From: a candidate division FCPU426 bacterium
GTDB lineage: Bacteria > Oederibacteriota > Muellerivitia > Muellerivitales > Muellerivitaceae
Direction: 5' to 3'
NCBI GenBank assembly: GCA_030041545.1
Contig: JASHNQ010000037.1
Span: 1 to 56,924, forward strand
DNA length: 56,924 nucleotides
Within the stretch, counting starts at the first letter, position 1. Every line of letters begins with the position of its first letter. Below, one piece after another: positions 1 through 56,924 of this stretch. The notes under the pieces were generated by a model. That model was not told the origin of the DNA. It searched no databases and saw only the letters and a list, made by a program, of their open reading frames with translations. The translations under genes were made by a program, and so were the position numbers.

Positions 1-2236
1 TGGTGGGGGTCGGGGTGGGGGTGTTGGTGCGGGTGGGCGTCAAGGTGGGGGTGAAGGTCGGGGTCGAGGTCCAGCCGTTCAAATTGGTGGGGGTGGGCGT
101 GGGGGTGGAGAGCGTGGGCGGGGGGTAGCACCAGACGCCGAAACAGGAACCCATGGAGTAGAGGTACCGGTTGGCCGGGTTGACCCGCACGCATTCCGAT
201 TCCTGCCCACCGTCCAGGCCCGTGTCCCCGGGCTGCATCGTCAAGGTCGTCCAGTTCTGGCCCCCATTCACCGAGCGTTCCACCGCCTGGTTCGTGATAT
301 AACTGTTCCCCGCGAACCCCACGTAAACAATGTCCGTGTCCACCGGATCCACCGCCACCGAATCCGCCCCCTGGTTCCCCTCGTTGTCCGTCCCCAACCG
401 CGAGGTGATCTTCACCGGGCTTCCCCCGCCCGAGAGGCTGTAGGTGAAAAGATCCCCGTTGTAGTCCACGATGTAAAGCTGGTCGTTCATCCAGTCGCAG
501 GCGATGTCCAACACTGTCGCCGGGACCGAGGTGACGTTAGTCCAGCTGGCCCCGTGGTTGGTGGAGGTCACCACTTCCGTTCCGGTCCCGCCGTAAAGCT
601 CGTGATTCCCCGATGGGTTGGCGTCGTAGGTGAAGACCCCCGCGCAATTGGTCATGGCGCTCCAACTGCTCCCGCCGTTGGTGGTGAGGTACTGGTCCCA
701 AAAGGCCACGCTGGTGGAAACCGGGTCCCCGCAAGAGGCCTGCGTGTAATTGCCCACCAGGCCCGTGCTGCTGAAGCTTCCCCCCCCGTTGGTGGAGACC
801 ATCAGCGTGGCTGGTGCCCCCCAACTGGGGGAGTTGCCAGCCGCCAGGACGGTGGGGCTCAGGGCGTAGCCCCCGTAGTTGAAGCCCCCCCAGGCCAGGC
901 CCGACACGTCCAGGTACTGCCAGGTGACCGAGGCGTCGGTCACGCCCGCCGTGAACGCTGAGTTGTAGTCCTGGCTCGCCACCAAGAGCAGGTTCGGGTT
1001 CTGGGGATTGAAGTTGAAATAGCCCATGCAAGTGAAGTCGTTGTAGCCGTTGGACGACCAGGAAAAAGTCGCCCCCGCGCTGATAGTCTGGCTGATCCAG
1101 TCCCCCCCGCAGGTCCAGGCCTGGTCCGCGTTCACCGGGCTCCAGGCGAAGAACCATTCCCGGTCGTTGTAGGGGATGAAGCTTTGCGACGAATTGATGG
1201 CGCAAGCGTTCCAGCTGGCCCCACCGTTGGTGGAATAATAGTAGCTTGATCCGTTCGACCCCTGGTCGTAGTCCACCAGCATGTTGTTGGGATTGACCGG
1301 GCTCACCTTCAGGTTCCTTAATCCCGGCGAGGCCCCCGTGGGCAGGCCCGTGTCCGCCGCCAGGGTGAAGGTCTGGCCGGAATTAGTGGAAACATAAACG
1401 CCGTTGGACTCGGTGATGTACACGTTGTTGGGCTGGGTGGAAATGACGTCCAGCCCCAAAACCGAGCCGGAAACAATTTGGGTGAAGCTGGAACCCCCGT
1501 TGGTGCTCGCGTAAAACCCGTTGGCCGTGGCCACGTAGACCGCCCCACTGGAGGGGTTCACTTTCACGATCCCGTCCGAATAGGCCGTCTGGATCTCGCT
1601 CCAACTGCTCCCTCCGTTGGTGGATTTGAACAATCCCCCGCCCCCACCCGAATAGTTCACCCAGTAGGCCACCGCGCTGAAGGTCGCCCCTCCCGACACC
1701 GTCACGCTGGAGGCGTCGAAGGCCACCGAGTCGTGGTAGGTCCCCGACCCCTGGAAGTCCTCCAACTGCACCGGGCTCCACGAAGCGGCCTGGTTCGTGG
1801 AAAGCCACAGACCGTCCCAGTTCTGGGCGCTGCCGCTGCAGCCTACCGCCAGCACCCTCTGGTTGTTGTTCGGGTCGATGGCGAAGGCGCAGCCTCCCCG
1901 CGGCGTGTATCCCACGTTCGCCGGCTGCCAGTTGGTTCCGCCGTTGAGGCTGCGGAAGATGCCTCCCACGTCGGTGCCCATCATGAGGAACTGCCCTGTG
2001 GAATCGATGGCAAAGTTCTGGATCTGCTGGCAACCCTCGCCCCCGCTGTTGCCCGCCGACAGGCTCGCCTCAGTCACCAAGGGAAGCGCCTCCCAGAGGG
2101 ATGTGGCGGCGCGGGAAGGCGAAGGAAGGAGGCTCAACCCGCAAGTGAGGGCCATTCCCAACGCAACGGAAGAAAAAAGCCGTGGCGGGAAAAAGGGCCG
2201 GCGGGAAGGGAACTTTGGATTTAGAAGAGGGGGCAT
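1..2236 (-). CDS. Secreted BNR-repeat / GH74-like beta-propeller protein (3' end outside window)
   Basis: The frame stays open from an ATG at 2236 to the window edge, about 745 codons, so the C-terminus is missing. The N-terminus is a long basic region, a hydrophobic stretch around residues 24-40 and an Ala-rich cleavage site near SRA-AT, so the protein is probably exported. The body carries many Asp-box/BNR-like motifs of the form S(T/L)NGG-x-x-W (for example SLNGGTNW, STNGGSSW, SVNGGQNW) separated by short beta-strand segments, as in sialidase, GH74 xyloglucanase and sortilin-type propellers. The early segment MMGTDVGGIFRS resembles the start of GH74-like propellers, but no catalytic residues could be assigned. 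The last visible part is a Thr/Pro-rich linker (TPTPTP type), which usually leads to a further anchoring or sorting domain. A weak AAGGGA lies upstream of the start. The enzymatic role is not established. Confidence 0.8.
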   Translation of the reverse strand, partial: MPPLLNPKFPSRRPFFPPRLFSSVALGMALTCGLSLLPSPSRAATSLWEALPLVTEASLSAGNSGGEGCQQIQNFAIDSTGQFLMMGTDVGGIFRSLNGGTNWQPANVGYTPRGGCAFAIDPNNNQRVLAVGCSGSAQNWDGLWLSTNQAASWSPVQLEDFQGSGTYHDSVAFDASSVTVSGGATFSAVAYWVNYSGGGGGLFKSTNGGSSWSEIQTAYSDGIVKVNPSSGAVYVATANGFYASTNGGSSFTQIVSGSVLGLDVISTQPNNVYITESNGVYVSTNSGQTFTLAADTGLPTGASPGLRNLKVSPVNPNNMLVDYDQGSNGSSYYYSTNGGASWNACAINSSQSFIPYNDREWFFAWSPVNADQAWTCGGDWISQTISAGATFSWSSNGYNDFTCMGYFNFNPQNPNLLLVASQDYNSAFTAGVTDASVTWQYLDVSGLAWGGFNYGGYALSPTVLAAGNSPSWGAPATLMVSTNGGGSFSSTGLVGNYTQASCGDPVSTSVAFWDQYLTTNGGSSWSAMTNCAGVFTYDANPSGNHELYGGTGTEVVTSTNHGASWTNVTSVPATVLDIACDWMNDQLYIVDYNGDLFTYSLSGGGSPVKITSRLGTDNEGNQGADSVAVDPVDTDIVYVGFAGNSYITNQAVERSVNGGQNWTTLTMQPGDTGLDGGQESECVRVNPANRYLYSMGSCFGVWCYPPPTLSTPTPTPTNLNGWTSTPTFTPTLTPTRTNTPTPTPT

Positions 2237-2961
2237 GGCTTTATTCGAATCCCTTTTTTGTTATTTGAAATAGAACCCGCGGAACTCAAGCGGTGGACGT
2301 CCATCCACAGGATTAAAATTACCTCAAAAAAAATGAAATTCGAGCACAAAAGGGACTAATTTTTAAGGGAACAACCTAAAACCTATTTGCGCTGTTAATT
2401 TCTGGGAAAATATGCCATACCAGCCTTTACGACGATTTTTTCCAAAAACTTCCCTAAATATCATCGCTTTTATGCCACCTTCACTCTTTCCCTGGCCCTT
2501 TTTCTCGAATCCTTCCTGGAAAAACTGCCCCCCGGGCTGGCCAAGGGAATCGGGCGATTTCCTCCGGTACGGATCCTGTTGGGAGTCAAAATCATCGGCA
2601 TCAAATAGGCCTTCCCGGCTCCTTCGGGGCCTGGGCTGCGCCGGCTGGCTTGGGGACAGGGCCTTAAAATGCGGGTTTCTACAAATTTGTTCCCTTCCGC
2701 TGTTCTTCCCAACGGTTTCCTGACACTCCGTTTAGGCCCGAATTTAAAAAAAAACGTTTTGAAACGGAAACACTGCCTTTATTCTGTCCTTTTCCTCGTG
2801 CGTGTTATAAAATACCGTTTCTAAATCCTTTTTTCGTACTTGGTACGGCATATGCTTAAGTTTTTATATAAGTTTTACCAGAGGTTTTACCCCGGTGGAT
2901 TCATCCGGGTTTGGGACAGGACGACGGTAACGGGGTTGCCCCCCCGTGGGAGGAAAATCTT
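2237..2961. other. Long AT-rich intergenic region between divergent genes
   Basis: This region separates the divergently transcribed propeller gene and the STAS gene and must contain both promoters. It is much richer in A/T than the flanking genes, except for a GC-rich patch at about 2520-2650. Short palindromes are visible: TGGACGTCCA at 2294-2303 and CGTAC-TTG-GTACG at 2835-2847. No convincing -35/-10 pair was found. On the plus strand, about 2400-2609 reads as a coding-like frame ending in a stop, but it has no start codon, so it is at most a gene remnant. Confidence 0.5.
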
Positions 2962-3351
2962 ATGCAGGATTTAAGCGCTGAATTGGATCTCGAAACCCAT
3001 TCCCCCAATAGCCTTCTTCTGCGCATCCGCGGACGTCTTTACATGGGAACCCTGTCGAAGCTGGAGGAGGGATTCGAGTTCCTTCTTTCGCGCTGCGCCC
3101 ATCAGACGGTCGTCGTGGACCTCTCGGAAACGACCTATGTCAGCAGCAATTGTTGGAGCGTCTTTTTGATCAACGCCCGGCGGATCCAATCCCGGGGAGG
3201 GGTTCTCTTGCTGGCGGGCATGAGGGATGAGGTCTTGAACGCCTATGAGTTGCTGGAGTTGCGGCTTTTGATCCGGAACTTCCCGAACGTTTCCAAGGCC
3301 CTGTCCCTTGCTTCCCTTCCTTTGGCCGAAAAAACCAGGATCAAGGCTTGA
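2962..3351 (+). CDS. STAS-domain protein (anti-sigma-factor antagonist-like)
   Basis: This 129-aa protein is a single STAS domain of the SpoIIAA/RsbV type, cytoplasmic, without membrane segments. The pattern VVVDLSETTYVSS at residues 50-62 matches the family's strand plus the phosphorylatable Ser region (Ser61/Ser62), although the usual DSSG is SSNC here. Such proteins bind an anti-sigma factor or kinase and are switched by Ser phosphorylation; the partner is not in this window. The start chosen is the ATG at 2962 because GGGAGGA lies 8-10 bases upstream; an upstream in-frame TTG (2911) lacks such a site. The gene stands alone and is transcribed away from the polysaccharide locus. The family is secure; its cellular role is not. 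Confidence 0.8.
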   Translation: MQDLSAELDLETHSPNSLLLRIRGRLYMGTLSKLEEGFEFLLSRCAHQTVVVDLSETTYVSSNCWSVFLINARRIQSRGGVLLLAGMRDEVLNAYELLELRLLIRNFPNVSKALSLASLPLAEKTRIKA

Positions 3352-3544
3352 TCATTCACCGGGCTGGGGCGGCGGATGCCGCCAAAGTCCGAAACAGCTT
3401 CCGGCGGAATAAATCCACCTCGTCACCGGATGCACCCGCACGCATTGGGATTCCAGGCCAGCGAGGGACGCCCAACGGAAGATCTTCCAAGTTTGGATTC
3501 AAATCAACCGCGAACTGACGCCAAGCATATAGTTCCGAAAAGAA

Positions 3545-4756
3545 TTAACTCTTCGAGAGGGCTTCTTGGTAAATCCTCACCAAACCCTCGTAATGCCGTT
3601 CGGGGGAAAACTGCGCCAAGGCCCATTCCCGGGCCTTGCGGCAAAGGTCGGCGTAATCCGCGGCTGGCAGTTGGTCGAGTTGCCGCACCTTGGCCTTGAA
3701 ATCACTCAGTTCGAAGGGATTGAAAAGATAACCGCTCTCCCCGTCCCGAAGAAGTTCCGGAATCCCGCCGATGCGGGCCGCGATGACCGGTTTGGCGTAG
3801 CCCAGGGCCTCGATGACCGACATGGGGCCGTTTTCGTACCATTCGGAGGGCACCACGCAGGCGTGGGCGCCCTGGTAAAGGGCCTCCAGGTCCGGGCCGG
3901 TCAGATAACCCGCCAGTTGGATGTTGGGCGCGCCTTCCGCCAGCTTGTGACATTCCCCCTCCAGGGGACCCGTTCCCGCGATCTTCAGGGGTAGGCCTAG
4001 GTCCTTGAAAGCCTCGATCAGGGCGAAAACCCCCTTTTCCTTCGACAGGCGGCCCGTGAAAAGATAGTAGCCCTCGTCCTGGAATTTCGGATTGTAAGCC
4101 GAAAGGTCCGCCGGGTTACTTAAAACCGTCAAAAGGCTTTCCTCAAAACGGTGGGCCAGTTTGGACCGGATAAAGGCGCTGGGACAGATAAATTTTTTTA
4201 CAGAATCGTATTTCTTGAACCAGGCGTTGAAGTAGCTCTCCGCCATGTACACGGCCGAGGCTACGCGGTTTTCCTTGTGGCAGCCGGTGAGGAGGCAGTG
4301 GAAGTAGTGACCGCCGATGCATTTTTCGCAGATCTTCCCGTGGTCCAGCATCATGTAGGAGGGGCAGACCAGCTTGTAGTCGTGGGCGGTCAAAACCGCG
4401 GGGATACCCCTTTTTTTCGCCGCGTCCAACACCGCTGTGGAGAGCTGGGCGTAGACGTTGTGCGCGTGCACCAGGTCGGGCTTGAAGGCGTCGAGGACCT
4501 CGCCGAACTTGCGCAGCGTTTCCAGGGAATAGACGATCTTGACCGCGGCCTTGGCCTTGTGCAGGAAGGGGGCCTGGAAATAGTTCTCCTCTTCCGAGAA
4601 AAACTCCTGGAACTCGGAGGGTTGGTTCTGGGGATGCCGCGAGGCGAAGACGGCCACCTCGTGCCCCCGCGACCTCATCAGTTCCATCTCGGTGAAGAGC
4701 ACCCGCTCGCAGCCGCCCTTGAGATAATAGTATTTGTTGGCATAGAGGATTCTCAC
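3545..4756 (-). CDS. GT4-family glycosyltransferase
   Basis: This 403-aa GT-B enzyme transfers a sugar from a nucleotide donor to a growing lipid-linked oligosaccharide on the cytoplasmic face of the membrane. The N-terminal acceptor domain begins MRILYANKYYYLKGG. The donor domain has GRLSKEKG, AGTGPLEG and the EX7E motif (E-NGPMSVI-E), all typical of GT4. A Cys-rich insert around residues 130-160 (CPSY, CEKC, HCLLTGC) may bind metal, as in some GT4 subfamilies. The start is a GTG at 4756 that overlaps the TGA of the preceding gene by 4 bases, indicating translational coupling. It is the last gene of the Wzx/Wzy locus. Sugar specificity cannot be predicted. Confidence 0.9.
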   Translation of the reverse strand: MRILYANKYYYLKGGCERVLFTEMELMRSRGHEVAVFASRHPQNQPSEFQEFFSEEENYFQAPFLHKAKAAVKIVYSLETLRKFGEVLDAFKPDLVHAHNVYAQLSTAVLDAAKKRGIPAVLTAHDYKLVCPSYMMLDHGKICEKCIGGHYFHCLLTGCHKENRVASAVYMAESYFNAWFKKYDSVKKFICPSAFIRSKLAHRFEESLLTVLSNPADLSAYNPKFQDEGYYLFTGRLSKEKGVFALIEAFKDLGLPLKIAGTGPLEGECHKLAEGAPNIQLAGYLTGPDLEALYQGAHACVVPSEWYENGPMSVIEALGYAKPVIAARIGGIPELLRDGESGYLFNPFELSDFKAKVRQLDQLPAADYADLCRKAREWALAQFSPERHYEGLVRIYQEALSKS

Positions 4757-5871
4757 GGCTTCGTCCCCTTCCCCCGCGCCATTTCCCCGTAAAGGGCGTT
4801 GAACTCATCGGCGATCTTGTCCCAATGAAATGTTTCCAGGAGCCCCTCGGGGGCCTGGGACCGGAGCCGCTGCGCCTCCTGCGGGTCGGCGGCCAGTTCC
4901 CCCATCTTTTCCTTCAAGTCCCGCGCTTCCCCGGCCTTGAAAGTCCTTCCCTTGCCGCCTAAAGCCTCCCGGTTTTCCGCGATGTCGCTGGCCACGCAGC
5001 AGTTGCCGTAGCTGCGGGCCTCCAGCAGCACCGTGGGAAGCCCCTCCAGCTCCGAGGGGAGCACGAAGGCGTAGGCGTTGGACATGAGCTCGGCATAGGG
5101 CTGTCCGGTCACGTAGCCGGTAAAGAGGATATCAGGGTTGCCTTGGGAGAGGGCCTGGAGCCTCCGGAAGTATTTTTTCTCGTGCCCCGCGTCGCCCGCG
5201 ATGACCAGCCGGAGGCCTGTGGCGCCCAAGCCTTGGTAGGCCTCGATCAAGGTGTGGATTCCCTTTTCCGGGACCAGTCGCCCCGCGGAAAGGAAATAAT
5301 CCCTCCCCTTCAACCCCCACAGCCGGGTGATTTCCGAGGGTTCCGCGCGCCGGGGGGGATTGATGCCGGTCGGGATATAGACGCAGTCCTTCCCGTATTT
5401 TTCTTTCAAGTAGGCCTTCTGCGCCTGGGAAACCACCGTGAGGCCGTCAGCCGAATGCACCATGATCCATTCGCTCATCTTCAAGAAGGCCTTGCCCGCC
5501 GGGCTCCAGCGCGATCTCTTCCATTCCAACCCGTGGCCTTGGACCAAAACCGGGATGCCGAACCATTTGGGCAAGAAGGTGGTCTGCTGGGTGAAGGAAT
5601 GAAAATGGGCCACGTCGGGTTTTTCCTTCAGGCAGACGTCCAGGGTCGCCAGGAGGGAGGACGTGATCTTTTCTCCGGTCTTGGTGGGCAGGGCGGAAAC
5701 GGTTTTGATGCGCATGCCTTTGTAGTCGGCCGGGGGCGTCCCGTAATGGCGCATGGTGTAGACCACCACCTCGTGGCCCTTTTGGACAAGGCGGGGGCCG
5801 ATTTCCTCGATATACTTCTCAACGCCGCCGCCAAAGGGCAGGGTTTTTAATATCACATGGGTGATTTTCAT
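4753..5871 (-). CDS. GT4-family glycosyltransferase
   Basis: This 372-aa GT-B glycosyltransferase belongs to the same polymer locus. It begins MKITHVILKTLPFGGGVEKY, a Gly-rich acceptor-domain loop, and has SAGRLVPEKG and the EX7E motif (E-GLPTVLL-E) in the C-terminal donor domain. It probably adds one residue to the repeat unit. It starts with ATG at 5871 and overlaps the next gene by 4 bases. It is separated from the upstream pyruvyltransferase by about 270 bp holding an inverted-repeat element, so it may have its own promoter or depend on read-through. Donor and linkage are unknown. Confidence 0.9.
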   Translation of the reverse strand: MKITHVILKTLPFGGGVEKYIEEIGPRLVQKGHEVVVYTMRHYGTPPADYKGMRIKTVSALPTKTGEKITSSLLATLDVCLKEKPDVAHFHSFTQQTTFLPKWFGIPVLVQGHGLEWKRSRWSPAGKAFLKMSEWIMVHSADGLTVVSQAQKAYLKEKYGKDCVYIPTGINPPRRAEPSEITRLWGLKGRDYFLSAGRLVPEKGIHTLIEAYQGLGATGLRLVIAGDAGHEKKYFRRLQALSQGNPDILFTGYVTGQPYAELMSNAYAFVLPSELEGLPTVLLEARSYGNCCVASDIAENREALGGKGRTFKAGEARDLKEKMGELAADPQEAQRLRSQAPEGLLETFHWDKIADEFNALYGEMARGKGTKP

Positions 5872-5905
5872 GTCGGTTTTTCCAGCATCCGGTTTGACCG
5901 GGATC

Positions 5906-6042
5906 TAACAGGTTGTTGAAAAAATCCCCAAAACGGACTTTTTCAGCTGACGACATTTGCGGAAACCCCACGATTCCCGCGGAATCTTTGGGGTAGGCCG
6001 GCTGCTTTGTAGCTCTTTTTTTACTTTTTCAGCAGCCTGCTA
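5906..6042. repeat. MITE-like palindromic element with terminal inverted repeats
   Basis: The left end TAACAGGTTGTTGAAAAA (5906-5923) and the inverted right end TTTTTCAGCAGCCTGCTA (6025-6042) match at 15 of 18 positions. Inside, CCCCAAA and TTTGGGG form a second nested inverted pair. The element is about 137 bp, noncoding, and lies between two genes of the polysaccharide operon. Similar ends occur in noncoding repeats of many environmental genomes (from memory, not checked). It could be a non-autonomous transposon remnant or a processing/termination hairpin. Confidence 0.55.
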
Positions 6043-6144
6043 AAGGCCGGGACGGGGTGCACTGTTTTAACCGGAACAGGTCCGGGAATCAAATGATTAA
6101 AAAGCGATTCGGCGGGAAACTTGTCGGGAATCATTTTCAGGACG

Positions 6145-7431
6145 TTAGGGTAGAAACGAATCCATCCGCCCCAAGGCCTTGGTCAAGGATTTCTTCTTGA
6201 GGTCAATGGCCTTGACGATATGTCCGGCCCAAAAATCCCTCTCCTTCCACATCCTTTCAAAAGCGGGTAGCAGGATGTCGGCGTGGAATTCCTCGATGTC
6301 CACGGAGAATTCGGCCAGCCCCAGCGACTCCATGTATTCCTTGAGCTTGAAGAGGTAGTTGACCGAAAGGGTGGGGACGCCCGCGCCCGTGGAAAGGATG
6401 CAGGCGTGCATGCGGGTTACCACGTTGACGCGCGAGCAGGCCAGCAGTCCCTTGAACTCGGACGGGCTCGTCAGGCGGTCGATGACGAAGGCTTCCCCCT
6501 TCCGTTCCATCCTTTCCATCACTTCCCGGCAGACTGCCACGTCGTCTTCCCGGCAGCCGTTCACCGGATAGTTGGTGGGAAAAAAGGCGATCTGGGCGCC
6601 GTATCGGTCCGCCACATTATCTGCCAGCCGGGCCATTTCCCTCAGGTAGGACGCGTAATTGCTGTAGGGCGTCTCCACCTTGTTGGCGCGGTAGGTCCAC
6701 TTCAAGACGCTCAATCCCACCAGCGGCGTCCCGGGCGGGAGGGGTCTTCCCCGGAAGGAGGATAGGAGTGCCCAGGACTTCTCCTCTCCTTCTTGATCCT
6801 GCAGCACGGCCACGTCGGAGGTTTCAATGACCTTGGCGGGGTCGAGCTTCAGTTCTTCCACGCAGGTTTTCGTGGACTGCCGGTCCCGGGTGTAGACGAG
6901 GTCCAACCGACGGAGGGCGCCGGCGGCCAGGATCCGCGTGGGCCGATGGAGGAAAGGGCCGACCGTGGAAGGGAAAAAGGCGACACGCTTGCCCATGGCC
7001 TTCAGGAGCCTGAGGTTTAGGGCCGAGAAAAAAAGGCCGCTGACGAACTTGTCGTTGAGCCGCTCCGCCCCCACGCTCACCGCCAGGTCCGCCCATTGGA
7101 AATGCCGGGTCTTTTCCTTGAAGAAAAGGAAGGGTTTGGACTTGAGGAGGAAGGCCTGGAGATAGGCGAAGGAAAGCCAAAGCAGGGTCTTTGCCAGCCA
7201 AATCACCTGCCTCCAGCGCGGCTTCAGGTATGGGAATTCGAAGGAGTCGGGCACCGATTCAACGCCCTCGTAATGGAAAGCCTCCGGGTAATGGGCCATG
7301 ATCCGGATTTCGCAACCCGGATATTTTTCCTTCAGTAGTTTGACCGTGTTTTCCACCAGGGCGCCGGAGCCGATATTGGCGTCGGTGTAAGCCTCGAAAA
7401 CGAGGACGTGACGGGCGGAGCCTTCACTCAC
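6145..7431 (-). CDS. Polysaccharide pyruvyl transferase family protein
   Basis: This 428-aa protein of the PF04230 family (CsaB/WcaK type) would transfer pyruvate from phosphoenolpyruvate to a sugar of the repeat unit, forming a ketal that adds negative charge. Support comes from the N-terminal IGSGALVENTV segment, the central SVGAERLND and PSTVGPF region, and the C-terminal signature VTRMHACILSTGAGVPTL followed by KLKEYMESLGL. The start is GTG at 7431, overlapping the TGA of the polymerase gene by 4 bases, so the two are translationally coupled. Related members act on glycans other than pyruvylated ones, so the exact acceptor is uncertain. Confidence 0.82.
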   Translation of the reverse strand: MSEGSARHVLVFEAYTDANIGSGALVENTVKLLKEKYPGCEIRIMAHYPEAFHYEGVESVPDSFEFPYLKPRWRQVIWLAKTLLWLSFAYLQAFLLKSKPFLFFKEKTRHFQWADLAVSVGAERLNDKFVSGLFFSALNLRLLKAMGKRVAFFPSTVGPFLHRPTRILAAGALRRLDLVYTRDRQSTKTCVEELKLDPAKVIETSDVAVLQDQEGEEKSWALLSSFRGRPLPPGTPLVGLSVLKWTYRANKVETPYSNYASYLREMARLADNVADRYGAQIAFFPTNYPVNGCREDDVAVCREVMERMERKGEAFVIDRLTSPSEFKGLLACSRVNVVTRMHACILSTGAGVPTLSVNYLFKLKEYMESLGLAEFSVDIEEFHADILLPAFERMWKERDFWAGHIVKAIDLKKKSLTKALGRMDSFLP

Positions 7432-8663
7432 GAGGACGCCAAATCGGGCGCCCCCGCCGCCGGTAGCGGTGATTCCCTCTCGAGGCGGGCCGTCAGCACG
7501 CCCGTGCCCAGGCAGTATCCCATAGTTACGCCGAACCAGGTGGTGTCGAAGCTGTAGAAGGTGGTGGAATAAATGCCGCTCAAGAAGAACACCAGGTAGG
7601 CATAAGCCATGGCCGGGGCGTAGGCCCGGCGCTTCCCGGCCGCTTTAAGCACCATATAGATGAGCAGCAGGTGGATCAGCGCCAGCAGGACCAGGCCCAG
7701 AAGCCCCTCATCATAGAGGGTTTCCAGCCAGTCGCTGTGGGCGGGGACGCCGCTGAAATAATAGAGGCTGAGCATGGGCTCCACCTGGAAAAAGCCGGCC
7801 CCGAGCAGCTTGTCGATCCAATCAAAGTCCATCCAACGGCGCAGGATGATCTGGTAGAAGATCTGCCGACCCGACCCCAGGCCCTGCACGCCGGACAAGT
7901 CGGACATGTGCTCGGTGATATGTTCCTTGAACAGCACGAAACCCAACCCGGCCAGGCCAAGGATCGGCAGCAGCCGGGTCAAGTCCCGGAAGGGGTTCCA
8001 TTGGTCCCGGCGGACCCATCGGGAGAGGAGGTAATAAACGAAAAAGCCGAGGACGAATCCCAGCAGGGCGCCCCGTTTGAAGGCGCTGACCATGGTGAAA
8101 AAAATCAAAAGCATCAGAGAAAACACATGACGGGTTTGGAGCATCAGCAGCAGGGGCGCGAACCAGACCAGGAAGTAACACATGGAGCTGCATTCACCCG
8201 TGGGCCCGAAGGGCGTCTCGGCGCCAATCCACAGGTGGAACAGCTTGTAGGCCAGGATCCTCAGGCAGATCCAGCCGATGTCACAGAGCACGGTCAGCCG
8301 CAGCAGGCCTTCGTCCAGGCAGCCGGCCTGCCGCAGCAGGTAGACCGCGAAAAGGGTGAGGATCCAGAGGAACACCCGCGCCAGGTCGGTGGGGTTCACC
8401 GGGTCCCTGGCGTAAAAAACGCCCGCGGTCATGAGCGCCAGGACCAGGAGTAGGACGGGAAACAGGAGGTTGACTTGGATGGGTACGGACCTCTGGGAAA
8501 GGAAAAAAAAGATCACGGTCAGGATCACCAGTATCAGCAGGCCCTTAAAGGCATAAGGCACGAGGCGGCTGGCGGATTCACCGAAAGAAAAAAATGCGTC
8601 CACAAAGGCGCTCAAACCCAGCAGGACGATCAAGGATGATCCGATCCGTTTTAAGGAAACCAT
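7428..8663 (-). CDS. O-antigen/EPS polymerase (Wzy/WaaL-like)
   Basis: This 411-aa integral membrane protein has roughly ten hydrophobic helices and a large periplasmic loop carrying GSGRQIFYQ, LLGAGFFQVE and AHSDWLETLYDEG. This arrangement (G-x-G-R then H-s-x-x-L) is typical of the Wzy_C/O-antigen ligase domain. In this locus it most likely polymerises flipped repeat units at the periplasmic face. The ATG at 8663 lies 13 bases inside the end of the preceding GT2 gene and its stop overlaps the pyruvyltransferase start by 4 bases. Polymerase and ligase cannot be told apart by sequence; the nearby Wzx and Wzz-like genes favour polymerase. Confidence 0.85.
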   Translation of the reverse strand: MVSLKRIGSSLIVLLGLSAFVDAFFSFGESASRLVPYAFKGLLILVILTVIFFFLSQRSVPIQVNLLFPVLLLVLALMTAGVFYARDPVNPTDLARVFLWILTLFAVYLLRQAGCLDEGLLRLTVLCDIGWICLRILAYKLFHLWIGAETPFGPTGECSSMCYFLVWFAPLLLMLQTRHVFSLMLLIFFTMVSAFKRGALLGFVLGFFVYYLLSRWVRRDQWNPFRDLTRLLPILGLAGLGFVLFKEHITEHMSDLSGVQGLGSGRQIFYQIILRRWMDFDWIDKLLGAGFFQVEPMLSLYYFSGVPAHSDWLETLYDEGLLGLVLLALIHLLLIYMVLKAAGKRRAYAPAMAYAYLVFFLSGIYSTTFYSFDTTWFGVTMGYCLGTGVLTARLERESPLPAAGAPDLASS

Positions 8664-9655
8664 TTTTCATCTCCGGCGATAGGGGTGGTTCCGTGGACCT
8701 TTGACCTCGATAAAAACCCGCCCGACAGTAGCCACTGGGCGGATTTTACGCCAGGCCGCAGTATTTTCCAAAGGGAATGAGGTAAAAAGGCCAGGCCTAA
8801 CAGGTAAAGCGTATAAAGCGGGAAAGGGGTTTTGGGGCACCGTTCCAAGAGAGTCAAGGCTTGCTCCCGCCAGCCGTTGGCGATCATTTTCCGCACCTGG
8901 ATGAGGGTGGCCCAGACCGTGAATTTCTCCGCCTCGGGGGGAAGCTGCCCCGCCTTCTTCAGCCTTTTGCCCAGGGCCATCCAGTCGAAATGGTTCAAGG
9001 GACCGAAATAAACTCCCTTTCCTTCCGGCTTGCCCAGGAAATAGGTGGAGTGGGGTTCCTTCAAGTAAACCGTCTCGTGTTTCAGGGCCACCTGGAACCA
9101 GGCCAGGATATCCTCCCCCGCCTTGAGGTTGTTCATAAAGGGGGTTTGGCGGGCTAGGCCCAGGGGCAGGGCCACCGAACTGGCGCAAAAAGGGGGGCGC
9201 CCGTAAAACATCCAGTGGTAAAAATACCTTTGGCGGCCCCTCCAACCGACAGGGAGCCTTAAGGGATTTTCCCATTTTTCCCTGCCGTCGTTGACCCAGT
9301 AATTGGTGCCGTAGAGCCCGGCACCCGGGAAATCACGGATCAGGCCCCGGATTTGGAAAAGGTAGGGCGCCTCCCATTCGTCGCCGCAGTCCAGGAAGGC
9401 CACATATTTTCCCCGGGCGGCCGCCACCCCCGCGTTGCGAGCCGCGGAAATGCCGCTGCCCTTGGAGGGGATCCGGTGGATCCTTTTGTCCTTCAAGTCC
9501 TGGAGGATCCGGCCGCATTCCTTTCCTTCCTCCACGACAAAGGCCTCCCAGTCCTTGAAGGTTTGGGCCTCCAGCGATTCCAGGGATTGTCGGAACCGGG
9601 ACATTGGGAGGCGCAAGGGCAGCACCACGGAAAAAAAGGGATGTTTTTTCCTCAT
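8651..9655 (-). CDS. Degenerate GT2-like paralogue (lost donor-binding motifs)
   Basis: This 334-aa protein is clearly a paralogue of its upstream neighbour (9652-10614): both share FPGAGLY-TNYWV, RPPFC, KAGED and VWATLIQ-RKMIANG at equivalent positions. The catalytic positions differ. The canonical VVDDGS of the neighbour is VVEEGK here and the DxD region LDADDDW is LDCGDEW, so the acidic triad that binds metal and UDP-sugar is altered. The enzyme may be inactive, act as a partner subunit, or have new specificity. The start ATG at 9655 overlaps the upstream stop in an ATGA. A much longer frame extending to 10606 is only a shadow of the neighbour. Confidence 0.85.
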   Translation of the reverse strand: MRKKHPFFSVVLPLRLPMSRFRQSLESLEAQTFKDWEAFVVEEGKECGRILQDLKDKRIHRIPSKGSGISAARNAGVAAARGKYVAFLDCGDEWEAPYLFQIRGLIRDFPGAGLYGTNYWVNDGREKWENPLRLPVGWRGRQRYFYHWMFYGRPPFCASSVALPLGLARQTPFMNNLKAGEDILAWFQVALKHETVYLKEPHSTYFLGKPEGKGVYFGPLNHFDWMALGKRLKKAGQLPPEAEKFTVWATLIQVRKMIANGWREQALTLLERCPKTPFPLYTLYLLGLAFLPHSLWKILRPGVKSAQWLLSGGFLSRSKVHGTTPIAGDEKWFP

Positions 9656-10614
9656 GGGCCCCGCCTCTCGGTTTTTCCCGGGGGACCTAAAAGGCGCTGC
9701 AGGGCTTTGGTCGCCCCCGCCGGAAGCATCAGCAACGCCAGGAGGGAGGCCTGGTAAAGGGGAAAATAAGCCTTGGGGCAGCGCCACCACTTGGCCAGGG
9801 CTTCCCACCGCCTTCCGTTGGCGATCATTTTGCGGGTTTGGATCAGGGTGGCCCAAACCACGTATTTTCGCCCCGACTTGGAAAACCGCCCTTCCTTGCG
9901 GAGTTGTTCCCCCACTTCCAGCCAATCCAGGTGGTAGGCGGCGCCGAAATAAGTGGCGTGGGTGTTGTCGGTGACGGCGACGTAATAGGTGGAAAAGGGC
10001 TTGTTCCAATAAACGGTGTCGTGCTCCAGGGAGGCCTTGAACCAGACCAGGAGGTCCTCCCCGGCCTTGATGCCGCGGGGGAAGGGAGTGGCCTGGGCCA
10101 GGGCCGCCGGAAGGCAGACCGTGTTGGTGCAAAAGGGCGGCCGGCCGCGGTAGCTGAGCCCGTAATAATCCCTCATTCTTCCCTTCCAACCCGTGGGAAG
10201 GGCCACGGGGTTGACCGCCTTGCGGTGCCCGTTGTCCACCCAGTAATTGGTGGCGTAAAGCCCGGCGCCGGGGAATTCCCCGATCAGCCCCTTGAGGGCC
10301 GCCAGGTAATCCCGGTCCCAGTCGTCGTCCGCGTCCAGGAAGGCCACGTAGCGTCCACGGGCGGCCGCCACGCCCCGGTTGCGCGCCGCCGAGACCCCCG
10401 CGTTTTTTTGGGCGATCAAGCGTACCCGCTTGTCCTTCAAGGACCGGACGACGGCCGGACTTCCATCCTTCGACCCGTCGTCCACCACGATCAGTTCGAA
10501 ATCCCGGAAACTTTGGGCCAAAACCGAACCCGCGGAACGCCGGAGATAGTCCCCCTTGTTGTAGACGGGGATAACCACTGAAAAGAAAGGCGCTTTGTGG
10601 AAACACCGCCCCAT
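9652..10614 (-). CDS. GT2-family glycosyltransferase
   Basis: This 320-aa GT-A fold glycosyltransferase starts FFSVVIPVYNKGDYLRRS, followed by IVVDDGSKDGS and FLDADDDW, the intact nucleotide-sugar and DxD metal motifs of GT2. It probably adds one sugar of the polymer repeat unit at the cytoplasmic membrane face. ATG at 10614 is preceded by AAGGA. The gene is coupled by a 4-base overlap to its degenerate tandem copy downstream, suggesting a local duplication. The sugar is unknown. Confidence 0.9.
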   Translation of the reverse strand: MGRCFHKAPFFSVVIPVYNKGDYLRRSAGSVLAQSFRDFELIVVDDGSKDGSPAVVRSLKDKRVRLIAQKNAGVSAARNRGVAAARGRYVAFLDADDDWDRDYLAALKGLIGEFPGAGLYATNYWVDNGHRKAVNPVALPTGWKGRMRDYYGLSYRGRPPFCTNTVCLPAALAQATPFPRGIKAGEDLLVWFKASLEHDTVYWNKPFSTYYVAVTDNTHATYFGAAYHLDWLEVGEQLRKEGRFSKSGRKYVVWATLIQTRKMIANGRRWEALAKWWRCPKAYFPLYQASLLALLMLPAGATKALQRLLGPPGKTERRGP

Positions 10615-10696
10615 TATGGATTCCTTCTTGGAAGACCCGAAGTTTTACTAGGCCGGGGAATTCCGCAAGACGGCCCCTGATAATGCCAGGGCAGGG

Positions 10697-11635
10697 TCAG
10701 GAACCTGCCCCGATAAATTGCTTGTACTCCCTGGCGTGAACGTATTTGGTGGCCCATTTCCAAAAATACCTTTGCAGGAACCAGGCGGGGCTTAAGACAA
10801 GCATGCAACACGTCAAAAAGTACCGGACGAACCGGTTTTTATTGGCCGATTTCATCGAAAAAAGCCGGTTGATGATCCGCCATTGCAAACCTCCCATCTT
10901 CTTTAAATCAGGGGGTGGATGCACTTCCCTCTTGTATCTAATCCTTTCCAACAGCAGTTTTCTCCCCTCGATGATCGCCCTCACCTGCCGCATTTTGTTC
11001 GTCGTGGTAATACCGCCGGAATTGAGGTAATAGTCCACCAGGTACTCCGGGAGGACATGAGCCTTTCCATGTTCCAGCAGCCTTAAAAAATAATCGTAGT
11101 CCTCGGCGGGATAGGTGCTTTCCCGGTACTCCAAGCCTTTGATCTTCACGTACATGGCCGTCGTATGCTGGATGGCGGTTGTAAAGCAAAAAAAAGCTTT
11201 CCGGATGTCCCGATTCTCCACCGGACATTGGGATTTCCAAATGATATCCCCCTTGTCGTTCACCCAATTGGCCTGAGTACCCGTGATAACGCAATCCGGA
11301 TGTTCCCGCATGTAAGAGAACTGTTTTTCCAGCCTCTGCGGGTAGCAATAGTCGTCGCAATCGAATCGGGCGATCCACCAGGCCTTGGCTGTGTTCAATC
11401 CTTTGTTAAGGGTCTTAACCAGTCCCAAGTTCTCCGGGTTTTGGATCAAGTGGATTTTTTTATCCTTCCGGGCATAGGCCCGCAGGATTCTCCCCGAAGC
11501 GTCCGTCGAACCGTCATTCACGATCACAAATTCGAATGGCTTGAAAGTCTGGGAAAGGACACTCTCAACGGCCCTTTTGAGGAATTTCTCCCCGTTGTAA
11601 ACGGGCATGAGGACGGAAAGAAGCGGTTTTTTCAC
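10697..11635 (-). CDS. GT2-family glycosyltransferase
   Basis: This 312-aa GT2 enzyme begins LLSVLMPVYNGEKFLKRA, has FVIVNDGSTDASG and the DxD motif in RFDCDDYCYPQR, and the acidic TYPAEDYDYFLRL catalytic-base region. It is a third GT2 in the locus but not a close relative of the tandem pair. The start is a GTG at 11635 with no strong ribosome-binding site. Base composition is visibly more A/T-rich than in flanking glycosyltransferases, which may mean separate acquisition. It is separated by about 80 bp from the next gene and 124 bp from the flippase. Confidence 0.88.
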   Translation of the reverse strand: MKKPLLSVLMPVYNGEKFLKRAVESVLSQTFKPFEFVIVNDGSTDASGRILRAYARKDKKIHLIQNPENLGLVKTLNKGLNTAKAWWIARFDCDDYCYPQRLEKQFSYMREHPDCVITGTQANWVNDKGDIIWKSQCPVENRDIRKAFFCFTTAIQHTTAMYVKIKGLEYRESTYPAEDYDYFLRLLEHGKAHVLPEYLVDYYLNSGGITTTNKMRQVRAIIEGRKLLLERIRYKREVHPPPDLKKMGGLQWRIINRLFSMKSANKNRFVRYFLTCCMLVLSPAWFLQRYFWKWATKYVHAREYKQFIGAGS

Positions 11636-11759
11636 GTGAACACCAGCCTTACCCAGAACAGAATGGCTCCACGAAGTGGCAGAAATGGGTTCATTTTTAA
11701 CATAAGGCTATCCGTTAAGCAATCGTCTCGCCTGTAAATCGGCTTGTGATGGAAATCCT

Positions 11760-13076
11760 TCAAGCCGCGAGGTCGCCTTTTTGAATCCGCTGGATCCGCC
11801 GGTATGAAAAAAACCAACAGCCTGCCAGGATCCACAACTCACTGGCCACGTTCACCCATGAAGCCCCCCTCATTCCGAAAGAGGGAATGAGGATGAGGTT
11901 CGCGGTCAACGAAAATAGGGCGGTGGCGATCATCAGGAGGGAAACGGTTTTGTCGTAACGATGGTCGGTCATAAGTCCCCAATAGTATATGCCTTCAACG
12001 ATCATGATGAGTTTGGAGGCGACCAGGACGGCACAGGGCTTGGCGGCTGCGGTAAAAGCCTGGCCGAAGACGAGGGGATAGAGGGCCGGAATAATCACCC
12101 AAGCTGCGACCCCGGCAGCGAGCCCGAAAACGGAGAAAAACAACGCTAGTTTGACCTGCCTTTGCCAGAGGAAAACCTCTCCCCGCTTGCGCCACTCCAG
12201 GAATCGGGGATAGAGGATGGTCGGTACAATCCAAAAAAAATTTTGGGCCGCGTTAACGACCTGGAAGGCGGTGCGGTATTGTCCCAGTGCATCAATGGAA
12301 TAAAGCCACCCGACCAATGGCAATTCTAGCATCGTATAGATGTAGACGGCTAGGCCGGAGATGAAAAGCCAGCCGGACTGCCGGATCAACCCGGCGATTT
12401 CGCTCCACGGAATGAGAACCAGGAGGTTTCCTTTGAAAACCCCAAGCCTTTTCATCGCGGTCCAAAGGATGACCAAAAGCAGGAACGAGCAGGTGGAAAC
12501 CACCGCCAAGTCGGCCCCGGCCCTCATTCCGGGCCTAAAGAAAATGAAATACAGCAGCGCCGTGAAGGCGGGCTGGAAAATCGTGATCGATGATTGAAAA
12601 TGCTGGTGCTCGGAAGCTTGAAACAGCCACGTTGGCTGAAGGTTAATGATGACGACCAACGGAATAAAAAACCAACCAGCGAAATGGTAGTCGGCGGGAA
12701 CCCAGGAGGAGGCCATGACGGCTATTGCGGCAAGGGATAGAAGCACCGAGCTCAAGATTTTAAACAGGGTGTAGCTTTGGACCAGCCGGTCCCGATCCGG
12801 GCCGTTGGAAGCGTTTTTGAAAGCGCGGATTAAAATGGTTGGGTGAAGGGCCGAGAGAAGGATGGAAGCCTGGGCCACCACGCTTTGGACCATTCCCGAA
12901 ATACCGTAGTTGTGCGGCTCCATGCACCGTGCTGCCCAAGCCGATCCGATGAAACCAAATCCCATTCCCACAACCCGGGCGCCCACCATGATGGCGGCCT
13001 TGTTGACTAGGTGGGGCCGGTTTGGGAGCTTGCCCCAAAGTCGGTCTCGGAGGGAAAGGGAGGTCGGGAACGGCAT
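11760..13076 (-). CDS. Wzx-type polysaccharide flippase
   Basis: This 438-aa membrane protein has about 12 hydrophobic segments and belongs to the MOP/polysaccharide biosynthesis exporter superfamily. The N-terminal VNKAAIMVGARVVGMGFGFIGS and the LQPTWLFQASE segment match the family, where a loop like PTWLFQG is typical. It would flip undecaprenyl-linked repeat units to the periplasm for the Wzy-like polymerase. It starts at ATG 13076, 24 bp after the Wzz-like gene, with only a weak ribosome site. The repeat-unit substrate cannot be inferred. Confidence 0.88.
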   Translation of the reverse strand: MPFPTSLSLRDRLWGKLPNRPHLVNKAAIMVGARVVGMGFGFIGSAWAARCMEPHNYGISGMVQSVVAQASILLSALHPTILIRAFKNASNGPDRDRLVQSYTLFKILSSVLLSLAAIAVMASSWVPADYHFAGWFFIPLVVIINLQPTWLFQASEHQHFQSSITIFQPAFTALLYFIFFRPGMRAGADLAVVSTCSFLLLVILWTAMKRLGVFKGNLLVLIPWSEIAGLIRQSGWLFISGLAVYIYTMLELPLVGWLYSIDALGQYRTAFQVVNAAQNFFWIVPTILYPRFLEWRKRGEVFLWQRQVKLALFFSVFGLAAGVAAWVIIPALYPLVFGQAFTAAAKPCAVLVASKLIMIVEGIYYWGLMTDHRYDKTVSLLMIATALFSLTANLILIPSFGMRGASWVNVASELWILAGCWFFSYRRIQRIQKGDLAA

Positions 13077-13100
13077 GGAAAATCCAATCCGTGGGGGAGC

Positions 13101-14765
13101 TTAGGTCCGAAAACCCGCGGCTTTGGAATGGGCCGGAGCTGGCCTTGTCCGCGCGGCCTTTTGCGCCGGCCGGGCCCACAAATCCAGCCATGACCCGGAT
13201 TCCCTCCGAACCCCGTTCAAAAGGACGCCCCACAGGGGGACCTGGGCGGCCTGGAGCATCCGGACCGCTTCCTGGAAGTCCTTTCGGTGGGTGACCCCCC
13301 AGCGGGCCAGGAGCAGGACTCCGTCCAACGCCGCGCAAAAGACCACTGCGTCGGGCGATGCCATCAGGGGTGCGCCGTCGAAAACCAGGTATTCGAACTT
13401 GGATTTGGCCTCGCCGACCCATTTCTTGAGGGCGGAGGGACTGAGGGCGCCGGAGAAGTCCGTGGAGCCGGTTGGCGCGGGTAAAAGGGTTAGGTTCGGG
13501 ATGCCGGAAGGCTTGGAAGCCTCCTTCAAGCCGGCCTCTCCGGAGAGCAGGCCCGAAAGGCCCGGGACACCCGCCGTCTCGATTCCGAAAAGGCTCCCCA
13601 AATCGGGGTTTTCGAGGTCGGCGTCGATCAAGAGCACCTTTTTGCCCGCCTGGGACAGGCTTAAAGCCAGATGGGCGGCGGCGAGGGTCCGGCCCTCGCC
13701 CGGGCGGGGGGAAAGGATGCCCAAGGCCTGCGGGCCCGATTCAGGACGGACCACCAAAAGATGGGCCCGGAGGGATTTGAAACCATGAGCGAAATCCGGG
13801 TCCGGAGTGCGGGCTTGGGCGAGGGCGGAGGCCTCGTCCTTGTTTTTAAGGAGGGGCACTGAGGCCCAGAGGCTGGCCGGCGCGGCCTGGGTCAGGTCCC
13901 TTTCCTCGTAAACACGGTCCTCCATCCTTTCCCGCGCGAAGGCGGCCACCGCGCCCAGGAAAAGCCCGGCCAAGAGCCCCAGGATGACCGAGGCGATCTT
14001 CTTGGGGGAAACGGCCTTGTCCGGCACCGTGGCCGGGTCCACCACCACGATGCCCGTGTTCTCGTTGTTGGAGCGGATCCGGCTTTCCTGTTCCTGTTCC
14101 AGGAGCGACTTGTAGATCAACTGGTCCGCCTCCGCCTCGCTGGACTGGTTCAGGTAGTTCTGCTTGTTGGACTGGTCCGCCTCCAGCTTAGTGCGTATGG
14201 AATTGAGCTGGCTGTGCAGGAACTTGTAGCGGGCCTCCTCGCTTTCCTGGTTCAGGTCTTGGTTGACCTCGATGAAACTTTGGGCCCAGGCGTTGGCCAG
14301 ATTCGCGGCTCCTTGACCGCTCGTGCCCCGGGCTGCGATGGAAAGGAGGTCGGATTCCTTGACGTTGTCGACCTTGACTTGATGCTGCAGGAACCAGATG
14401 AGCTTGGCCTTGTCCATCTTGCCGTAGATGGGATCCGTGGCCAGGCTGAGGTCTTCAATGACGCCTGCCGCCACCTTGTCCGCCATGGCGATCTGAATGT
14501 AGGTTTCCATGGCGTCGGTTGTGGCTGGCAAGAAGTCCATGTCCTGGATCGACGATCCACCAGCCTGGGTGGAGGTCCCCGGCACCTTGACCGTAGTGAC
14601 GGCTTGATACGTCTTGGGCCAGAGGAATCCGTAAAGCAGGGCCAGCGCCAGGCAGGCCAGCGTCGTTTTTTGGATGGTCCCGCGGCGGCGCCAAAGGACG
14701 CTCAAGAGCTTGTTCAGGTCCAGGACCGGCTCCTCCAGGGGGGTGGAGTTCATCGGGTTGGCCAT
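13101..14765 (-). CDS. Wzz/BY-kinase-like chain-length protein with altered Walker A
   Basis: This 554-aa protein has an N-terminal Wzz domain (LDLNKLLSVLWRRR, TM helix, coiled periplasmic part, second TM near residue 245-265 after a PDKAVSPKK stretch) fused to a cytoplasmic MinD-like ATPase as in Wzc/BY-kinases. Walker A is SPRPGEGRTL, so the invariant Lys of GEGK(S/T) is Arg (codon CGG at about 13690). Walker A' is LLIDADLENPD and Walker B LVFDGAP. The C-terminal tail has no Tyr cluster. It therefore probably controls chain length and export but is unlikely to be a normal autophosphorylating tyrosine kinase. ATG at 14765 follows AAAGGA. It lies between the flippase and Wza-like gene. Confidence 0.87.
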   Translation of the reverse strand: MANPMNSTPLEEPVLDLNKLLSVLWRRRGTIQKTTLACLALALLYGFLWPKTYQAVTTVKVPGTSTQAGGSSIQDMDFLPATTDAMETYIQIAMADKVAAGVIEDLSLATDPIYGKMDKAKLIWFLQHQVKVDNVKESDLLSIAARGTSGQGAANLANAWAQSFIEVNQDLNQESEEARYKFLHSQLNSIRTKLEADQSNKQNYLNQSSEAEADQLIYKSLLEQEQESRIRSNNENTGIVVVDPATVPDKAVSPKKIASVILGLLAGLFLGAVAAFARERMEDRVYEERDLTQAAPASLWASVPLLKNKDEASALAQARTPDPDFAHGFKSLRAHLLVVRPESGPQALGILSPRPGEGRTLAAAHLALSLSQAGKKVLLIDADLENPDLGSLFGIETAGVPGLSGLLSGEAGLKEASKPSGIPNLTLLPAPTGSTDFSGALSPSALKKWVGEAKSKFEYLVFDGAPLMASPDAVVFCAALDGVLLLARWGVTHRKDFQEAVRMLQAAQVPLWGVLLNGVRRESGSWLDLWARPAQKAARTRPAPAHSKAAGFRT

Positions 14766-14797
14766 GGGGTTCCTTTCGGGCGTCCGGCGGCCGGGCC

Positions 14798-15616
14798 TTA
14801 ATAATGGATTTGGGTGGCGATGATCGCCACGCTGGCGGCGATGCTGGCGATAATGGCCCAGTCGTTGGAGGTGAGCGCCTGGTCCTTGGGCACCATGAGC
14901 ACGTCGCCCGGGTACAGCACCGGCGGCTTGTCCTGCGTGCCCTTGTCCGTCAGGTAATGGTTCAGGTTGATCCCTTCCTTTTTAAACGTGTCCCCGTGGA
15001 TGACGATGGCGTCGCTGAGTTTGGCGTCCGGCAGGGCCCCGCCGGCCTCGGCCAGCAGCGAAAAGACCGTGGGCTCGCCCCGGATGAGGAACTTGCCCGG
15101 CCTCGTCACATCGCCTAGGACGGACACGTTGTAGTAGTTCGAAGTGCGCACCAGGACCGTGACTTGGGGATTGTTGATGTATTCCCTCAATTTCAGGCGC
15201 AAGAGCTCGGCGGCGTTGATTTGGGTCAAGCCCTTCAATTGGATCTTGCCCAGGAATGGGAAAAGGATCATCCCGTCTGAGTCCACCATGTAATCGGTGG
15301 GAAGCTGGCTTTTTTCACCTGTCCCCCCGTTGACGGTGGAGGTGTAGCCGTTGCCCGAGGAGAAATTGACGACATAGATGTCCAGTTCGTCCCCCGGGCC
15401 GATGAGCAGGGGGGGATAGGCGTTGACGGATTTGTCCATGGCCGGGTCGGCGGCTTCCCCTCCGGTGTCTTTATTGCCGGTGGAAGCGGAAAAAGCCGGG
15501 GTGAAGGGCATCCACGTCACCGCTGCGGCCCATAAGAACGCGAAGAGGGCCCGGCCCAAACGCGGCCAAAGCCTCCCTTGGATTGGGGGGTTCCTGTTAT
15601 GTTTGTTCCTTTGCAT
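14798..15616 (-). CDS. Wza-like polysaccharide export protein (Poly_export/SLBB)
   Basis: This 272-aa exported protein has a signal peptide (hydrophobic ALFAFLWAAAVTW, cleavage near AFSA), a Poly_export domain starting at LLIGPGDELDIYV, and an SLBB domain (NVSVLGDVTRPGKFLI). The C-terminus ends in a hydrophobic/amphipathic helix (WAIIASIAASVAIIATQ), as in Wza where such helices form the outer-membrane pore. There is no lipobox Cys, unlike E. coli Wza. It forms the export channel with the Wzz-like protein encoded just downstream. ATG at 15616 follows GAGGA. Confidence 0.88.
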   Translation of the reverse strand: MQRNKHNRNPPIQGRLWPRLGRALFAFLWAAAVTWMPFTPAFSASTGNKDTGGEAADPAMDKSVNAYPPLLIGPGDELDIYVVNFSSGNGYTSTVNGGTGEKSQLPTDYMVDSDGMILFPFLGKIQLKGLTQINAAELLRLKLREYINNPQVTVLVRTSNYYNVSVLGDVTRPGKFLIRGEPTVFSLLAEAGGALPDAKLSDAIVIHGDTFKKEGINLNHYLTDKGTQDKPPVLYPGDVLMVPKDQALTSNDWAIIASIAASVAIIATQIHY

Positions 15617-15792
15617 TGGTAAATCCTCAATACCTTTGGCAGGAGATCCTTGTCAAAAAGGTCTCAACCTTGACGGGAAGGTGGTGATTATAACAATCCG
15701 CCCAGTCCAAGGGAACCGCTGTTTTAGTCCCTGCGGCCGGAATGCCGTTGCGGCGGGAAGGAAATGGGCGGGGCCTTTAACTGGGGCGGCCG

Positions 15793-17454
15793 TTAGTTGG
15801 AATCGGCATTGGCTTCACTGCCGCTTTTGACGCCGTACCGGCGCCGCAGGAGGCTGGACCTGACCTTGGCATGCCCCAGGTTGTTGATTTCCACCAGGGG
15901 CCGGTCGGAAGCCGAGATCTCCAATTCCCGGAGGCGGCGGAGGATGTCTTTCATGAACCCGCTCACCAGTACCCGGTATTCCACGTCCAGCTCGCTTTCG
16001 CCGGCGTTGGGCTCGAAAATCCAATAGGCTTCCATCCGGTCGTCCTCGACCGAGGTTCGTTCCCGGAAAACCTCGAAGTTTCCCGAATTGATTTCGGTTT
16101 TCAGGAACCGGAGGTATTCCCTTTGGATGTCGTGGGGCCTTTCCCAGTAATAAACGAGTCCTCCTTTTCCCTCGGCGTCGGCATCGGCCTTGATCCAGAA
16201 GCCCTGCACCCCGAACTCGGCGCAGGTTTGGCTGGCCAGCGCCAGGGCTTCATCCCTGTCCGCCACTAGCTTCAATTTGGCCCGTTGCATGTCCAGGAAA
16301 CGGTGGGCCATCAGGTAATAGGGCCTCTTTCCCGCCAGGGAACCCGCGTCCGCGAAATCGAAAAAGCCCATCCGGGGCATGAGGACGGTCAGGATGACGA
16401 CGACCGGCAGGAAACAAAAAACCGCCAGGGCTTTTTGCTGGGACATGGCCAGCAGGGCCGCGGCGACCAGGAACAGGTTGAAAAAGGCCCCCACCGCGGA
16501 AATGCGGAGCGGTGTCCAACCCATCTTGAGGAGACGGTGGTGGATGTGTTCCTTTTCCGACCATTCCATGGACCGGCCGAAATAAAACCTTTTGATCCCC
16601 CGGCGGATCGTCGAAAGGGAAACCTCCAGGAAGGGGTAGCCCACGATCAAGGTGGCGAGGATGACTTGGAAGTGGTAGGGCATGGTCCCCGCAGAGGCGT
16701 TGACCGGCCCCAGCGCCAGGGGGCCGGCTTGTCCGAGGGACACCAGGCCCGCCGCTGCCGCGAAACCCAGGGCGTTGGCTCCCGCGTCGCCAAGATAAAT
16801 TTTGGCCGGTGGCCGGTTATAAACCAGGAAGACCACCAGGGCGCCCAAGGCCGCCACCGCTAGGAGGCATAAGCCCAGGTCGGACTGGAGGTAAGCCGCC
16901 AGCCCCAAGCCCAGGAAGACCATGGCCGAGACGCTGCCCGCCAGCCCATCTACGCCGTCCATGAAATTGAAGCCGTTCATCAAGGCCATGATCCAAAAGG
17001 AAGTGAAAGGCACGCTGAAAAAGGCAAGGTGGATTGGCGGGAAACCCGGGATGTGGAGAAAGTCGAAGCGGTAACCAAGGAAAGTAAAGGAGCCTGCCAA
17101 AAGCGCTTGGAGTCCAAACTTCCAGGCCGGGCGTAAGTCCAAAAGGTCGTCGGCAAACCCCAACCCGCCTGCCGCAAAAGTTCCGACCAGGACCACTCCA
17201 ACCTTGGCCCACTGGCATTCAAATTCCACAGGGGAAGAGGTGTAGGAAAAAAGGAAACCGAATACCATGGAAGTGTAGATGGACAAAAGGAAAAGGATAC
17301 CCCCAACACGCGGAATAGGGGAACTGTGGATTTTCCGTCCCCCTGGCTTGTCCACCAACCCAAAGGTGGGGGCTAAACGGATCGCGGCAGGAGTCCCTAC
17401 AAGAAAAACCACCATGGAAATGAGTAATATGAACAAAAGAATTTGGATATCCAT
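15793..17454 (-). CDS. WecA/TagO-like polyprenyl-phosphate sugar-1-P transferase with C-terminal extension
   Basis: This 553-aa protein starts the repeat unit by moving a HexNAc-1-P (usually GlcNAc-1-P) onto undecaprenyl phosphate. It has about eleven TM helices and the PNPT signatures DDLLDLRP, NFMDGVDGLAG, YLGDAGAN and KEHIHHRLL. The first ~350 residues are the enzyme; the remaining ~200 are a soluble region absent from WecA (about 350-370 aa). That region has alternating strand/helix character and might be GAF-like. The ATG at 17454 (MDIQILLF) is chosen over an upstream in-frame start because GGTAGG lies before it. It is probably the first gene of the polysaccharide operon. Confidence 0.88.
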   Translation of the reverse strand: MDIQILLFILLISMVVFLVGTPAAIRLAPTFGLVDKPGGRKIHSSPIPRVGGILFLLSIYTSMVFGFLFSYTSSPVEFECQWAKVGVVLVGTFAAGGLGFADDLLDLRPAWKFGLQALLAGSFTFLGYRFDFLHIPGFPPIHLAFFSVPFTSFWIMALMNGFNFMDGVDGLAGSVSAMVFLGLGLAAYLQSDLGLCLLAVAALGALVVFLVYNRPPAKIYLGDAGANALGFAAAAGLVSLGQAGPLALGPVNASAGTMPYHFQVILATLIVGYPFLEVSLSTIRRGIKRFYFGRSMEWSEKEHIHHRLLKMGWTPLRISAVGAFFNLFLVAAALLAMSQQKALAVFCFLPVVVILTVLMPRMGFFDFADAGSLAGKRPYYLMAHRFLDMQRAKLKLVADRDEALALASQTCAEFGVQGFWIKADADAEGKGGLVYYWERPHDIQREYLRFLKTEINSGNFEVFRERTSVEDDRMEAYWIFEPNAGESELDVEYRVLVSGFMKDILRRLRELEISASDRPLVEINNLGHAKVRSSLLRRRYGVKSGSEANADSN

Positions 17455-17489
17455 TGGGCGATACCTACCTTTAAAATAGAAAATTTTTG

Positions 17490-17537
17490 AGGGTGAAAAA
17501 CATTTCAAGGGAAAAGGTGTTCCAGACTTTTCACCCT
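17490..17537 (-). promoter_or_regulatory. Inverted repeat in the leader of the polysaccharide operon
   Basis: AGGGTGAAAA (17490-17499) and TTTTCACCCT (17528-17537) are perfect 10-bp complements separated by 28 bases, about 35 bases before the transferase start. The transcript would form a stem-loop close to the ribosome site, or a dimeric protein could bind the DNA. No known element (for example an ops sequence) was recognised. Confidence 0.4.
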
Positions 17538-17800
17538 ACAATTTAGAACTTCTACTTTCTGTCTAAATTTTATTAATCTTAGATCAGGATCTCGGTAAAA
17601 AATAGGAAAACTTTTACCAAAACGGTTAAATTCATGTTCTCCCGTCAACTCAACCCTATTGCATTTTGAATTTGTAAAGTCTACAAAACCTCATAAATCT
17701 TGGAATAAAAACGTTTTTAATTATACTTTTTACCTTAAAATCGAGAAAAATTTTGGCTATTAAACTTTTTCAGAACTATTTACAAGACATACAAAACAAC

Positions 17801-17840
17801 AAAAACCCCCTCCCATTGGGGGAGCGGGTAGGTGAGGGGG
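17801..17840 (-). terminator. Terminator-like palindrome (copy of the CCCTCACCC repeat family)
   Basis: Read on the minus strand, CCCCCTC is followed after about 20 bases by GAGGGGG and then TTTTTGTTG, which is the form of an intrinsic terminator for the response-regulator gene ending at 17936. The sequence also belongs to the repeat family found at 41216-41260 and 41444-41485 inside a coding gene, so its terminator function may be secondary to its being a dispersed repeat. Confidence 0.5.
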
Positions 17841-17935
17841 CTTTGGCTCGCGAAAATCCTTCACAAGCAAAAGGTCAAGAAGCGGGGTTTCAAGTTTTTG
17901 GTTGGCTGGAAAAAGTTCAGGCTTGGACGGCCAGC

Positions 17936-18376
17936 TTACTTCGTCTTTTTAATCCAAAAATCCTCGAGGTATTTCACGATGACCATGTAATGGTCCATAT
18001 CCATGGGTTTGACGATGTAGAAATTGGCGTTGTTCTTGTAGGCCTCCAGGACATCCGCCTCATTCTTGGAGGAAGTCATGACCAGGGTCGGGATATGGCT
18101 CAGCAGTCTGTCCTGTTTGATCTGCGCCAGGACCTCCCGCCCGTCCACCTTGGGCAAATTAAGGTCCAATAGGATCAGGTCCGGCTCGCGGGAGTCCTGG
18201 TATTTACCCTCATGATAGAGGTAATCCAGGGCTTCCGAACCGTTGCGAACCGCAATCAGGCGGACCGGAAACTTCGCCATCTTGAGTATTTCCTTCATGA
18301 TGGTAATGTCCGCCGGGTTATCCTCGACCTGCAGGATCTCAAACGGCCTTTGACTCATCTCCAACTTGACCGACAT
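17936..18376 (-). CDS. Single-domain response regulator (Rcp1-like)
   Basis: This 146-aa protein is one REC domain without an output domain. It has the acidic pocket VEDN (residues 17-20), phospho-acceptor Asp71 in LILLDLNLP, Thr101 in VMTSS and Lys123 in NFYIVKPMD. The long spacing and the KPMD ending are typical of Rcp1-type regulators that pair with phytochrome-like kinases. The ATG at 18376 follows GGGGAGGA and lies 38 bases inside the end of the upstream kinase gene, so kinase and regulator are almost surely a pair. It may relay phosphate to another protein or act by protein binding. Confidence 0.92.
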   Translation of the reverse strand: MSVKLEMSQRPFEILQVEDNPADITIMKEILKMAKFPVRLIAVRNGSEALDYLYHEGKYQDSREPDLILLDLNLPKVDGREVLAQIKQDRLLSHIPTLVMTSSKNEADVLEAYKNNANFYIVKPMDMDHYMVIVKYLEDFWIKKTK

Positions 18377-19706
18377 GTTGTCCTCCCCTGATCTGTTTGG
18401 GTATCGTGAAATAAAAAACCGAGCCTTTTCCCGGTTCGGATTTGACCCAGATTTTCCCGTTATGTTGCTCGACGATCTTTTTACAAAGCGCAAGGCCGAT
18501 TCCCGTGCCCGGGTATTCCTCCCGCGCGTGCAGCCTCTGGAAGACCACGAAGATCTTCTCGAAATATTGGGGCTCGATGCCGATCCCGTTGTCCTCCACG
18601 CTGAAAAGCCACTGGTCCATTTCCGCCCTGGCACGGATGTGGACCTTGGGCTTTTTCCCCCCGTTGAACTTGATGGCGTTCCCGATGAGGTTCTGGAACA
18701 GGAGCACCAGGTGCGTCCGGTCGGCCTCCAACTCGGGCAGGGGCTCGCAGGTAACCTGGGCCCCGCTTTCCTCGATGGAAAGCGTCAGGTTGGACAGGGC
18801 CTCCTGCACGATTTCACCCGATTGGACCGTTTCGGGTGAGAGGGACCGGCCGCCCAGTCGCGTATAGGATAAAAGGTCGTCGATCAGCCTCTGGATCCGG
18901 CGGGCCCCCTCCACGACATATTGGAGGTATTCCTCGCTGGTGGGGTCCAATTGGTGGTCAAAATGCCTTTGAAGGAGCTGGACGAAGCTGGTGATCATCC
19001 TTAATGGCTCCCTCAGGTCGTGGGAGGAAACGTGGACGAACTGTTGGAGTTCGGCGTTGGACCGGGCCAGTTCCCTGGCCCTTTCCTCGGCCAGGGCGGA
19101 CCTTTCCGCGACCCTTTGTTCCAGTGAACTGTTAAGGTTCCTTAATTTTTCATCCGAATGGCGCAGTTCCTGTTCGGCCCTTCGGCGGACGGCGTTTTCC
19201 TTTTTCAACTCCAAATTCGCCGATTCCAATTCCCGGACATACCGTTCCAGTTCAACGTTGAGCTTTTGGATCTGCCGGGTCTTATTATGGAGTTCGATGA
19301 AGACGAGGACCTTGGACTTCAGGATTTCAGGGACCAGGGGCTTGAGGAGGTAATCCACCGCCCCCACCTTGTATCCCCGGAAAATTTCGGTTTCGGTGCG
19401 GCCGACGGCCGTCAGGAAAATAATGGGGGTTAGCCGGTTTTTCTCCCTCTGCCGGATCAGGCGGGCCGTCTCGAAGCCATCCATGACGGGCATGGCCACG
19501 TCGAGGAGGATCACGGCGAACTCCTCGTTCATCAGGTGCCGCAGGGCCTCCCTGCCCGAACCGGCACGGACCAGCCTTTGGCCCAGGCTCTCCAGGACGG
19601 CCTCCAGGGCCAGGAGATTGGCGGGCTCGTCGTCCACCATGAGGATGTTCACGGGCGCCGGTTTCTCCTCGGCCGCCTGGGGATGGGTCTGGGTTTCAGG
19701 TTCCAT
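18339..19706 (-). CDS. REC-HisKA-HATPase sensor kinase
   Basis: This 455-aa soluble kinase has an N-terminal REC domain (VDDEPAN, acceptor Asp69, Lys122 in LLKPL), a coiled-coil segment (about 140-220), a HisKA domain with SSHDLREPLR (His229) and a HATPase domain with N box LIGNAIKFNGG, DNGIGIEP and GTGIGLALCK. The SHDLREPLR form of the H-box is that of Cph1-type kinases, which phosphorylate Rcp1-like regulators; the adjacent gene encodes one. The receiver at the front suggests it is itself controlled by another kinase, perhaps the giant kinase encoded just upstream. ATG at 19706 follows AAGGA; a TTG 48 bases upstream is less likely. Confidence 0.9.
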   Translation of the reverse strand: MEPETQTHPQAAEEKPAPVNILMVDDEPANLLALEAVLESLGQRLVRAGSGREALRHLMNEEFAVILLDVAMPVMDGFETARLIRQREKNRLTPIIFLTAVGRTETEIFRGYKVGAVDYLLKPLVPEILKSKVLVFIELHNKTRQIQKLNVELERYVRELESANLELKKENAVRRRAEQELRHSDEKLRNLNSSLEQRVAERSALAEERARELARSNAELQQFVHVSSHDLREPLRMITSFVQLLQRHFDHQLDPTSEEYLQYVVEGARRIQRLIDDLLSYTRLGGRSLSPETVQSGEIVQEALSNLTLSIEESGAQVTCEPLPELEADRTHLVLLFQNLIGNAIKFNGGKKPKVHIRARAEMDQWLFSVEDNGIGIEPQYFEKIFVVFQRLHAREEYPGTGIGLALCKKIVEQHNGKIWVKSEPGKGSVFYFTIPKQIRGGQHVGQVGDESKAV

Positions 19707-19815
19707 GTCCACGTCCTTGAAAGTCAGCTCATTAGGTGACGGGCAACGGCTCAATGTATCGGGCGAAGCCGGTAAGTCCGTTCCTGTGGCCCGTGAGCTG
19801 TCAACCGTGAGCGCC

Positions 19816-22800
19816 TTATCTGTACAGCCAGTTCTGCATCAGCGACAAAAGCTGGTCCGAATCGATGGGTTTGGTGATGTAGTCGGAAGCTCCCGTTTCG
19901 ATGCATTTCTCCCGGTCCCCCTTCATGGCCTTGGCCGTCACGGCGACGATCGGCAGGGACTTGTACTTTTCGATCTTCCGGATGGCCCGCATGGTGTCGT
20001 AGCCGTCCATCTCCGGCATCATGATGTCCATCAGCACCACGTCCACGTCCGGGTTCCTGGAAAGCACCTCCAGGGCCTCCTTGCCGCTCTCGGCCGAGAC
20101 CACGGTCATCTGGTTACGCTCCAGCAGGCTGGTCATGGCGAAAATGTTGCGCATGTCGTCGTCCACCACGAGGGCCTTCTTGCCGACCATGATCTGGCCG
20201 GGCTGGTGGAGCCTCTCCACGATTTCCTTTTTTGCCTCCGGCAGCTTGGCCGTGACGCGGTGCAGGTAAAGGGCGGTCTCGTCGAAAAGCCTTTCGAAGG
20301 ACCGCGCTTCCTTGATCACGCGGGTCTTGGCGGCTGTCCTGAGCATTTCCTCGTCCTTCCTCCCAAGTTCGCGGTCCTGGTAGACCACGATGGGAAGGTT
20401 GGCGTGGGCCCGGTCTTTTTTCAGCGCCTTCAGGAGGGACAGGTTCTCCTTGTCCGGGAGCAGGACCAAGCAGTCAAACTGGTTTTTCTTGAGGAAATCC
20501 AGCGCTTCGCCGCTGTCCTTGGCGGGCGTGACCAACACGTCGTCGCCCCCGAGCAGGTCCCGCAGGGAATCCCGGATTTCCCTTTCCCCCCCCAAAAGAA
20601 GGAGGTTCCTCACTCGTCGGGTGCAGAAGAGGCGCAGTTCGTCCAGCGATTGGTCCATTTCCGCCTTGGTAACGGGCTTGGAGAAGAAGGCCACCGCACC
20701 CTCCTGCAGGCCCCGCACCCGGTCCTCGTTGGCCGAAATGATCTGCACGGGGACATGCCGGATGGAGGGGTCGTTCTTGAACCGCGCCAGCACTTTCCAT
20801 CCGTCCATGTCCGGCAGCCGGATGTCCAGGGTGACGGCGCTGGGCTTGATCTCGTTCACCATCCTCAAGGCCGAGTCCCCGCCCACGGCCGCCACGGCCT
20901 TGAAGCCCTTTTGGCGCGCCTCCTCCACCAGGATTCGCGCGAAGGAAGGTTCGTCCTCGATGATGAGGAGGACAGGGTCCCCGGGCTGGAGGTTGTTGCG
21001 GTCGTCCTCCACCACGTCGCCCTGGGCCAGCAGGGTGTCGGGGGAGAGGCGGCTGGCCAGGCGGTAGGGCATGTTGAGCAGGAAGGGCGCGGGTTCTTCC
21101 GCCTTCTCCGTTTTTTCCGGCTTGCCCTCGGGCGCGGTCGGGCGGTAGTTGGCGGGCAGGTACAGCACGAAAGTGCTGCCCTTCCCCTGCACGCTGGAGG
21201 CAAGGATGACTTGCCCCCCCAGCAGTTTGGCCAGCTCGCGGCTGATGGAAAGCCCCAGGCCCGTGCCGCCGTACTTTCGGCTGGTGCCGGATTCGGCCTG
21301 TTGGAAGGCCTCGAAAATGATCTTTTGCTTGTCCCGGGGGATGCCGATGCCCGTGTCCGAGACCGTGAAGGCGATGACGGATTCCGCCTGGCTTAAGATC
21401 GGATGGTCCGCGCTCCAGCCGCTGTTGGCGGGCGCCACCCTCAGGGAAACCGATCCTTTTTCGGTGAACTTGAAGGCGTTGGAAAGCAGGTTTCTCAGGA
21501 TCTGCTCCAGGCGTTTGCTGTCGGTGTAGATTTCCTCGGACGTGGTGGGGTCCACTTCGATGGCGAAGTGCAGGCTCTTGCCCTCGGCCACGTGGCGGAA
21601 TACGCGGTCCAGGTGCTGGCGCATCTCCGTGAAGGCCATGTTGTTCTGGTCCAGCGTCATGGTCCCGGACTCGACCTTGGAGAGGTCCAGGATGTCGTTG
21701 ATCAGGGCCAACAGGTCCCCGCCCGAGGCGTGGATGGTCCGGGCGTACTCGATCTGTTTATCCGTAAGGTTCCCCGAATCCTCCGCCAGTTGTTGGGAGA
21801 GGATCAGCATGCTGTTCAAGGGGGTCCGCAGTTCGTGGGACATGTTGGAGAGGAACTCGGACTTGTACTTGGAGGTCAGGGCCAGTTGGTCGGCCTTCTC
21901 CTCCAGGGCCTGGTTGGTGCGGCGCAGTTCCTCCTGCTGGTGCTGCAGGCTTTTCAAAAGCGTCTCCGTTCGCAGCGTGGCCTCCAGGTTGTTCAAAACG
22001 ATGCCGATGACTTCTACCAGTTGGTCCAGGAAGGCCAACTGGGTGGGGTTAAAGGCCTCGAAGGAGGCCAGCTCCAGCACCGCCTTCATTTGGCCCTCGA
22101 AGAGGGTGGGTATCACCACGATGTTGGCCGCCACGGCCTCGCCCAGGCCCGAACTCACCTTCAGGTAATCCTTGGGGGGCGCCGTCAGAATGATCCTCTC
22201 CTTGTTCTTGGCGCACTCCCCGATGAGCCCCTCGCCGATGGCCAATTCCTGCTTGAGGCCTTCCAAGGACTGGGGGGCGAAAGCGGAAAGCAGCCTTAAG
22301 CCCGTTTCGCCCGTTTCCTTGGTATCCGCCAGGTAAAAAACGCCGTAGCGGGCAGGGACCACCTTGGAGAGCTCGTTCAGGATGGAGGAGGCCACCGTCT
22401 GCAAGTCCCGTTGCCCCTGCAGCATGCGGGTGAAATGGGCCAGGTTGGTCTTGAGCCAGTCCTGGTCCGCGTTCTTCTGTGTGGTGCCGCGCAGGTTGGC
22501 GATCATCTGGTTGATGGTGTCTTTGAGGGTTTCCACTTCGCCGCTGGCTTCCACGCGGATGGAGCGGGTCAGGTCCCCCTTGGTGACGGCGGTCGCCACC
22601 TCGGCGATGGCGCGCACCTGGGTGGTCAAGTTGGCCGCCAATTGGTTGACGTTGTCGGTCAGGGCCTTCCAGGTCCCGGCCGCGCCCGGCACGTTGGCCT
22701 GGCCGCCCAGTTTTCCCTCCACGCCCACTTCCTTGGCCACCGTGGTGACCTGGGCCGCGAAGGTGGCCAGGGTGTCGATCATGGCGTTGATGGTGTCGGT

Positions 22801-25701
22801 CAGGGCCGCGATCTCGCCCTTGGCCGCCATGACCAATTTTTTGGTCAGGTCGCCGTTGGCCACGGCCGTCACGACCTTGGCGATGCCGCGCACCTGGTCG
22901 GTCAGGTTGGCGGCCATCAGGTTCACGTTGTCGGTCAGGTCCTTCCAGGTGCCGGAGACTCCCGGAACCTGGGCCTGGCCGCCCAACTTCCCTTCCGTGC
23001 CTACCTCGCGGGCCACGCGCGTCACCTCGCCCGCGAAGCTGTTGAGCTGGTCCACCATGGTGTTGATGGTGTTTTTAAGTTCCAGGATCTCGCCCTTGAC
23101 GTCCACGGTGATCTTCCGGGACAGGTCGCCGCGGGCCACGGCCGTGGTCACGGCCGCGATGTTACGCACCTGGCCCGTCAGGTTGGCGGCCATCAGGTTC
23201 ACGTTGTCGGTCAGGTCCTTCCAGGTGCCGCCCACGCCGGGCACCTGGGCCTGGCCGCCCAGCTTGCCTTCCGTGCCCACCTCGCGGGCCACGCGCGTCA
23301 CCTCGCCCGCGAAGCTGTTGAGCTGGTCCACCATGGTGTTGATGGTGTCCTTGAGCTCCAGGATCTCGCCCCGCACGTCCACCGTGATCTTCTTGGAAAG
23401 GTCGCCCTTGGCCACAGCCGTGGTCACGGCCGCGATATTGCGCACCTGGCTGGTGAGGTTGCCGGCCATGAAATTCACGTTGTCGGTCAGGTCCTTCCAG
23501 GTGCCGGCCACGCCGGGCACTGCGGCCTGGCCGCCCAGTTTCCCTTCCGTGCCCACCTCGCGGGCCACGCGGGTCACTTCCGAAGCGAAGGAGGGGAGCT
23601 GGTCCACCATGGTGTTGATGGTGTTTTTGAGCTCCAAAATCTCGCCTTTCACGTCCACCGTGATCTTGCGCGACAGGTCCCCCTTGGCCACGGCCGTGGT
23701 CACGTCCGCGATGTTGCGCACCTGGCCCGTCAGGTTGGCGGCCATCAGGTTGACGTTGTCGGTCAAGTCCTTCCAGGTGCCGCCCACGCCGGGCACCTGG
23801 GCCTGGCCGCCCAGCTTGCCTTCCGTGCCCACCTCGCGGGCCACGCGGGTCACTTCGGAAGCGAAGGACCGAAGCTGGTCCACCATGGTGTTGATGGTCT
23901 CTTTTAACTGGAGGATTTCGCCACGCACGTCGGCCGTGATCTTCTTGGATAGGTCGCCGTTGGCCACGGCCGTGGTGACTTCCGCGATGTTGCGCACCTG
24001 CCCGGTCAGGTTGCCGGCCATGGAATTGACGCTGTCGGTCAGGTCTTTCCAGGTTCCGGCAACGCCCTTGACCTGGGCCTGGCCGCCCAGTTTTCCCTCG
24101 GTGCCGACCTCGCGGGCCACGCGGGTCACCTCGGAAGCGAAGGAGGAAAGCTGGTCCACCATGGTGTTGATGGTGTCCTTCAGCTCCAAAATCTCGCCCT
24201 TCACGTCCACCGTGATCTTGCGCGAGAGGTCCCCTTTGGCCACGACCGTGGTCACGTCCGCGATGTTGCGCACCTGGGCCGTGAGGTTGCCGGCCATGAA
24301 GTTCACGTTGTCGGTCAAGTCCTTCCAGGTGCCGGCCACGCCGGGCACGATGGCCTGGCCGCCCAGTTTTCCCTCGGTGCCCACCTCGCGGGCCACGCGG
24401 GTCACCTCCGAGGCGAAGGACCGCAGCTGGTCCACCATGGTATTGATGGTTTCCTTCAATTGGAGGATTTCGCCACGCACATCGGCCGTGATCTTCTTGG
24501 ACAAGTCGCCGTTGGCCACCGCGATGGTGACCTCCGCGATATTGCGCACCTGCCCGGTCAGGTTGCCGGCCATGATGTTGACGCTATCGGTCAGGTCCTT
24601 CCAGGTGCCGCCCACGCCGGGCACCACGGCCTGCCCGCCCAGCTTGCCTTCGGTGCCCACCTCGCGGGCCACGCGGGTTACCTCGCCCGCGAAGCTGTTG
24701 AGCTGGACCACCATGGTGTTAATGGTGTCCTTGAGCTCCAGTATCTCGCCGCGCACGTCCACCGTGATCTTGCGGGACAGGTCGCCCCGGGCCACTGCCG
24801 TGGTGACTTCCGCGATGTTGCGCACCTGGCTGGTGAGGTTGCCGGCCATGAAATTCACGCTGTCGGTCAAGTCCTTCCAGGTGCCGGCCACGCCGGGCAC
24901 GATGGCTTGGCCGCCCAGCTTTCCCTCGGTGCCCACCTCGCGGGCCACGCGGGTCACCTCCGAGGCGAAGGACCGCAGCTGGTCCACCATGGTGTTGATG
25001 GTTTCCTTTAATTGGAGGATTTCGCCTCGCACGTCCACCGTGATCTTTTTCGACAGGTCGCCGTTGGCCACCGCGATGGTGACCTCCGCGATGTTGCGCA
25101 CCTGGGCCGTGAGGTTGCTGGCCATGGAATTGACGTTATCGGTCAGGTCTTTCCAGATGCCCGCCAGCCCCGAGACGGCCGCCTGGCCGCCCAATTTACC
25201 CTCCGTTCCCACTTCCCGGGCCACGCGGGTCACCTCGGAGGCGAAGGAGTTCAGCAGGTCCACCATGGTGTTCACGGTCCGGGCGGTCTTGAAGAACTCG
25301 CCCTTGAGGGGCCTGTCCCCTACTTCCAGCATGGCGGTTTGGGAAAGATCGCCCTTGGCCACGGCGCCGATGACCCGGGACATCTCGCTGGTGGGCCTTA
25401 CCAGCTCCTCGACAAGGGTATTGACCGAGGAAACCATCCCCGCCCAGGAGCCGGTAAAGTCGCCGGTGTTGGCCCTCTGGTCGATCTTTCCCTCCACGCC
25501 CACTTCAAATCCCAACCGTTCCAGTTCCCGGGCCATGCGTTGGTTGCGCTCCACGACCTGGTTGAAGGTGTCGGCGATCTTCCCCGCCCTGCCTGTCCAA
25601 TCGTTGGGAAGGCGGACCGAGAAGTCACCGTTTTTAAGGGCGTTCAAGGCTAATATCAATTTTTGACTGTCGAGTTCCTGCTCTAAAACTCCTGCGTCCA
25701 T
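19816..25701 (-). CDS. Giant poly-HAMP hybrid histidine kinase
   Basis: This 1961-aa soluble protein has no TM segment. Order: divergent HAMP-like units (1-151), ten 92-residue HAMP repeats (152-1071), a GAF-like domain (about 1095-1235), coiled coil, HisKA with [11 protein letters not shown] (His1289), HATPase ([24 protein letters not shown]), REC1 (Asp1626 in [10 protein letters not shown]), a degenerate REC2 (about 1697-1810, acceptor Asp lost in LVLLPDKE), and REC3 (Asp1892 in [11 protein letters not shown]). Poly-HAMP kinases of this plan resemble fungal group III (Nik1) kinases and bacterial relatives, where HAMP chains pass conformational signals. ATG at 25701 follows a strong AAGGAGG. 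The signal sensed is unknown. It lies upstream of the REC-HK/RR pair in the same direction. Confidence 0.93.
22489..25248 (-). repeat. Ten tandem 276-bp coding repeats (HAMP units)
   Basis: Ten in-register 92-codon units encode residues 152-1071 of the giant kinase. Each begins SFA(S/G)[14 protein letters not shown] or a close variant, passes through GTWKDLTD and QVRNIA, and ends in INTMVDQL. Units 1-8 are nearly identical; 9 and 10 diverge. Two classes alternate: type A (ANGDLSKK with LQLKET) in units 1, 3 and 5, and type B (GDLSRK with LELKDT or LELKNT) in 2, 4, 6 and 8; unit 7 is a B-like mix. Confidence 0.95.
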
Positions 25702-26042
25702 GGCCGCCTCCTTGAAATACTTTCCGCCTGGAGGCAAACCCGTTATGCCGCCCCCCGGCTGGAGATTTTGAACTTGGGTTATACGGATGTTTTTTGCGGC
25801 TGTTGCAGCAGCTTCGAAAAATCGGTTTAACGGAGGGTTAAACTCCCCCCTTCAGTGTAGAAACATAAATTTTTAAAATTCAAGTGGGGAATGTCACTTT
25901 GGTCGCGGGAAAATCTAATATTAGCTGAAAATTCATGGTTCGAGAAGATGTGGTGGGAAGAGGAGAAAGGGTTTCGAAGGCGGGAGAGCGGTTTAAAACG
26001 TTTTCGACCGTTCGCTCCTGGGGTTCCCGCTCCCAAAGGAGA
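25702..26042. other. Intergenic region upstream of the giant kinase
   Basis: This 341-bp gap follows the response-regulator gene and leads to the giant kinase. It is A/T-richer than its neighbours. A perfect inverted pair GTTTAAC-GGAGG-GTTAAAC lies at 25825-25843 and could be an operator. No convincing gene or promoter pair was found; a 69-codon minus-strand frame here lacks a ribosome site and is not supported. Confidence 0.4.
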
Positions 26043-26498
26043 TCAGGAGGTCCGCCTTGTCCCGAAACTTTTGACCCAAAACTCCTTGAGGTATTTCATT
26101 AATTCCCCGTATTGGTCTGGATCCATGGGCTTGGTGACAAAGTGGCTGACATTAAGCCGAACCGCCCAATCTCGGTCCAAATCGCTGTCCGAACTGGTCA
26201 AAATAACGACCGGAAGGCTTTTCCAAGCCGGATTTTGCCGTAGCTCAACCAAGACCGTCATGCCGTCCTTTTTCGGCAGGTTCAGGTCCAACAACAACAC
26301 GTCCGGAGGGGGGCTTGAGGCGTAACGCCCCTGCCGGTTTAGGAACTGAAGGGCTTCATCCCAATCGCCCACGGTGTTTAAGTGCATGGGAAAACCGGCG
26401 TCTTTGACCGCTTTTTTAAGAAGCACCACATCACCCAGGTTGTCCTCAACATGGAGGACTTCCAGGATACGGCCGGCAACCTTCGGCTTGAGCGCCAT
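26043..26498 (-). CDS. Single-domain response regulator (Rcp1-like)
   Basis: This 151-aa lone REC domain has VEDN at 17-20, acceptor Asp71 in VLLLDLNLPKKDG, the TSSDSD switch region and Lys123 in HFVTKPMD. It is a paralogue of the receivers at 17936 and 27736. A strong GGAGG precedes the ATG at 26498. It follows the REC-PAS-GGDEF gene by 21 bp and is probably in its operon, where it may compete for or shuttle phosphate. It has no output domain, so regulation would be by protein contact. Confidence 0.9.
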   Translation of the reverse strand: MALKPKVAGRILEVLHVEDNLGDVVLLKKAVKDAGFPMHLNTVGDWDEALQFLNRQGRYASSPPPDVLLLDLNLPKKDGMTVLVELRQNPAWKSLPVVILTSSDSDLDRDWAVRLNVSHFVTKPMDPDQYGELMKYLKEFWVKSFGTRRTS

Positions 26499-26519
26499 AC
26501 TTTTTACCTCCGGAAGGGT

Positions 26520-27821
26520 TTACGCCCGAAAAACCGCGTAACGGCCTTTTCCCTCAGACTTTGCCTGGTACATGGCCGCATCGGCGGCTTGAAGGATTCC
26601 ATCGGCGTCTTTTTTACCGCAATCGGAATAGGCGATTCCGATGCTGGCCAAGGTTGGGATGGATTTATCCCTCAGGGTCATGGGTATTTTCAGGGACCCC
26701 ACGATACGGTCCGCCACTTCCAGGGCCTCCTGGGGGCCGTGGAGGTCCTCCAAAAGCACCGTGAATTCGTCCCCCCCCATCCGCGCCACCAAGTCGCTGG
26801 GCCGGACGCTCACTTTGACCCTCCGGGCGAATTCGACCAGGAAACGGTCTCCGGCCCGGTGCCCTAAGTTGTCGTTGACGAACTTCAAGCGGTCCAGGTC
26901 CAGGAAAAATACCGCGAAAAGGGCGGAGGGCCTCCGGTCAAGGCGTAAATGGGCGCGTTCCAGGCCCACCATGAAAAAATCCCGGTTAGGGAGTCCTGTC
27001 AAGGGATCATAAAAGGCGCGGAGCGCCAACTGCTGCTCCATGTTCCGGTGCTTGGTGAAATCAGTGAAGGAACCGGCGATACGGGTGGCGCGGCCCATGG
27101 AATCGAAGGTAGCCTGTCCCCGGCTCAATACCCAAAGGTAACGGCCGCTTTTGTGCCTCAGGCGGTGCTCGTTGGCGTAATGGACGGCCTGTCCCGAAAT
27201 ATGTTGATCCAAATCCTGTTTGACCTTTTCGAGATCCTCGGGGTGGACCCGCAGCAGCCATTCATTCGGGTCGTCCCCGACCTCATTCTCCGAAAAACCA
27301 AGCATGAGTTTCCAACGCGTGGAAAAAAAAGCCTTGTTGGTCCTCAAATCCCAATCCCAAAGCCCGTCGTTCGACCCCTCGGCGGCCAAAAAATAACGTT
27401 CTTCTTTTTCATGGAGGCGGGTGAGAAGTTTATGCCTCTCCAAGGCATAGCGGATGGATCGGGTTAGCAAGGTGCCGTCCACGTCATCTTTCAGGAGGTA
27501 ATCCTCGGCTCCTTCTCGCAAAGCCTCCACGGCCGCCTCCTTGCTGCCCGCCCCGGTCAGGACAATGATGGGCAACTGGGGCGCGGCATGGTGTACTTGG
27601 CAAAGGGTCTCCAAACCGGAGGAATCAGGCAAATAAAGGTCCAAAACAACGGCATCAAAGGGCTCTTGGGCCAGTCGTTTCAAGCCTTCGGAAAGCCGTG
27701 GAGCGGCGTCCAGTCGGCAAGGAAAAGATTTTTCTTTAGTGAGGGCCACCTTCAAGAGGCCGACATCCCCGGGATTGTCTTCCAAAACCAGGATATGGAT
27801 TGAGGGTTTTTCCGGACTCAC
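26520..27821 (-). CDS. REC-PAS-GGDEF response regulator (diguanylate cyclase)
   Basis: This 433-aa protein has a receiver (LEDNPGD, acceptor Asp61, Lys in YLLKDD), a PAS domain (NDGLWDWDLRTNKAFFS to TRIAGSFTDFT) and a GGDEF domain (DPLTGLPNRDFF, LDLDRLKFVNDNLGH, MGGDEF). The intact GGDEF implies synthesis of c-di-GMP from GTP, and RPSD five residues before it is the RxxD inhibitory site, so feedback control is expected. Output is plausibly exopolysaccharide control given the adjacent locus. The GTG at 27821 is chosen because GAGGGAGGG precedes it; an ATG at 27860 is the alternative. The start lies within the 3' end of the upstream receiver gene. Confidence 0.9.
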   Translation of the reverse strand: MSPEKPSIHILVLEDNPGDVGLLKVALTKEKSFPCRLDAAPRLSEGLKRLAQEPFDAVVLDLYLPDSSGLETLCQVHHAAPQLPIIVLTGAGSKEAAVEALREGAEDYLLKDDVDGTLLTRSIRYALERHKLLTRLHEKEERYFLAAEGSNDGLWDWDLRTNKAFFSTRWKLMLGFSENEVGDDPNEWLLRVHPEDLEKVKQDLDQHISGQAVHYANEHRLRHKSGRYLWVLSRGQATFDSMGRATRIAGSFTDFTKHRNMEQQLALRAFYDPLTGLPNRDFFMVGLERAHLRLDRRPSALFAVFFLDLDRLKFVNDNLGHRAGDRFLVEFARRVKVSVRPSDLVARMGGDEFTVLLEDLHGPQEALEVADRIVGSLKIPMTLRDKSIPTLASIGIAYSDCGKKDADGILQAADAAMYQAKSEGKGRYAVFRA

Positions 27822-28311
27822 GCTTCCCTCCCTCAAAAGAAGGCTCTTCTCCCCATCCATTCGGATGACGCTTAAAACGGTAGGGAGTAAACCATATTTC
27901 CTCCAAATACCGGACGGTCTCAAATAATTGGTTTAGGTCCATGGGTTTCACGATGTAGAAATTGGCCTTTTCCTCATAGGCCCGGCAGAGGTCTTCGTTG
28001 TTTTTCAGGCAGGTTAAGACGATGACCGGAATATGGGAAAGCCCGGGATGGGAACGGATCTCGTTCAAGACCCAATGGCCGTCCCTGCCGGGCATGTTAA
28101 GGTCCAAAAGGATGACGTCAGGCAATGCGTCTTCACCAAGGCCCTGTTTTTGAAGAAGGTAATCCATGGCTTCCTCGCCATTGGAAGCCCGGTTAACCTC
28201 CACAGGAATATCGGTTTCTCGGAACGCTTCAACCGTCAAGCCGGCGTCAACCAAATTATCCTCCACCAGAAGGACTTGAACGTTTCGGTAACGGTTTTGG
28301 GTGGAAGTCAT
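27736..28311 (-). CDS. Single-domain response regulator with C-terminal extension
   Basis: This 191-aa protein has a REC domain (VEDNLVD, Asp70 in VILLDLNMP, Thr100, Lys122 in NFYIVKPMD) followed by about 45 residues of low complexity (Arg/Gly/Pro-rich). The extension overlaps the next gene by 86 bases in another frame, so it may be a by-product of overlap rather than a domain. The ATG at 28311 follows AAGGCGG. It is the first of the three receiver genes in this operon-like set and is likely co-translated with the diguanylate cyclase. Confidence 0.87.
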   Translation of the reverse strand: MTSTQNRYRNVQVLLVEDNLVDAGLTVEAFRETDIPVEVNRASNGEEAMDYLLQKQGLGEDALPDVILLDLNMPGRDGHWVLNEIRSHPGLSHIPVIVLTCLKNNEDLCRAYEEKANFYIVKPMDLNQLFETVRYLEEIWFTPYRFKRHPNGWGEEPSFEGGKRESGKTLNPYPGFGRQSRGCRPLEGGPH

Positions 28312-28342
28312 GGATTTTACCGCCTTTCCATGGTTGAGGAGG

Positions 28343-28389
28343 AAAAAAGCGCGGGGGATGCCGGGGAGGATGGAACCACGCGCTTTTTT
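28343..28389 (-). terminator. Stem-loop upstream of the receiver gene
   Basis: AAAAAAGCGCG (28343-28353) and CGCGCTTTTTT (28379-28389) are perfect 11-bp complements with a 25-base loop, so the hairpin has A/T-rich outer and GC-rich inner parts and is terminator-like in either direction. It lies 32 bases before the receiver start and could end transcription from the small upstream genes or act as a leader attenuator. Confidence 0.45.
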
Positions 28390-28454
28390 GTAAAAACCTT
28401 TTATCCGGTCACGTATTAATTTTATCACTTCGCTTTGATTCAACAACGGAGGAT

Positions 28455-28628
28455 TTAACGGTTAGTTAAGTTTAAGGGAGGTAACCTTTTAACATCGTTG
28501 GAGATCACGCCTTTTTTCACACTAAAAACGTTCAAAATTAAAGTCAACAAGGAGTTATTTACGTCCAAGGCTTTGCCCCATAACAAGGGAGTTAATAATA
28601 CGAATGCAAAAATAAACAGCTTTTTCAC
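28455..28628 (-). CDS. Possible 57-aa secreted peptide
   Basis: A GTG at 28628 opens a 57-codon frame that ends in TAA at 28455. It begins MKKLFIFAFVLLTPLLWGKA, a textbook signal peptide with a Lys-Lys n-region, a hydrophobic core and a small residue at the cleavage point; the mature part would be about 37 residues rich in Leu, Asn, Val and Lys. AGGTGAG lies upstream at moderate spacing. Codons are A/T-rich, unlike neighbours. No family recognised. It lies 47 bp after the DUF4143 gene and before the receiver operon. A chance frame cannot be excluded. Confidence 0.45.
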   Translation of the reverse strand: MKKLFIFAFVLLTPLLWGKALDVNNSLLTLILNVFSVKKGVISNDVKRLPPLNLTNR

Positions 28629-28675
28629 GTTTATTTCTCACCTACTCTTTTGGGTTATTAAATAAACTTTAGAGG

Positions 28676-29920
28676 TTACAAGCCCAAAGCGTAAGAAAAG
28701 GGCACTGCCCATACCCGATCCGCCATTTCCTGGATCTTAGAGCCATTGTAGAGCACCAGCCCATGTGGAACAGCTTTCCTATATTCCTTGAAAAACTTTT
28801 GTATGTGCCTGACGTCGTCTAACTTAATCTTGTCCGCTGATTTGACCTCGATGGGAAACACCTTTCCGTCCCATTCGACCACGAAATCAACTTCCTCATT
28901 TTGAGTTGTTCGCCAATGAAGTATTTCCGGCTTGAGATCCACCGACTCCCTCCAGGCCGTCAGGTCATTGACCACCAAGGTTTCCCAAAAGTGGCCGGTC
29001 AGGTTGGCCTTTTCCAAATCCTCCGCCGAATGGATTCCGGCGATGACCGCCGCCAAACCCGTGTCCACATAGTAGAGTTTAGGCGTCTTAATGACCCGAC
29101 TGGTGCGGTTCACGGCATAAGCCGGGATTCTTTGGATGATGTAGGAAGTTTCCAGCAAGTTTAAATAACGGTGGACGGTAGGCTGTTTGAGGCCGGAATC
29201 ACGGGCCAGTTCGTTCTGGTTGATGACCTTCCCAGACCGCAAAGCTGCCAGGCGCATGAGACGCCTGAAATCAGCTAAGTCCGAGACTGCCGACAAAGCC
29301 CTTAAGTCCCGTTCCAAGTAGGTTTGGATGTAGCCATCCAACCAAGCCCTACAAGTAGACCGGTCTTTCTCCAAAGCCACGGGCGGAAACCCACCCGCGA
29401 ACAAGTCATTGATCCTTAAAAACGGGGAGGATTTATGGTCTTTAGCAACTTTCGATGGATCATCCAAAAGTTCTTCCCAACGTCCAGCGCCGCCGTGGCC
29501 TTCCTTTTCGGACAGGGTAAAGGGATGAAGGGCCAGGTAAACCGCCCTTCCCGCCAAAGACTCCGTTACTTTTCCCATCATGGCTAAATTCGCCGACCCG
29601 GAGAGAAGGAACCGGCCCGCTTGTCGGTTCTTATCCACTTCCCGTTTGACGGCCAAAAGAAGCTCGGGACCGCGTTGGACCTCATCCAAGGTCATGGGCT
29701 TTCCGGAGCGAAGCAGGGCCGCCGGTTCCTTTTGGGCCCGCTCCAAAACATCCAAGTCGTCCAAGGTGTGGTATTCCCGGTGGGGGTCCAGCAGTTGTTG
29801 GATCAGGGTGCTTTTGCCCGTCTGCCGGGCCCCCGTCAGCACCACCACGGGGAAACGCTTGAGGGCCTTCTGGAGGGAGCCCTTTAAAAGGCGTGGCAGG
29901 GGTTTTGATAAGTTATTCAT
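28676..29920 (-). CDS. AAA ATPase with DUF4143 (AAA_14)
   Basis: This 414-aa protein has a P-loop GARQTGKST (30-38) and a Walker-B-like MTLDEVQRGPELL, then LLSGSANLAMM (sensor region), a winged-helix segment (INQNELARDSGLKQPTVHRYLNLLE in outline) and a C-terminal DUF4143 nuclease-like fold with VDFVVEWDGKVFPIEVKS (D-x-V, E-V-K). This family is widespread, often toxin-antitoxin-like or defence-linked, and its function is not settled. The ATG at 29920 lies inside a palindrome that is one of two tandem operator-like copies, so self-regulation via its winged helix is plausible. It lies downstream of fic in the same direction. Confidence 0.87.
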   Translation of the reverse strand: MNNLSKPLPRLLKGSLQKALKRFPVVVLTGARQTGKSTLIQQLLDPHREYHTLDDLDVLERAQKEPAALLRSGKPMTLDEVQRGPELLLAVKREVDKNRQAGRFLLSGSANLAMMGKVTESLAGRAVYLALHPFTLSEKEGHGGAGRWEELLDDPSKVAKDHKSSPFLRINDLFAGGFPPVALEKDRSTCRAWLDGYIQTYLERDLRALSAVSDLADFRRLMRLAALRSGKVINQNELARDSGLKQPTVHRYLNLLETSYIIQRIPAYAVNRTSRVIKTPKLYYVDTGLAAVIAGIHSAEDLEKANLTGHFWETLVVNDLTAWRESVDLKPEILHWRTTQNEEVDFVVEWDGKVFPIEVKSADKIKLDDVRHIQKFFKEYRKAVPHGLVLYNGSKIQEMADRVWAVPFSYALGL

Positions 29921-29953
29921 GCCATGAATAATAATTATTCACGCCAGGAATAA
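29913..29953 (-). promoter_or_regulatory. Tandem palindromic operator at the DUF4143 gene start
   Basis: TTATTCATGCCATGAATAA (29913-29931) is a perfect 19-bp palindrome around a central C, and TTATTCACGCCAGGAATAA (29935-29953) is a second, slightly imperfect copy 22 bp further on. The start codon of the DUF4143 gene (29918-29920) is inside the first copy. Two adjacent two-fold sites spaced about two helical turns apart are typical of cooperative repressor binding. Confidence 0.6.
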
Positions 29954-30054
29954 CAAGTAAAATCATCAACTAGCTCTTTTTTCAACGATATTATCCAAAC
30001 GCACTTTATTTTGGAACTAAGGGCTTGGGGAAAGGCCCCAGGGGAAGGGGATGC

Positions 30055-30073
30055 ACCCAGGCAAAGCCTGGGT
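30055..30073. other. Perfect hairpin between fic and the DUF4143 gene
   Basis: ACCCAGGCAAAGCCTGGGT is an 8-bp stem with a three-base loop in the gap between the two genes. No T-run follows on either side, so it is not a canonical terminator; it may be an RNA-processing or dispersed repeat hairpin. Confidence 0.4.
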
Positions 30074-30147
30074 ACTATCACTTTGGGGATTAACTCTTTG
30101 ACGGAGAAAAGTTATGTGCCGGGGATCACCGAAGGTAGCCGAGGCTA

Positions 30148-30165
30148 GGGGGAAGGCTTTCCCCC
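30148..30165 (-). terminator. Terminator-like hairpin after fic
   Basis: GGGGGAA (30148-30154) and TTCCCCC (30159-30165) form a seven-bp stem 22 bases after the fic stop at 30187. A clear T-run is lacking, so termination strength is uncertain. Confidence 0.35.
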
Positions 30166-30186
30166 AAAAGGGACCATAAAAACTTA

Positions 30187-31350
30187 TTACCGGATTGGTT
30201 CGGTGCCCTTATTCAATATTTCCATGAAAGAGTGATAGGAGAAAAGCCTGTTTCTTTTCCTGCCAGTAAATTCCTTTACGATCCCAAGCTTTTCCAGGTG
30301 TCCTAAGGCGTTATTAGCGGTGGGATAGGTAACCTTCAACTTATCCGCGATGGTGGCGGTTGAAACCAAGGGCCTTTTCTTCATGAATTCGTGGACCTTC
30401 AAGGCCGACTCCGAAGCTCGCCCGAGCTTTGAGACCTTTTCCTGGTCTTTTTTGAACAACCCTAGGATTTTCTTGGCGCTATCCGAAGCTGACCCGGCGG
30501 TTCCAGAAACACCCTCCAAGAAATACTCCATCCAACCTTCCCAATCCCCATGGGTCCGGACCGCCCCCAGCCGTTCGTAATACTCGTTGCGGTGGGTCTT
30601 AAAGTAAAGGCTCAAGTAGAGAATAGGCTCCGTCAATACGCCCTCATTACAGAGCAGAAGGGTTATCAGCAAACGGCCTAGTCTTCCGTTCCCGTCCAGG
30701 AAAGGATGGATGGTCTCAAATTGGACATGGGCCAGGGCGGCTTTCACCAGGACTGGCACTTTTTCTTTGGGCTCATGCAGAAACTTCTCCAAGTCCCCTA
30801 GGCAGGTCAGGACCGCGTTGGGAGGGGGTGGGACAAAGGAGGCGTTCCCGGGGCGGCTTCCGCCTATCCAGTTTTGGGAGCGGCGGAACTCACCCGGCAT
30901 TTTGGTATTGCCCCGTCCCTTGGTCAAAAGTACGGAGTGGATCTCCTTGATAAGCCGCAATGAAAGGGGGAAACCACCCTTGAGCCTCTTCAGGCCGTGG
31001 TTCATGGCCGCTACGTAGTTCGAGACTTCCTGAACGTCGTCCAGGGGAACGCCGGGGGTTTCCTTATCCTCGAAAAGCAGGAGGTCCGAAAGGGAAGATT
31101 GGGTCCCCTCGATCTGGCTGGAAAGGACCGCTTCCTTGCGGATATAGGAATAAAGAAAAATGGAAATGTCGGGTAGGGAATGGGCCAAGCCGTCCAGGCG
31201 GCCCACGGCCTGGTTGGCCTTTTCCATGAGGCCCTGGAGCTTCGGGGCCCAGTCAATGGGGGGATCAGGGGGCAGAGGATTAGGAACGAAAGCCTTGAAG
31301 CTTTCCCCCGCCGTGTTTGCCGGTTCGTAGTGGCCCGTCACCCTTTTCAT
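30187..31350 (-). CDS. Fic-domain AMPylase with N-terminal inhibitory helix
   Basis: This 387-aa protein has the Fic core motif HPFLDGNGRLGR (His215 to Arg226), which transfers AMP from ATP to hydroxyl side chains, usually Tyr or Thr of target proteins. An N-terminal S-S-Q-I-E-G motif (Ser77-Gly82) is the class II inhibitory helix whose Glu81 blocks ATP binding. A winged-helix DNA-binding segment occupies about 340-375 (STATIADKLKVTYPTANNAL), so it is a Fic-wHTH protein as in SoFic-type proteins. This C-terminal domain likely binds the operator at its own promoter. ATG at 31350 with a weak ribosome site. Confidence 0.9.
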   Translation of the reverse strand: MKRVTGHYEPANTAGESFKAFVPNPLPPDPPIDWAPKLQGLMEKANQAVGRLDGLAHSLPDISIFLYSYIRKEAVLSSQIEGTQSSLSDLLLFEDKETPGVPLDDVQEVSNYVAAMNHGLKRLKGGFPLSLRLIKEIHSVLLTKGRGNTKMPGEFRRSQNWIGGSRPGNASFVPPPPNAVLTCLGDLEKFLHEPKEKVPVLVKAALAHVQFETIHPFLDGNGRLGRLLITLLLCNEGVLTEPILYLSLYFKTHRNEYYERLGAVRTHGDWEGWMEYFLEGVSGTAGSASDSAKKILGLFKKDQEKVSKLGRASESALKVHEFMKKRPLVSTATIADKLKVTYPTANNALGHLEKLGIVKEFTGRKRNRLFSYHSFMEILNKGTEPIR

Positions 31351-31361
31351 ACCCGGAATTC

Positions 31362-31418
31362 ATCCTTTAATAAGCTTTTTCGTTATTAAAGGATAGAGCC
31401 TTAACCTTTAATAATCAA
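31362..31418 (-). promoter_or_regulatory. fic promoter overlapped by phased operator half-sites
   Basis: On the minus strand a -35-like TTGATT (31418-31413) is 17 bases from a -10-like TATCCT (31395-31390). Three copies of CCTTTAATAA overlap it: 31364-31373 and 31405-31414 in one orientation and 31383-31392 inverted between them. The first two form a perfect 12-bp inverted repeat (31362-31373 and 31383-31394) with a 9-base spacer. Successive units are 21 bp apart, two helical turns. The -10 lies within the second half-site, the -35 beside the third, so repression of the promoter is structurally plausible. Confidence 0.6.
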
Positions 31419-31706
31419 CACTCTTAATTTAAGGCTCGCTTTGGAATGGAACCGGAGCCCAATGACACCGGAATGACACCTACATCCAATCACCCCTCTG
31501 CCGATTTTGAATATCTAGTGACCTCTCCGTGTCTTATTCGTGTCATTCGATGTCATTCAAACCCCTTTTTTGCCCTCCAAACCCCTCCCCAACCGTCCCA
31601 AACGAAAAAGGCCCCTGCCCGGCTTTTAAAACCGGACAAGAGCCTTAAATCCCGCTGGGGACAATGATTTTAGAAAGTTTTAGAGGCGAATCTTGAACCA
31701 AAAAAA
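31419..31706. other. Intergenic region between the fic promoter and tRNA-Leu
   Basis: This 288-bp stretch contains several GAATGACAC/GTGTCATTC-type short words near 31460-31560 and a run of A's just before the tRNA end that would be a T-run for minus-strand transcription. A plus-strand frame at 31446-31667 has no ribosome site and is not supported as a gene. Confidence 0.4.
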
Positions 31707-31793
31707 TGGTGCCCGAGGTCGGACTTGAACCGACATGACCCGGAGGTCGATAGATTTTGAGTCTATTGCGTCTGCCAATTTCGCCACTCGGGC
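31707..31793 (-). tRNA. tRNA-Leu (anticodon CAA)
   Basis: On the minus strand, the 5' acceptor GCCCGAG (31793-31787) pairs with 3' CTCGGGC (31717-31711), followed by encoded ACCA. The anticodon stem ATAGA/TCTAT encloses CTCAAAA, giving anticodon CAA for UUG codons. A long variable arm (CGACCTCCGGGTCAT) is the class II form used by Leu/Ser. The T arm GTCGG-TTCAAGT-CCGAC is intact. The T-run downstream (31701-31706) can act as a terminator. A dispersed palindrome starts at the 5' end of the gene. Confidence 0.95.
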
Positions 31794-31965
31794 CCTTCGA
31801 TGCGCTGCGCTTACTCAGGGCAGGCTTCCGGCGGGGGTTTGACGAGGAGGGTTATTTTATTTCAAGAAAGGGCAAAGTCAACCCTTCGATGCGCCCTCAA
31901 GATCAGGGGCTTACTCAGGGCTTCCCATTCGATGTGCCTCCCAAATCGAGGCTTACGCAGGGTTC
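31793..31965. repeat. Cluster of CCCTTCGATGCGC...CTCAGGG repeats
   Basis: The clearest copy, 31793-31821, begins CCCTTCGATGCGCTGCGC and ends CTTACTCAGGGC. It is 28/29 identical to the complement of 43219-43247 inside priA. Two degenerate relatives follow at about 31880-31924 and 31929-31964 (TTCGATG...CTTACGCAGG). They fill the gap between the tRNA and uxaC and are not coding. Similar short dispersed elements are common in environmental genomes (from memory). Confidence 0.65.
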
Positions 31966-31979
31966 GCGGTGGTAAAATT

Positions 31980-33440
31980 TCAGTTTTTCTGAAATCCAGC
32001 CGCGGCGCGGCCCAGGGGCAGCTTGAAATAATTCCTCGCGTTGAAAAAGCAGATGTCGCGGACCATTTTACCGAGTAATTCCAGGTCATCGGGAAGCAAG
32101 CCCTTCCTCACATCCTCCCCCAATAGGTTGCAAAGGATCCGCCGGAAGTATTCGTGCCTGGAATAAGAAAGGAGACTCCTGGAATCCGTCACCATCCCCA
32201 CGAACCGGGAAAGAAGCCCCAAGTTGGACAGTGCCCTTAGTTGGGACTTAATGCCATCCTTTTGGTCTAGGAACCACCAGGCCGCCCCATATTGCATCTT
32301 CCCGGGCATGGATCCGTCCTGGAAATTGCCGCACATGGAAGCGAAGATCTCGTTATCAGCCGGGTTCAAGTTGTAGAAGATGGTTTTGGCCAGCTGCCCG
32401 CCTTCGTCCAGCCAGTTGAGGAAACGGGAAAGGGGCCTTGCCTGCCCGAAGTCGCCGATGGAATCGCAACCCGCGTCCGCGCCAACCGACCGGCGCAGGC
32501 GGGTGTTGTTGTTGCGAAGGGCCCCGAGGTGGAATTGCTGGACCCAGCCCTTGGAATGATCCAATGCCGCCAGCCAGTACAGCAAGGCCGATTGGAATTG
32601 GAGGGTTTCCGCCCCCCTCAAGGTTTTTCCCGACCGCAGGCTGGAAAAGCAGGTTTCCACCGCCCGGTCATCCCAGGGTTCGGCGTAAATTCTTTCCAAA
32701 CCATGGTCGGAAAGCCGGCAGCCCATTTTATGGAAGAAGGCGTGCCGGGCCTCCAGGGCGGCCAGGAACGACTTGAACGAATCGACGGACTTTCCCGAAA
32801 CGGATTCCAGCTTGTCCACCCAGCCGTTCCAGGCTTTCACATCCCCCACCGCCAGGGCCTTGTCCGGACGCCAGGTGGGATAAACGCGGGTCGCGGGGTT
32901 CTTCCGACGGGCCAGGCGGGCATGGTGACCCAGGGAATCTATCGGGTCGTCGGTGGTGCAAACCACGGCCACCTTGGAACTCTCCAGGAGCCCCAGGGGG
33001 CTGAAGTCCTTACCCTTGAGCATCTTCCCTGCCCGACCGTAAACCTCCCGGGCCGTCTTGGGTGAGAGCAGGACATCCATCCCAAAGGCCCGCCGCAGTT
33101 CCAAGTGCGTCCAGTGGTAAAGGGGGTTGCCCAAGGTATGGGGCACCGTGGCCGCCCAAGCCTCGAATTTCTTCCAGTCCGGGGCGTCGCCCGTTATAAG
33201 CCGTTCCGGCACGCCGTTGGCGCGCAGGGCCCGCCATTTGTAGTGGTCGCCGGCGAGCCAGATTTCGGCAAGGGACCGGAAACGCCGGTTTTCCGCAATG
33301 ACTTCCGGGGAAAGATGGCAGTGATAGTCGAGTATGGGCAGGGGTTCGGCATAGCGGTGGTAAAGCTCCTCCGCAACCGGATTTTCCAAGAGGAAATTCT
33401 CGTTGATGAAGGTTTTAATGACCGCCTCCCGCGCCGTCAT
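31980..33440 (-). CDS. uxaC: Glucuronate (uronate) isomerase UxaC
   Basis: This 486-aa amidohydrolase-fold enzyme converts D-glucuronate to D-fructuronate (and galacturonate to tagaturonate), the first step of the pathway. Signatures are FINENFLLEN near the start, the metal site DYHCHLSP (His40/His42) and the C-terminal GMVTDSRSLLSYSRHEYFRR. Length fits the family (about 470 aa). The ATG at 33440 overlaps the previous stop in an ATGA, so it is translationally coupled to the unknown gene upstream; longer in-frame extensions are unlikely. Substrate preference between glucuronate and galacturonate is not decidable, but the mannonate-type genes favour glucuronate. Confidence 0.95.
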   Translation of the reverse strand: MTAREAVIKTFINENFLLENPVAEELYHRYAEPLPILDYHCHLSPEVIAENRRFRSLAEIWLAGDHYKWRALRANGVPERLITGDAPDWKKFEAWAATVPHTLGNPLYHWTHLELRRAFGMDVLLSPKTAREVYGRAGKMLKGKDFSPLGLLESSKVAVVCTTDDPIDSLGHHARLARRKNPATRVYPTWRPDKALAVGDVKAWNGWVDKLESVSGKSVDSFKSFLAALEARHAFFHKMGCRLSDHGLERIYAEPWDDRAVETCFSSLRSGKTLRGAETLQFQSALLYWLAALDHSKGWVQQFHLGALRNNNTRLRRSVGADAGCDSIGDFGQARPLSRFLNWLDEGGQLAKTIFYNLNPADNEIFASMCGNFQDGSMPGKMQYGAAWWFLDQKDGIKSQLRALSNLGLLSRFVGMVTDSRSLLSYSRHEYFRRILCNLLGEDVRKGLLPDDLELLGKMVRDICFFNARNYFKLPLGRAAAGFQKN

Positions 33441-34051
33441 TCCAGGCTGAGTATCATCCGGTATTCCTTTTTCCGACCTTTTTTCCAAATCCAAGCAGGT
33501 TCGCTGGCCTCGCCCCGGGTCACGAAGGCGTGGAGGAAAGGCGTCCACTGCCGATTGTCCTGCAACACGATTTGAAATCCCTGCGCCTTGAGCGCCAGAG
33601 TCTTCCCGTCCAAGTCCGAGTGCGGCCCCAACCGCAGGACCTTGGATTTGGCCTCCGCTATTTTATTGCTAACCTGTGATTTTTTCGGGATTTTCCCCTT
33701 GGCATTGCCCAATTCAAAGCCTTTCCCTGCCCAATCCCCATAGGGCAGGTTCACAACCTGGCGGACATGGATAAGCCTCACATCGGAAAAAGGCGTCAGG
33801 ACGGCGTGGATTTCCAACCCCGTCCAACCCGGCTTGAGGACGGTATTCAAGCCCACGGACCCTTCCGGCAGCTTCACCATTCCCTGATATCCCTTCAATC
33901 GGGGCGCGGCTTTCGCGGTGTTCTTGGCCCAGCCTTCGGTAAACAGTTCAGGAGTAAGGATCGCGATTCTTTTGGGACTATAAAAAAGGGCGACACTTCC
34001 CCCTTTTAGAACTTTTGCGGTCAGATCTCGTGGGATCGTCTTGGGTTTCAT
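33437..34051 (-). CDS. Unknown protein in the hexuronate operon
   Basis: This 204-aa protein was not recognised. It has no signal peptide or TM segment and is rich in beta-strand-like segments (VALFYSPKRIAIL, LEIHAVLTPFSDVRLIHV, FQIVLQDNRQWTPF). The start ATG is at 34051, 9 bp after exuT, and its stop overlaps uxaC by 4 bases, so it is inside the operon. A cupin-like or sugar-mutarotase-like fold is imaginable but there is no motif to prove it. It may act on uronates or help regulate the pathway. Confidence 0.7.
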   Translation of the reverse strand: MKPKTIPRDLTAKVLKGGSVALFYSPKRIAILTPELFTEGWAKNTAKAAPRLKGYQGMVKLPEGSVGLNTVLKPGWTGLEIHAVLTPFSDVRLIHVRQVVNLPYGDWAGKGFELGNAKGKIPKKSQVSNKIAEAKSKVLRLGPHSDLDGKTLALKAQGFQIVLQDNRQWTPFLHAFVTRGEASEPAWIWKKGRKKEYRMILSLE

Positions 34052-34060
34052 AGTTTTGAA

Positions 34061-35341
34061 TCAGCCTTCCTTCAATCGGATCGGTTCCAGCCGGGGTGCC
34101 AGCAGATGGACCACCGCCAGGGCTATAAGATAAGCGAAACCGGCCATGAGGAACACCGGCGTATAGCTTTTGGTGAGTTCCAGAAGGTAGCCCACCGCCG
34201 TGGCGATCACCATGCCGCTGCCGGCGCCGGCCATGGCGCCGAAACCCACGGCCGTACCCACCGCCTTGCGGGGGAACATGTCCGAAACCAGGGTATAGAG
34301 GTTGGCGGACCAGCCCTGGTGGGCCGCCGCAGCCAGGCCGATCAAGAAAACCGCCGGCCAAACCGAGGCCGCGCGGGAGGCGAAAACAATGGGTGTCACG
34401 CAAAGGGCGCAGGCCAGGAGGGCGGTTTTACGGCCCGCGTTGAGGGTCCAACCGCGCCTGATTAAAGAGGAGGAAAGCCAGCCGCCCGCGATGCTCCCCA
34501 GGTCGGCCAGGATATAAATGGTGGCCAGCGGCGGGCCCATTTTCGAGAGCGTGATGTTGTATTGGTCGTGCAGAAACTTGGGCAGCCAGGAAAGGTAGAA
34601 CCACCAGATGGGGTCGGTGAGGAATTTGCCCGCGGCGAAAGCCCAGCTTTGGCGGTAGCCTACGAGGGAAAGCCAGGGCATGGGCTTTTCCTTTTTTTCG
34701 GAGTCGCTTCGGATGTAGGCGAATTCGGCCTTGGAAAGGCCGGGATGGGACTCGGGTGCGCGGTAGAACTTCCACCAAAGACCAAGCCACACAAACCCCA
34801 GGGCGCCGGTCAGAACGAAGGCCCAAGGCCAGCCCCAGGTGAAGGTGAGGTAAGGCACCATAAGAGGCGCCAGGATGGCGCCAACGTTGCTGCCCGCGTT
34901 GAAAAGGCCCGTGGCCAGGGCCCTTTCCTTTTTAGGAAACCATTCGGCCACGGTCTTGACCGCGGCTGGGAAATTGGCCGCCTCGCCTAGCCCCAGCCAA
35001 AAGCGGGCCAGGCCAAAACCGAAAGGCGTACGGGCCAGGGCATGGCCCATGGCCGCCAGGCTCCAAAGGCCGATGGCCAGGCTGAAGCCCAACCGGGTGC
35101 CCAATGCATCCAACAATCGCCCGGCCAGGACAAGCCCTAAGGCATAAGCGCCCTGGAAGGCGGTGACGATATAGCCATATTGTTCTTCAGTCCAGCCGAT
35201 GGAGTGTTGAAGGTCCGGCGCCAGGATGCCCAGGACCTGCCGGTGGATATAATTGACGGTGGTGGCGAGGAAAAGGAGACCGCAGATGACCCAGCGGGTA
35301 TGGCCGACGGTTTTCTTGGGCTTACCCGCTGGTTTCTTCAT
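34061..35341 (-). CDS. exuT: MFS hexuronate transporter (ExuT-like)
   Basis: This 426-aa protein has 12 predicted TM helices and belongs to the anion:cation symporter branch of the MFS. It resembles ExuT/GudP: ATTVNYIHRQVLGILAPDLQ near the N-terminus, AANFPAAVKTVAEWFPKKERALATG after helix 4, and LYTLVSDMFPRKAVGTAVG in the C-half. It would import glucuronate or galacturonate for UxaC. It lies between the SDR gene and the unknown gene. The ribosome site is weak. Substrate is inferred from context and family. Confidence 0.88.
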   Translation of the reverse strand: MKKPAGKPKKTVGHTRWVICGLLFLATTVNYIHRQVLGILAPDLQHSIGWTEEQYGYIVTAFQGAYALGLVLAGRLLDALGTRLGFSLAIGLWSLAAMGHALARTPFGFGLARFWLGLGEAANFPAAVKTVAEWFPKKERALATGLFNAGSNVGAILAPLMVPYLTFTWGWPWAFVLTGALGFVWLGLWWKFYRAPESHPGLSKAEFAYIRSDSEKKEKPMPWLSLVGYRQSWAFAAGKFLTDPIWWFYLSWLPKFLHDQYNITLSKMGPPLATIYILADLGSIAGGWLSSSLIRRGWTLNAGRKTALLACALCVTPIVFASRAASVWPAVFLIGLAAAAHQGWSANLYTLVSDMFPRKAVGTAVGFGAMAGAGSGMVIATAVGYLLELTKSYTPVFLMAGFAYLIALAVVHLLAPRLEPIRLKEG

Positions 35342-35372
35342 AACCGGAACGGCCTTTCAAAAAATGGCAATT

Positions 35373-35481
35373 GAACCGCCAAGGCACTAAGGGCACCAAG
35401 AAAGGCCGAACAAAAATTGATTTTTTCTTTTAAGGTTTGACTCTTTAGCTGTTCTTGGTGCCCTTAGTGCCTTGGTGGTTC
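35373..35481. repeat. Long inverted repeat, likely bidirectional terminator
   Basis: Two 30-bp arms (35373-35402 and 35452-35481) match at 29 of 30 positions; they contain the words GGCACTAAGGGCACCAAGAA and their complement. The loop is about 50 bases. A related but less perfect pair is at 38849-38940. It separates the SDR gene from exuT and may limit read-through. Confidence 0.7.
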
Positions 35482-35490
35482 ACAATATCT

Positions 35491-36267
35491 TTATTGGTTC
35501 ACGCCGCTGGCGAGGAAGCCGCCATCCACGGCCAGGATTTCCCCGTTCACGTAGCTGGCCGCTTCCGAGGCCAGGAACACCGCGGCCCCGGCCAGCTCCT
35601 CCACCTTGCCGAAGCGGTGCAGCGGGATGCGGGTGAGGAACTCCGCGCCCCGGGGCGTGCCGTTGAGGATCTTTTCATTGAGGGGGGTGGGGAAAACGCC
35701 GGGCGCGATGGCGTTGACGTTGACGCCCTTGGAACCCCATTCCAGGGCCAGGGACTTGGTCAGGGCCCCCACCCCGGCCTTGCTGGCGCTATAAGCCGCC
35801 ACTTCGAAAAGGGCCAGGTGGGTGGCGATGGAGGCGATGTTGATGATGCGGCCCCAACCTTGTTTGAGCATGGGAGGCGCGAAGACCCGGCAGGCCCGAA
35901 GGACGCCCGTGAGGTTGGTTTCCAGGATGGCGTTCCAGTCCGCTTCGTCCATTTCCAGGGTCGGGCCCTTCTTGGTGCGGCCCGCGCTGTTGACCAGGAT
36001 ATCCACCCGGCCCAGGGCCTTCAGAACCGTTTCCCGGGCCCCTTCCAGGCTTTTCAAGTCTGTCACGTCCGCCACGGCTCGGACCGTGCGTTTGCCAAGC
36101 TTTTCGATCTCGGCCGCGGTCTTTTCCACTTCCTCTTTGCGGCGGGAACAGGCCGCTACGTCCGCGCCTGCCTGGGCCAGACCCAGAGCGATAGCCCGGC
36201 CGATACCCGAAGTGCCGCCGATGACAACCGCGGTCTTACCGCTAATATCCAACCCTTCGAAAGCCAT
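35491..36267 (-). CDS. SDR oxidoreductase, probable fructuronate reductase/mannonate dehydrogenase
   Basis: This 258-aa classical SDR has the nucleotide-binding GGTSGIG (17-23), NSAG (93-96), Ser146, and the catalytic Y159-x3-K163. In this cluster the only missing chemistry is reduction of fructuronate to mannonate, and no UxuB-type enzyme is present, so this is its best candidate; a 2-deoxygluconate/KDG-type dehydrogenase (KduD-like) is the alternative. It starts at ATG 36267 with AGGA upstream. A 30-bp palindrome lies after it and another family of repeat before it. Confidence 0.85.
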   Translation of the reverse strand: MAFEGLDISGKTAVVIGGTSGIGRAIALGLAQAGADVAACSRRKEEVEKTAAEIEKLGKRTVRAVADVTDLKSLEGARETVLKALGRVDILVNSAGRTKKGPTLEMDEADWNAILETNLTGVLRACRVFAPPMLKQGWGRIINIASIATHLALFEVAAYSASKAGVGALTKSLALEWGSKGVNVNAIAPGVFPTPLNEKILNGTPRGAEFLTRIPLHRFGKVEELAGAAVFLASEAASYVNGEILAVDGGFLASGVNQ

Positions 36268-36321
36268 GTGAATCCTATCAATGTTTTATTTACGAACTGC
36301 TCGTTATGGCAGTCGACCGCC

Positions 36322-36396
36322 AGTTAGAAGTTAGGAATTAGGAGTTAGAAGTTTAAATCTTTTCAACTCCTCACTTCTAACTTCTCACTCCTAACT
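36322..36396. repeat. Palindromic GTTAGGA/TCCTAAC repeat between SDR and manD
   Basis: Interrupted inverted arms composed of AGTTAGAAGTTAGGAATTA-like words (36322-36352) and their complement ACTTCTAACTTCTCACTCC (36373 on) lie between the two genes. The same word set recurs at 42336-42396 and 44669-44754. It may act as a hairpin terminator or mRNA processing site. Confidence 0.6.
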
Positions 36397-36407
36397 CATT
36401 CTTGGAA

Positions 36408-37616
36408 TCACCAAGAATGCAGCGTTCCATCCAGCTTGCGGTTGACCGGCAGATAGGCCCGTTCATAGGGATACTTGGCGGCCAGGGCCTCGTCCAGGTC
36501 CACTCCCAGTCCGGGTTTTTCGCCGGGGTGCAAGTAGCCATCCTTGAAGCTATAGGCGTGGGGAAAGACCTTTTCGGTTTCCTTGCTGTGCCGCATGTAT
36601 TCCTGGATTCCGAAGTTGTGGACCGAAAGGCCGAAATGCAGGGCGGCCCCCATGGCCACCGGCGAAAGGTCCGTGGCGCCGTGGCAACCCGTGCGCACAT
36701 GGTACATTTCCGCCAAACTGGCGATCTTACGCAGGTGCGTGATGCCCCCGGCATGCACGACCGTAGAGCGGATATAGTCGATCAGTTGTTCCTGGATGAG
36801 CTGTTGGCAGTCGAAGATGGTGTTGAACACTTCCCCCACCGCGATGGGCGTGGTGGTGTGCCGGCGGATCAAGCGGAAGCCTTCCTGGAGCTCGGCGGGC
36901 ACCGGGTCTTCCATCCAGAAAAGCCGGTAAGGTTCCAGGTCCTTGCCCAGCCGGGCCGCCTCAATGGGTGTCAGACGGTGATGCACGTCGTGGAGCAGGT
37001 GGACATCCCAGCCGTATTTTTCGCGGGCCTTCTTGAAAAGCTCCGGGGCCGACCGCAGATAGGCCTCGGTGTTCCAGGTGGCCTCGGGCGGAAGGCCTTT
37101 TTCCGCGGGTTCGTAATGGTCTTTTCCACGGCCCACACCGTAGGTTTTGGGCAGTCCCGGCACGCCGGACTGCAAGCGAACCGCCTTGTAGCCCTGCTTC
37201 AGGTAATCCCCTAATGCGGCAAGGGTTTCCTCCGCCGTTTCCCCGCTGGCATGGCCGTAGCAAAGCACGCCCTCGCGGGAAGCCCCGCCCAAAAGCTGGT
37301 AAAGCGGCCGGTTGACCGACTTTCCCAGGATGTCCCAGAGGGCCGTGTCAATGGCCGCGATGGCGGTCATGGTGACCGGCCCGCGCCGCCAATAGGCCCC
37401 CTTATAAAAATACTGCCATGTGTCTTCGATATTGCGGGCATCCCGGCCGATCAGGCAGGGGATAAGGTGGTCCTTGAGGTAACTGGCCACCGAGAGTTCG
37501 CGGCCGTTCAGGGTGGCGTCCCCCAAGCCGTAAAGGCCCTCCTCGGTGGTGACCTTGAGGGTGACGAAATTGCGGCCCGGACCGCAGACGATGACCTTAG
37601 CGTCGGTGATTTTCAA
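36408..37616 (-). CDS. manD: D-mannonate dehydratase ManD (enolase superfamily)
   Basis: This 402-aa enzyme removes water from D-mannonate to give 2-keto-3-deoxygluconate. All residues known from characterised ManD are at the same positions: metal ligands Asp210, Glu236 and Glu262, base His212, and Arg147/Tyr159. The N-terminus [20 protein letters not shown] and [13 protein letters not shown] also match. It starts with TTG at 37616, chosen because AAGGAAGG precedes it; no in-frame ATG exists upstream. It is the first gene of the minus-strand operon and has its own promoter (37646-37674). Confidence 0.95.
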
Positions 37617-37645
37617 ACAGGCCTTCCTTGGCGAAATTTCCGTCC

Positions 37646-37674
37646 GGTATACACCCGCCCCAAGGACCCGTCAA
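37646..37674 (-). promoter_or_regulatory. Probable sigma-70 promoter of the uronate operon
   Basis: On the minus strand, TTGACG (37674-37669) and TATACC (37651-37646) are 17 bases apart, so close to consensus that this is the best promoter candidate in the region. A start near 37639 gives a short 5' leader of about 23 bases before the manD TTG. For plus-strand kdgK, an extended -10-like TGCTATCCT at 37704-37712 lies nearby, giving divergent promoters in about 130 bp. Confidence 0.6.
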
Positions 37675-37746
37675 CAAGGGGACGACGGAAGAAGCGGGGT
37701 TTATGCTATCCTGAACCGCGCTTTTAAAGGAAACGGGAGCCGGTTC

Positions 37747-38832
37747 ATGGCGTTGAAAATAAAACCCAAGGGGGAAGCCGAATTCGACCTGGTCGCCCTG
37801 GGCGAATGCATGATCCGCTTAAGCCCTCCCGGCCACCAGCGCATCGAATTGACCCCGGTTTTCGAGGCCTATGTGGGAGGCGCCGAATACAACGTGGCCT
37901 ATGCCCTGGCCCGTTTCGGGCTCAAGACCTCCTGGGTTTCCCGGCTGGTGCAAAACCCCTTGGGCGCCTTTATCCGCAACCACGCCCAGGCCAGCGGAAC
38001 GGACCTGAGTGAGGTCGTCTGGGTTCCCTACGACGGAGTGGGCCTGGCGGACCGGATCGGTTTGAACTTTACGGAGGTAGGCCTGGGTCCCCGCCCCAGC
38101 GTAACCCTTTACGACCGGGGCCACAGCGCGGTTTCCCATCTGAAACCCGGCGAAGTGGATTGGAAGCGCCTTTTCACCCAGCGCAAGGCCCGCTGGTTCC
38201 ATACCGGCGGCATCTTTACCGCCTTAAGCGCCAACTGCGCCCAGGTGGCCCTGGAGGCCATGCAAGCGGCCCGCGAGTCTGGCGCCATCGTCAGTTACGA
38301 CCTCAACTTCCGTAGCAAGCTCTGGTCCAGCCGGCAGGCCATCGAGACAACCGCCAAGCTGGTTCCCCATATGGATATCCTTATCGGCAACGAGGAGGAT
38401 TTCCAAAAGGTGCTGGGTTTCGCGGTGGAAGGCGCGGATGCGGCCTTGAGGCACCTGCCCGTGGAAGGCTACCAAAAGATGGTCGAAAAGGTCGTCAAGG
38501 CCCACCCCCATCTGAGGGCCGTGGGAACCACCCTGCGCGAGGTGGTGAGCGGCGGGATCAACCATTGGTCCGCCATCCTTTGGGTCGAAGGAAAGTTTTA
38601 CAAATCCAAGCGATATGAGAATTTGGAGATCGAGGACCGGGTGGGAGGCGGCGACGGTTTTTGCAGCGGCATGGCCTACGGTTTCCTGAACGGCCTTACG
38701 GCCCAGGATTGCGTGGAGATGGGGGCGGCCCACGGTGCCCTGGTACAGGGCACCCGGGGCGACACCAGCATGGCGACCCTGGAGGAAGTGAAGCACGTGA
38801 TGGGCGGCGGCAGCGCCAGAATCCAACGGTAG
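37747..38832 (+). CDS. kdgK: PfkB-family 2-keto-3-deoxygluconate kinase
   Basis: This 361-aa ribokinase-family enzyme has the PfkB N-terminal glycine motif (VGGAEYNVAYALARFG), the DLNFRSKLW substrate region and the C-terminal GGGDGFCSGMAYG anion-hole/catalytic Asp motif (usual GAGD). Between a mannonate dehydratase and a KDPG aldolase, KDG phosphorylation to KDPG is the natural job. It starts at ATG 37747 after GGGAG; longer upstream frames lack support. Transcribed divergently from manD. Other PfkB sugar kinases cannot be fully excluded. Confidence 0.9.
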   Translation: MALKIKPKGEAEFDLVALGECMIRLSPPGHQRIELTPVFEAYVGGAEYNVAYALARFGLKTSWVSRLVQNPLGAFIRNHAQASGTDLSEVVWVPYDGVGLADRIGLNFTEVGLGPRPSVTLYDRGHSAVSHLKPGEVDWKRLFTQRKARWFHTGGIFTALSANCAQVALEAMQAARESGAIVSYDLNFRSKLWSSRQAIETTAKLVPHMDILIGNEEDFQKVLGFAVEGADAALRHLPVEGYQKMVEKVVKAHPHLRAVGTTLREVVSGGINHWSAILWVEGKFYKSKRYENLEIEDRVGGGDGFCSGMAYGFLNGLTAQDCVEMGAAHGALVQGTRGDTSMATLEEVKHVMGGGSARIQR

Positions 38833-38848
38833 ACAGACAAAGGCTGTT

Positions 38849-38940
38849 GAACCACGAAGACACAAAGGGCACAAAGAAATCAAAAACTTTCGAAAAAAAT
38901 GGATTAGTCTTTCTTAGTGCCTTAGTGCCCTTAGTGGTTC
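38849..38940. repeat. Imperfect inverted repeat between kdgK and eda
   Basis: Left arm 38849-38878 (ACCACGAAGACACAAAGGG...) and right arm 38911-38940 (...TTAGTGCCCTTAGTGG) are imperfect complements and belong to the same family as 35373-35481. They form a long hairpin downstream of kdgK, which could attenuate read-through into eda. Confidence 0.55.
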
Positions 38941-38979
38941 AAATCGTCTTATCTTTAATTCTTTTTGTTAAGGAGACTT

Positions 38980-39657
38980 ATGACCCGGTTCGACCGATTG
39001 AAGGTTTTTAATACTGTGCTTGAAACGGGGCTGGTTCCCCTCTTTTACGAGGCCAAGCTGGAAACCGCCCAGAAAATCCTGAAAGCCCTGTACGACGGCG
39101 GCGCTAGGGTTGCGGAATTCACCAACCGGGGCGACGGGGCCGTTGACGTCTTCACCCCACTGGCCGAATTCGCCGCTTCCTCCTGCCCTTCCCTGGTCCT
39201 GGGGGTGGGTTCCATTGTGGATGCCCCGACCGGGGCCCTTTACCTGGCCCACGGCGCCAATTTCGTGGTGGGTCCCAGCCTGAACCCTGAGGTCGCCAGG
39301 CTTTGCAACCGGCGGAAAACCGCCTATGTCCCCGGCTGTGGGACCGTGAGCGAAATTTCCCAGGCCGAGGAATTGGGCGTTGAGATCGTCAAAGTATTCC
39401 CGGGAAACTCCGTGGGCGGGCCGCCCTTCGTGAAGGCCGTGCTGGGTCCCATGCCCTGGAGCCGGTTGATGCCGACAGGGGTGGAAGCCAACCCGGAAAG
39501 CGTGCAGGGATGGGTCAAGGCGGGCGCCGCCTGCGTGGGGCTGGGTAGCGGGCTCATCCGCCAGGATTGGGTGCAGGCGGGCAAGTTCAACGAGATCAGC
39601 GGCCTGACCCAGCAGGTCTTGGGCTGGATCGCGGAAGCCCGGAAGTCCGCCAAGTAA
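38980..39657 (+). CDS. eda: KDPG aldolase
   Basis: This 225-aa class I aldolase splits 2-keto-3-deoxy-6-phosphogluconate into pyruvate and glyceraldehyde-3-phosphate. Expected residues are present: Glu46 and Arg50 in EFTNRGD, the PG of VPGCGTVSE, and Schiff-base Lys138 in IVKVFPG. The ATG at 38980 follows AAGGAG; an earlier in-frame start is not needed. It follows kdgK on the plus strand and completes the route. Confidence 0.95.
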   Translation: MTRFDRLKVFNTVLETGLVPLFYEAKLETAQKILKALYDGGARVAEFTNRGDGAVDVFTPLAEFAASSCPSLVLGVGSIVDAPTGALYLAHGANFVVGPSLNPEVARLCNRRKTAYVPGCGTVSEISQAEELGVEIVKVFPGNSVGGPPFVKAVLGPMPWSRLMPTGVEANPESVQGWVKAGAACVGLGSGLIRQDWVQAGKFNEISGLTQQVLGWIAEARKSAK

Positions 39658-39683
39658 AACCTGCCTGCCTAACCAGCGACGGA

Positions 39684-40781
39684 CTACTGGATAAGTAATA
39701 CCAGCCCCAATTTCCAGTCGTCGGGCTCAAGGAACGATACTACATAAATACCGTCCGGGGCCGAACCACCAGGGCCTTCCGTCCCATTCCAAGTGCCTAT
39801 GAGCCCAGTGCCAGTGACTGGCTGGGAAACTTGTTCCACGAGTATTTGTTGTGTAAACAATCCCGATGCGCTGTAAACAGCCAGGTTGGCATAACCCAAA
39901 CCCGGGATGGAAGCCGTTATCGAAACGGACGCGGGGGGTTGGAAAGCGTTCGACGAAAGGGCAAAAACATCTGTAAACGGGGTTCCAACCGGCGTCGGAG
40001 TGGGTGTGTCAGCAATAGGAGTCGCGGTCGGCGGCTCATTCTTGAACATTAACAACTCGTAATTGTCATAAAGTTTGAAATAACCCGCCCCCCCGGAAAT
40101 GGCGTTGGTCATGTTCTGGCAATCTACCGTAAAGGTATAAAAAGCAGACTGTGAATAATTCGAAAGAGGGAATGCGAAGGGCGAGCTCTCACTCTTGCAG
40201 GTTGCCGTCTGGTAAACAGTGGCTGGCGCGGACGAATAAATCCCTACCGTATTGAGCATTCCCCCGTTGCTCCAGCTGGCCGAAGACCCATCGGGAGCCA
40301 CGGTGATATTGCCGGGGGCGGTTAATGTGGCTGAAGCCGTGCCAATGGAAGTAACAGTGGTTAAGGAATAGCTCCCTCCTGTCTGGTAAGTGTTGGAAAG
40401 CAGGGCTTGGTATTGGGCGTAGGTGTTGCCATTCACCACCACATTATCGGTATAAGGAATGGTGGCCGACAATCCAGCCGGGCCCGAAACGTTGACCGTA
40501 TCAGTGGTTTCCGCGGTGCCGTTCACCGTCAACAAAACCTGGGCGAAGATCCCGTTGACCACCGTCACCCCGTTACTAACGGTAATTCCTTCGATTTGAG
40601 CCGAGTACCAATAGATGCCGTTGGGGGGAGGCCCGGCCGTTTGGGTCGGGGTGCAGATGAGGGGATTGGGAGCGGGAGTAGCCGTGGGGGCGGGCAGGGG
40701 CGAAACACTATAGTTTTTGGTGCAACTGAAACCCATCACTAGCAGGCTTAATAAGGCGCTGACGATGAAAAATTTTTTCAC
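39684..40781 (-). CDS. Exported lipoprotein-like protein with Ig-like/FlgD-like C-terminus
   Basis: This 365-aa protein begins with a signal peptide (MKKFFIVSALLSLLVMGFSC); the Cys could be lipidated although GFS is an unusual lipobox. It has Pro/Thr/Ala-rich linkers (PAPTATPAPNP; PPTATPIADTPTPTP), a Ser/Thr-rich beta region and a C-terminal FlgD-like module (LAVYSASGLF...IGTWNGTEG...PDGIYVVSF). Such modules occur in large surface proteins of several uncultivated phyla. No enzymatic function is predicted. It ends 26 bp from eda in convergent orientation. Confidence 0.75.
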   Translation of the reverse strand: MKKFFIVSALLSLLVMGFSCTKNYSVSPLPAPTATPAPNPLICTPTQTAGPPPNGIYWYSAQIEGITVSNGVTVVNGIFAQVLLTVNGTAETTDTVNVSGPAGLSATIPYTDNVVVNGNTYAQYQALLSNTYQTGGSYSLTTVTSIGTASATLTAPGNITVAPDGSSASWSNGGMLNTVGIYSSAPATVYQTATCKSESSPFAFPLSNYSQSAFYTFTVDCQNMTNAISGGAGYFKLYDNYELLMFKNEPPTATPIADTPTPTPVGTPFTDVFALSSNAFQPPASVSITASIPGLGYANLAVYSASGLFTQQILVEQVSQPVTGTGLIGTWNGTEGPGGSAPDGIYVVSFLEPDDWKLGLVLLIQ

Positions 40782-40868
40782 AAAATTGGCCTTTGAAGAC
40801 CGTCTTAAATACCTAAATACCGGCTAATTTTACCATGGCGATCCGCCTTATGCCCCCCACAAAAAGCC

Positions 40869-41987
40869 CTAAATAAGGGTTTTCCAAAAACTCGCCAAAT
40901 CTTCCGGAAGCGGGTCCTCAAAAACCATCCGCTTTCCGGATTCAGGATGGTTGAACTCCAACCGATAGGCATGTAAGGCCGCCCGGGGCAAGAGCACCCT
41001 TTCCTTCAACCAATCGTCCCAATCGTTCTCGTAAAAATGCAGGAAGGTCTGGTCGTTGCCTGAATAAAGCTTGTCTCCCACGATGGGAAAACCCAAGTGC
41101 TCCAAGTGGACACGGATTTGATGGGTGCGGCCTGTCAAAGGCCGGGCCTGGACGAGTGAAAAATCCCTTTTCGTTTCCAAAAGCTCGAATTCGGTGATGC
41201 AGTGTTTATCCTCTACCCTCACCCCGCCCTCTCCCCTTAAGGGAGAGGGTGAAAACCCCTCCTGATTCACAGCCAATGGTTCGACTTGGCTCGCCACTGG
41301 CCGGGTCGTTGATTTTTTTTCATTTTTGACCACAGCCAGTTTCATGCGGATCTCGCTTCCCTTCTTGGGTCCAATGGGGGCATCCACGGTCGTCTGTCCC
41401 GGGGGGAAAGAACCAAAAACGATGGCTAGGTAAGTCTTAATGACCCCCCTCACCCTACCCTCTCCCGCAAGGGGCGGGGGTTTCACCGTCAATCCTTTGG
41501 CCCCCCATTGATCCTGTAGGGTCTTAAGGTATTTTTTATCCTTTACCAATACCAAGAGACCGCTGGTTTCCGAATCCAGCCGGTGGACTAGGTGAAAATC
41601 GCGCGCTTCGGGCCGGTCCCGTCGCAGCAGGAACATAAGGGTGTTCTGGAAATAGGCCCCGATGGCGTGCACGGGCAGGGGCGCGGGTTTGGAAACAACC
41701 AGTAATTGTCCGTCCTCGTAGACTGGCCTGTAATGCGGGTTGACCCGGGGTTCTTCCCAGGTGGTCGTGGTATAGGCCACCTCGTCCCCCGCCCTCAAGG
41801 GCTGGTTTTCGGAAGGGGCCAGGCCGTTCACCTTGATCTTCCCTTCGGCGATCCTGGCCGCCCATTCCCCTTCCGTATGGTACGCAAAGCGCTTGGCCAG
41901 GAATTCCAGTAGGGTTTGAGAGCTTTTTTGGCCCAAACGCGTCACAAGGGTGATGGGTTTAGGGAGGGTGGTGAGTTTCTTTTCCAT
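40869..41987 (-). CDS. RluA/RluD-family pseudouridine synthase with two inserted repeat peptides
   Basis: This 372-aa enzyme has an N-terminal S4 domain (residues about 15-75) and the catalytic motif HRLDSETSGL (Asp138), with TGRTHQIRVHL in the C-half. It would isomerise uridine to pseudouridine in rRNA. Two segments look foreign: about residues 168-182 (PPPLAGEGRVRG) between the catalytic part and IKTYLAIVFG, and about 243-258 (SPLRGEGGVRV). Both are translated copies of a dispersed palindrome, in frame, with no stop. Which RNA site is modified is unknown, and activity may be affected. Confidence 0.9.
   Translation of the reverse strand: MEKKLTTLPKPITLVTRLGQKSSQTLLEFLAKRFAYHTEGEWAARIAEGKIKVNGLAPSENQPLRAGDEVAYTTTTWEEPRVNPHYRPVYEDGQLLVVSKPAPLPVHAIGAYFQNTLMFLLRRDRPEARDFHLVHRLDSETSGLLVLVKDKKYLKTLQDQWGAKGLTVKPPPLAGEGRVRGVIKTYLAIVFGSFPPGQTTVDAPIGPKKGSEIRMKLAVVKNEKKSTTRPVASQVEPLAVNQEGFSPSPLRGEGGVRVEDKHCITEFELLETKRDFSLVQARPLTGRTHQIRVHLEHLGFPIVGDKLYSGNDQTFLHFYENDWDDWLKERVLLPRAALHAYRLEFNHPESGKRMVFEDPLPEDLASFWKTLI
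41216..41260. repeat. CCCTCACCC palindrome copy inside the pseudouridine synthase gene
   Basis: The stretch contains CCCTCACCCCGCCCTCTCCC followed by a complementary GGGAGAGGGTG. It matches copies at 41444-41485 and 17806-17840 (reverse). It adds about 15 codons without disturbing the frame. Confidence 0.75.
41444..41485. repeat. CCCTCACCC palindrome copy inside the pseudouridine synthase gene
   Basis: The stretch CCCCTCACCCTACCCTCTCC plus GGGGCGGGGG is the second in-frame copy, about 185 bp from the first. It encodes PPPLAGEGRVRG in the protein. Confidence 0.75.
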
Positions 41988-42054
41988 GTTTTAAAGTTCG
42001 CGGTAAAATTTTAAGACTCTTATTTTTTTACCTTCAAAAAAACCGGAGGGTCCT

Positions 42055-42324
42055 ATGACGGAAAGCCCATTTGAGCCGTTGTTATTGCAGCTCCAGACCT
42101 TGTCCCAAAAATACGCCCTTGGAAAGATCGGCCGGCGAAGGCTGGACTCCCAAATCAAGGCCCTCAACGAGGAACTTTCCGCCGAGGTCTTCGCCAAGAT
42201 CCTGCACGAACAGCGCAGCAAGGCCTTTAACCAGGGCTTCCTCATGGCGGGTCTCCTCTTGATCACATTGTATTATCTCGCGAAGTTTTACCGCGTTTTG
42301 GCCGCCGCTGGTTATTGGGGATAG
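42055..42324 (+). CDS. Small protein with C-terminal membrane helix
   Basis: This 89-aa protein has a charged helical N-half (LSQKYALGKIGRRRLDSQI) and one hydrophobic segment at about residues 60-75 (QGFLMAGLLLITLYYLAKF). A strong GGAGG lies five bases before the ATG. No family recognised. It stands between two minus-strand genes, is the only plus-strand gene here, and its stop is followed by a palindrome shared with priA's end. It is probably membrane-associated. Confidence 0.65.
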   Translation: MTESPFEPLLLQLQTLSQKYALGKIGRRRLDSQIKALNEELSAEVFAKILHEQRSKAFNQGFLMAGLLLITLYYLAKFYRVLAAAGYWG

Positions 42325-42335
42325 CTGGTGAAAAA

Positions 42336-42396
42336 AGTTAGGAATTACCCTCTTTAACCTTTTTAACTTCTAATTCCTAACCCCTCACTCCTAACT
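42336..42396. repeat. Palindrome between small protein and priA, shared terminator
   Basis: AGTTAGGAATTA (42336-42347) and AACTTCTAATTCCTAACCCC (42365 on) form a hairpin between the convergent ends of the two genes, so it can terminate both. Same family as 36322-36396 and 44669-44754. Confidence 0.55.
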
Positions 42397-42400
42397 GCCT

Positions 42401-44638
42401 TTAAAGCATGGTCTGCGGATCCAAATCCACGGCCCTAAAAACCCCCGCCGGGGTCTCCAGGCGCGAATCCAGCGATTGGAGAAGTTGGCGGATCGCTTGC
42501 GGCTTGGCGGCTTTTAATAATACCTGGAACCGGTAGTGGCCCCTCAGCTTGAAAATGCCCGCCGGTGCCGGGCCCACAACCCGCACTCCATACTTGCCCG
42601 CATCCTTCCTCAATATCTCACCCGCTTTTTCAGCGGCTTCATGAGCTTTTTTTTCATCCTTCGCCCGATAAATCAAAAGCCCCAACTTACAAAAGGGTGG
42701 GTACTCCAGGTCCTTCCTTAACTCCAGTTCCCTTTCCCAAAAGCCCTGGGTGTCGTGCCGTACGGCGGAAACGATGCTAGCGTGTTCCGGGTGGAAGGTC
42801 TGCAGGTAGATGGTCCCCTCTTTTTCCGCGCGGCCCGCGCGGCCCGCCACCTGCACCAAAAGCTGGAAGACCCGCTCCGACGCCCGGAAATCCGGTAAAG
42901 CCAAACCCACATCCGCCCCAACGATGCCCACCAGGGTGACGCCCGGGAAGTCGTGGCCTTTGGCGATCATCTGGGTGCCCACCAACAGGTCGGTCTGGCG
43001 CCTCCGGAACCGGTCCAGGATTTCACCGTGGCTCCCGGCCTTTCGGGTGGTATCCAGGTCCATGCGGGCGATACGGGCCTTGGGAAATTTGGCCTTGAGT
43101 TCCTCTTCGACTTTTTCCGTGCCCAATCCCACCTGCTGGATGGGGCCGTCCTTGCAAGCGGCGCATTTTTCGGGGATGGGTCCCGTCCAATTACAATAAT
43201 GACATAGTAAGCCGGCTTGCCCTGAGTAAGCGGAGCGCATCGAAGGGTTGCGGTGCAGGGTCACGGGGATGGAACAATGGGGACAATGCACTTGATCCCC
43301 GCACTTCATGCAGAGGGTCAGGGTGCTGAAACCGCGCCGGTTGAGGAACAACAACGCCTGCCCCTCCTTGTCCAAGGTTTCCCGGATGGCCTCCTCCAGA
43401 GCAAGGGTCAAAACCGGCCGGTCCTCCCCGCGGACCTGCCACTCCCGCTTCAAATCCACGACCTTGATCCTGGGCAATGGGCGGCGGTTGACCCTTTCGG
43501 GCATCGAGAGGAAGGTGTATTTTCCCGACCGGGCGTTCTGGACGGATTCCAGCGAGGGTGTGGCGCTGCCCAAAAGGGCTACGGCTTTGTTGATTTGGGC
43601 CCGCTTGATCGCCGCGTCCCGCGCATGGTAACGAGGCGAATCCTCCTGTTTGTAGGAAGACTCGTGTTCCTCGTCCACCACGATCAGTCCCAGGTTCCGG
43701 GTGGGCGCGAAAAGGGCGGAGCGGGCCCCCACCGCCACCTTGGCTTGGCCCAATGCGATCCTTTGCCACTCGTAAGTGCGCTGGCCCGTGGAAAGCCGGC
43801 TGTGCAGGACCGCCACTCGGTCCCCGAACCGGCCCGTAAACCGCTCCACGGTCTGGGGTGTCAGGGCGATCTCGGGGATGAGGACGATGGCTTGTTTCCC
43901 CTTAACCAGGACTTCGGAAATGGCCCTCAGATAAACCTCGGTCTTGCCGGAGCCGGTAACGCCGTGTAAAAGAAAAGTTTGAAAAGTGGAAAGGTTTAAA
44001 GGGTCAAGGACGGCTTTTAAGGCCATTTCTTGCTGGGCATGAAGAAGGGGTAGTGCAACCTCCCCGCCCGGCCGTGCTGTTTTCTTAACTTGGGGGTTGT
44101 CCGACGCTCCCGCCAGCCTTAACGCGCCCAGCGACTCCTGCTTTAAGGCTTCGGCCAATGGACGTGTGCGGGCCGTTAAAGGCACCTTTCCACCTTTCAA
44201 CCTTTCCACATTTATCCCACGGAATGGCCCCAACTTCGCCAAAACCTCCTCAACGCTCTGGGGATGATCCAAACCCTGAGAGGTCAAGTACAGGAACGCC
44301 CTTGGATTCTTTCGGTACCCTGTCGGAAGCATGGCGAAATAGGCTTCGCCCAGGGAGCAGTAGTAGTAATCGGCCATCCATTTCCCCAATTCCAGCAAGT
44401 CCGGGGTGAGGGAGGGCTCGGTATCCAAGAGGGAGTCTAGGGGCTTTATTCCCCGGGAATAATTCGGAGCTTGGGAGGTAAAACCGGCCACGATTCCAAC
44501 AGTTTGGCGACGGCCGAAGGACACCGAGCAGCGCATGCCGGTGGAAACAAGGCCTTCCAGGGCTTCGGGGATACGATAGCTAAAAACCTTCCGCAAGGGG
44601 ACCGGGAATACTATTTCAGCAAATAAGTTGGAAGACAT
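42401..44638 (-). CDS. priA: Primosomal helicase PriA
   Basis: This 745-aa SF2 helicase restarts stalled replication forks by loading DnaB. It has Walker A GVTGSGKTE, the DEEH box, GSATPSLESVQ, QVAGRAGRA (motif VI) and the zinc-binding Cys cluster CMKCGDQVHCPHC ... CHYCNWTGPIPEKCAAC. Between the second and third Cys pairs lies an extra PSMRSAYSGQAG, an in-frame translated copy of a dispersed repeat (43219-43247). Length fits the family. ATG 44638. The insertion could change zinc-domain geometry, yet the Cys residues are all kept. Confidence 0.95.
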   Translation of the reverse strand: MSSNLFAEIVFPVPLRKVFSYRIPEALEGLVSTGMRCSVSFGRRQTVGIVAGFTSQAPNYSRGIKPLDSLLDTEPSLTPDLLELGKWMADYYYCSLGEAYFAMLPTGYRKNPRAFLYLTSQGLDHPQSVEEVLAKLGPFRGINVERLKGGKVPLTARTRPLAEALKQESLGALRLAGASDNPQVKKTARPGGEVALPLLHAQQEMALKAVLDPLNLSTFQTFLLHGVTGSGKTEVYLRAISEVLVKGKQAIVLIPEIALTPQTVERFTGRFGDRVAVLHSRLSTGQRTYEWQRIALGQAKVAVGARSALFAPTRNLGLIVVDEEHESSYKQEDSPRYHARDAAIKRAQINKAVALLGSATPSLESVQNARSGKYTFLSMPERVNRRPLPRIKVVDLKREWQVRGEDRPVLTLALEEAIRETLDKEGQALLFLNRRGFSTLTLCMKCGDQVHCPHCSIPVTLHRNPSMRSAYSGQAGLLCHYCNWTGPIPEKCAACKDGPIQQVGLGTEKVEEELKAKFPKARIARMDLDTTRKAGSHGEILDRFRRRQTDLLVGTQMIAKGHDFPGVTLVGIVGADVGLALPDFRASERVFQLLVQVAGRAGRAEKEGTIYLQTFHPEHASIVSAVRHDTQGFWERELELRKDLEYPPFCKLGLLIYRAKDEKKAHEAAEKAGEILRKDAGKYGVRVVGPAPAGIFKLRGHYRFQVLLKAAKPQAIRQLLQSLDSRLETPAGVFRAVDLDPQTML
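43219..43247. repeat. CCCTTCGATGCGC repeat copy inside priA
   Basis: Its complement matches 31793-31821 at 28 of 29 bases. It adds about 10-12 codons within the zinc-binding region of PriA (near residues 464-475). Confidence 0.8.
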
Positions 44639-44668
44639 TATATGCCTCGAGAGGTTCCACGGTTTTGG

Positions 44669-44754
44669 TGAGGAATTAGGAGTTAGAAGTTAGGAGTTAA
44701 CGGCTTAAAAACAATAAGCAGAGGCTTCAACTCCTAATTCCTAACTCCTAATTT
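44669..44754. repeat. GTTAGGAGTTA palindrome between priA and the permease operon
   Basis: GGAATTAGGAGTTAGAAG (44672 on) and CTCCTAATTCCTAACTCC (44731 on) are long complementary arms, the strongest member of the family. It lies beyond the permease stop (44760) on the minus strand and before priA, so it probably ends the transport operon. Confidence 0.6.
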
Positions 44755-44759
44755 TCGTT

Positions 44760-45596
44760 TTACTGTCGCCCGCTTCCCCTCAAGCGGGGATCGAGCAAAT
44801 CCCGAAGCCCTTCGCCCAACAGGTTATAACCCAATACCGTCAGGAAAATGGCCATGCCGGGGAAAGTGATAAGCCACCAGGCGTCGGTCAAATGATCCTT
44901 GCCTTCTTCTAACATGTTCCCCCAACTGGGCGTGGGCGGCTGGACGCCCAGGCCCAAAAAGCTCAGTGAGGATTCAACCAGGATGGCCCCCCCGATGCCC
45001 AGGGTGGCCACCACCAATACCGGTCCCAGGGCGTTCGGCAAAAGGTGCCTCAGGATGATACGGGAATCTTTCATCCCGATGACGCGGGCGGCCTGGATGA
45101 ATTCCCTCTCCTTGAGTGCCAGTACCTCGCCACGGACCAGCCGGGCCACGTCCGTCCAGGAAGTGACCCCAATGATGACCATGATGTTAATGATGCTGGG
45201 CCCCACGAAGGCGATCACCATGAGGATCAGGAAAAAGGTGGGGATGCAAAGCAGGATATCGACCAGGCGCATGAGGGCGCCATCCACCCAGCCACCGTAA
45301 TAGCCGGCGACGGAGCCGACGGTGGTTCCAATCAATATATAAATGGAAACAGCCACCAATCCCACGGAGAGGGAAACGCGGGAACCGTAAATGAGGCGGG
45401 AAAGAACGTCCCTCCCATATTGGTCCGTGCCCATCCAATGGTGGATCGAGGGGGGCAGGAGATTCTGGGTCAGGTTTTGCCGGATGGGGTCATAGGGCGC
45501 GATCCATTGGGCCGTAAGGGCGCATAAGACCAATAGCGTGATGATGACGCCGCCCCAGAACATCAGTGGATGGTGGGAAAAAAAACGCTTAATCAT
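44760..45596 (-). CDS. OppC/DppC-type ABC transporter permease
   Basis: This 278-aa inner-membrane permease has six TM helices, the N-terminal WIAPYDPIRQN/GTDQYGRDVLSR region typical of DppC, and the EAA loop (AARVIGMKDSRIILRHLLPNALGPVLV). It forms the channel with OppB-like permease and two ATPases that are not in this window. The start at 45596 follows GAGGA and overlaps the previous gene by 8 bases. Substrate is peptide or nickel-like, undefined. Confidence 0.9.
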   Translation of the reverse strand: MIKRFFSHHPLMFWGGVIITLLVLCALTAQWIAPYDPIRQNLTQNLLPPSIHHWMGTDQYGRDVLSRLIYGSRVSLSVGLVAVSIYILIGTTVGSVAGYYGGWVDGALMRLVDILLCIPTFFLILMVIAFVGPSIINIMVIIGVTSWTDVARLVRGEVLALKEREFIQAARVIGMKDSRIILRHLLPNALGPVLVVATLGIGGAILVESSLSFLGLGVQPPTPSWGNMLEEGKDHLTDAWWLITFPGMAIFLTVLGYNLLGEGLRDLLDPRLRGSGRQ

Positions 45597-46560
45597 AACG
45601 GATCCTCGGGTCCAACCAGGCATAGGCCAGATCCGCTAAAAGGTTCCCTAGGAGGGTCAGGAGGGCCGTGATCACCCCGATCCCCATCAACAGGGGGTAG
45701 TCGTGGGACAGGACCGATTCGAACCCCAACCGGCCCATGCCGGGCCAGGAAAAAATCGTCTCGATGATGAAGCTTCCACCGATGAGGTTGGGCAGTGACA
45801 GGCCCATCAAGGTGACGATGGGGATCAAGGCGTTCCGGAGGGCGTGCTTGAAGATGACCTGCGTTTCCGAAAGTCCCTTTGCCCGGGCCGTTCGGATGTA
45901 GTCCTGCCGGATGACTTCCAGCATGCTGGTGCGGGCATAACGGGATATAGAGGCCAACCCTCCGTAGGTGGTCACGATCAGCGGAAGGATCAGGTGGGAT
46001 ATCAAATCCAAAATCCGGTCGTTCCAAGGAAGGTATTCAGCCTCGGTGCTGGTCATCCCCGAAACCGGCAAAAGATTCAGCCAAACGCCGAAAAGCAGCA
46101 TCAACATGAGGGCAAACCAAAAACTCGGCATGGAAAAACCCACGAAGGAAAAAATGGAGATAAACCGGTCGTACCAACGGTTATGGTAATAGGCCGCCAT
46201 AACTCCCAAGGGAACCGCCACCAGGAACAAAAGAACCTCGGACAATCCCGAAAGCAGGAGCGTCGCCGGAAGCCTTTCGCCGATGACGGCGATGACGGGG
46301 CGGTTATCCCGGAAGGTATTGCCGAAATTCAAAAGGCAGATGCGTTTGAGCCAGTGCCAGTACTGCACCATCAGGGGGTCATCCAGGCCGTAGGATTGGC
46401 GAAGCTTCAAAATGTAGCTTGGGTCAATCTTGGAATTCATGCCGATATTGAGGGAAGCCGGGTCTCCTGGCGCCAGCTGCATGATCACGAAACTGATGAA
46501 GGATATCCCCAGGAGCAACGGGATCATCAACAGCAGGCGCCTTAGGAGGAACTTCCTCAT
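45589..46560 (-). CDS. OppB/DppB-type ABC transporter permease
   Basis: This 323-aa permease begins with a hydrophobic MRKFLLRRLLLMIPLLLGIS and has APGDPA, the EAA loop (RTARAKGLSETQVIFKHALRNALIPIV) and GSFIIETIFSWPGMGRLG, all typical of family 5 transporters. It pairs with the OppC-like protein. ATG at 46560 overlaps the stop of the SBP gene by 4 bases. Probably binds the SBP array products. Confidence 0.9.
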   Translation of the reverse strand: MRKFLLRRLLLMIPLLLGISFISFVIMQLAPGDPASLNIGMNSKIDPSYILKLRQSYGLDDPLMVQYWHWLKRICLLNFGNTFRDNRPVIAVIGERLPATLLLSGLSEVLLFLVAVPLGVMAAYYHNRWYDRFISIFSFVGFSMPSFWFALMLMLLFGVWLNLLPVSGMTSTEAEYLPWNDRILDLISHLILPLIVTTYGGLASISRYARTSMLEVIRQDYIRTARAKGLSETQVIFKHALRNALIPIVTLMGLSLPNLIGGSFIIETIFSWPGMGRLGFESVLSHDYPLLMGIGVITALLTLLGNLLADLAYAWLDPRIRYD

Positions 46561-48212
46561 GGCTGGACTTGGTATTTTTGTTGGGCCGCGGGCACGTACC
46601 AGTTTTGGGGATAGTTGAGGGAGGGGTCCACCAACTGGGGAACCTTGTAGCCCTTGAACCGCTTATGGACCGCCACCAGGTGGTTCGGGACGACCATGAA
46701 GGTGTAGGGCTGATCCTCATGCAGGATGGCTTGGATCTTCCAGTAAATCTTTTGCCGTTTCCCGATATCCAGGGTCTGTTGCCCCTCCACCAGTAAGCGG
46801 TCCATCTGCGGGTTCTTGTAGCTGACGAAGTTGAACTGGTGCTCGGCCGTTTGGCTTGAATGAAACAATTGGTAACAATCCGGGTCGGGGGTGATAGCCC
46901 ACCCCCCGAGAAAGGCGTCGAATTTCCGGGGGTTCACGTATTGGGACAGAAGGGTCGTCCATTCATAGAGTTGGATATTCATTTGGATTCCCAATAATTT
47001 AAGCTGTTGCTGGACGATAGTGGCGATCCTTTCGCCGCTGACATTTCCCTGGGCCAGGATCATCGTGAACCTGAAGGGTGTGTCCTTTCCGGCGATGACC
47101 TTGTGAAGGAGCCCATCCGGGCCCGGTTTCCAACCCGCTTCCTTGAGGAATTGTTTGGCCTTGTCCGGATCGTAAGGCCAAGGCTGGTCCTTGGGATCAT
47201 TGGCCCAGGAATGGATGGGATAGGGGCTGTCACAGACGGATCCTTGGCCGTAACTAACGTTCTGAATGATGGTCTGGCGGTCAATGGCCATCGTCAGGGC
47301 CTGGCGGACTTTCTTGTCCTGGAATAAGGGATTCTTAAAGTTCCAACCGATATAGCTGAACGACAATTCGTCGGTTTTATAAGCGTTGTAATAATCCTTG
47401 AACTTGGGTTTGTCGGTTTCTTTCACGTATTGTTCCGCCCGCATCCCGCCGTGGAGCCATGCCCCCATGGCGTCGATACCGCCGTTCAACAGTTCCAGGA
47501 ACTCGGTAGTCTGGTCGGGGATGATGCGCATGACGAATCTTTGGATATGGGGCTTCCCTCCCCAATAATCGGGATTAGCCTTCAGCACGATCTGCTGGGC
47601 CGTCTTCCACTCCACGAATTCATAGGGGCCGGTTCCGATCGGGTGCCGGTCGAAATCGGACTTGTTGATGTCCTGGCCCTTGAGCAAATGCTCCGGGAGG
47701 ATGCAGTTGAAATTCAGGGACAAGGCCGGCGCGAAGGGCTTTTTGTAGGTCACCCGGACGATATAAGGGTCGAGGATTTCAACGCTTTTGATCATCTGGT
47801 AAAACTCCCCTTCGGGGGTATTGACGGTCGGGTCGGAATAAACCTGATAGGTGAAAAGCACGTCATTGGCCGTGAGTTCGACCCCATCGTGGAATTTGAC
47901 GCCTTTGCGCAGGTAATAGGTGATGACCCGGCCGTCCTTGGAGACGGTCCATCTTTCCGCCAGGCAGGGTTGGAGGTTGAAGTTTTCGTCAAAGCGGGTT
48001 AGGCCGTCAAAAACCAGGTTGTCGATGTCCGCGCCTCCCGTTTCGTCCACCAGGGGTGGCATGAGGTGGCGGGCGTCGCCTCCAGAAGCCTCCACCAGCA
48101 TGTCCCCTTCCGCTACCGGGCCGTCCTGATTGTAGATTTTGGGGTCGATCTTCCCGCAGCCGGAAAGCAAAAGCGTCGCTATCGCCAAAACCGCCGGTAA
48201 TTTTCGAGACAT
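46557..48212 (-). CDS. Family 5 substrate-binding lipoprotein (SBP-1)
   Basis: This 551-aa periplasmic binding lipoprotein has a lipobox LLLSGC (Cys19) after a short signal peptide and the SBP_bac_5 fold (LAERWTVSKDGRVITYYLRKGVKFHDG, DRHPIGTGPYEF). It collects oligopeptide-like or other solutes for the OppB/C permeases. ATG at 48212 follows AAGGAG. It is the copy fused by overlap to the permease genes; two more intact copies follow upstream. Confidence 0.93.
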   Translation of the reverse strand: MSRKLPAVLAIATLLLSGCGKIDPKIYNQDGPVAEGDMLVEASGGDARHLMPPLVDETGGADIDNLVFDGLTRFDENFNLQPCLAERWTVSKDGRVITYYLRKGVKFHDGVELTANDVLFTYQVYSDPTVNTPEGEFYQMIKSVEILDPYIVRVTYKKPFAPALSLNFNCILPEHLLKGQDINKSDFDRHPIGTGPYEFVEWKTAQQIVLKANPDYWGGKPHIQRFVMRIIPDQTTEFLELLNGGIDAMGAWLHGGMRAEQYVKETDKPKFKDYYNAYKTDELSFSYIGWNFKNPLFQDKKVRQALTMAIDRQTIIQNVSYGQGSVCDSPYPIHSWANDPKDQPWPYDPDKAKQFLKEAGWKPGPDGLLHKVIAGKDTPFRFTMILAQGNVSGERIATIVQQQLKLLGIQMNIQLYEWTTLLSQYVNPRKFDAFLGGWAITPDPDCYQLFHSSQTAEHQFNFVSYKNPQMDRLLVEGQQTLDIGKRQKIYWKIQAILHEDQPYTFMVVPNHLVAVHKRFKGYKVPQLVDPSLNYPQNWYVPAAQQKYQVQP

Positions 48213-48235
48213 GAAAAAAACTCCTTAAATTGGGC

Positions 48236-49864
48236 TCATTCCGAAGCTTTGACGGAATATTTTTGCTGGTCCGCCGGCACGTACCATTGTTCCGGATGCA
48301 GGATGACCCCGTTCGGATTCATTTGATAACCCTTGAACCTTTTGTGGAAGGCGAGGAAATTGTTGGGGATATAGAGGAAGGTAAATGGCTGGTCATCGTT
48401 GAGGATGGAATGAAATTTCCAATAGATCTTCTGGCGTTTCTTCATATCGAAGGTTTCGCGTCCCTCTTCCAGAAGCCGGTCGGCTTGCGGGTTGCTGTAG
48501 CTGACGCGATTTTCTTGGTACTCGCCCATTTGGCTGGAATGGAACATCTGGTAGTTGTCCGAAGGGTCAGGGTCCATAAAACTCCGCCCCATATAGGCAT
48601 CGAACTTCCGGAGTTCCAAATATTGGGACATAAGGGTGCCCCATTCGTATCTCTGCAGGTCCATCTGGATGCCCAGTTGCTTCAACTCCTGTTGCATGAT
48701 CGTTCCCACCCTTTCGGCGCTGACCCATGAATGGCTGATCACAATGGTGAATTTGAACGGCGTATCCTTGCCGGCAATGGTCTTATGCAGGATTCCGTCC
48801 GGGCCCAGCTCCCAACCCGCTTCTTTCAGGTATTCCTTCGCTTTTGCCGGATCGTAGGGCCAGGGCTTGACGCCCGGGTTCACCGCCCAGGTATGGAGGG
48901 GACCCGTGGAAATAGTCCCCTGTCCGTAAAGGACGTTTTGGATGATGGTTTGGCGGTCAATGGCCATGGTCATGGCCTGCCGGACCTTTTTGTCCTTGAA
49001 TATCGGGTTCTTCGGATTCCAAGCAATATAAGTAAAATCCAAACCAGTGATTTTATAGAGGTTGTAATAATCCTTGAACTGGGGGGTATTCGTTCCTTTT
49101 ACATACTGTTCCGGACTCAACCAACCCCAGTCGGCCCCCCCTTTCAGGATATCAAGGAAAATGGTTGCTTGGTCGGGAATGATTTTCATGACGATCTTTT
49201 GGATATGGGGCTTGCCTTCCCAATAATCGGGATAGGCTTCCAAAACGATCTGCTGGGCGCTCTTCCATTCCACGAACTTGTAGGGGCCGGTGCCGACGGG
49301 ATGGCGGTCGAAGTCCGACTTGTTGATGTCCTGGCCTTCCAATAAATGTTTGGGAAGGATGCAATCAAATGTCTGGCCCAGGGCCGGAGGATAGGGTTTT
49401 TTATAGTTGACCCGGACCGTATAGGGGTCCAGGATTTCGACATTCTTGATTTCCTCGTAGTAGGACCCCCGGGGGCCGTTCACCTTCGGGTCGGAATAAA
49501 CCTGGTAAGTGAAAAGCACATCCGCCGCCGTGAACTCCACCCCGTCCTGGAAACGCACGCCCTTACGCAGGTAATAAGTGATGACCCTGCCGTCCTTGGA
49601 AACGGTCCACTTTTCCGCGAGGCAGGGTACGGGATCGTAATTTTCATTAAGACGGGTCAGCCCGTTGAACACCAGACCATCAATGCCTCCGCTGGCCGCA
49701 ATCAGGGGCGGCATTAAATGGGCTGGTTCCGCGCTGAGGGCCTCCACCAAGGTGTCCCCGTCCGCCACCGGGCCATCCTGGGAATAGATTTTAGGGTCGA
49801 TCTTCCCGCAGCCGGAAAGCAAAAGCGCCGCTATCGCCAAAACCGCTAATAATTTTTGGCACAT
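48236..49864 (-). CDS. Family 5 substrate-binding lipoprotein (SBP-2)
   Basis: This 542-aa lipoprotein is a paralogue of SBP-1, with the same lipobox (ALLLSGC), IDPKIYSQDG, LAEKWTVSKDGRVITYY and SDFDRHPVGTGPYKF. It starts at 49864 with AAGGAG and its C-terminus ends WYVPADQQKYSVK. Divergence is concentrated in ligand-pocket loops, so it may bind a different solute. It is 23 bp upstream of SBP-1. Confidence 0.93.
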   Translation of the reverse strand: MCQKLLAVLAIAALLLSGCGKIDPKIYSQDGPVADGDTLVEALSAEPAHLMPPLIAASGGIDGLVFNGLTRLNENYDPVPCLAEKWTVSKDGRVITYYLRKGVRFQDGVEFTAADVLFTYQVYSDPKVNGPRGSYYEEIKNVEILDPYTVRVNYKKPYPPALGQTFDCILPKHLLEGQDINKSDFDRHPVGTGPYKFVEWKSAQQIVLEAYPDYWEGKPHIQKIVMKIIPDQATIFLDILKGGADWGWLSPEQYVKGTNTPQFKDYYNLYKITGLDFTYIAWNPKNPIFKDKKVRQAMTMAIDRQTIIQNVLYGQGTISTGPLHTWAVNPGVKPWPYDPAKAKEYLKEAGWELGPDGILHKTIAGKDTPFKFTIVISHSWVSAERVGTIMQQELKQLGIQMDLQRYEWGTLMSQYLELRKFDAYMGRSFMDPDPSDNYQMFHSSQMGEYQENRVSYSNPQADRLLEEGRETFDMKKRQKIYWKFHSILNDDQPFTFLYIPNNFLAFHKRFKGYQMNPNGVILHPEQWYVPADQQKYSVKASE

Positions 49865-49887
49865 ATAAAAGACTCCTTAAAGGGGGT

Positions 49888-50260
49888 TCATTCCGAAGAT
49901 TTGACGGAATATTTTTGCTGGTCCACCGGCACGTACCATTGTTCCGAGTGCATCAGCACCCCGTTGGGGTTCATTTGATAGCCCTTGAACCTTTTGTGGA
50001 CGACCACGAAATGGTAGGGGGATAAATAGGAAGGTAAAGGGCTGGTCTTCGTTGAGGATGGAATGAATTTTTCAATAGATCTTTTGGAGTTTCTTCATAT
50101 CGAAAGTTTCGCGCCCTGCCTCCAGAAGCCGGTCGACTTGCGGGTTGCTGTAGCTGAGGTGATTGTTTTGGTGCTGGCCCATCTGGCTGGAATGAAAAAG
50201 CTGGAATATGTCCCCCGGAATCGAGTCATAATCCCACTCTCCGATATAGGCATCGAACTT
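49888..50260 (-). pseudogene. Decayed SBP C-terminal fragment (fourth copy)
   Basis: On the minus strand the segment is homologous to the last about 120 codons of SBP-2, beginning at a TGA at 49888-49890 and reading WYVPVDQQKYSVK before it. Small insertions and deletions break the frame, and similarity ends near 50260 (ATATAGGCATCGAACTT). The N-terminal part is missing. It marks a former fourth binding-protein gene. Confidence 0.75.
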
Positions 50261-50296
50261 ATGGTCTATTTTTCAAAACCCGTCGTACTGATTCCC

Positions 50297-50494
50297 TTAC
50301 CTTTTCGCCGCAAGTTTTTCCAAACGGGCCTTTTCAACACGCACCATCAAGTCCGCGCATTCCCTCTCGGCTTTTTTGTGAAAACCGTCCCATCCCAATT
50401 TTTCAATTTCCTTGGAAAGTTTGAGTTTAACGGTTCTTATTTCCCGGACGGTTTCCGGTACTCTTAGAAGTGATTTATATTGGTTTTTCGTCAT
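50297..50494 (-). CDS. Small helical protein next to a PIN gene
   Basis: This 65-aa protein (TVREIRTVKLKLSKEIEKL, then KKAERECADLMVRVE) is charged and helical, without TM segments, not recognised. It starts at 50494, overlapping the end of the PIN gene by 20 bases in the order toxin then small gene. It could be an antitoxin or partner; this is inferred from position only. Confidence 0.5.
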   Translation of the reverse strand: MTKNQYKSLLRVPETVREIRTVKLKLSKEIEKLGWDGFHKKAERECADLMVRVEKARLEKLAAKR

Positions 50495-50963
50495 GGCCCA
50501 AAACCTCCAACGGCGTCACTAGTTCGATGAGAGAATTATAACCGTTTGCGAAGTTAATTTCTATGATCCGTTTCCAACGGCTCAAATTGGCTAAGTCTTG
50601 AAAATTCCAGCTTACCAAAGCGTCCATTTCGTGAACCGTAGAATAAGCAACATGCAAAGCGTCTGTCTCTTTTCTTTTGGGCAACGCTTTCTTCTTGAGG
50701 TACTCATCCGCCAAGGCTTTGATTTCCCCGTTGTAATCAAGTTTTTGCGGCGCGATTTCCTCCAACAGTTTCATCATCTTGGGGCCTCTATCGGTTGGAG
50801 TTGCTTGTATCTCCTTAGCCACTGCTTCCGAGTAAAAAACATCCTATAGCCCCAACCGAACCAACCTAAAAAATTCCAACGTATCCGCCGTGCGTTGGGG
50901 CGAATGAACTTCGAACGAATAATTCCAAACCGTTGTATCCAAGTAAATTTTCAATTTTTTCAT
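50475..50963 (-). pseudogene. PIN-domain protein interrupted by an in-frame TAG
   Basis: Read from ATG 50963, the frame starts MKKLKIYLDTTVWNYSF (the PIN domain Asp) and stops at TAG (50846-50844) after LVRLGL. The very next codons continue in the same frame, DVFYSEAVAKEIQ, through KRKETDALHVAYSTVHEMDALVSWNFQDLA to a normal stop at 50475. Relatives have a Tyr-containing G-x-Y near that position, so TAT/TAC to TAG is the likely change. It would be a nonsense mutation in an endoribonuclease toxin-like gene, or a recoded/read-through codon. Confidence 0.7.
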
Positions 50964-51003
50964 GGCCCAACCATACCACAAAGACAAAACCCGGGAAACA
51001 CTG

Positions 51004-51231
51004 TTATTCCTTTCCCGGTGTGAAGGACACTTCCAGGCCAAGGCTTTTCAGGAGGCGGGTCAGCCTTAAAAACTTCCAATGCTCCGTTTGGTCGTGAACC
51101 ATCACCCGCAAGGCCTCCTCGCTCGTGCCGCAGCGGTCGGACACCATGGGGAAACTGCCGTTGGCTTCGATCACGTCCACCAGGACATATTGCAAGTTCA
51201 TGGAGTCGTCACCCTCTAGCGCCGCCGTCAA
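51004..51231 (-). CDS. HigA-like addiction-module antitoxin remnant
   Basis: This 75-aa frame starts with TTG at 51231 and contains LTAALEGDD, VLVDVIEANG and LKSLGLEVSF, resembling COG3636-type (XRE-like) antidote proteins where a helix-turn-helix spans the middle. The frame stays open upstream with AAEF and KRFAPPDKGF-type residues but has no ATG or GTG, so the N-terminus seems lost. No cognate HigB/RelE-like toxin is visible. Its status is uncertain. Confidence 0.4.
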   Translation of the reverse strand: MTAALEGDDSMNLQYVLVDVIEANGSFPMVSDRCGTSEEALRVMVHDQTEHWKFLRLTRLLKSLGLEVSFTPGKE

Positions 51232-51396
51232 GAATTCCGCCGCGTAAGGGTTATTGGGGAGAGGGTAAAAACCTTTATCGGGGGGCGCAAACCGTTTACG
51301 GGGGGAATAAAGAGACGGAAATATATTTTCGTAATATCCTGGATTACTTTGAATAAGGGGAAATTCTCGTCGTGGACAACCCCTCCACCTGCCTTC

Positions 51397-53046
51397 TCAG
51401 GGTTTGACAGAATATTTTTGCTGGGCCGCCGGCACGTACCATTGTTCCGGATGTATAAAGACCCCGTTGGGATTCACTCGATAACCCTTGAACCTTTTGT
51501 GAATGGCAATCAAACGGTCCCAGGTATAAAGAAAGGTAAAGGGCTGATCCTCTTGGAGGATGGAATGTAATTTCCGATAAATCTTTTTGCGTTTAGCCAA
51601 ATCCAAGGTTTCGCGGCCTTCTTCCAAGAGCCGGTTGGCTTGAGGATTGCTGTAACTGCAGGTATTGGATTGGTTTTCGCCCGTCTGGCTGGAATGAAAA
51701 AGGATGTAGTTGTCAGACGGGTCCGGATCTTCAATCCACCCCCAGAAGAAGGCATCGAACTTCCGGGGTTCCAAAAATTGGGAATAAAGGATGGCCCATT
51801 CATAACTCTGCAGGTCCACCTGGATGCCTACTTGCTTCAACTGTTGTTGAACGATCGTAGCCGTCCTTTCGTTTTCGATCCATTCCTGGTCAATCAAAAG
51901 GGTGAATTTGAAGGGCCTATCCTTGCCGGCGATGGTCTTATGGAGAATCCCGTCCGGGCCCGGCAGCCAGCCAGCCTCTTTCAAGTACTCTTTCGCTTTT
52001 GCCGGATCGTAAGGCCAGGGCTTGACGTCCGGATTGACCGCCCAGGTATGGAATGGACCCGCGCTAACTTCCCCCTGTCCGAAAAGGACGTTTTGGACGA
52101 TGGTTTGCCGGTCGATGGCCATTGTCAGGGCCTGCCGGACCTTCTTGTCTTGGAACAAAGGGTTTTTCAGGTTCCAACCAATATAGGAAAAACCAAAGGA
52201 GTTCGTTTTATAAAGATTGTAAAAATCCTTGATCTTGGGGTTTTCCGTGTCTTTGACGTATTGCTCCGTTGTCATCGATCCCCCATTAAACCAGGGCCCA
52301 AGGGCGTCGATTCCCCCATTCAGGAGCTCAAGGAATTCCGTGGTTTGGTCGGGAATGATTTTCATGACGATTTCTTGGACATGAGGCTTGCCGGCCCAGT
52401 AATCGGGGTTGGCTTCTAAAACGATCTGCTGGCCTGTTTTCCATTCCTTGAACTTATAGGGGCCGGTGCCGACCAGATGACGGTCGAAGTCCGACTTGTT
52501 GATGTCCTGGCCTTCCAATAAATGTTTGGGGAGGATCATATCGAAGGTCTCGCCCAGGGCCGGAGGATAGGGTTTTTTAAAGTTAACCCGGACCGTATAC
52601 GGGTCCAGCGCTTCGACGTTTTTGATTTCCTCGTAATAAGTTGCCTTGGTGCTATTCACCTTCGGGTCGGCATTAACCTGGTAGGTGAAAAGCACGTCCG
52701 CCGCCGTGAATTCCACCCCGTCATGGAAGCGAACGCCCTTGCGCAGGTAATAGGTGATGACCTTGCCGTCCTTGGAAATGGTCCATCTTTCCGCGAGATC
52801 GGGTATGGGATTAAAATTTTCATCATAACGGGCAAGCCCGTCGAACACCAAATAATCAAGGCCAAAGTCGGTTACAGTAACTGCCAGGGGCGGCATTAAA
52901 TGTTTGGGCTCACCTTGACTGCCTTCCACCAGCATGTCCCCGTCCGCCACCGGACCGTCTTGGGAATAGATTTTGGGGTCGATATGGGAACAGCCTGAAA
53001 GGCTCAGCCAAACTAAGGCAAACAGGCATAGGGGTTTGCGGATCAT
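51397..53046 (-). CDS. Family 5 substrate-binding lipoprotein (SBP-3)
   Basis: This 549-aa lipoprotein has the lipobox LSLSGC, IDPKIYSQDGPVADGD, TVSKDG-like WTISKDGKVITYY and SDFDRHLVGTGPYKF. It is the third intact copy and the most distant from the permeases, separated by the PIN/antitoxin segment. ATG at 53046 is chosen because GGGAG precedes it; an earlier in-frame start lacks one. It probably shares the OppB/C permease with SBP-1 and SBP-2. Confidence 0.92.
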   Translation of the reverse strand: MIRKPLCLFALVWLSLSGCSHIDPKIYSQDGPVADGDMLVEGSQGEPKHLMPPLAVTVTDFGLDYLVFDGLARYDENFNPIPDLAERWTISKDGKVITYYLRKGVRFHDGVEFTAADVLFTYQVNADPKVNSTKATYYEEIKNVEALDPYTVRVNFKKPYPPALGETFDMILPKHLLEGQDINKSDFDRHLVGTGPYKFKEWKTGQQIVLEANPDYWAGKPHVQEIVMKIIPDQTTEFLELLNGGIDALGPWFNGGSMTTEQYVKDTENPKIKDFYNLYKTNSFGFSYIGWNLKNPLFQDKKVRQALTMAIDRQTIVQNVLFGQGEVSAGPFHTWAVNPDVKPWPYDPAKAKEYLKEAGWLPGPDGILHKTIAGKDRPFKFTLLIDQEWIENERTATIVQQQLKQVGIQVDLQSYEWAILYSQFLEPRKFDAFFWGWIEDPDPSDNYILFHSSQTGENQSNTCSYSNPQANRLLEEGRETLDLAKRKKIYRKLHSILQEDQPFTFLYTWDRLIAIHKRFKGYRVNPNGVFIHPEQWYVPAAQQKYSVKP

Positions 53047-53086
53047 AGCGGCTCCCAAGCAATGGCGATTTGGAAGTTATCTTAGA

Positions 53087-53155
53087 TTATGCCCCGTGGC
53101 ATTTCTTATATTTTTTTCCGCTGCCGCACCAGCAGGGGTCGTTGCGGCCGATCTT
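53087..53155 (-). pseudogene. Duplicated SecA C-terminal SEC-C tail
   Basis: Just downstream of secA, minus-strand codons read [20 protein letters not shown] before a stop at 53087, the same as the secA end. About 65 bp are duplicated with a few changes. The copy is in a different frame from secA and has no clear start or ribosome site, so it is probably a tandem-duplication remnant. Confidence 0.6.
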
Positions 53156-53228
53156 GCGCCATTCCCTTGAAATGGTGCCCCTTAACCTCGTGCCTCGCCT
53201 TGTGGGCTCGGCACAAGGTCGATCGGGT

Positions 53229-55916
53229 CTAGGCTCCGTGACACTTCTTATATTTCTTACCGCTGCCGCACCAGCAGGGGTCGTTGCGACCGATCTTGGG
53301 TTGGTCGCGGTGGATGGTGGCCACCTTGGCGGCCTGCTGGGGCTGGCTGCCCTGGGCTTGCCACTGGTCCATGCCCGGAGGGGGCCCTCCGAGACCCGGC
53401 GCCACGTTGCCGCCCAGCATCCCCATGGGCTGGGGCGCGGCCGCAACGGGCTGGGGCGCCGCCGCGGCGCGCGGATCGAAATCGGGATGCTCTTCCTTGA
53501 TATTCCGAAGCTCGCCCTGCGGGAAGAGCTCCTCGCTGGCCGCCACGGTTTTGACCAGGAAGAGGAGCTTCATCGACTCTTCCTTAATGCGGGCCACCAT
53601 GTCCTGGAACATGTTGAACCCTTCCCTTTTGTATTCGATTAAGGGGTCCTTTTGGCCGTAGGCCTGAAGCCCGATGCCCTCCTTCAGGTGGTCCATGGAA
53701 AGAAGGTGGTCCTTCCATTGGTTGTCCACGACCTGAAGAATGATCGCCCTCTCCAGGGCCCGGGTCACATTGGGGGTAAGGTCCTTCTCCTTGGCCTCGT
53801 AGGTCTTAACCGCCTCGTCTTTTAAGGCGGCATAAAGGGCTTCCCGATCCATCCGGCGCACGTTGTCCATGTTCCAATCCAGCTTCCGCTGGAAGATGCC
53901 CTGGAACCATTTTTTGAGGCCTCCCCAATCCCATTCCTCTTCCTTGGCCTTCTCCGGCATGTGGGCGTCGACGCCCAAAACCGCCACATCCTCAAGGATT
54001 TCCAAAACGTGGGCCCGGATGTCCTTCTCCCGCAAAACCCGGTTTCGCTCGCGGTAGATGACCTCGCGTTGCTTGTTCATGACGTCGTCGTATTCCAACA
54101 GGTGCTTGCGGATGTCGAAGTTATGGGCCTCCACGGCCTTTTGGGCCCGCTCGATGGACTTGGACACCCAGGGATGCTGGATCACCTCCCCTTCCTGCAT
54201 GCCCAGCTTGGTCATCCAGTCCTTGAGCTTGTCGGACCCGAAGATGCGCATCAGGTCGTCCTCGAGGGAAACGTAAAAGCGGGACAAGCCGGGGTCGCCC
54301 TGGCGGCCGGACCGGCCCCGGAGCTGGTTGTCGATTCGGCGGCTTTCGTGCCGTTCCGTGCCGAGGACCGCCAGCCCCCCTTTTTCCTTCATGCCCGGCC
54401 CTAGCACGATGTCCGTGCCGCGGCCCGCCATGTTGGTGGCGATGGTCACTCCGCCGGGCTGGCCGGCCAGGGAGATGATATCCGCCTCGCGCTCGTGGAA
54501 CTTGGCGTTCAACACCTCATGCTTGACCCCGCGCTTTTTCAGCAGGGACGAAAGCATCTCGTTCTTCTCGATGGAGACCGTACCCACCAGGACCGGCTGG
54601 CCCTTCTCGTGGAGGGCGACGATGTCGTCCACGATGGCGTTGAATTTTTCCCTCACGGTCCGGTAAACGGCGTCCGCCTCGTCGGCGCGGACCATGGGCC
54701 GGTGGGTGGGGATGCCCAGCACGTCCAGCTTGTAGATCTCCGCGAACTCGGCGGCCTCGGTTTCGGCGGTCCCCGTCATGCCGGCCAATTTCTTATACAT
54801 GCGGAAGAAGTTCTGGAAGGTGATGGTGGCCAGCGTCTGGTTTTCCGCCTCGATCTTCACGCGCTCCTTGGCTTCCAGGGCCTGGTGCAGGCCGTCCGAA
54901 TAGCGGCGGCCCGGCATGAGGCGGCCCGTGAACTCGTCCACGATGATGACTTCGCCCTCCTTGACGATGTAATCCACGTCCTTCTTGAAGATCACGTGGG
55001 CCTTCAGGGCCTGGTTCACGTGGTGCACCAGCTGCACGTTCTTGTGGTCGTAGAGGTTGTCGATCTTCAGGAGCTTCTCCACGTGGCGCACGCCGGTTTC
55101 GGTCAAAAAGGCGGAGCGGGTCTTTTCCTCCACGTCGTAGTCCTGGTCCTTCCCCTTTTGGAGGGCGGGGATAATGCGGTCGATGCGGTAGTAAAGGTCG
55201 GTGGATTCCTCCGAGGGGCCCGAGATGATGAGGGGCGTGCGCGCCTCGTCGATGAGGATGCTGTCCACCTCGTCCACGATGGCGTAATGCAGGTCGCGCT
55301 GCACCGTGTATTCCAGGCTGGTGGCCATGTTGTCCCTAAGGTAGTCGAACCCCAATTCGTTGTTGGTGCAATAGGTGATGTCGCAGGCGTAGGCGGCCTG
55401 CCGCTCCCGGTGTTCCAGGCCGTGCTTGATGACGCCCGTGGTCATGCCCAGGAAGCCGTAGATGTTGCTCATGCCCTTGAAATTGCCCCGGCCCAGGCTG
55501 TCGCGCTCGGCCAGGAAGTCGTTCACGGTCACCACGTGCACGCCCTTGCCTTCCAGGGCGTTCAGGTAAACGGGAAGGGTGGCCACCAGGGTCTTGCCCT
55601 CCCCTGTCCTCATTTCCGAGATGCGGCCCGAGTGCAGCACCATGCCGCCGATCAGCTGCACGTCGAAATGTCGCAACCCCAGTGTGCGCTTGGAGGCTTC
55701 CCGAACGACCGCGAAGGCCTCCACCAGCAGGTCGTCCAGCTTCTCGCCGTGGGCCAGTCGGTCCTTGAATTCGTCGGTCTTTTTGCGAAGTTCGGCGTCC
55801 GAAAGGGACTGGATCTTGGGTTCCAGGGCGTTGATTTCCTGGACTTTGGGCCAAAGTTTCTTGAGTTCGCGGTCGGCCTTGCTGCCGAATATTTTGGTTA
55901 AAACGTTGCCAAACAT
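53229..55916 (-). CDS. secA: Preprotein translocase ATPase SecA
   Basis: This 895-aa motor drives secretion through SecYEG. It has Walker A MRTGEGKT (residues 102-109), [19 protein letters not shown], a helical scaffold with [22 protein letters not shown] and [24 protein letters not shown], and a C-terminal SEC-C zinc tail [13 protein letters not shown]. Length fits the family. ATG at 55916 follows CGAGGAA. Its own promoter is at 55958-55986. The Pro/Ala/Gln-rich linker before the tail is longer than usual. Confidence 0.97.
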
Positions 55917-55957
55917 GTTTCCTCGATTGGACGCGTCAGGGGATCGAAAGACGCATA

Positions 55958-55986
55958 AGTATATGTAGTTTAAGAGGGGGGTTCAA
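55958..55986 (-). promoter_or_regulatory. Probable secA promoter
   Basis: On the minus strand, TTGAAC (55986-55981) is 17 bases from TATACT (55963-55958), giving a short leader of about 35 bases before the secA ATG at 55916. Confidence 0.6.
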
Positions 55987-56079
55987 TACTGCAGCTTATA
56001 GTTGACAGTCCACAGCCTTTCGGGAACCTGATGGCCCCGAGTCAAACCGAAGGGCCGGCAGGGAAGAAAAACCCCGGTG

Positions 56080-56580
56080 TTAAGGAGGATTTTGCCGCCG
56101 ACTTTCGGCCGCCGGCCGTTGACCAAGTTTATCCTCAATCTGCTCGATTTTTTCCCGGATCGGGGCGTTTTCCCTTTCCTGTTCCAAGGCCTTCACGTCG
56201 GCCTCCCGGCCCGCCTCGCGCAGCTGGGCGGCCTGCCATTCGTTGAAAGCCAGCTTTCTTTTCTCAACCGCCAGTTGAAGTTCCAAGTCAGCCTGTTCCT
56301 TTTGAAGCCGGGCCCGGTCCTTCGCCGCCTTCATCGCTTTGAGCCACTTTTGGTAGGCGCGCTTGGCCCTTTGGTCGTAGAGGGTCGTCTCCAGTCGGGC
56401 CCGGTCCCAGGCGTCTTTTAATTTTTGGGTTTCGTCCTTGGCTTTCTCCAGTTCCTCAGCCGCGGTGTCGAAAGCATTGTCCACGGAGGGCGTTGGTTGT
56501 TCGGCGAAGGCGAAATCGTCAAGCCACAGGCTTGCAGAGCAGGAAAAGATGAACGCGGATAGAGCAAGAATTTTTTTCAA
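56080..56580 (-). CDS. Exported coiled-coil protein
   Basis: This 166-aa protein has a signal peptide (MKKILALSAFIFSCSA to FAFAEQ) and then a long heptad-rich helix (DTAAEELEKAKDETQKLKDA to EKIEQIEDKLGQ), resembling periplasmic coiled-coil proteins. Function unknown. The start is a TTG at 56580 with AAAGGCG before it. It is 12 bp after ligA. Confidence 0.75.
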   Translation of the reverse strand: MKKILALSAFIFSCSASLWLDDFAFAEQPTPSVDNAFDTAAEELEKAKDETQKLKDAWDRARLETTLYDQRAKRAYQKWLKAMKAAKDRARLQKEQADLELQLAVEKRKLAFNEWQAAQLREAGREADVKALEQERENAPIREKIEQIEDKLGQRPAAESRRQNPP

Positions 56581-56592
56581 GCTTTCGCCTTT

Positions 56593-56924
56593 TTACCCCT
56601 TGTACTTTCTCACAAGCTTCTCAAAATCGTCTTCGGTTAAAACCTCAATTCCCAGGTCCTTCGCCTTTTTTAACTTCGACCCTGCCGATTCGCCGGCCAC
56701 CACGAAGGATGTCAGTTTGGAAACCGAACCGGCCGCCTTGGCGCCCAGCTTCTTCACCAGCCCCTCCGCCTCGGAGCGGCTATAACCCTTCAGTTCCCCG
56801 GTAAAAACGAAGGTTTTTCCAAAAAAAGGCTGTTCCCCGGAGGGTTCTTCTTCCTTAAGGCGCTTGAGGTTGACCCCGCTTTTCTCCAACTTTTTGATGA
56901 TCTTAATGTTGGCCGGTTTGGAGA
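56593..56924 (-). CDS. ligA: NAD-dependent DNA ligase LigA, C-terminal part (5' end outside window)
   Basis: The last about 110 codons before a stop at 56593 contain the end of the helix-hairpin-helix region and a BRCT domain (FFGKTFVFTGELKGYSRSEA, SVSKLTSFVVAGESAGSKL, DDFEKLVRKY). These match LigA, which seals nicks using NAD. The gene enters from the right edge, so the catalytic domain is not visible. A different BRCT protein is possible but less likely. Confidence 0.88.
   Translation of the reverse strand, partial: SKPANIKIIKKLEKSGVNLKRLKEEEPSGEQPFFGKTFVFTGELKGYSRSEAEGLVKKLGAKAAGSVSKLTSFVVAGESAGSKLKKAKDLGIEVLTEDDFEKLVRKYKG

Follow-up and report, generated by a model that had tools for sequence, protein, structure and literature searches.

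The rluA locus and its two insertions

The window studied here, the whole 56,924-nucleotide stretch of contig JASHNQ010000037.1 from a candidate division FCPU426 bacterium, carries on its minus strand at 40869..41987 an intact ORF of 372 codons that encodes a RluA/RluD-family pseudouridine synthase, referred to below as rluA, and that contains two in-frame repeat insertions. The product matches Pfam PF00849 (PseudoU_synth_2) with an E value of 1.5e-23 over residues 94-297, the solved structures of RluC and RluD match it on either side of the inserts, and the HRLD and TGRTHQIRVHL motifs are conserved despite the inserts. Over 315 codons, with the inserts excluded, dN/dS is 0.114 against the closest relative (G002) and 0.116 against another relative of the same genus (G001), at dS values of ~1.0 and ~1.6 respectively, and the gene evolves under purifying selection.

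The original prediction held that two palindromes lie inside this gene without breaking it, and both are indeed present at the positions it gave, within the single minus-strand ORF, with the insertions evident in a codon alignment with seven relatives. The size it gave for each, about 15 codons, does not hold, as the net gain is 16 codons at site 1 (relative to G002) and 36 at site 2. Site 1 is a variable segment (GAKGLTVKPPPLAGEGRVRGVI; 41439..41504, minus strand) between QW and KTYLAIVFG; the interval from QW to KTYxAxVFG comprises 22 residues here and 6 in G002. It includes a type-A-like repeat (41447..41481, minus strand) that reads CCCCCGCCC-CTTGC-GGGAGAGGG-TA-GGGTGAGGG on the coding strand and has two stem mismatches. 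Site 2 is an inserted segment that includes TTRPVASQVEPLAVNQEGFSPSPLRGEGGVRVEDK (41202..41309, bounds approximate, minus strand); in RluD it aligns opposite the HPMGK segment, and it is 36 residues longer than its counterparts in G001 and G002. The type-B-like repeat within it (41216..41250, minus strand) reads CCCTCTCCC-TTAAG-GGGAGAGGG-CG-GGGTGAGGG on the coding strand, and the palindrome itself accounts for about 12 of the 36 net codons. The two palindromes, CCCTCACCCCGCCCTCTCCCCTTAAGGGAGAGGGT at site 2 and CCCTCACCCTACCCTCTCCCGCAAGGGGCGGGGGT at site 1, are 77% identical, and both repeats are single and share one orientation. The placement of the inserts in loops is taken from alignment with E. 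coli RluD only, the predicted structure (from a 3-sequence alignment) having a mean pLDDT of 40.

Compared with shuffled sequences, the site-2 copy is the more stable hairpin (z-score -3.5), and the site-1 copy has no excess fold stability (-0.2). A third copy, at 17806..17840, has a z-score of -2.0. It is intergenic, as had been proposed, with a minus-strand gene on each side and a run of T nearby on the minus strand, but it is a degenerate member of the repeat. We find neither terminal inverted repeats nor target-site duplications around the rluA copies. The non-palindromic part of site 2 (~70 nt) has no repeat match in the first 739 kb of genome sampled, the best match there being 14 nt. 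Within it, the sequence at 41277-41300 is similar to a different repeat of the TTCGACAGGCTCA type, a likeness that is only suggestive.

Presence and absence in relatives

Site 2 is empty in all seven relatives and filled here alone. Site 1 is empty in five of them (G002, G003, G005, G006 and G008) and filled in two, so that the expected absence from relatives holds for the second site and only in part for the first. In G001 the site carries GAKVLKLEPSPLEGEGRVRGV at an equal distance from the tryptophan codon, in a gene that is likewise intact; in G007, from another genus, it carries EPSPLAGEGRVRG, 3 nt nearer and followed by more repeat DNA. In these two genomes the position, identical or nearly so, is thus occupied by the same repeat DNA, rather than by unrelated DNA that encodes the same residues. 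The rluA site 1 of G007 (L037) also contains, adjoining the BoxC copy, a palindrome that looks like a GTAG REP, GTAGGGGCAAGGCATGCCTTGCCC, twice and in frame.

In the gene tree of rluA the nearest partner of this genome (G000) is G002, with support 0.86, and G001 falls outside, although G000 and G001 have in common both the site-1 insert and the derived residues that flank it, KTYLA and VFGS. Either G002 lost the insert through replacement by an insert-free allele, or the segment passed between G000 and G001, and this pattern around site 1 (window 41400-41540; L032, L033) hints at such local recombination or allele replacement. The copy in G007 is probably a separate event.

Identity of the repeat

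The history of BoxC/PIT repeats goes back to the 1990s, and to our knowledge their way of spreading is not known. Judged by its sequence, the palindrome in rluA is this repeat, the BoxC/PIT/TM_ECO intrastrand-triplex repeat of E. coli, and we do not regard it as rickettsial. TM_ECO consists of a C-stem, a G-stem and a third G-strand able to fold back into a triplex, and occurs as types A and B, sometimes as an inverted A+B pair (PMC4666352). The strict pattern, CCCTCNCCC-N3-6-GGGNGAGGG-N3-GGGNGAGGG with one mismatch permitted, has 56 matches in 1.32 Mb of sampled sequence, rising to 121 when the second loop may be 2 or 3 nt, and neither version matches the reversed sequence; applied to a known E. 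coli locus, the pattern test recovers the two copies there. Across the 3.8 Mb genome, CCCTCACCC-N1-4-CCCTCTCCC matches exactly 179 times and has no match in the reversed control, which excludes chance. The search for further copies therefore yields some 180 rather than the three first noted, and the repeat is abundant both in this genome of the FCPU426 phylum and in its family.

Both rluA copies are variants of the motif, with a second loop of 2 nt where the published definition has 3 nt and, at site 1, the two stem mismatches. The repeats of this genome agree with those of E. coli (Holder et al. 2015, PMC4666352) in the 9-nt C-stem, the G-stem and third G-strand, in the existence of A and B types and of A+B inverted pairs, and in a high copy number that varies among relatives. 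Read directly, the E. coli hrpB-mrcB locus (L131) has the same inverted A+B layout that prevails here, where the order within pairs among 94 clusters is GC in 40 and CG in 16. The differences are that the host belongs to FCPU426 whereas the E. coli system is proteobacterial, that the second loop of type A is TA here and TTA in E. coli, and that GGGTAGGG is present in type A here and absent from type B and from E. coli type A. In E. coli K-12 MG1655 the motif is always intergenic, and earlier work found no association with mobile elements (PMC4666352). An intergenic location is a described property of the MG1655 copies and not part of the motif definition; it mostly applies here, yet at least 3 of the 94 clusters lie within proteins, in frame, and most copies are found in the MITE-like elements described below.

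MITE-like elements carry most copies

The clusters come from a sample of 81 stretches (1.32 Mb, 35% of the 115-contig draft genome) partly chosen around known copies, with ORFs called mechanically. At least one terminal-inverted-repeat end belonging to one of four families (F1 to F4) accompanies 59 of the 94 clusters, a share of this preferential sample, and the elements measure ~150-180 bp (up to 210). F1 elements (ends GAGCCGGTAACAAAATT, ~152 bp) have an exact 3-bp TWA target-site duplication in 11 of 12 pairs, and F2 elements (ends GAGACTCTAACAAAAC, 153-210 bp) have the same in all seven. F3 elements (ends CGGAACTATGCACTTGGC, ~170 bp) show an exact 8-bp duplication in 5 of 9 cases; in F4 (ends GGTAGTG..TCAGTTTG, ~160 bp), where the repeats are in the opposite order, an 8-bp duplication agrees at 7 or more of its 8 positions in 8 of 9. 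In F1 to F3 the members of one family have similar spacers and flanks, which differ from family to family, and the BoxC halves are similar throughout. Examples of such MITE-like pairs in this genome are found at L064, L067 (8380-8531), L068, L070, L073, L078, L084 and other loci.

Three further features of these elements were seen in passing. At L068:10830-11005, L071 and L080 the BoxC hairpins enclose in their loop a second palindrome, of the TTCGACAGGCTCA type. At L221 (~1968-2188; contig C51) F4-like ends with an apparent 8-bp duplication enclose, in place of BoxC, a different palindrome, CCTGGGGCTTTAGCCCCAGG. F1 ends occur at contig ends in L133:1534-1752 (C8) and L134:1-62 (C82), and the F1 element of C8 runs into unrelated sequence within the BoxC core.

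F1 ends are restricted to this genome and G002, apart from single matches in a few others, and the repeat is present without them in G001, G003 and G007, which makes it independent of F1. F4-like ends surround pairs in G003 and G001, and in G073, which lies outside the phylum, two copies of the BoxC pair (L207, L208) have different ends, CTTTCAATTACCCAC, with an apparent duplication of ~9 bp. Five E. coli pairs that we checked have no flanking inverted repeats with duplications.

In their length, terminal inverted repeats and target-site duplications, these 59 clusters resemble bacterial MITEs. They differ from them in that one BoxC core is common to unrelated ends, that the rluA copies have no such ends, and that no parent transposon was found in the sampled sequence or among F1 ends across the draft genome. 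Those genome-wide F1 ends either form pairs ~150 bp apart or stand alone (decayed or at contig ends), and none flank a transposase. Variant F4 ends showed no clear transposase among their ORFs, taken without a family search.

Copies within genes and the comparison with Rickettsia

Three of the 94 clusters, again a share of the preferential sample, lie clearly within proteins, rluA accounting for two and a beta-galactosidase for the third, whereas about 77 would be expected under random placement; 82% of the sampled bases fall in ORFs of at least 200 codons. This count leaves out N- or C-terminal extensions and low-complexity matches, among them L081:15000, L088:5610 and L143:14859, likely chance matches that we exclude as in-gene repeats. 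The repeat is strongly depleted from genes.

The third case is a GH35/42-type beta-galactosidase of 721 residues (L111:15716-17878, contig C93) that contains an in-frame BoxC pair. Its residues 576-620 (~45 codons) are missing in G001, G002 and G005, which match both flanks and have next to nothing in between. Both halves are present in the order of F4, the flanking letters (GACACCCC ... GTGAAG) are F4-like, and to the eye the insert fits a decayed F4-like element. Elsewhere, G007 has an in-frame copy in a 690-residue membrane-type protein.

The original prediction likened the repeats to Rickettsia palindromic elements (RPEs), a class of mobile palindromes that encode peptides. The likeness, which is one of description and not of compared sequences, extends to palindromic repeats lying in frame within housekeeping genes that remain unbroken. 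As a statement of class it is not supported, since the repeat is the known BoxC/PIT/TM_ECO motif, most of its copies are in MITE-like elements outside genes, and 3 of 94 clusters are within proteins against the ~77 expected. The large in-gene share of RPEs is not seen here, nor is an element of ~150 bp with a conserved peptide, as the unit here is ~35 bp and the encoded peptide varies with strand and frame. RPEs themselves are ~150 bp long, and nearly half of them lie in ORFs in R. conorii (PMC10969869).

A related possibility is a selfish palindrome of RPE-like character, adapted to life within proteins and encoding a tolerated peptide. The two rluA copies and the one in beta-galactosidase are what such a repeat might leave, together with the related in-frame copies in the rluA genes of G001 and G007 and in the G007 membrane protein; furthermore, the G-rich strand of type A has one open frame only, and both rluA copies use it. 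We nevertheless regard this as quite unlikely, given how rarely the repeat occurs in proteins in sequence so largely made up of long ORFs, and given the size and location of RPEs in R. conorii. Moreover, in the A and B consensus every frame of the C-rich strand can be read through, and in-frame survival thus needs no special coding design.

Less likely readings: REP elements, regulation and gene decay

Another reading would make REP elements of the copies inside genes, moved by a transposase of the RAYT (Y1) type. GTAG/CGTC REPs are likewise short palindromes, single or paired and sometimes intragenic and in frame, and among their intragenic hosts the pseudouridine synthase genes truA and truB recur (PMC3733652). 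Several Y1 transposases of ~320-345 residues are encoded in this genome, and the GTAGGGGCAAGGCATGCCTTGCCC repeats at site 1 of the G007 gene resemble GTAG REPs. The sequence of our repeat is different, however, its GTAG or CGTC tag is inconsistent (GTAG is absent from type B and from E. coli type A), and RAYT genes are unlinked to it across relatives: G001 and G003, with 27 and 60 copies, have no PF01797 match, and G006 has Y1 transposases and zero copies of the repeat. On this distribution, specifically the presence of the repeat in G001 and G003, dependence on RAYT was rejected. IS200-type transposition is not known to leave target-site duplications, and the MITE-like copies have them. Taken together, these observations make mobilisation by RAYT very unlikely.

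That the inserted repeats regulate rluA, for instance as a DNA triplex or an RNA hairpin slowing transcription or translation, has in its favour that E. coli TM_ECO sequences form an intrastrand triplex in vitro (PMC4666352); we find it hard to credit, because the stem at site 1 is weakened and because in earlier work, summarised in PMC4666352, PIT elements had no promoter, terminator or RNA-polymerase effect. Least credible of all is that rluA is a decaying pseudogene in which the insertions mean nothing, for although two insertions in one gene are unusual, its 372 codons are open, HRLD and TGRTHQIRVHL are kept, dN/dS is ~0.11, and the G001 gene is intact with site 1 occupied.

Origin and significance of the in-gene copies

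The best explanation, to which we give a probability of roughly 85%, is that a known repeat, BoxC/PIT/TM_ECO, landed in frame in rluA and was tolerated there. Solo repeats, A-like at site 1 and B-like at site 2, would have entered two loop-encoding places of the gene together with extra flanking DNA. They would have lasted because, with this length and frame, the gene stays open, and because another 16 and 36 residues, probably in surface loops and perhaps neutral, can be accommodated by the enzyme. The repeats appear to travel mainly as A/B inverted pairs, as the cores of transposase-mobilised MITEs; transposases acting on the terminal ends would move the BoxC cores, and the solo copies in rluA would be remnants or separate insertions. 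Mobility is what we infer from the anatomy of the elements, no autonomous transposase or insertion event having been seen.

A wider proposal, which we advance tentatively and at somewhat less than even odds, is that BoxC/PIT pairs are a recurrent core of unrelated MITE families across phyla, spread by different transposases (hence duplications of 3, 8 and ~9 bp), and that the copies in rluA and beta-galactosidase are insertion scars turned protein loops.

The repeat itself is already known; what is new relative to the E. coli reports is the MITE-like setting of most copies and the existence of in-frame copies within proteins. The location of most copies within miniature transposon-like elements offers a possible means of spread for a repeat whose mobility is not known, and the clean target-site duplications in several of the MITE-like families make the mobility of BoxC/PIT testable. 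Some copies are now part of conserved enzymes, and in this way new protein loops may arise, on a small scale, in bacteria other than Rickettsia.
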